Shown: positions 1-32,026 of the stretch, piece after piece
Layout of the letters: each line of letters opens with the position of its first letter
Position numbering within the stretch: the stretch's first letter is position 1
Source of the DNA: Azoarcus sp.
Lineage (GTDB): Bacteria > Pseudomonadota > Gammaproteobacteria > Burkholderiales > Rhodocyclaceae
Reading direction: 5' to 3'
NCBI GenBank assembly: GCA_013911595.1
Contig: JACESY010000016.1
Span: 1 to 32,026, forward strand
DNA: 32,026 bases
The notes under the pieces: generated by a model
What the model saw: only the letters and a program-made list of their open reading frames with translations
Databases searched by the model: none
What the model was told of the DNA's origin: nothing
Made by a program: the position numbers and the translations under genes

Positions 1-286
1 CGAAACGGACGACCGGCGAGAAGTAGCCCTCGGTCGACAGCAGTTGCTCCACATCGCGTCGCGTGCGTCGCAGCAAGGCCACCCGGTCGGCGGCACGCTC
101 GGGAGCGGCCTGTTCGACGCGCAGGATGCGCAGGTGGCGTTCGAGCAGCGCACGCACGCCCTCGGGCGCTTCCAGCGTGACCTGGAGCGGCGTCTCGTCG
201 GCGGGCGCGGGTTGGGCGAACGCACTCGACGCGGCGCAGATCAGCGCAACAGCAAGGCGGCGCAGGAAGACGGAATGGACTCGCAT
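1..286 (-). CDS. TamA/BamA-family outer-membrane assembly protein, N-terminal fragment (runs off window)
   Basis: Reverse complement from ATG at 286 reads MRVHSVFLRRLAVALICAASSAFAQPAPADETPLQVTLEAPEGVRALLERHLRILRVEQAAPERAADRVALLRRTRRDVEQLLSTEGYFSPVVRF: signal peptide followed by POTRA-like sequence; open to the window edge; absent from the ORF track because it has no stop in the window. Confidence 0.7.
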   Translation of the reverse strand, partial: MRVHSVFLRRLAVALICAASSAFAQPAPADETPLQVTLEAPEGVRALLERHLRILRVEQAAPERAADRVALLRRTRRDVEQLLSTEGYFSPVVRF

Positions 287-324
287 GGCCCACATTCTAC
301 CGGCGGCCGCTGCGCCCTGGCGCA

Positions 325-3300
325 TCATGCGCCACCGCCGAGTGCGAACAGCGCCGCGTTGCCACCGGCCGCGGCGGTGTTGATGCTGACGCAGCGTTCG
401 CGCACCAGACGGGTGAGCGCATAGCGCGGCTGCGGGCGCAGCAGCTCGGGCGCGGAATCGAGCGTCACCAGCCGCTCGCGCCACTGGCGCGCGAGCGCAG
501 CCGGGCCGTCGAGCAATACCGCCGCGCAAGTGCGCGCATCGTCACCGTGTGCGACGCAGCGGGCCGCCGCTGCCGGCAGCGATGCGAGCACCCGCTCGGA
601 CATCGCATCGCGCGCAACGAGCACCTCGTTGCCGCCGGCGAAGGCCGCCAGCATCTGGTGCAGCAGTGCGCCCGCGTGACCGGCCACACACAACACGGTG
701 CCGACCGGAATGAAGTGCAGCCGGTTGTCCTCGCCGGTCGGCCCCGGCAGGGACAGATCGCCACCGAGCAGGGTCTCGCCCGCGTAGGCCCGAGCGGCCA
801 CGAGCAACTCGTGGCGCGCGTTGGCCGGCAAGGGATCGGATGAGGATGCGGATGCGAGCCAGTCGAACAGGTCGGTGAAAGCCTCCGAGGGCCGCGGCGA
901 ACGCGCGAAATCGAACGCTGGCGGGCCGGCACCGCGCGCCAGGCGCGGCACGTAAAGCGGTCCGCCGGCCTTGGGCCCGGTGCCGGATCGCCCGTGCCCG
1001 CCGAAAGGCTGCACCCCCACCAGGGCACCGACGATGTTGCGGTTGACGTAGACGTTGCCGGCACGCGCGAGCGAGGCGAAGCGCGCAACACTCGTCCCGA
1101 TGCGGCTGTGCACGCCGAAGGTCAGACCGAAGCCGGGCGCGTTGACGCGCTCGATGGCCGCGTCGAAGCCGTCGGCGGGCACACGCAGCACATGCAGCAC
1201 CGGCCCGAAGTGCTCCTCGGCGAGCAGCGCCGGATCGTCGATCGCGACGATCGTCGGCACGACGAAATGCCCTCCGTCGGGCACGCGCAGCGGCGCACGC
1301 CAGACGTCGAGACCGCGTCGGCGCACACTCGCGACCCAGCCTTCGATGCCGTCCCGCGCAGCGGCGTCGATGACCGGCCCGATGTCGGTGCGCGCATCGC
1401 GCGGATCGCCCAGCACGCGCTCGGCCACGGCCCCGTGCAGCATCTCGAGCACGCGGTCGGCGATGTCTTCCTGCACACACAGCAGGCGCAACGCCGAACA
1501 CCGCTGACCGGCCGAGTCGAAGGCCGAGGCGATCACATCGGCCACGAGCTGCTCGGGCAGCGCGGTCGAATCGGCCACCAGCGCGTTCTGCCCGCCGGTC
1601 TCGCAGATCAGCACCGCTTCATCGTCGCGCGCGGCGAGCACCCTGCGGATGGCACCGGCGGTGGCGGTCGAACCGGTAAACAGCACGCCGCCGATGCGCG
1701 CATCGGCCACCAGCGTCGCGCCCACCGTCTCGCCGTCACCCGGCAGCAGTTGCAGCGCCGCGCGCGGCACGCCGGCCGCGTGCATCGCGCGCGTCGCCTC
1801 AAAAGCGACCAACGGCGTCTGCTCGGCCGGCTTGGCGAGCACGGCGTTGCCGGCCGCCAGGGCGCCGGTGATCTGCCCAACGAAGATCGCCAGCGGGAAA
1901 TTCCACGGGCTGATGCACACCACTGTGCCGAGCGGGCGCGCGTCCGTGTCGAGCGCGCGTGCGGCATTGGCGTAGTAGCGGCAGAAATCGACGGCCTCGC
2001 GCAGTTCGGCGATGGCCGCGTGCCAGGTCTTGCCGGCCTCGCGCACGAGCAGCGGCAGCAGCCGCTCGGCGTCGGCCTCGAGCGCGTCACCGGCGGCCTC
2101 AAGCACGGCCGCGCGCCGTGTCGCTGGCATCGCTCCCCAGACGCCGCCCTCGCCCAGCGCGGCTTCGACGGCGGCCGGCACCGCGCCCGGCACGAGGTCC
2201 TCGACCTCACCGACGATCTCGCCGCTGACGGCCGGATTGTGCACCGCACGGCGAGGCCCGCCCGCATGGGCGCAGGCCAGCAGCGGCGAGGCGACATGAC
2301 GGCGACCCAGCCCCGCGGCGAGCCGCCCGGCGAGCGCGGAACGCACGCCGGGACTCGCCAGATCGATGCCTGACGGATTGCGCCGTGCCGGCCCGTACAG
2401 ATCGGGCGGACGCACGATGCGCGGGTGAGGCCGACCGCCCGAGGCGCGCGCTTGCTCGGCCGGATCGGCGAGCAAGGTGTCCAGCGGCACCCCGGAATCG
2501 ACGATGCCATGCACGAAACTGCTGTTGGCACCGTTCTCGAGCAGGCGCCTCACCAGATAGGGCAGCAGCGTCTCGTGACTGCCCACGGGCCCGTAGACGC
2601 GCACCGGACGCGCCACATCGGGGTCGGCGAGCAGGCCGTCGTAGAGCGCCTCTCCCATGCCATGCAGGCACTGGAACTCGAAATCGCGCGCCTCGCCCGC
2701 CATCGCTAGCACGGCCGCCACCGAATGCGCGTTGTGCGTGGCGAACTGCGGACGCAGCCAGGCACGCGCGGCAAGCAGCCGGCGCGCACAGACCAGCCAC
2801 GACAGATCGGTATGCGCCTTGCGCGTGAACACCGGGTAGTCGTCCAGGCCGTCGAGTTGGGCACGCTTGATCTCGGTGTCCCAGTACGCGCCCTTGACCA
2901 GACGCACCGTGATGCGCCGCCCGCGCATGCGGGCCAGTTCGGCCAGGCGTTCGACGAGCGCTGGCGCACGCTTCTGGTAGGCCTGCACGACAAAGCCCAA
3001 GCCGTCCCAGCAGCCCAGGCGCGGGTCGTCGAGCAGGGCCTCGAAGAGGTCGAGCGAGGGCTCGAGCCGGTCGACCTCCTCGGCGTCGATGGCCAGCCCG
3101 ATACCGCTCTCGGCCGCGACGTGGCATACCGAGGCCAGGCGTGGCAACAGTTCTTCGCGAAGGCGTTCCGGCTGCGACCAGACATAGCGCGGCGACAGCG
3201 CCGAGAGCTTGACCGACATGCCGTCGGTCTCGTCGCAATGGCGCGCCCCGGCGGCCTCGCCGATCGCCCGGGCGGCAGTCAGATAGGCAGCGAGATAGAC

Positions 3301-3963
3301 GCGCGCATCCGCGTCGGTCATGGCCGCCTCGCCGAGCATGTCGAAGGAGTACAGACACGGGCGTGCCTGCTCGGCGCGGCGCAGCGCCTCGCCGATGTCG
3401 CGGCCAACGACGAAGCGCTCGCCGAGCAGACGCATGGCACCGCGCATGGCACCGCGCAGCAGGGGCTCGCCGCCGCGCGCGAGCGCGGCATGCAGCGCGC
3501 GCGCAAGGCCGTGCTCGTCGGCCGGCGCGAGCAGCCTGCGCCCGGCCAGCAGTCCCCACGCGGCGGCGCTGACGAACAGCGAGGGATCGTGGCCCACGTG
3601 GGCACGCCAGTCACCGGCCGCAAGGCGGTCGCGGATCAGCCGGTCTACGGTGGCGGCATCGGGCACGCGCAGCAGTGCTTCGGCCAGACACATCAGCGCC
3701 AGGCCCTCGTCACTCGACAGCGAGAACTCGCGCATCAGCGCGTCCACGCCTCCGGCGCGCAGGCGGCGCGTGCGCTGGAACCCGGCCAGTCGGGGCGCCA
3801 GCTCGGCAATGCGAGCCGCTTCGCCCGACGACGGCGTCCATGCCGCGAGCAGCGCGGCAACGCACTCGCTCTCGGGCATGCGCAACATCTCGTCGATCAC
3901 GGCGCGCGTGCCGGTCGGCGGGGATTCGATACACAGCAGCCGGGCGGCGCTTCGATCAGCCAT
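325..3963 (-). CDS. putA: Bifunctional proline dehydrogenase / L-glutamate gamma-semialdehyde dehydrogenase PutA
   Basis: 1212 aa; PRODH motifs (SVKLSALSPRY, RLVKGAYWDTEIKRAQ), ALDH motifs (CISPWNFPLAIF, GQRCSALRLL), conserved C-terminus SINTAAAGGNAALFALG. Confidence 0.97.
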   Translation of the reverse strand: MADRSAARLLCIESPPTGTRAVIDEMLRMPESECVAALLAAWTPSSGEAARIAELAPRLAGFQRTRRLRAGGVDALMREFSLSSDEGLALMCLAEALLRVPDAATVDRLIRDRLAAGDWRAHVGHDPSLFVSAAAWGLLAGRRLLAPADEHGLARALHAALARGGEPLLRGAMRGAMRLLGERFVVGRDIGEALRRAEQARPCLYSFDMLGEAAMTDADARVYLAAYLTAARAIGEAAGARHCDETDGMSVKLSALSPRYVWSQPERLREELLPRLASVCHVAAESGIGLAIDAEEVDRLEPSLDLFEALLDDPRLGCWDGLGFVVQAYQKRAPALVERLAELARMRGRRITVRLVKGAYWDTEIKRAQLDGLDDYPVFTRKAHTDLSWLVCARRLLAARAWLRPQFATHNAHSVAAVLAMAGEARDFEFQCLHGMGEALYDGLLADPDVARPVRVYGPVGSHETLLPYLVRRLLENGANSSFVHGIVDSGVPLDTLLADPAEQARASGGRPHPRIVRPPDLYGPARRNPSGIDLASPGVRSALAGRLAAGLGRRHVASPLLACAHAGGPRRAVHNPAVSGEIVGEVEDLVPGAVPAAVEAALGEGGVWGAMPATRRAAVLEAAGDALEADAERLLPLLVREAGKTWHAAIAELREAVDFCRYYANAARALDTDARPLGTVVCISPWNFPLAIFVGQITGALAAGNAVLAKPAEQTPLVAFEATRAMHAAGVPRAALQLLPGDGETVGATLVADARIGGVLFTGSTATAGAIRRVLAARDDEAVLICETGGQNALVADSTALPEQLVADVIASAFDSAGQRCSALRLLCVQEDIADRVLEMLHGAVAERVLGDPRDARTDIGPVIDAAARDGIEGWVASVRRRGLDVWRAPLRVPDGGHFVVPTIVAIDDPALLAEEHFGPVLHVLRVPADGFDAAIERVNAPGFGLTFGVHSRIGTSVARFASLARAGNVYVNRNIVGALVGVQPFGGHGRSGTGPKAGGPLYVPRLARGAGPPAFDFARSPRPSEAFTDLFDWLASASSSDPLPANARHELLVAARAYAGETLLGGDLSLPGPTGEDNRLHFIPVGTVLCVAGHAGALLHQMLAAFAGGNEVLVARDAMSERVLASLPAAAARCVAHGDDARTCAAVLLDGPAALARQWRERLVTLDSAPELLRPQPRYALTRLVRERCVSINTAAAGGNAALFALGGGA

Positions 3964-3990
3964 CGCCCCTCCTGGCCGCCCGGACCGCGT

Positions 3991-4992
3991 TCAGCCCTGG
4001 CGGGAGTAGTCCTCGACGCGTTCGACCTCGGCGGCCGAACCCAGCACCACCGGCACGCGCTGGTGGAGTTTCTGCGGGATGACGTCGAGAATGCGTTCGC
4101 GCCCGGTGCTGGCCGCGCCGCCGGCCTGCTCGACGATCATCGCCATCGGGCTGGCCTCGTACATCAGGCGCAGGCGCCCACCCTTGTCGCGGCACTTGGC
4201 GTCGACCGGGTACATGAACACGCCGCCACGCGTGAGGATGCGGTGCACGTCGGCCACCATCGAAGCCACCCAGCGCAGGTTGAAGTCGCGCCCGCGCGGC
4301 CCGTCCTTGCCCTGCACCAGCTCGTCGATGTAGCGCTTGACCGGGGGTTCCCAGTGGCGGTAGTTCGACGCGTTGATGGCGTACTCGGAGGTCTCGTGCG
4401 GCACCGACATGAACGGATGGGTGTAGACGAAGCTGCCCATCTCGCGGTCCAGCGTGAAGCCATGCACGCCGTGGCCGATGGTCAGCACCAGCATCGTCGA
4501 CGGGCCGTACAGCGCGTAGCCGGCGGCGACCTGATCGCGCCCCGGCTGCAGGAAGGCGGCTTCGGTCGGCTCGCCCTCGCCCGGCGCGTTCTTGAGCACC
4601 GAGAAGATCGTGCCGACCGAGATGTTGACGTCGATGTTGGACGACCCATCGAGCGGATCGAACAGCAGCAGATAGCCGCCCTTGGGGTAGTCGAACGGGA
4701 TCTGGTGCACATCCTCGACTTCCTCGGAGGCCATCGCCGCCAGGTGCCCGCCCCACTCGTTGGCCTGCAGCAGGATCTCGTTGGCAACGACGTCGAGCTT
4801 CTTTTGCGCCTCGCCCTGCACGTTGTCGCTGCCGGCGTTGCCAAGCACGTCAGCCAGCGCACCCTTGGAGATGGTCACGCTGATGGCCTTGACCGCCCGT
4901 GCGACGACTTCGATCAGCAGCCGCAGATCGGCGTTGATGCGGCCGGCGCGCTGTTGTTCGATCAGGTGCTGGGTGAGGGTGACGCGTGCCAT
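3991..4992 (-). CDS. fbp: Class I fructose-1,6-bisphosphatase
   Basis: [16 protein letters not shown]..., [37 protein letters not shown] motifs. Start placed at 4992 (GGAG Shine-Dalgarno); ORF extends to 5004. Confidence 0.96.
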
Positions 4993-5153
4993 GTGAGGCT
5001 CCATGCTGGTCCCGGCGAGGCGGGGCGGGTTTGAACAGGATAGAATTATCGGCCCTGAGGGGCTCGCTCACCAGTGCTGCGCGCCGCCTCGTGCCGCATG
5101 CGCTCCGTGCGTGAGCCGCCCGGAGCGCGGACATTTCCTTTTCCATCAGTCAC

Positions 5154-6416
5154 ATGCATGTATTGGTTCTCGGTGCGGGCGTCACCGGCGTCACCACCGC
5201 CTGGTCCCTGTTGCAGGCCGGATTCGAGGTCGATGTGGTCGATCGGCAGCCCGAAGCCGCGCTCGAGACCAGCTTCGCCAACGGCGGCCAGATCTCGATC
5301 AGCCACCCCGAGCCATGGTCGAGCCCGGCCGCGCCAATGATCGCGCTGCGTTCGATCGGCCGCGCGGAAGCGCCGCTGCGTCTGCGCATCGGGCTGGACC
5401 CGGCGCGCTGGCGCTGGCTGGCGGCCTTCCTGCGTGAGTGCCTGCCGGCACGCCACCACCGCAACGCACACGCCATCGCGGCGCTGGCCGTACATAGCGG
5501 AGATCGCCTGCGCACGCTGCGCGAAGCCACGGGCATCGAATACGAGGCGCGCACGCGCGGCATCCTGCACCTGCAATACACCTCACGCGAAGTGGCCGAA
5601 GCGCGCGCGCGCCTTGCCTTGCTGGCCGAACACGGCATCCGCGCCGAAATCGTCACGCCGCAACAGTGCGTGGCCATCGACCCGGCGCTGGCCACGATCG
5701 CGCCGCGTCTGGCCGGGGGCCTGTACGCGCCGGACGACGAATCGGGCAACGCGCGCCTGTTCACGAGCGCACTGGCGGAACTGGCAGTCGCGCGCGGAGC
5801 GCGCTTTCACTACGACACCACCGTCGAGGCCATCGAGAGCGACGCGAGACGCGTTCTCGGTGCACGCGTGCGCGACGCCGCCGGCGAGCGCCTGATCGCG
5901 GCCGACGCGGTCGTGGTGTGCCTGGGCAGTTTCGGGCCAGCACTGGTGGCGCCGCTGGGCGAGCGCCTGCCGATCTATCCGGTCAAGGGCTATTCGGTTA
6001 CCGCACCGGTGATCGACGCCACTCGCGCGCCCAGCGTGAGCCTCACCGACGAGTCACGCCGACTGGTCGCCTCGCGCCTGGGCGAGACGCTGCGCGTGGC
6101 CGGCACGGCCGAAATCTGCGGTTTTGACGTCAGCCCCGATGCGTCGCGCACCGCGCCACTGACGGCCTGGATCGACGACCTCTTCCCCGGCGCCTGCGAT
6201 ACCGCACAGGCCGAGCCCTGGGCCGGCCTGCGCCCATGCACGCCGTCCTACGTACCGGTGATCGGGCGCGGACGCATCGAAGGCCTGTGGTTCAACACCG
6301 GACACGGCTCGCTGGGCTGGACCCTGTCCTGCGGCTCGGCCGACATCATCGCGGCATTGATGGCAGGGCGTCCCTCGCCCATACCGGCGTTTCCGCTGCG
6401 CGGCGACACGCGCTGA
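5154..6416 (+). CDS. dadA: D-amino acid dehydrogenase small subunit-like FAD oxidoreductase
   Basis: N-terminal MHVLVLGAGVTGVTTAWSLLQAGFEVDVVDRQPEAALETSFANGGQIS, DadA-type FAD-binding motif; C-terminal GHGSLGWTLSCGSADIIAALM. Confidence 0.88.
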   Translation: MHVLVLGAGVTGVTTAWSLLQAGFEVDVVDRQPEAALETSFANGGQISISHPEPWSSPAAPMIALRSIGRAEAPLRLRIGLDPARWRWLAAFLRECLPARHHRNAHAIAALAVHSGDRLRTLREATGIEYEARTRGILHLQYTSREVAEARARLALLAEHGIRAEIVTPQQCVAIDPALATIAPRLAGGLYAPDDESGNARLFTSALAELAVARGARFHYDTTVEAIESDARRVLGARVRDAAGERLIAADAVVVCLGSFGPALVAPLGERLPIYPVKGYSVTAPVIDATRAPSVSLTDESRRLVASRLGETLRVAGTAEICGFDVSPDASRTAPLTAWIDDLFPGACDTAQAEPWAGLRPCTPSYVPVIGRGRIEGLWFNTGHGSLGWTLSCGSADIIAALMAGRPSPIPAFPLRGDTR

Positions 6417-6496
6417 AGCATGGGCTTGCAATCGCGCGCCGGCAGCGTGCGGCGCAACTGCTAGATTGGAAGTGTGTCCGCCATCAGGAGCAAGCG

Positions 6497-7063
6497 ATGA
6501 AGTCTCGAGCACTGCGCAATCTGGTCGTCGGCGGTGCGCTCGCCTGCCTCATGGCCGGCACCTTCGCGGCCCCGCCACCGCACGCGCCAGCTCATGGCTG
6601 GCGCGCGAAGAACGATCCGGCCTATGCCGGCTACACCGGTCACCGTTGGGAGCGCGACTACGGCATTGTCGACGGGCGTTGCGACCGGCGCGGCGTGGCT
6701 GCCGTGCTGGGTGGCGCGCTCGGCGGCATCGTCGGTAGCCAGGTGGGCGACGGCGACGGCCGGCGCATCGCGATTCTCGCCGGAACGGTGATCGGCGCGA
6801 TCGTCGGCGCCGAGATCGGGCGACGCATGGACCAGGCCGACGAGGCATGTATCGCGCACGGACTGGAACTGGCGCGCGATCGCCAGCCCGTGCGCTGGGA
6901 AGCGCCCGGCGGTCTGAACTACACGCTCACTCCGTTGGGCCCGCACCGCGACCGGCCGGAATGCCGCGTGTTCTCGCTCGACATCGAAGGCGAGCGCCAC
7001 GAGAGCGCACGCGGCGTGGGATGCCCCCGCGGCGACGGTAGCTGGAGCCTGCGGGGATTGTGA
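6497..7063 (+). CDS. Glycine-zipper 2TM / 17-kDa surface-antigen-like protein
   Basis: Signal peptide (MKSRALRNLVVGGALACLMAGTFA) and glycine zipper (AAVLGGALGGIVGSQVGDGDGRRIAILAGTVIGAIVGAEIGRRMD). ATG at 6497 with AGGAGCAAGCG upstream. Confidence 0.82.
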   Translation: MKSRALRNLVVGGALACLMAGTFAAPPPHAPAHGWRAKNDPAYAGYTGHRWERDYGIVDGRCDRRGVAAVLGGALGGIVGSQVGDGDGRRIAILAGTVIGAIVGAEIGRRMDQADEACIAHGLELARDRQPVRWEAPGGLNYTLTPLGPHRDRPECRVFSLDIEGERHESARGVGCPRGDGSWSLRGL

Positions 7064-7105
7064 CGCGAGTGGCGTGCCGTGTAACCTCGCCAGCCCATTC
7101 CCGAT

Positions 7106-7585
7106 TTACTTGATGACCTTCAGATGGCCACCACGACCGCCCTTGGGCGGTTCGTCGTCGGGCGGTGGCGCATCGTCTTCGCCCGCATCGGCCCCGATCG
7201 GCGCCTCATCCGGCGCGCCTTCCTCGTCTGCGCCCTGGTCGTCGGTTTCGGGGTTGAGCTCGAAAGCCACGCCCTGCGTAAAGGCCAGACCCCTGCCGTT
7301 TTCTCGCGCGTAGATCGCGAGCAGATTGGGGTAGGGAATCCAGATATCCTGGGCAACCCCGCCGAATCGCGCCTGGAAGCCGATGCCGTCGTTGTCGATG
7401 GACAGCCGCTGGGTGGCGTCCGGATCGAGGTTGAGCACGATCTGGCCGTCACGGGCGTAGCCGGACGGGACCATGACGTCGCCATTGACCTGCACGACGA
7501 TATAGGGCGTGAGGCCCTCGTCGAGACACCACTCATTGATCGCGCGGACCAGATACGGCCGCGTGGAAAGCGTTGAGGATTTCAT
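7106..7585 (-). CDS. sspB: ClpXP protease specificity-enhancing factor SspB
   Basis: MKSSTLSTRPYLVRAINEWCLDEGLTPYIVVQVNGDVMVP... typical SspB N-terminus; acidic tail with hydrophobic/basic C-terminus; adjacent to sspA. Confidence 0.93.
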   Translation of the reverse strand: MKSSTLSTRPYLVRAINEWCLDEGLTPYIVVQVNGDVMVPSGYARDGQIVLNLDPDATQRLSIDNDGIGFQARFGGVAQDIWIPYPNLLAIYARENGRGLAFTQGVAFELNPETDDQGADEEGAPDEAPIGADAGEDDAPPPDDEPPKGGRGGHLKVIK

Positions 7586-7624
7586 TCAGTTCGCGCGGCG
7601 ACATTCGTCGCCGCGCTCTCCTAA

Positions 7625-8221
7625 TCAGCGGCGCATCACCTTCTCGGAGGGCGTGAGCGCGTCGATGAAGCCCTGGCGGCTGAAGATGCGCTCGGCGTAC
7701 TTCATGATGCCAGCCGCCGTCTTGGGCAATTCGATGCCGTAATGCTCAAGACGCCACAGCAGCGGCGCGATCGCCACATCGAGCATGGAGAAGTCGTCAC
7801 CGAGCATGAACTTCTGCTTGGTGAACGCCGGCGCGAACTGCACCAGTTCGTCACGCACCGCCGCACGTGCCTTCTCGGCGGCCTTCTGGCCTTTCTCGAG
7901 GGCCTCGATGTGGGCGAACAGCTCCTGCTCGAAGTGATGCAGCAATTGACGCGCACGGGCGCGCAGTATCGGGTCGGGCGGCATCAGTTGCGGATGCGGA
8001 AAGCGCTCGTCGATGTACTCGTTGATGATGTTCGGCTCGTACAGGATCAGGTCGCGGTCGACGAGCACCGGCACGCGGTTGTACGGGTTGATCACCGCGA
8101 TGTCTTCGGGCTTGTTGTAGAGATCGACGTCGATTACCTCGAAGTCCATCCCCTTCTCGTAGAGCACGATCCGGCAGCGGTGACTGAACGGGTCGGTCGT
8201 GCCGGAATACAGGGTCATCAT
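7625..8221 (-). CDS. sspA: Stringent starvation protein A (GST-fold)
   Basis: MMTLYSGTTDPFSHRCRIVLYEKGMDFEVIDVDLYNKPEDIAVINPYNRVPVLVDRDLILYEPNIINEYIDERFPHP; start trimmed from ORF at 8284 to 8221. Confidence 0.94.
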   Translation of the reverse strand: MMTLYSGTTDPFSHRCRIVLYEKGMDFEVIDVDLYNKPEDIAVINPYNRVPVLVDRDLILYEPNIINEYIDERFPHPQLMPPDPILRARARQLLHHFEQELFAHIEALEKGQKAAEKARAAVRDELVQFAPAFTKQKFMLGDDFSMLDVAIAPLLWRLEHYGIELPKTAAGIMKYAERIFSRQGFIDALTPSEKVMRR

Positions 8222-8252
8222 GTCCGTAAAACTCCAGATTCGGAAAACAAAG

Positions 8253-8279
8253 CGCACCACGCGGGCTTCGCGTGGTGCG
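8253..8279 (-). terminator. Rho-independent terminator-like hairpin between petC and sspA
   Basis: CGCACCACGCG-GGCTT-CGCGTGGTGCG, perfect 11-bp stem; on the minus strand followed by CTTTGTTTTCC. Confidence 0.75.
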
Positions 8280-8324
8280 TTCAATCAGCCCGCAGGCGCC
8301 GCGCAGGGCGGCACAGCGGAACGA

Positions 8325-9053
8325 TCAGTGGATGTCTTTCCAGTAGTTCTTTTTCAGTGCGTAGCCGATACCGGTAAACACGATCAGGAAGATCAGCACG
8401 AATACGCCAATGCTCTCGCGCTTCTCGGCGCCGGGCTCACCCATCCACACCATGAACGACACCAGGTCGGCGACCGCGCGATCATACTCGGCGGCATCCA
8501 TGCGGCCCGGTTTGTCGAGGACCAGCTTACCGTCGACCATGACCTGCTCGCCTTGCAGTTCCCACAGCACGTGCGGCATGCCGACGTTCTCGAACACCAC
8601 GTTGTTCCAGCCGCTGGGACGTGCCGGGTCACGATAGAACTGGCGCAGGTAGGTGTACAACCAATCTGCACCCGAACCGTTGCCCGAGTTGCGCTGACGC
8701 GCGACCAGCGACAGATCCGGCGGGGTGGCCCCGAACCATTCCTTGGACTCCTTGGGACGCATGGCAATCGTCATCAGGTCGCCGACACGCTCGCCCGCAA
8801 ACATCAGGTTGTCGCGAATCTGATCCTCGGTCAGGCCGAACTCGGTGAACTTGTTGTAGCGCACGAAGCTCGCCGAATGGCAGTTCAGACAGTAGTTCAC
8901 GAACAGCTTGGCGCCGTGCTGCAGCGTAGCCGGGTCCATGCTGACCGGCGCGCGATCGAGGTCCACCGAAGCCGGAGCGGCGACGGCCATCGCCGGGGCG
9001 ACGATCGCGGCCAGCATCAGCCGCTTGAGGGTCTTGAACATGCGGAGTCTCAT
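8325..9053 (-). CDS. petC: Ubiquinol-cytochrome c reductase, cytochrome c1
   Basis: MRLRMFKTLKRLMLAAIVAPAMA signal, heme motif CLNCHS, C-terminal TM anchor; start overlaps the petB stop (ATGA). Confidence 0.95.
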   Translation of the reverse strand: MRLRMFKTLKRLMLAAIVAPAMAVAAPASVDLDRAPVSMDPATLQHGAKLFVNYCLNCHSASFVRYNKFTEFGLTEDQIRDNLMFAGERVGDLMTIAMRPKESKEWFGATPPDLSLVARQRNSGNGSGADWLYTYLRQFYRDPARPSGWNNVVFENVGMPHVLWELQGEQVMVDGKLVLDKPGRMDAAEYDRAVADLVSFMVWMGEPGAEKRESIGVFVLIFLIVFTGIGYALKKNYWKDIH

Positions 9054-10318
9054 TTGAAGGTCACCCTTTCCGGTTCCGGTTTGCACTTGTCGATCTTCGA
9101 GTACCACGGCATCAGCAGGAAGAACGCGAAGTACAGCACCGAGCAGATCTGCGCGGCCAGCGTGCGACCCGGCGTCGGGGCGAGCACACCCAGGTAGCCG
9201 AGGATGAAGAAGGAAACGATGAAGATCGCCAGCGCGCTCTTGTAGATCGGGCCGCGGTAGCGGATCGACTTCGCCGGGCTGCGGTCGAGCCACGGCAGGA
9301 AGGCGATGATGACCACCGATGCGCCCATGGCGACCACACCCCAGAACTTGGCATCGAGCCCGAACAGCGGGAAGGTGACCGCACGCAGCACCGAGTAGAA
9401 CGGCGTGAAATACCACACCGGCGCGATGTGATCCGGCGTCTTCAGCGGGTCGGACGGGATGAAGTTGTTGTACTCGAGGAAGTAGCCACCGCCTTCCGGG
9501 AAGAAGAACAGGACGAACGAGAAGAAGAACAGGAACACGCCGACGCCGACGATGTCCTTGACGGTGTAGTACGGGTGGAACGGAATGCCGTCGAGCGGGA
9601 TGCCGTTGGCGTCCTTCTTCTTCTTGATCTCGACTCCGTCCGGGTTGTTCGAGCCGACTTCGTGCAGCGCGATGATGTGGGCGGCGACCAGGCCGATCAG
9701 CACCAGCGGCACGGCGATGACGTGCAGCGCGAAGAAGCGGTTGAGCGTCGCGTCACCAATGACGAAGTCGCCACGGATCACCGTCGACAGGTCCGGTCCG
9801 ATGATCGGGATCGCCGAGAACAGGTTGATGATGACCTGCGCGCCCCAGAACGACATCTGCCCCCATGGCAGCAGATAGCCCATGAAGGCCTCGGCCATCA
9901 GGCACAGGAAAATCAGCACACCGAAGATCCACAGCAGTTCGCGCGGCTTGCGATAGGAGCCGTAGATCATCGCGCGGAACATGTGCAGATACACCACGAC
10001 GAAGAACGCAGAGGCGCCGGTCGAGTGCATGTAGCGGATCAGCCAGCCGCCCGGCACTTCGCGCATGATGTATTCGACGCTGGCAAAGGCCACCGGAATG
10101 CCGGCCGCGTTGACCGAGGCGTCCGGCTTGTAGTGCATGACCAGGAAGATGCCGGTCACGATCTGAATCACCAGCACGAGCAGCGCGAGCGAACCGAAGA
10201 AGTACCAGAAGTTGAAGTTCTTCGGCGCGTAGTACTCGGACAGGTGCGCCTTGTAGGTCGACGTCAGCGGAAAACGCTCGTCGATCCAGTTCAGCAGAGC
10301 CTGGGGTTTCGTCGTCAT
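9050..10318 (-). CDS. petB: Ubiquinol-cytochrome c reductase, cytochrome b
   Basis: 422 aa; YFGSLALLVLVIQIVTGIFLVMHYKPD, GYLLPWGQMSFWGAQVI, cytochrome b motifs. Confidence 0.97.
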   Translation of the reverse strand: MTTKPQALLNWIDERFPLTSTYKAHLSEYYAPKNFNFWYFFGSLALLVLVIQIVTGIFLVMHYKPDASVNAAGIPVAFASVEYIMREVPGGWLIRYMHSTGASAFFVVVYLHMFRAMIYGSYRKPRELLWIFGVLIFLCLMAEAFMGYLLPWGQMSFWGAQVIINLFSAIPIIGPDLSTVIRGDFVIGDATLNRFFALHVIAVPLVLIGLVAAHIIALHEVGSNNPDGVEIKKKKDANGIPLDGIPFHPYYTVKDIVGVGVFLFFFSFVLFFFPEGGGYFLEYNNFIPSDPLKTPDHIAPVWYFTPFYSVLRAVTFPLFGLDAKFWGVVAMGASVVIIAFLPWLDRSPAKSIRYRGPIYKSALAIFIVSFFILGYLGVLAPTPGRTLAAQICSVLYFAFFLLMPWYSKIDKCKPEPERVTFK

Positions 10319-10321
10319 TGC

Positions 10322-10912
10322 TTAGGCCTCGTCTTCGCCCACGAGAATCGTGGTGTCGGACAGATACATGTGGGGAGGAACTTCGAGGTTGTCCGGCGCG
10401 GGCATGCTCGCGTAGACGCGGCCGGCCAGATCGAACAGCGAACCGTGGCACGGGCACAGGAAGCCGCCCGTCCAGTCCGCACCCATGTCGCTCTCTGCAC
10501 CCATCTTGAACTTCTCGGTCGGCGAACAGCCCAGGTGCGTACAGATGCCGACCGTGACGAGGAACTCCTCCTTGATCGAGCGGTGCCGGTTCTGCGCGTA
10601 CGGCGGCTGCATCGGCTTTTCCGATTCCGGATCGCTGACCTTCTCGTCGGTGCTCTCCAGCGACGCGACCATCTCGGGCGTGCGGCGCAGGATCCACACC
10701 GGCTTGCCTCGCCACTCGACCGTCATCATCTCGCCGGGGGCAAGCTGGCTGACGTCGGCCTCGACCGGAGCCCCGGCCGCCTTGGCACGGTCCGACGGCG
10801 TCAGGCTCGCGACGAACGGCACCGCCGCCGCAACCGCGCCGGCGCCCCCGACCACCGACGTCGCAACCAGCAGGTTGCGGCGACTGTTGTCCATCTTCTC
10901 TTCCACGCTCAT
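10322..10912 (-). CDS. petA: Ubiquinol-cytochrome c reductase, Rieske iron-sulfur subunit
   Basis: Rieske boxes CTHLGCSP and CPCHGSLFD; N-terminal MSVEEKMDNSRRNLLVATSVVGGAGAVAAAVPF (Tat-like). Start placed at 10912. Confidence 0.96.
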   Translation of the reverse strand: MSVEEKMDNSRRNLLVATSVVGGAGAVAAAVPFVASLTPSDRAKAAGAPVEADVSQLAPGEMMTVEWRGKPVWILRRTPEMVASLESTDEKVSDPESEKPMQPPYAQNRHRSIKEEFLVTVGICTHLGCSPTEKFKMGAESDMGADWTGGFLCPCHGSLFDLAGRVYASMPAPDNLEVPPHMYLSDTTILVGEDEA

Positions 10913-10960
10913 GGCCTCTTCAAGAAGGAATGCAAGATTCCGGTTCAAAAAAACTTGCGC

Positions 10961-10966
10961 ATTATA
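10961..10966 (-). promoter_or_regulatory. Sigma-70 -10 box candidate for petABC
   Basis: Minus strand reads TATAAT about 50 nt upstream of the petA start; -35 is weak. Confidence 0.45.
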
Positions 10967-11037
10967 GGGGAAAACCGCAGCCCTTAAAAAGCCCGAAGGC
11001 GTCCCAAGGACTGCGCCACCCCCATCGGGCGCACCGT

Positions 11038-11625
11038 TCAGACCGCCTTGCGGTCGATCAGGGCCTGGGCCACCGTGCCCGCATCGACGTGTTCAAGCTC
11101 ACCGCCGACCGGCACGCCACGCGAGATGCGCGAGACGCGAACGCCACGCGCGCCGAGCAATTCCGAAATCATGTGGGCAGTGGCTTCGCCCTCGTTCGTG
11201 AAGTTGGTCGCGAGTATCACCTCGCGCACCTCGTCGTCACCGGCGCGCGCGATCAGCTTCTCCAGCCCGAGTTCGCGCGGCCCGATGCCATCGAGCGGCG
11301 ACAGTCGCCCCATCAGCACATAATACAGGCCCGGATAGGCGTGGGTTTGCTCGATCACCGACAGATCAGCCGGCATCTCGACCACGCACAGCAGGCTGCG
11401 ATCGTGACGCGGGTCGGCGCAGCGCTCACACACGGCCTGCTCGGTAAAGTTGTTGCAGCGCTCGCAGTGGCGCAGATTTGCCAACGCCTCGGACAGGGCC
11501 GCCGACAATCGCGCAGCGCCGGGCTGGTCGCGCTGCAGCAGATGGTAGGCCATGCGCTGCGCGGACTTGGGCCCGACACCGGGCAGGCAGCGCAGCGCTT
11601 CGATCAAGACGTCGAGATGGGACAT
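11038..11625 (-). CDS. recR: Recombination mediator RecR
   Basis: [30 protein letters not shown]; zinc finger [16 protein letters not shown]; Toprim region. Confidence 0.97.
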
Positions 11626-11649
11626 GGGTGGGCGCGAGGGCTCTCGTAG

Positions 11650-11681
11650 GTCAGGTAAGCGCCGTCAGGCGCGCACCTGAC
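11650..11681. repeat. REP-like imperfect palindrome in recR-ybaB intergenic region
   Basis: GTCAGGT-AA-GCGCC-GTCA-GGCGC-GC-ACCTGAC: 7-bp stem, 2x2 internal loop, 5-bp stem, tetraloop. Confidence 0.5.
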
Positions 11682-11760
11682 GACAGACGCAACCGCCCGT
11701 ACCAAGGACGCATGGCAAGTGCGCTGCGCTTATCTGCCCTATTCGGGCGGAGGCGGAGCA

Positions 11761-12084
11761 TCAGAACGGCAGCTTCATGCCCGGCGGCAGGTTCATTCCG
11801 GCGGTCATGCCGGACATCTTCTCCTGCGTGGTCGTCTCGACGCGGCGCACCGCGTCGTTGACCGCGGCGGCAACCAGGTCCTCGAGCATTTCCTTGTCGT
11901 CCATCACCGACTCGTCGATGGATACGCGACGCACATCGTGCTTGCAGGTCATCACGACCTTGACCATGCCGGCGCCGGACTGGCCCTCGACCTCGATGCT
12001 GGCGAGCTGCTCCTGCATCTTCTTCATGTCTTCCTGCATCTGCTGGGCCTGTTTCATGAGCCCGGCGATTCCGCCCTTCATCAT
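11761..12084 (-). CDS. ybaB: YbaB/EbfC family nucleoid-associated protein
   Basis: [61 protein letters not shown]; start trimmed to 12084. Confidence 0.95.
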
Positions 12085-12112
12085 TTGCTTGTTCTCCGCG
12101 TAAGGGATGGAT

Positions 12113-13921
12113 TCAAAGAGGTCTGACCGATTCTTCGACGAAGCGCGCGTCGAAGCGTTCGATGATTTCGCCCACGAACGGGTCGCGCTCGAGCGCAGCG
12201 ACCGCGGCGACATGGCGCGCCTGCCGCTCGGCATTCGCACGCTGGGCCGGTGTCTCGCCCTCGATCGCGCCGACCTCGACGCGCACGCGCAGCTTGCGCC
12301 CGGCCCGCTCCGAGACGAGTTCCCCGAGCCGCTCGACGAGCGCTGCATGGACCTCGATCAGGTGCTTGTGGGTATTGGCCAGGCGCAAATCGAGCCGATC
12401 GTCGGCGAAACCGACCCATTCGCAATGCTGGCACAGTTCACGCACCAGCCCCCCCGGCGACAGGATCCGCTGCACCGCATGCCAGTCACCGGCCGACAGC
12501 GCCGCATCGAGCGCGCCTGCGACGTCGTTGCTGTGGTTCGCGTCGTCGGCACGGGTCGCTTCGGGCGCATCACTCGCGAAACGCTCCTCCGCCGACACCG
12601 GCCGATCGTCGGGCGAGGCCGGCGGCACATCTTCCCACGGCGGCCCCTCTCTGGCGGAGCCGTCGGCCGTCGGCCGGTTCTCGGGTGCCGTCGCGGCAGG
12701 CTCGGTGCGCACCGGCACGGCTGCAACCGGGGGTGCCGCAACTGCCGGCTTTGCCGGCGAAGCCACCTCGGGCAGCGGGCGGGCACGCCCGGCCCCGTCG
12801 CCACCGACACCGGACAGCGGTCCGTCGATCGGCGGTGGCTGCTCCGGCCGGAAGGCAGCCAGACGCAGCAGCGTCATCGTGAAGCCCGTGGCCTCGTCGG
12901 GCGCCATCGTCAGTTCGCTGCGCCCGTGGATCGCGATCTGGTAGGCCAGCTGGACGAACTCGGCATCGAAACGGGCGGCGTGCTCGGCCAGACGCGCACG
13001 CTCGACCTCGTCGGCGATCGCAGCCGGCGCGAGCTGTACTAGCGCAATGCGCTGAAACAACGACGCGAGGGCCTGCAGGCCGGCGTCGAACGACAGGCTG
13101 CGCGCCTCCATCGCGTCGGCCAGCGCAACCATGCGCGCCGTGTCGCCGGCCGCCAGCGCGTCGAGCAGTGCGTACAGGTGGTCGTCACCGACCGTGCCGA
13201 GCATGCGCGACACACCCTCCTCCTCGAGCCGACCGGCGCCGTGGGCGATAGCCTGGTCAAGCAGGGACAGCGCATCACGCATCGAGCCGTTGGCCGCGCG
13301 CGCAAGATGCGCCAGCGCAGGCGGTTCGAACTCGACGCCCTCCTCGCCGAGGATGCGGCCCAGGTGATCGACGATCGCGCCAGGCGACATCTGCTTGAGG
13401 TTGAACTGCAGGCAGCGGCTGAGCACCGTGACCGGAATCTTCTGCGGGTCGGTGGTCGCGAGGATGAACTTGACGTGCTCGGGCGGCTCTTCGAGGGTCT
13501 TGAGCATGGCGTTGAAGGCATGCCCGGTGAGCATGTGCACTTCGTCGATCATGTACACCTTGTAGCGCCCCTGCACCGGCGCATACACGGCGCGGTCGAG
13601 CAGCGCGGCCATGTCGTCGACACCGCGGTTGGACGCGGCGTCCATCTCGACATAGTCGGGAAAGCGGTCGGCATCGATGGCGCGGCAGGCCTCGCACTGC
13701 CCGCAGGGCTCGGGCGTGACGCCGGTCTCGCAGTTGAGCGCCTTGGCGAGAATGCGGCTGATCGTGGTCTTGCCCACGCCGCGCGTGCCGGTAAACAGCC
13801 AGGCGTGGTGCAGGCGGCCGGTCTCGAGCGCGTGGCTCAGCGCACGCACGACGTGATCCTGCCCCACCAGTGTGGCAAAGGACAGCGGGCGCCATTTGCG
13901 CGCGAGGACCTGATAGCTCAT
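12113..13921 (-). CDS. dnaX: DNA polymerase III subunit gamma/tau
   Basis: [64 protein letters not shown], zinc motif [30 protein letters not shown]. Confidence 0.97.
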
Positions 13922-14045
13922 GGCGTCGGATTCTAGCAGGGGCGCTTCCAACTCCGGTGTGCCTTCGTAGGCCTCGATAACAAAAAGCAATTATCCAGAT
14001 TCACACCATCGATTAGCCCTATGGATTTTCCGGGCCTATGCTTGA

Positions 14046-16358
<2,313 letters not shown>

Positions 16359-16393
16359 GGCTGCTTCGCGGGCCGCAGCGGCCCGTCACCACC

Positions 16394-16430
16394 CCGCCCC
16401 GCACCGGGCTTGCCCGGCCGGGGCGGTTTT
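16394..16430 (+). terminator. Rho-independent terminator after katG
   Basis: CCGCCCC ... CCGGGCTTGCCCGG ... GGGGCGG followed by TTTT. Confidence 0.75.
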
Positions 16431-16609
16431 GCGTTGTGCGCAGACGCAACGTTTGCACACTTTCGCACGACACTCGGGTTTACCCGCCCCAGCCAATCTG
16501 GCTATAGTTCGACCCAGAAAGTCGAGCACGATGCCTGCCGCAACGCTGCGGCAGACGCGAGCCCCGACCCGCCGTGGCCTCTCACCTGCACAAGGAGAAG
16601 AGGAAGACG

Positions 16610-17815
16610 ATGGAACAGGCAAGCAGCGCAGAGATCTCGCAACGCCGCCCAGCCTTGGGCTCGCGCATTCCGCCGCACGTCCCCGCCGCGCCGCGCCGCA
16701 AGAGCCGTCTTGCGCTCGACGCCGTCGCGGAACTGCTCGCCAAGGCCGATGTTCGCATCGACGGCGACCGCCCCTGGGACCTGCGCTTCCATCACCCCGA
16801 CACGGCCGAGCGCATCCTCGCGCGCGGCAGCCTCGGTCTGGGCCAGAGCTACATGGATGGCTGGTGGGATTGCGACCGGCTCGACGAGTTCTTCGCACGC
16901 GTGCTTGCCGCCCAACTGGACGAGAAGGTCGCCAACACCGCGCTGATCGTCGCCGGCCTGCGCGCGCGGCTGTTCAACCTGCAGAACATGCGCCGCGCCT
17001 GGCAGGTGGGACAGGAACACTACGACATCGGCAACGACTTCTTCGAGGCCATGCTAGACCGTCACATGGCCTACACCTGCGGCTACTGGGCCAAGGCACG
17101 GACGCTCGAGGACGCCCAGACCGCCAAGCTCGACCTGATCTGCCGCAAGCTCGGTCTCGCACCCGGCATGACACTGCTCGACATCGGCTGCGGCTGGGGC
17201 AGCCTGATGCGCTACGCCGCGCGTGAATACGGCGCGCGCTGCTCCGGCGTGACGATCTCCAGGGAACAGGCAGACTACGGCGCCGCCCTGTGTGAAGGCC
17301 TGCCGGTCGACTTCCTGCTCAAGGACTACCGCGAACTCGACGGCAGCTTCGACCGCATCGCCTCGGTCGGCATGTTCGAGCACGTCGGCCACAAGAACTA
17401 CCGCACCTATTTCGAGACGGCGCGACGCGTGCTCGCCGACGACGGCCTGTTCGTGCTGCACACCATCGGCAAGAACCGGCGCGGCGTCCCGACCGATCCG
17501 TGGATTGAGCGCTACATCTTTCCAAACGGCGCCCTGCCGGCGATGGGGGAGATCGCCGACGCAGCCGAGGAGTTCTTCGTCATCGAGGACGTCCACAACT
17601 TCGGCGCCGACTATGACCGCACACTGATGGCCTGGCACGCCAACTTCGAGGCTGCCTGGCCACAGTTTTCCGATCGCTACGGCGAACGCTTCTATCGCAT
17701 GTGGCGCTACTACCTGCTGGCCTGTGCCGGAACCTTCCGCGCCCGCACCACACAGCTTTGGCAGTTCGTCCTGTCGCCCAAGGGCACGCCCGGCGGCTAT
17801 CGCTGTCCACGCTGA
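16610..17815 (+). CDS. cfa: Cyclopropane-fatty-acyl-phospholipid synthase family SAM methyltransferase
   Basis: QEHYDIGNDFFEAMLDRHMAYTCGYWAKARTLEDAQTAKLDLICRKLGLAPGMTLLDIGCGWGSL; start at MEQASSAE. Confidence 0.94.
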   Translation: MEQASSAEISQRRPALGSRIPPHVPAAPRRKSRLALDAVAELLAKADVRIDGDRPWDLRFHHPDTAERILARGSLGLGQSYMDGWWDCDRLDEFFARVLAAQLDEKVANTALIVAGLRARLFNLQNMRRAWQVGQEHYDIGNDFFEAMLDRHMAYTCGYWAKARTLEDAQTAKLDLICRKLGLAPGMTLLDIGCGWGSLMRYAAREYGARCSGVTISREQADYGAALCEGLPVDFLLKDYRELDGSFDRIASVGMFEHVGHKNYRTYFETARRVLADDGLFVLHTIGKNRRGVPTDPWIERYIFPNGALPAMGEIADAAEEFFVIEDVHNFGADYDRTLMAWHANFEAAWPQFSDRYGERFYRMWRYYLLACAGTFRARTTQLWQFVLSPKGTPGGYRCPR

Positions 17816-17836
17816 CGACGACATCGCGCGCACCTG

Positions 17837-17859
17837 GCCGCCCGAGGGCGGCTTTTTTT
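17837..17859 (+). terminator. Rho-independent terminator after cfa
   Basis: GCCGCCC-GA-GGGCGGC-TTTTTTT. Confidence 0.85.
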
Positions 17860-17964
17860 GTCATTCGATGCTTTTCAGCTATCAGAATATTTTTAATGTT
17901 CAATTTGAACTATGGACCAGCAGGGCTGATACTTGTTTTGAATGAATGGTTCGAGGAGCCGCAC

Positions 17965-18852
17965 ATGGTCACCGAAGTCGCACGCATGCATTACCAGCGA
18001 GCCGGCCTGGCGGGCTTCCTGCGCGCGATCGGCGGCTGGGCGATTGCGCTGGCCGGCCTCGTTCTGCTCACGACGCAACTGTACGGCCAGTTCGGCACGC
18101 TGCCCGTCGGCGTTCGCCACGCCATCGCCGGGGGCACCATGGCCGCCGCCGCGACCGCCCTAGGCGCGCTGCCGGTACTGGTCATGCGGAACATCACGGT
18201 CGGGACTCAGGGCGCACTGCTGGGTTTCGGCGCGGGCGTGATGCTCGCCGCAAGCGTGTTCTCGCTGCTGTTGCCGGGTTTTGACGCCGCCATCGCCCAG
18301 GGCGCCAGCGACAGCGCTGCGGCCCTGGTCGTCGCCGCGGGCCTGATGATCGGCGCAGCGGCGCTGCTGGCGATCGACCGCAGTCTGCCCCACACCCACC
18401 AGCCGGGTCGCGAGCGCAGCATCGCGGCAGTGTGGCTGTTCGTGTTTGCAATCGCCGTACACAACATCCCCGAGGGCCTGGCGATCGGCGTTGCCTCGGG
18501 CGGGGCCGACAGCGGCCGGGCGGTCTCCATCGGCATCTCGCTGCAGAACGTGCCTGAAGGCCTGATCATCGCGATCGCGCTGCTCACCGCCGGATATGGC
18601 CGAGGACTGGCCTTCGGCGTGGCGGTGCTGTCCGGACTGGTCGAGCCGGTCGCCGCGATCCTTGGTTCGGTGATGATCGCCGCCTCCGCCGCCCTGCTGC
18701 CGTGGGGCCTGGCCGCAGCGGCCGGCGCGATGCTCTTCGTGGTCAGCCACGAGATCATTCCCGAGTCGCACCGGCGCGGCCACGAGACGCTGGCCACCGC
18801 CGGCCTGATGATCGGCTTCGTCACGATGATGTTGCTGGACATGCTGCTGTGA
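17965..18852 (+). CDS. ZIP family metal transporter
   Basis: VHNIPEGLAIGVA, SLQNVPEGLIIAIAL and VSHEIIPESHRRGHE motifs; GAGGAG Shine-Dalgarno upstream of ATG at 17965. Confidence 0.9.
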   Translation: MVTEVARMHYQRAGLAGFLRAIGGWAIALAGLVLLTTQLYGQFGTLPVGVRHAIAGGTMAAAATALGALPVLVMRNITVGTQGALLGFGAGVMLAASVFSLLLPGFDAAIAQGASDSAAALVVAAGLMIGAAALLAIDRSLPHTHQPGRERSIAAVWLFVFAIAVHNIPEGLAIGVASGGADSGRAVSIGISLQNVPEGLIIAIALLTAGYGRGLAFGVAVLSGLVEPVAAILGSVMIAASAALLPWGLAAAAGAMLFVVSHEIIPESHRRGHETLATAGLMIGFVTMMLLDMLL

Positions 18853-18893
18853 ACGTACAACGGCCCGCCGAATGGCGGGCCGTTGTACGTTCA
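18850..18893. terminator. Perfect inverted repeat, candidate bidirectional terminator between ZIP gene (+) and SRP RNA (-)
   Basis: TGAACGTACAACGGCCCGCC-GAAT-GGCGGGCCGTTGTACGTTCA: 20-bp perfect stem, tetraloop; left arm begins with the ZIP stop codon. Confidence 0.75.
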
Positions 18894-18913
18894 GTCGGGA
18901 CTGAGAAATCAGG

Positions 18914-19013
<100 letters not shown>

Positions 19014-19185
19014 GGGTTCGATTGTACCAGCAAGCGCCCTGCCGCGATGGCACTTCGGCCCGTCATCCTTGTTGCGTATCATCGGATGTTCCGCCACGGC
19101 GAGAGCCAGATGCCCCGATGAACCATCCTGCATCGTCCAGCACGGCCTGCACGCTCCGCCTGTTACCAGCCGGTCGGTGGCGCTG

Positions 19186-20307
19186 ATGCGCGGACACTTC
19201 GAATGCCGTAGCGACGCAAGCGGCCAGGTACTGCACGTCGCCGGCGATTGGACCCTGGCGCACTACCCGGCGCTCGATCGCGAGTTCGAGGCGCTGCGTC
19301 GCGGGGCACGCGCCGCCGGCCGTGTCGAACTCGGCGCCATCGGCGCGCTCGACACGGCCGGCGCCCGGCTGTTGTGCGAAACCATCGACGCCGCGAAGCT
19401 GCACCCGGCCATCGAAGCCCTTCCCGATGGGCGTCGCGCACTGATGGAGACGGTCGCGGCTGCCCTTGAAAACGACGGCGGCGACACGCAAACGACACGC
19501 GGCAACACGCTCGGCGACGTGCTCGCCCATATCGGCGGCACGGTGATCGCCTTCCGCGATCATTTCCTTGGCATCAGCGCGCTGATCGGTCTCACGCTGG
19601 AGACCGCCGTGCGCATCCTGCCGCACCCGGGGCGCTGGCGCATGACGGCCTTCGTCGCGCATCTGGAACGCACCGGCCTGGACGCGCTGCCCATCGTCGC
19701 GCTGCTGACCTTTCTCGTCGGTGCGGTCGTGGCCTTTCTCGGGGCCACCGTGCTGACCGGCTTCGGCGCCAGCATCTACACCATCGATCTGGTCGCCTAT
19801 TCCTTTCTGCGCGAGTTCGGCGTGCTGCTCGCGGCGATTCTCGTCGCCGGACGCACTTCCAGCGCATTCGCCGCGCAGATCGGCTCGATGCGAGCCAACG
19901 AGGAAATCGACGCGATCCGGGTGCTCGGCCTGTCGCCGGTCGAGTTGCTGGTGCTGCCGCGCGTGCTCGCCCTGCTGGTCGCACTGCCGGTGCTCACCTT
20001 CGTCGCAATGCTCTCGGGCCTGGCTGGCGGCATGATCGTGTGCGCGATGAAACTCGACATCTCGCCGACCCTGTTCGTGTCGACGATCGAGACCAACGTG
20101 GCGCTGAGTCATTTCGTCATCGGCATGGCCAAGGCCCCGGTGTTCGCCTTTCTGATCGCGGTGATCGGCTGCAACGAGGGCTTTCGCGCCGGCGGCAGCG
20201 CGCAGTCGGTGGGCGAACACACCACCTCGGCCGTGGTGCAGTCGATCTTCGTGGTCATCGTGGTCGACGCGATCGCCGCGCTGTTCTGCATGGAGATGGG
20301 CTGGTGA
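19186..20307 (+). CDS. MlaE-family lipid ABC transporter permease with N-terminal STAS-like domain
   Basis: N-terminal about 90 aa STAS-like (VLHVAGDWTLAHYPAL...GRVELGAIGALDTAGARLL), then MlaE permease (GASIYTIDLVAYSFLREFGVLLAAILVAGRTSSAFAAQIGSMRANEEIDAIRVLGLSPVELLVLPRVLAL). Confidence 0.9.
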   Translation: MRGHFECRSDASGQVLHVAGDWTLAHYPALDREFEALRRGARAAGRVELGAIGALDTAGARLLCETIDAAKLHPAIEALPDGRRALMETVAAALENDGGDTQTTRGNTLGDVLAHIGGTVIAFRDHFLGISALIGLTLETAVRILPHPGRWRMTAFVAHLERTGLDALPIVALLTFLVGAVVAFLGATVLTGFGASIYTIDLVAYSFLREFGVLLAAILVAGRTSSAFAAQIGSMRANEEIDAIRVLGLSPVELLVLPRVLALLVALPVLTFVAMLSGLAGGMIVCAMKLDISPTLFVSTIETNVALSHFVIGMAKAPVFAFLIAVIGCNEGFRAGGSAQSVGEHTTSAVVQSIFVVIVVDAIAALFCMEMGW

Positions 20308-21089
20308 GCGCGCCGGACAACGTCGTCGAGGTGCGCGGCCTGGTCACGCGCTTTGGCAGCCACGTGGTGCACGAAGGACTGGACCTGGACCTGCGGCGCG
20401 GCGAGATCCTCGGCGTGGTCGGGGGCTCGGGCACCGGCAAGTCGGTACTGCTTCGCACCATCCTGGGTCTGCAGAAACCGGCGGGCGGGAGCGTGCGTGT
20501 GTTCGGCGAGGATCTGGCCGCACTGCCCACGCGCGAGCGCAACCGCGTCGAGCGACGCTTCGGCGTGCTGTTCCAGCGCGGCGCGCTGTTCTCGTCGCTG
20601 ACCGTGGCCGAGAACATCGTGCTGCCGCTGGTCGAGCATGCCGGCCTGACGCGCGGCGAGGCTGCACCGCTGGCTGCGCTCAAGATCGCGCTGGCCGGCC
20701 TGCCGGCTGACGCCGCCGCGCGCCTTCCGGCCGAGTTGTCCGGCGGCATGGTCAAGCGCGCCGCGCTGGCGCGCGCCCTGGCGCTCGATCCCGACATCCT
20801 GTTTCTCGACGAGCCCACCGCCGGGCTGGACCCGATCGGCGCGGCCGCCTTCGACCGGCTGATCGCGACGCTGCGAGACGCGCTCGGCCTGACGGTGTTT
20901 GTCGTCACGCATGACCTGGACACGCTGTACGCGATTACCGATCGCGTCGCGGTGCTCGCGCGCCGCCATGTCATCCTGAACGCGGATCTGGCCACGGTCG
21001 CGCAAAGCGACGACGCCTGGGTGCGCGATTATTTCCGCGGCCCGCGTGGCCGCGCCGCGGCTACCGCATCCGTCACGGAGGGCAACTGA
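20304..21089 (+). CDS. MlaF-like ABC transporter ATP-binding protein
   Basis: GTG start at 20304 overlapping the permease stop; Walker A GGSGTGKS, signature ELSGGMVKRAALARALALDPDILFLDEPTAGLDPI. Confidence 0.92.
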   Translation: MSAPDNVVEVRGLVTRFGSHVVHEGLDLDLRRGEILGVVGGSGTGKSVLLRTILGLQKPAGGSVRVFGEDLAALPTRERNRVERRFGVLFQRGALFSSLTVAENIVLPLVEHAGLTRGEAAPLAALKIALAGLPADAAARLPAELSGGMVKRAALARALALDPDILFLDEPTAGLDPIGAAAFDRLIATLRDALGLTVFVVTHDLDTLYAITDRVAVLARRHVILNADLATVAQSDDAWVRDYFRGPRGRAAATASVTEGN

Positions 21090-21989
21090 ATGGAAACCCG
21101 TGCGCATCACGTGCTGATCGGCCTGTTCACGATCGCCGCGGCCATCGGCGCGCTGCTGTTCGCGCTATGGCTGGGCCAGAGCGGCGGCGAGCGCGATCAG
21201 GCACTCTACGACATCGTCTTCCACGAGCCGGTCACCGGCCTGTCACGTGGCAGCACGGTCGAATTCAACGGCATCCGCATCGGCGATGTGGCGAGCCTGC
21301 GGCTCGACCCCAAGGACCCGCGCCGCGTATTCGCACGCGTGCGCATCGACCCGAGCGCGCCGATGCGCGGCGACACCCAGGCGCGCCTGGTGCCGGCGGG
21401 CATCACCGGGCTGTCGATCATCCGCCTGACCAGCGGCGACGACCCGGCCAGCCAGCCGCTACTGACCGACACCGACGAGATTCCCGTGATCGTCGCCACG
21501 CCGTCGCCGCTGAGCCGGCTGCTGGCCGACGGCGAGGACGTAATGCTCAATGTCAACGAACTGCTGATCCGCGCGCGCCAGGCCTTGTCGCCGCAGACCG
21601 TGGACGATTTATCCGCGACCCTGCACAACCTGCGGCTGGTGAGCGATTCACTGGCGGGACGGCGGGACGAGCTGGCCGCCACGCTCGATGACGCGAATCG
21701 TCTGATCGCATCCACCCACCGGCTGGTCGACGAGGAACTGGGCGACACGCTGGCCAGCGCCTCGCGGGCGATGAATGCCGTCGAGCGCACGGTCGGCGAG
21801 ATCGAATCCATCGTGCGTGACAATCGCGGCAATGTCGAAGGCGGTCTGCGCGGACTGGCCGACGTCGGCCCGGCCATGGCCGAGCTGCGTGCGACGCTGG
21901 CCTCGCTACGCACCATCACCCGCCAGCTCGAGGACAGCCCGCGCGACTATCTGCTCGGCCGCCAGCCCACACGGGAGTTCCAGCCATGA
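21090..21989 (+). CDS. MlaD/MCE family substrate-binding protein
   Basis: N-terminal TM then MCE domain (DIVFHEPVTGLSRGSTVEFNGIRIGDVASLRLDPKDPRRVFARVRIDPSAPMRGDTQARL). Confidence 0.92.
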   Translation: METRAHHVLIGLFTIAAAIGALLFALWLGQSGGERDQALYDIVFHEPVTGLSRGSTVEFNGIRIGDVASLRLDPKDPRRVFARVRIDPSAPMRGDTQARLVPAGITGLSIIRLTSGDDPASQPLLTDTDEIPVIVATPSPLSRLLADGEDVMLNVNELLIRARQALSPQTVDDLSATLHNLRLVSDSLAGRRDELAATLDDANRLIASTHRLVDEELGDTLASASRAMNAVERTVGEIESIVRDNRGNVEGGLRGLADVGPAMAELRATLASLRTITRQLEDSPRDYLLGRQPTREFQP

Positions 21990-22606
21990 ACCGACGCCTC
22001 GCCCTTGCCGCCCTGTCACTGACCACACTGCTTGCCGCGTGCTCGATCCTGCCCGAACGCGAGGCGGTCGACGTCTATCTGCTGCCCGGCACGATCGAAC
22101 ACGCGGGCGCGCCGTCCGGGCCGCAGCTCGACGTCTCGCTGCGCGTGCTGCGCCCGGTCAGCGGATCGCGCATCGCGGGGCGGCCCATCGTCGTAATCCC
22201 CGACGACCGGTTGGTGAGCGTCTACCAGGGCGCCTTGTGGACCGACCCGGCCCCGGTTCTGGTACGCGAGCGCATCGTCGACGCGCTGCTGGCCGGACAA
22301 CGCTTCGCGTCGGTCAGCACCGACGAACGCAGCCTGTTTGCGGACTTCGAACTCGACACCGAACTGCGCGCCTTCCAGAGTGAATACCGTAATGGCCATC
22401 CCGAAGCGGTGATCCGCATCGATGTCCGCCTTGCGCAGGGCAACACCCGGCGCATCGTTGCCAGCCAGCGCTTCGAGGCGCGCGAGGCGGCGGCCGGCAC
22501 CGCGGTGGCCGATGTCGTAGACGCCATGGGACGCGCGGCCGACCGCATCGCGCTGGAAATCGCCCGCTGGTCGGCCGGGCACGCCGCGCAAATCCCGCCG
22601 CGCTGA
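21986..22606 (+). CDS. ABC-type transport auxiliary lipoprotein (PqiC/ABC_trans_aux-like)
   Basis: Lipobox MNRRLALAALSLTTLLAACS; DRLVSVYQGALWTDPAPVLVRERIVDALL; overlaps the MCE gene stop by 4 nt. Confidence 0.85.
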   Translation: MNRRLALAALSLTTLLAACSILPEREAVDVYLLPGTIEHAGAPSGPQLDVSLRVLRPVSGSRIAGRPIVVIPDDRLVSVYQGALWTDPAPVLVRERIVDALLAGQRFASVSTDERSLFADFELDTELRAFQSEYRNGHPEAVIRIDVRLAQGNTRRIVASQRFEAREAAAGTAVADVVDAMGRAADRIALEIARWSAGHAAQIPPR

Positions 22607-22640
22607 GCCCTGCAGCGACCCTTCATGGTGCATCGCAAGG

Positions 22641-22665
22641 TGCGCACGACCCGAAGCGGTGCGCA
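22641..22665. promoter_or_regulatory. Candidate upstream activator dyad for nirB
   Basis: TGCGCAC-N11-GTGCGCA, about 124 bp upstream of the -24 element; same dyad as at 29126-29150. Confidence 0.5.
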
Positions 22666-22788
22666 CTCGGCTCGAAGAAGTTCTGGCCCCGCCGGACGAG
22701 CACCCCTGATCCGCCCCACTTCCCTGCGCTTGCAGGCCTGAGGACCGGCGCAAGAGTCTGCCCCCGGATGGTGCGCACCGCCATGAGC

Positions 22789-22804
22789 TGGCACGGCGCT
22801 TGCA
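22789..22804 (+). promoter_or_regulatory. Sigma-54 (-24/-12) promoter of nirB
   Basis: TGGCACG-GCGC-TTGCA, full consensus match with GG-N10-GC spacing. Confidence 0.8.
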
Positions 22805-22813
22805 TAGGACTGG

Positions 22814-22978
22814 GTCAGGGATGCCCGACGCAGCGTCGCGAAACCGCGGCATCCGAATGAATACGTCATTCCAAAGCAGCCCGGCCAAGGACGGCCCGAC
22901 TGCCGGGCAGCCAGAGCTGCCCGAGGATCAGCGCCGATCCCTGACGACATCGAATCATGTTCCGGCCCACGCGCCGGA
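22814..22978 (+). promoter_or_regulatory. Structured 5' leader of nirB
   Basis: Hairpins: GGATGCC/GGCATCC enclosing CGACG-CAG-CGTCG; GGCC-AAGGAC-GGCC; CGGGCAGC-CAGA-GCTGCCCG; GGATC-AGCGCC-GATCC; TCCGGC-CCACGC-GCCGGA; long-range GTCAGGGAT/ATCCCTGAC. Confidence 0.5.
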
Positions 22979-22999
22979 GCGTTGTTGCGAGGGGAAATC

Positions 23000-25459
23000 A
23001 TGCGCAAACAGAAACTGGTAATGGTCGGCAACGGCATGGCCGGGGTGAAGACCCTGGAAGAACTGCTCAAGTACGTTCCCGACCAGTACGACATCACCGT
23101 CTTCGGCGCCGAGCCGCACGGCAACTACAACCGCATCATGCTCTCGCCGGTGCTCGCCGGCGAAATGGGCCTGCCCGAGATCATGCTCAATGATCTCGAC
23201 TGGTATGCCGACAACGGCATCACGCTGCACACCGGCCGCAAGGTGGTCGAGATCGATCGCATGCGCCGCGTAGTGCGTGCCGACGACGGCACCGAGGCCG
23301 AATACGACCGCCTGCTGCTGGCGACCGGCTCCAATCCCTTCATCCTGCCGGTGCCCGGCGCCGACCTGCCCGGCGTGATTGCCTATCGCGACATCGCCGA
23401 CACCGAAACCATGATCCAGGCGGCCAGCACCTGGCGCCACGCGGTCGTCGTCGGCGCCGGCCTGCTCGGACTGGAAGCGGCCAACGGCCTGGCCTTGCGT
23501 GGCATGGACGTGACCGTGGTGCACCTGGCCGACTGGATCATGGAGCGCCAACTCGACCAGCCCGCCGCCGAACTGCTGCAGGCCTCGCTCGAATCCAAGG
23601 GACTGAAGTTCGAGCTGGGCGCGCAGACCGCCGCGCTCGAAGCCGGTGAGGACGGGCGCGTGGCCGCACTCAAGCTCGCCGACGGGCGCAGCCTGCCAGC
23701 CGACCTCGTCGTGATGGCCGCCGGCATCCGCCCCAACACGGCGCTGGCCGAATCGGCCAAGCTGCACTGCAATCGCGGCATCGTCGTCGGCGACACCATG
23801 CAGACCGTGACCGATCCGCGCGTCTACGCCATCGGCGAATGCGTCAGCCATCGCGGCACCAGCTACGGTCTGGTCGCTCCCCTGTTCGAGCAGGCCAAAG
23901 TCTGTGCCAACCATCTGGCCGGCTTCGGCATCGGCCGCTACGAGGGCTCGGTAACCTCGACCAAGCTCAAGGTCACCGGTGTGGACGTGTTTTCGGCCGG
24001 TGACTTTTCCGGCGGCGAGGGATGCGACGAGATCGTGCTGCATGACCGCGCCGGCGGCGTGTATCGCAAGATCGTGCTGCGCGACGACAAGCTCGCCGGT
24101 GCGGTCATGGTCGGCGACACCACCGACGGCGCCTGGTACTTCCAGCTCATGCGCGAAGGCAAGAACGTCGCCGAAATGCGCGACCATCTGATGTTCGGCC
24201 AGAGCTTCTCGCAGTCGCATCTGGGCGACGCCGGCCACCAGGGCCAGAATCTGGCCGCCAGCCTGCCCGACACGGCCGAAGTGTGCGGCTGCAACGGCGT
24301 GTGCAAGGGCACCATCGTCAAGGCGATCAAGGAAAAGGGCTTGTTCACGCTCGACGACGTCAAGAAGCACACCAAGGCGTCGAGTTCCTGCGGCTCATGT
24401 ACCGGGCTGGTCGAGCAGTTGCTGGCTTCGACCATCGGCGGCGCCTTCCAGGCCGCCGACAAGCATTCCAAGCCCATCTGCGCGTGCACCGACCACAACC
24501 ACGGTGAGGTGCGTCAGGCGATCCGCGAGCGCAAGCTGCTGACCATCCCCGACGTCATGAAGGCGCTGGAGTGGAAGACGCCCAACGGCTGCGCGACCTG
24601 CCGCCCGGCGCTCAACTACTACCTGCTCTCGACCTGGCCGTTCGAGGCCGAGGACGATCCGCAGAGCCGTTTCGTCAATGAGCGCAGCCACGCCAACATC
24701 CAGAAGGACGGCACCTACTCGGTGGTGCCGCGCATGTTCGGCGGCCTGACCACGCCCGACGAGCTGCGCGCGATCGCCAACGTCGCCGAGAAGTACCAGA
24801 TCCCGACGGTCAAGGTCACCGGCGGTCAGCGCATCGACCTGCTCGGCGCGAAGAAGGCCGACCTGCCGCTGATCTGGCACGACCTGGGCGAGGCCGGCAT
24901 GGTCTCGGGCCACGCCTACGGCAAGAGCCTGCGCACCGTGAAGACCTGCGTCGGCTCCGAGCACTGCCGCTTCGGCACGCAGCGCTCGATGGAGATGGGG
25001 GTCAAGCTCGAAAAGATGCTCTTCGGCATGTGGTCGCCCCACAAGGTCAAGCTCGCGGTGTCGGGCTGCCCGCGCAACTGCGCCGAATCCGGCATCAAGG
25101 ATGTGGGCGTGATCGGCGTCGATTCGGGCTACGAGCTTTACGTGGCGGGCAACGGCGGCATCAAGACCGAGGTCGCGCAATTCCTGTGCAAGGTTGCCGA
25201 CGACGAGCAAGTGATGGAATACGGCGGTGCCTTCCTGCAGCTCTACCGTGAGGAGGCCTACTACCTGGAGCGCACGGTGCACTACGTCGAGCGCGTCGGC
25301 ATGGAGCACATCAAGCGCCACGTCGTCGAGGACGCGGACAACCGCAAGGCCCTCTACGAGCGCCTGCTGTTCGCGCTGCGCGACGCACCCGACCCCTGGG
25401 CCGAGCAGGCCACCCAGCCGAAGCTGCGCGAGCAGTTCGAAACGCTGCTCCCGGCGTAA
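23000..25459 (+). CDS. nirB: Assimilatory nitrite reductase [NAD(P)H] large subunit
   Basis: MRKQKLVMVGNGMAGVKTLEELLKYVPDQYDITVFGAEPHGNYNRIMLSPVLAGE; BFD-like CGCNGVCKGTIVKAI; siroheme/4Fe-4S region VGSEHCRFGTQ...AVSGCPRNCAESGIKDVGV. Confidence 0.97.
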   Translation: MRKQKLVMVGNGMAGVKTLEELLKYVPDQYDITVFGAEPHGNYNRIMLSPVLAGEMGLPEIMLNDLDWYADNGITLHTGRKVVEIDRMRRVVRADDGTEAEYDRLLLATGSNPFILPVPGADLPGVIAYRDIADTETMIQAASTWRHAVVVGAGLLGLEAANGLALRGMDVTVVHLADWIMERQLDQPAAELLQASLESKGLKFELGAQTAALEAGEDGRVAALKLADGRSLPADLVVMAAGIRPNTALAESAKLHCNRGIVVGDTMQTVTDPRVYAIGECVSHRGTSYGLVAPLFEQAKVCANHLAGFGIGRYEGSVTSTKLKVTGVDVFSAGDFSGGEGCDEIVLHDRAGGVYRKIVLRDDKLAGAVMVGDTTDGAWYFQLMREGKNVAEMRDHLMFGQSFSQSHLGDAGHQGQNLAASLPDTAEVCGCNGVCKGTIVKAIKEKGLFTLDDVKKHTKASSSCGSCTGLVEQLLASTIGGAFQAADKHSKPICACTDHNHGEVRQAIRERKLLTIPDVMKALEWKTPNGCATCRPALNYYLLSTWPFEAEDDPQSRFVNERSHANIQKDGTYSVVPRMFGGLTTPDELRAIANVAEKYQIPTVKVTGGQRIDLLGAKKADLPLIWHDLGEAGMVSGHAYGKSLRTVKTCVGSEHCRFGTQRSMEMGVKLEKMLFGMWSPHKVKLAVSGCPRNCAESGIKDVGVIGVDSGYELYVAGNGGIKTEVAQFLCKVADDEQVMEYGGAFLQLYREEAYYLERTVHYVERVGMEHIKRHVVEDADNRKALYERLLFALRDAPDPWAEQATQPKLREQFETLLPA

Positions 25460-25485
25460 GCCCCGACCGAACAGGAAACCAGGAA

Positions 25486-25821
25486 ATGAACATGCCTCTT
25501 CCCCAATCCTCGACCACCTGGCGCCGCGTGTGTGCACTCGACGACATCCCGGTGCTCGGCGCGCGCACGCTGGAACACCCGACCCACGGCGCGATCGCCG
25601 TCTTCCGCAACAGTGAGGACGAAGTCTTCGCGCTGTCGGACCGCTGTCCGCACAAGGGCGGCCCGCTGTCGGCCGGCATCGTGCATGGGCGCGCCGTGAC
25701 CTGCCCGTTGCACAACTGGCGCATCGGCCTCGAAGACGGCCAAGCCGCCGAGCCCGACGAGGGTTGCACCGCCCGCTTCGACGCGCGCGTCGAGGACGGG
25801 CAAGTGCTGTTGCTGCTCTAG
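25486..25821 (+). CDS. nirD: Nitrite reductase small subunit (Rieske-type)
   Basis: Rieske-like CPHKGGPLSAGIVHGRAVTCPLHNWRI; directly downstream of nirB. Confidence 0.95.
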   Translation: MNMPLPQSSTTWRRVCALDDIPVLGARTLEHPTHGAIAVFRNSEDEVFALSDRCPHKGGPLSAGIVHGRAVTCPLHNWRIGLEDGQAAEPDEGCTARFDARVEDGQVLLLL

Positions 25822-25906
25822 CCGGCGCAGTCCCTCCCACGAAATCCGCCCGAAACGACGCGCGCTGCGGCGCGCGGCGCGGGCCCGTATTGCCCGGAGA
25901 ACCCTC

Positions 25907-27121
25907 ATGGACCGCAAATCCTTCCTCGCCGCCGGCCACACGCCGACGCTGATCGCCTCCTTCCTGTATTTCGATCTCGCCTTCATGGTGTGGGTGCTGC
26001 TCGGCCCGCTCGCGGTCAACATCGCTGCGGACCTCGGCCTGACGCCCTCGCAGCAAGGCTTGATGGTGGCCACCCCGGTGCTCGCCGGCGCGCTGCTGCG
26101 CGTGGCCATGGGCGTGCTGGTCGACCGACTGTCACCCAAGCGCGCCGCCATCATCGGCCAGATCGTCGTGATTGGCGCGCTGACCTGGGCCTGGCTGGCC
26201 GGCATCCACTCCTATCAGCAGACGCTGGTGCTGGGCATTTTCCTGGGCGTCGCGGGCGCGGCCTTCGCCGCCGCGCTGCCGCTGGCCTCGCGCTGGTATC
26301 CGCCCGAACATCAGGGCACGGCCATGGGCATCGCCGGTGCCGGCAACTCCGGCACCGCGTTTGCCGCGCTGTTCGCGCCGGGTCTGGCCATCGCCTACGG
26401 CTGGGACAACGTATTCGGGCTGGCGCTGATCCCGCTGGTGGCGGTGCTGGTGATGTTCATCATCGTCGCCAAGGACGCGCCCGGCGCACCGCCGTCGAAG
26501 ACCTTTGCCGAGTACCTGGCGGTACTCAAGGATCGCGACGCGTGGTGGTTCATGTTCTTCTACTCGGTCACCTTCGGCGGCTTCGTCGGACTGGCCTCGT
26601 CGCTGGTGATCTACTTCAACACCCAGTACGGGCTGGACGCCAAGACCGCCGGCTACTTCACCGCGGCCTGCGTATTCGCCGGATCGCTGGTGCGGCCCAT
26701 CGGCGGCAATGTCGCCGACCGCATCGGAGGCGTACGATCGCTGTCGATGATGTATCTCGTCGCTGCCTTCTTCATTGTCGTCGCCAGCTTCGGCCTGCCC
26801 TCGGTGTGGGCCGGCGCGGCCGCGTTCGTTTGCGCGATGCTCGCGCTGGGCATGGGCAATGGCGCGGTGTTCCAGCTTGTGCCGCAGCGCTTCCGCCGCG
26901 AGATCGGAGTGATGACCGGGCTGGTCGGCATGGCCGGTGGCGTCGGCGGCTTCTGGCTCGCGTCCAGCCTGGGCTTTTCGCAGGAGCTGACCGGCAGCTA
27001 CCAGCCCGGCCTGCTGGCCTTCGCCTTTCTCGCCGTGCTGGCGCTGGTCGGCCTGACCGGCGTCAAGCGCCGCTGGCGCACCACCTGGGGCGCGCCGCAC
27101 CTGACGGGCGCGAAGATCTGA
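25907..27121 (+). CDS. NarK/NasA-type MFS nitrate/nitrite transporter
   Basis: FLYFDLAFMVWVLLGPLAVNIAADLGLTPSQQGLMVATPVLAGALLRVAMGVLVDRLSPKRAAIIGQ; G-rich nitrate-signature-like AGAGNSGTAFAALFAPG. Confidence 0.93.
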   Translation: MDRKSFLAAGHTPTLIASFLYFDLAFMVWVLLGPLAVNIAADLGLTPSQQGLMVATPVLAGALLRVAMGVLVDRLSPKRAAIIGQIVVIGALTWAWLAGIHSYQQTLVLGIFLGVAGAAFAAALPLASRWYPPEHQGTAMGIAGAGNSGTAFAALFAPGLAIAYGWDNVFGLALIPLVAVLVMFIIVAKDAPGAPPSKTFAEYLAVLKDRDAWWFMFFYSVTFGGFVGLASSLVIYFNTQYGLDAKTAGYFTAACVFAGSLVRPIGGNVADRIGGVRSLSMMYLVAAFFIVVASFGLPSVWAGAAAFVCAMLALGMGNGAVFQLVPQRFRREIGVMTGLVGMAGGVGGFWLASSLGFSQELTGSYQPGLLAFAFLAVLALVGLTGVKRRWRTTWGAPHLTGAKI

Positions 27122-27129
27122 GATGGGAC

Positions 27130-27160
27130 GACCCCCACGCTCGCTGCGCTCGCGGAGGGA
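27130..27160. repeat. Short GC-rich intergenic repeat-like element
   Basis: GACCCCCACGCTCGCTGCGCTCGCGGAGGGA with internal GCTCGC-TGC-GCTCGC. Confidence 0.35.
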
Positions 27161-27268
27161 CGGCTTTGCACAGCCGCCCCGTGTCGCGGGCGCGGAGCAG
27201 TGCTCAGCGAATTCCCCGCACCATCCCCCCGGGAGGAGAGACCCCGACCGGCCCACGGAGAAAGCGAC

Positions 27269-28978
27269 ATGAACCGCCCCGCGCCCGCGACCTTGCAGGT
27301 CGAGGTCGGCCATGCCTCGCTGCGCGGTGCACATGCGCACAACGAGGACTTCTGCGGCGCGGTCACGCCGGACGGCACTGAGCTCGACGCCAAGGGCGTG
27401 CTGGCCGCCGTCGGCGACGGCGTCGGCGGTCATGCGGACGGGCGCGAGGCGTCCGAGTTCGCGGTCCGCGGCCTGCTCGCCGACTATTACGCCACCCCGG
27501 ATACCTGGGGCATCGCGCAGAGTCTGGAAACGGTCATCAATGCACTCAACCGCTGGCTCGCCTCGCACACCGCCCGCTCGCGCGAGGCCGCCGGCATGGC
27601 CACCACGCTGTCGGCCTTGGTGCTGCGCGGGCGGCGCTACACCATCGCCCACGTAGGCGACTCGCGCATCTACCGCCTGCGCGGCGAGCGGCTCGACCGG
27701 CTGACTGCCGACCACGTATGGGCCCACCCCGAACTTCACAACGTGCTCTCGCGCGCGATCGGCCTGGATGAGCGCGTCGCGATCGACATCGCCGACGGCG
27801 ACGTCGAGCCCGGAGACGTGTTCGCGCTGCTCACCGACGGTGTATGGGAGACGCTGGGGGATGAGCGCATCGCCGAGGCGCTGGCCCAGGAGGGCGCGCC
27901 GCAGGGCATCGCACACCGGCTCGCACGCGGCGCCGAACACGCCGGCAGCCCCGACGACTGCACCGCGCTGGTGCTGCGCGTCACCGCCCTGCCCGCCGAC
28001 GACCTGCGCGACGCGATCTCGCGCATGAGTGCGCGCGCCTTGCCGCCCCTGCTCAAGCCCGGCGAGACGCTCGACGGACTGACGGTGGAGGCCGTCGTAC
28101 ATGACTCGCGCATGACGCGCTTGTACCGCGTGCGTGACGCCTCGGGTCGCCAGTACGTGCTCAAGACGCTGCGACCCGAAGCCAGTGACGCCGCCTGCAC
28201 GGCCGCACTCGCGCACGAGGAATGGCTCGCCAGCCGCGTGCGCGACGCGCACTTCCCGCAGGTCGTGCCACACCCGGCGGCGACTCGTTTGTACTACCTG
28301 ATGAGTTGGCATGAGGGCGCCACACTCGCTGCACGGCTGGCCGCCGGCCAGCCCTTCGCGGCGACCCAGGTCGCCGCGCTCGGCATCGAACTGGTCAAGG
28401 GACTGGCCACTCTGCATCGGCTGGCGATCGTGCATCGCGACATCAAGCCGGCCAACCTGCACGTGGGCGCCGACGGTCGCCTGCGCATCCTCGATCTGGG
28501 CGTGGCCGCCTCCGACGGCCAGGCCGAGGCGCGCGTATTCGGCGAAATCAACAACCCCGGCACACCCAGCTACATGGCACCGGAGCTGTTCGCCGGGGAG
28601 AGTGCGAGCGTGCGCAGCGATCTGTTTGCTGCGGGCGTGACGCTGTACGAACTGCTCACGCGACGCTTCCCCTACGGCGAGATCGAGCCCTTCCAGCGCC
28701 CGCGCTTCGGCGACCCGGTGCCACCCACGCGCTATCGCGCCGACATCCCGCATTGGCTCGAATCGGTCATCCTCAAGGCCGTCGCGCGCGATCGCCGCGA
28801 TCGCTTCGAGACCGCCGAGGAATTCCTGCTCGCCCTCGAACTGGGCGCTCACCGCCCGCTCGCCGTGCCCCGCAGCAGCCCGCTGCTGCGGCGCGACCCT
28901 GACCTGGGCATCAAGATCGCGCTGGTTCTGTCCGGCGTCCTCAACATCCTGCTGCTGTACCTGTTGCTGGCGCGCTGA
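27269..28978 (+). CDS. Fused PP2C-type phosphatase / Hanks-type Ser-Thr kinase with C-terminal TM segment
   Basis: PP2C motifs RGAHAHNEDFCG, AAVGDGVGGHADG, IAHVGDSRIYRLR, ALLTDGVWE, DDCTALVL; kinase motifs VLKTLRPE, HRDIKPANL, DLGVA, GTPSYMAPE, SDLFAAGVTLYELLTRRFPY; C-terminal IALVLSGVLNILLLYLLLAR. Confidence 0.95.
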   Translation: MNRPAPATLQVEVGHASLRGAHAHNEDFCGAVTPDGTELDAKGVLAAVGDGVGGHADGREASEFAVRGLLADYYATPDTWGIAQSLETVINALNRWLASHTARSREAAGMATTLSALVLRGRRYTIAHVGDSRIYRLRGERLDRLTADHVWAHPELHNVLSRAIGLDERVAIDIADGDVEPGDVFALLTDGVWETLGDERIAEALAQEGAPQGIAHRLARGAEHAGSPDDCTALVLRVTALPADDLRDAISRMSARALPPLLKPGETLDGLTVEAVVHDSRMTRLYRVRDASGRQYVLKTLRPEASDAACTAALAHEEWLASRVRDAHFPQVVPHPAATRLYYLMSWHEGATLAARLAAGQPFAATQVAALGIELVKGLATLHRLAIVHRDIKPANLHVGADGRLRILDLGVAASDGQAEARVFGEINNPGTPSYMAPELFAGESASVRSDLFAAGVTLYELLTRRFPYGEIEPFQRPRFGDPVPPTRYRADIPHWLESVILKAVARDRRDRFETAEEFLLALELGAHRPLAVPRSSPLLRRDPDLGIKIALVLSGVLNILLLYLLLAR

Positions 28979-28997
28979 AACGCGACCCATTCGCGCG

Positions 28998-29037
28998 GAG
29001 CAATCGCCCCGCCATCCCCTTAGCGGGGCGATCGCTC
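28998..29037 (+). terminator. Terminator-like hairpin after kinase/phosphatase gene (no U-tract)
   Basis: GAGCAATCGCCCCGC-N10-GCGGGGCGATCGCTC, 15-bp stem with one mismatch. Confidence 0.5.
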
Positions 29038-29080
29038 ATCCGCACCCTGCGTCGCGCCACTGACACAACCCGTGCTGCAT

Positions 29081-29097
29081 CGCACCAGAGGCGTGCC
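29081..29097. promoter_or_regulatory. NtrC-like site upstream of nrtA
   Basis: C-GCAC-CAGAGGC-GTGC-C: GCAC-N7-GTGC, spacing of the canonical NtrC dyad. Confidence 0.4.
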
Positions 29098-29125
29098 CGG
29101 CACGGTGCGTGATGGCCCGCGATGG

Positions 29126-29150
29126 TGCGCACGCCGCATGCGCGTGCGCA
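29126..29150. promoter_or_regulatory. Candidate upstream activator dyad for nrtA
   Basis: TGCGCAC-N11-GTGCGCA, about 68 bp upstream of the -24 element; same dyad as at 22641-22665. Confidence 0.5.
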
Positions 29151-29217
29151 AGAGCGCCATCACGCATGCCGGCGGAACCCCCCGCAAACACTGCGGTTTT
29201 CCACAATTGCGCGCAAC

Positions 29218-29233
29218 TGGCACGACGTTTGCG
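29218..29233 (+). promoter_or_regulatory. Sigma-54 (-24/-12) promoter of nrtA
   Basis: TGGCACG-ACGT-TTGCG; GG-N10-GC spacing intact; last base deviates from consensus A/T. Confidence 0.7.
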
Positions 29234-29348
29234 TAAGTGCATTCGACGCCACCGAACTCGTGTTCCGACGATGGATCCGGGCCGGTGGCCGGGACGGAAA
29301 ACCCGTCCGCATGCGAATCAGCCGCTCCGACGATGGGGCGCAAACGGG

Positions 29349-29396
29349 GCAACGGCGCCCATGACAAGTCCTCGGACCGGTCATGGGCGCCGTTGC
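29349..29396 (+). promoter_or_regulatory. Leader terminator/attenuator hairpin upstream of nrtA
   Basis: GCAACGGCGCCCATGAC-N14-GTCATGGGCGCCGTTGC: perfect 17-bp stem within the 5' UTR; TTTC follows, TTTTTT at 29411-29416. Confidence 0.65.
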
Positions 29397-29436
29397 TTTC
29401 TGGAACCGGATTTTTTGCAAACCCAGGAGTACGACG

Positions 29437-30840
29437 ATGCACGCACACACCCCGAAATCCGCGACGCCGCCCCTGTCGCGCACCCTGCGCGGCACGGCCG
29501 CCGCCCTCGGCATGGCGTTGGCGGCGCTGACCACGCCAGCCGCGGCCTTGGGCGATATCGAGAAGCCCGACCTGAAGTTCGGCTTCATCAAGCTCACCGA
29601 CATGGTGCCGCTCGCGGTCGCCTACGAGAAACACTACTTCGAGGACGAAGGCCTGTTCGTGACGCTCGAGGCCCAGGCCAACTGGAAGGTCTTACTCGAC
29701 CGCACCATCTCCGGCGAACTCGATGGCGCACACATGCTGGCGGGGCAACCCATCGGTGCGACGATCGGTTTCGGCACCAAGGCACACATCGTCACCGCCT
29801 TCTCGATGGATCTGAACGGCAACGCCATGACGGTCTCGAACGACGTCTGGGCCGCGATGAAGCCCAACATCCCGCACAAGGACGGCAAGCCGGTACACCC
29901 GATCAAGGCCGACGCGCTCGCCCCGGTCGTCAAGACCTTCCGCGACGGCGGCACGCCGTTTCGCATGGGCATGGTCTTCCCGGTGTCCACGCACAACTAC
30001 GAGTTGCGTTACTGGCTCGCCGCCGGCGACATTCACCCCGGTTTCTATGCACCGGAACGCGGTGACACCACCGGCCAGATCGACGCCGACGTACTGCTGT
30101 CGGTGACCCCGCCGCCGCAGATGCCGGCCACGCTGGACGCCGGCACCATCCACGGCTACATGGTCGGCGAACCGTGGAACCAGCAGGCCGTGTTCCGCGG
30201 CATCGGCGTTCCGGTCATCACCGACTACGACATCCGAAACAACATCGCCGAGAAGGTCTTCGGTGTCACCGCCGAGTGGGCCGAGGCCAACCCCAACACC
30301 CATGTGGCCGTGGTCAAGGCACTGATCCGCGCGGGCAAGTGGCTGGACGAGGAGAACAACAAGAACCGCAAGGAGGCGGCAAAGATGATTTCGGCCGCGC
30401 AATACGTGGGGGCCGACTACGAGGTGATCGCCAACAGCATGACCGGCATCTTCGAATTCGAGAAGGGCGACAAGCGCGCCGCGCCCGACTACAACGTGTT
30501 CTTCCGCTACAACGCGACCTATCCGTACTACTCGGACGCAGTCTGGTATCTCACGCAGATGCGCCGCTGGGGCCAGATCGCCGAGCACAAGCCGGATAGC
30601 TGGTACCTCGAGACGGCAAAGAAGGTCTTCCGCCCCGACGTCTACCAGCAGGCCGCCGAGGAGCTGATCGCCGAAGGCAAGATGAGCGCCGCCGACTTCC
30701 CCGACTTCGCCACCGAAACCGGTTTCCGCAGCGTAGAGCACACCACCTTCATCGACGGCCTCGCCTTCGACGGCAAGCAGCCGAACGCCTACATCGATCA
30801 ATTCAAGATCGGCCTCAAGGGCAGCGAGAAAACCAAGTAA
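29437..30840 (+). CDS. nrtA: Nitrate ABC transporter substrate-binding protein (NrtA/CmpA family)
   Basis: [92 protein letters not shown]; signal peptide; ATG at 29437 with AGGAG upstream. Confidence 0.94.
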
Positions 30841-30900
30841 GTCATCGCGTGCGGGGCGCCGCGGGGCGTCCCGCTCGAGCAGATCCGAAGGAGTATCCCC

Positions 30901-31917
30901 ATGCTGACTCAAACAGCGAACCTATTCGGGAAGCTGGGCCTGACCTGGTTTGTCCCGTTCGTTCGACTCGCCGCAGGCGAGGATCCGCGCCAACAATTGC
31001 GTGAAATACTGGTACAGATCGGTATTCCGGTACTCGCGCTGGCGCTCTTCGTGGCGCTCTGGGGCGCGCTCGCCTCGGGCGTGCAGACCAGTCTGGGCGC
31101 CATTCCCGGACCGGCCCAGGTGCTGTCGGAAGCCCAGGGACTGATGGTCGAGCACGCCAACGAACGCGCGCGCGGCGAAGCCTTTCTCGAGCGTCAGCAG
31201 GCGCGCAACGCCGCCATCCTGGCCCAGAACCCGAACGCCGAAGTCACGGTTCGCGCCTATACCGGCAAGCCGACCTACATCGACCAGATCTTCACCAGCC
31301 TGTACACGGTGTTCACCGGCTTCGCACTGGCGACGCTGATCGCGGTGCCGCTGGGCATCCTGTGCGGGCTCTCGCGCACCTTCCAGATCGCACTCAACCC
31401 GCTGATCCAGATCTTCCGGCCGGTGTCGCCACTGGCCTGGCTGCCCATCGTCACCCTGGTCGTCAGCGCGGTGTATGTGTCGGCCGATCCGATGTTCGAG
31501 CGCAGCTTCGTCGTCTCGGCGATCACCGTGACGCTGTGCTCGATGTGGCCGACGCTGATCAACACGGCGGTGGGCGTGGCCTCGATCGACAAGGACCTGA
31601 TCAACGTCTCCAAGGTGTTGCGGCTCGATTGGTGGACCAAGGTCACCAAGATCGTGTTGCCGTCCTCGCTCGGGCTGATCTTCACCGGTCTGCGCCTGTC
31701 ACTCGGGGTGGGCTGGATGGTGTTGATCGCCGCCGAGATGCTGGCGCAGAACCCCGGGCTCGGGAAGTTCGTGTGGGACGAATTCCAGAACGGCAGCTCC
31801 AGCTCGCTGGGCCGAATCATGGTGGCGGTGTTCACGATCGGCATCGTCGGCTTCCTGCTCGACCGCGTCATGGCCACGCTGCAGCAGCTCGTCAGCTTCC
31901 GCACCGACAACACCTGA
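30901..31917 (+). CDS. nrtB: Nitrate ABC transporter permease (NrtB family)
   Basis: SLYTVFTGFALATLIAVPLGILCGLSRTFQIALNPLIQIFRPVSPLAWLPIVTLVV...GVGWMVLIAAEMLAQNPGLGKFVWDEFQNGS; 338 aa. Confidence 0.94.
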   Translation: MLTQTANLFGKLGLTWFVPFVRLAAGEDPRQQLREILVQIGIPVLALALFVALWGALASGVQTSLGAIPGPAQVLSEAQGLMVEHANERARGEAFLERQQARNAAILAQNPNAEVTVRAYTGKPTYIDQIFTSLYTVFTGFALATLIAVPLGILCGLSRTFQIALNPLIQIFRPVSPLAWLPIVTLVVSAVYVSADPMFERSFVVSAITVTLCSMWPTLINTAVGVASIDKDLINVSKVLRLDWWTKVTKIVLPSSLGLIFTGLRLSLGVGWMVLIAAEMLAQNPGLGKFVWDEFQNGSSSSLGRIMVAVFTIGIVGFLLDRVMATLQQLVSFRTDNT

Positions 31918-31930
31918 GGAGGATTGCATC

Positions 31931-32026
31931 ATGGCCCAACCCGCCCTCAAGAGCGCCCCGGAGACAGTTGTCGAAGCTCCGGCAGCCGTCCGGCGCAGCC
32001 CTTCCTCGAATTGCGCGGCGTATCCA
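31931..32026 (+). CDS. nrtC: Nitrate ABC transporter ATP-binding protein, N-terminus only; apparent frameshift near 31996
   Basis: ATG at 31931 after GGAGGATTGCATC reads MAQPALKSAPETVVEAPAAVRR...; the ABC-ATPase-like QPFLELRGVS lies in another frame from 31996. Confidence 0.5.
   Translation, partial: MAQPALKSAPETVVEAPAAVRRSPSSNCAAYP

Follow-up and report, generated by a model that had tools for sequence, protein, structure and literature searches.

The window, i.e., the whole 32,026-nt stretch of Azoarcus sp. DNA analyzed here (contig JACESY010000016.1), encodes nirB behind a sigma-54 promoter. Perfect matches to the sigma-54 promoter are found in the window only at nirB and upstream of nrtA. 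The elements of the nirB leader, including two hairpins (P1 and P2) with hexaloops that have A at position 1 and G at position 4 (A1/G4) and a predicted stem over the Shine-Dalgarno (SD) sequence, are as follows.

22789 to 22804, + strand: sigma-54 promoter TGGCACGGCGCTTGCA, a 12/12 match; a similar site precedes the hexaloop-bearing nirB leaders of relatives
22814 to 22822, + strand: predicted transcript 5' end GTCAGGGAT / GUCAGGGAU, the 5' arm of a long-range helix
22819 to 22854, + strand: 5' hairpin domain GGATGCC/GGCATCC (22819-22825/22848-22854) with inner CGACG-CAG-CGTCG, a predicted fold, kept in G001
22876 to 22903, + strand: P1, an extended hairpin with the core GGCC-AAGGAC-GGCC (22883-22896), A1/G4 hexaloop and C:G closing pair
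22905 to 22922, + strand: bridging hairpin GGGCAGC-CAGA-GCTGCCC, inside the 28-nt P1-P2 linker
22925 to 22940, + strand: P2, GGATC-AGCGCC-GATCC, with A1/G4 hexaloop and C:G closing pair
22937 to 22945: 3' partner of the 5'-end pairing, ATCCCTGAC
22938 to 22949, + strand: 5' strand of the SD sequestor, UCCCU-GA-CGACA
22957 to 22982, + strand: apical hairpin of the sequestor, including TCCGGC-CCACGC-GCCGGA (22961-22978), with no U-tract behind it
22983 to 22994, + strand: sequestor 3' strand, UGUUG-CG-AGGGG; within it, at 22989-22994, is the Shine-Dalgarno GAGGGG
23000 to 25459, + strand: nirB, large subunit of the NADH-dependent nitrite reductase, 819 aa, recognized by its Pfam domains; the start is conserved in relatives

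The sigma-54 site places the predicted +1 near 22815, which makes the transcript 5' end proposed in the earlier note sound, and all the elements listed in that note are exact in position. The leader RNA folds more stably than its shuffled versions (z = -3.9, with 0 of 200 shuffles as stable). An Rfam scan of the leader finds no family at gathering score; the narK RNA family gives 15.4 bits (E = 0.94), below its cutoff, and assignment to an Rfam family was rejected, as none fits. The 5' hairpins of relatives other than G001 differ from that of the window.

The A1/G4 hexaloop hairpins recur across the family. The nirB gene was taken from 200 genomes, and 131 upstream regions were read; in many relatives nirB closely follows another gene and has no leader of its own, so that these cases are uninformative. 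Paired A1/G4 hexaloop hairpins are found in 24 of the 131 regions, versus 0.8 expected from dinucleotide shuffles. After addition of named genomes to the family set, 29 leaders were compared element by element. A occupies loop position 2 in 55 of their 58 loops, and a C:G pair closes 56 of the 58 hairpins, neither feature having been used as a search criterion; these leaders agree with the code that NasR selects in SELEX in vitro, the C:G closing pair included (PMC7496416). The window hairpins reported in the earlier note (loops AAGGAC and AGCGCC) are present, each with its C:G pair, and the covariation that the note proposed to look for is seen in the P1 and P2 stems of relatives, where each position past the closing pair shows two to five kinds of standard pair. 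P1 appears in relatives as GGCC-AACGAC-GGCC, GCGGCC-AACGAC-GGCCGC, and other variants, and P2 as GGATC-AGCGTA-GATCC (L075/L078) or GGATC-AACGAC-GATCC (L156). DNA searches with the leader retrieve true homologues only in the same-genus genome and G031; the other weak matches, of those inspected, are not nirB leaders and were rejected. When the sequence model R1 is run over 399 genomes of the order, its best match outside the family is a coding sequence and the rest are not strong; within the family it retrieves 17 leaders and one weak off-target. The leaders of L272 and L280 were located with a sequence-only model.

One ANTAR protein is found in the genome (77% complete), on contig C109 and not on the nirB contig. 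It combines NIT and ANTAR domains and matches Klebsiella oxytoca NasR (PDB 4akk) across both (E = 5e-57). The 99% complete genome G001, from the same genus, likewise encodes one ANTAR protein. A NasT-type protein (the response-regulator ANTAR of the NasS/NasT system) was not found in the Azoarcus genome, where the NIT+ANTAR protein is the sole ANTAR. Its nasR gene adjoins a nas operon. The leader of this operon, directly after nasR (L001:2300-2440, G000:C109), is a textbook attenuator: P1 is AGGGUC-AAUGGC-GAUCCU, P2 is GGAC-AACGGC-GUCC, and the terminator ends with a run of six U (U6). After nasR, G001 has a sigma-54-like site, a P1/P2 pair, and then genes resembling cobA and nasA, names that are read from sequence only. 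ANTAR proteins are encoded in all 31 genomes that have the motif and are absent from 26 of the 106 other nirB genomes (Fisher p = 0.001, the related genomes not being independent).

The earlier note had suggested a link to NasR or NasT and named the lack of an ANTAR protein in the genome as a refutation. Such a protein is present, as one NasR, and the ANTAR-type leader stands, given the motif, the covariation, the family-wide recurrence, and NasR in the genome; of the two proteins suggested, the one found is NasR. The nirB mRNA leader (about 22815 to 22999) is very probably a target of the nitrate-sensing NasR, whose binding is predicted.

A terminator scan of the window nirB leader finds no intrinsic terminator overlapping P2, and only UGUUGCG follows the apical stem. 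Judged by its recognition features, the leader is classed as a putative NasR-type ANTAR target RNA and, because of the missing intrinsic terminator, not as a transcription attenuator. About 16 relatives share with the window what is here called the sequestor type, in which no convincing terminator is found. In nine terminator-type nirB leaders (L027, L049, L061, L091, L122, L161, L183, L194, and L226), P2 and a long terminator overlap, and most of these terminators have a U-tract. U-tracts are absent from most window-like relatives. U-rich stretches lie near a hairpin in L004/L095 and L038/L052, L004 having a hairpin plus UUUUGUUG, and a terminator reading is possible in these four.

The leader of nrtA in the same window (29218-29440) is, by its elements, a classic NasR attenuator. 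The nrtA open reading frame as listed begins at an ATG (29383) within the terminator; the ATG at 29437 is probably the actual start. The elements are the following.

29218 to 29233: perfect sigma-54 site
29324 to 29339: P1, GCTCC-GACGAT-GGGGC
29347 to 29360: P2, GGGC-AACGGC-GCCC, overlapping the terminator
29349 to 29365 and 29380 to 29396: the two strands of the 17-bp terminator stem

What the window leader and those of about 16 relatives have in common is that the P2 3' strand (GAUCCCUGACGACA) is able to base-pair over the Shine-Dalgarno (UGUUGCGAGGGG). The window version joins UCCCU-GA-CGACA with UGUUG-CG-AGGGG and is capped by the GC hairpin. In L156, an Azoarcus metagenome-assembled genome with the same P1-hairpin-P2 architecture, UCCCU-GAA-GCGACAA pairs with UUGUUGC-G-AGGGA; double changes are seen in L078/L065, which have AUCCC-C-ACGAA with UUCGU-CG-AGGGAU, and in L038, which has CUCUG with CAGAG. 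The outer sequestor stem barely varies within the window-like class, and the UGUUGCGAGGGA block in the region of its 3' strand is near-invariant there. Because the MAFFT alignment A2 puts the inner strand of the sequestor in the wrong place, the pairs were tabulated by hand. In the coevolution test, duplexes were computed between the P2 3' segment and the sequence preceding the ATG for 17 non-redundant leaders of the sequestor type: cognate duplexes reach -16.6 versus -12.9 kcal/mol for permuted ones (z = -5.1, p about 1e-5), with the leaders sorted into the two kinds by hand after inspection and related to one another by descent. Nine terminator-type leaders have no cognate excess in the strength of this duplex (p = 0.85). 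Pairing of the P2 3' strand with the SD region thus coevolves across the sequestor-type relatives. Taken by itself, the window duplex does not exceed in strength those formed with a shuffled arm (p about 0.5), so that the case for the sequestor is carried by the relatives.

In the folding model of the window leader, forcing P2 closed costs 2.4 kcal/mol and increases the openness of the SD from 0.22 to 0.70; holding P2 closed in terminator-type leaders costs 10 to 16 kcal/mol in the model. For L156, L178, L079, L120, L114, and L127, forcing P2 gives no more open SD in the model. The GC hairpin that the earlier note placed before the ATG as a further element is present; it does not stand apart but forms the apex of the stem that sequesters the SD. 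The switch which that note saw in the leader is supported as such, with a different competitor: the best-evidenced partner opposing P2 is the downstream SD stem and not the transcript 5' end.

It is fairly probable that NasR works translationally at the nirB leader, uncovering the ribosome-binding site, in the direction ON with nitrate. The transcript would be started by sigma-54 RNA polymerase. In the absence of nitrate, the P2 3' strand, together with the nucleotides that follow it, would pair with the SD region, with the GC hairpin as a cap, and nirB with its SD sequestered would be poorly translated. With nitrate or nitrite, a dimeric NasR would grip the P1 and P2 hexaloops and keep P2 closed; its 3' strand would then leave the sequestor, exposing the ribosome-binding site, and the GUCAG/CUGAC helix formed with the 5' end may help close the NasR-bound domain. 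We infer all three parts of this scheme, i.e., NasR binding, the ON-with-nitrate direction, and the action on translation.

Transcription attenuation, in which the sequestor hairpin or a Rho site in the leader would stop RNA polymerase unless NasR stabilizes P2 and the effect on the SD would be incidental, is possible if rather unlikely. It has the precedent of the NasR and NasT leaders characterized in the literature, which act by antitermination, the nalA leader of Pseudomonas nirBD among them (PMC7496416, PMC12830290), and it agrees with the P2-overlapping terminators of L027, L049, L061, L091, L122, L161, L183, L226, and the window nrtA leader and with the U-rich L004 hairpin. However, the negative terminator scan of the window leader and the lack of U-tracts in most window-like relatives argue against it, and so does the fact that the SD arm coevolves, something not required of a terminator. 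That the hairpins are ordinary GC-rich structure without a regulator is strongly disfavored, and hardly any credence is given to it: the genome is GC-rich and the window duplex taken alone is not significant, but this leaves the excess of the motif, the covariation, the co-occurrence with ANTAR proteins, and the sigma-54 context.

The switch in its original form, with the 5' end pairing to the 3' strand of P2, excluding P2 and the 5' hairpin and forming a 9-bp helix as the NasR-free state, is very improbable. The complementarity is real and, in the window, perfect over 9 bp, of which 8 bp are kept in G001, and the predicted pairing probability of its core is 0.85 in an RNA from 22814 to near 23010. 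Its first 5 bp (GUCAG/CUGAC) stack beneath P2, however, and only GGAU/AUCC competes; the pairing leaves the SD uncovered. The helix is not kept in L156, where the homologous place has only CAGG/CCUG, in other window-like leaders, or in most others. In fragments that end at 23003 or 23010, shifting +1 by a single base cuts the core probability from 0.85 to 0.02-0.05; added coding sequence likewise reduces it. Being genus-restricted, start-site-dependent, and compatible with P2 in its core, the 5'-end pairing was rejected as a conserved switch. The 5-bp core (GUCAG at 22814-22818) would close the P1/P2 domain and not oppose P2, and the helix is possibly part of the NasR-bound state. The preferred sequestor of translation shares bases with both structures: its 5' strand overlaps P2 at 22938-22940 and the 5'-end helix at 22941-22945.

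Six nirB leaders (L115, L116, L120, L136, L138, and L139) form a separate subclass, with P2 AUGGC-AACGAC-GUCAU, a kept 5'-end closing helix CAGCG/CGCUG just 3' of P2, and the SD flanked by pairing to the P2 loop and both strands. A general closing helix between the 5' region and the bases just 3' of P2 gave a permutation p of 0.017, too weak to rely on, and was set aside. The Zoogloea-type nirB leaders of L185, L197, and L207 contain one more hairpin with an A1/G4 hexaloop (ggcaat-AAAGAC-gttgcc or the like), at about -190 from the ATG and about 80 nt upstream of P1, which is possibly an additional NasR contact.

The P1-P2 linkers of eut leaders have 5 to 12 nt, and longer ones abolish EutV antitermination (PMC3369931, PMC8934654). 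The 28-nt linker of the window is longer than EutV tolerates, a point against the proposed scheme, and contains the bridging hairpin; L156 has the hairpin GGGACCC-GCGA-GGGTTCC in its place. Linkers of 18 to 41 nt are found in 10 of the 29 leaders, most of them with a bridging hairpin. Since long linkers also occur beside unmistakable terminators (41, 38, and 21 nt in leaders with clear ones), most bridging hairpins may serve to hold P1 and P2 at working distance. The bridging hairpin was rejected as a candidate for P1 itself, as its loop, CAGA, is not an A1/G4 hexaloop.

The known roles of ANTAR proteins are antitermination of transcription and, among Actinobacteria, repression of translation. 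The balance tilts, modestly, toward a single NasR aptamer (P1/P2) wired to a terminator in some species and to an SD-sequestering stem in others, i.e., a natural ANTAR translational ON switch, many leaders having a bridging hairpin that would relax the EutV spacing rule. By analogy, such a swap of the expression platform behind P1/P2 would resemble that of riboswitches.

The nasF leader of K. oxytoca shares with this system a NIT+ANTAR NasR, two hairpins, the C:G closing pair, the A1/G4 hexaloop, and the nitrate/nitrite signal, whereas it has a P2-overlapping intrinsic terminator and the window leader has none, setting P2 against an SD sequestor and placing a hairpin between P1 and P2 (PMC7496416). 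The nalA leader of Pseudomonas nirBD is alike in its gene, sigma-54 promoter, and ANTAR control but works through NasS/NasT and transcription antitermination, in contrast to NasR and the predicted SD release in the window (reviewed in PMC12830290). Actinobacterial ANTAR-target RNAs are also two-hairpin RNAs tied to translation; there the ribosome-binding site lies inside the motif and binding represses, whereas neither it nor the AUG is inside the two-hairpin motif in the window, where the site is about 50 nt downstream (P2 ends at 22940, the SD is at 22989-22994) and binding is predicted to activate (PMC8164766). The engineered NmPAL riboptoregulator has the same logic, with binding of an ANTAR receptor relieving a cis-repressed mRNA and turning translation ON, but is driven by light, while the window leader is apparently natural and nitrate-driven (PMC11381354). 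The eutP leader of Enterococcus faecalis, bound by EutV, shares the P1/P2 recognition code and differs in the linkers, which in the nirB family also reach 18 to 41 nt (PMC3369931, PMC8934654). Ramesh et al. suggested translational control for ANTAR motif matches without terminators, an idea untried there (PMC3369931). A literature search, largely without subscription journals, found no paper describing a NasR leader with an SD sequestor. If the proposal is true, translational activation joins the ANTAR repertoire, as a natural counterpart to the engineered NmPAL switch. The presence of both leader types in one genome (terminators at nrtA and nas, a sequestor at nirB) permits their direct comparison, and the linkers with bridging hairpins depart from the spacing rule of EutV in a way that can be tested.

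Several other features of the window lie outside the nirB leader. A gene for a fused PP2C phosphatase and Ser-Thr kinase (27200-28978) is located between the gene of an MFS transporter (25907) and the genes of the nrt group. The bacterial small SRP RNA (Rfam RF00169, 77.6 bits) is encoded at 18913-19011 on the - strand. GGTGC/GCACC dyads are repeated upstream of both sigma-54 promoters (about 22625-22790 and 29080-29160) and, by eye only, resemble NtrC sites.
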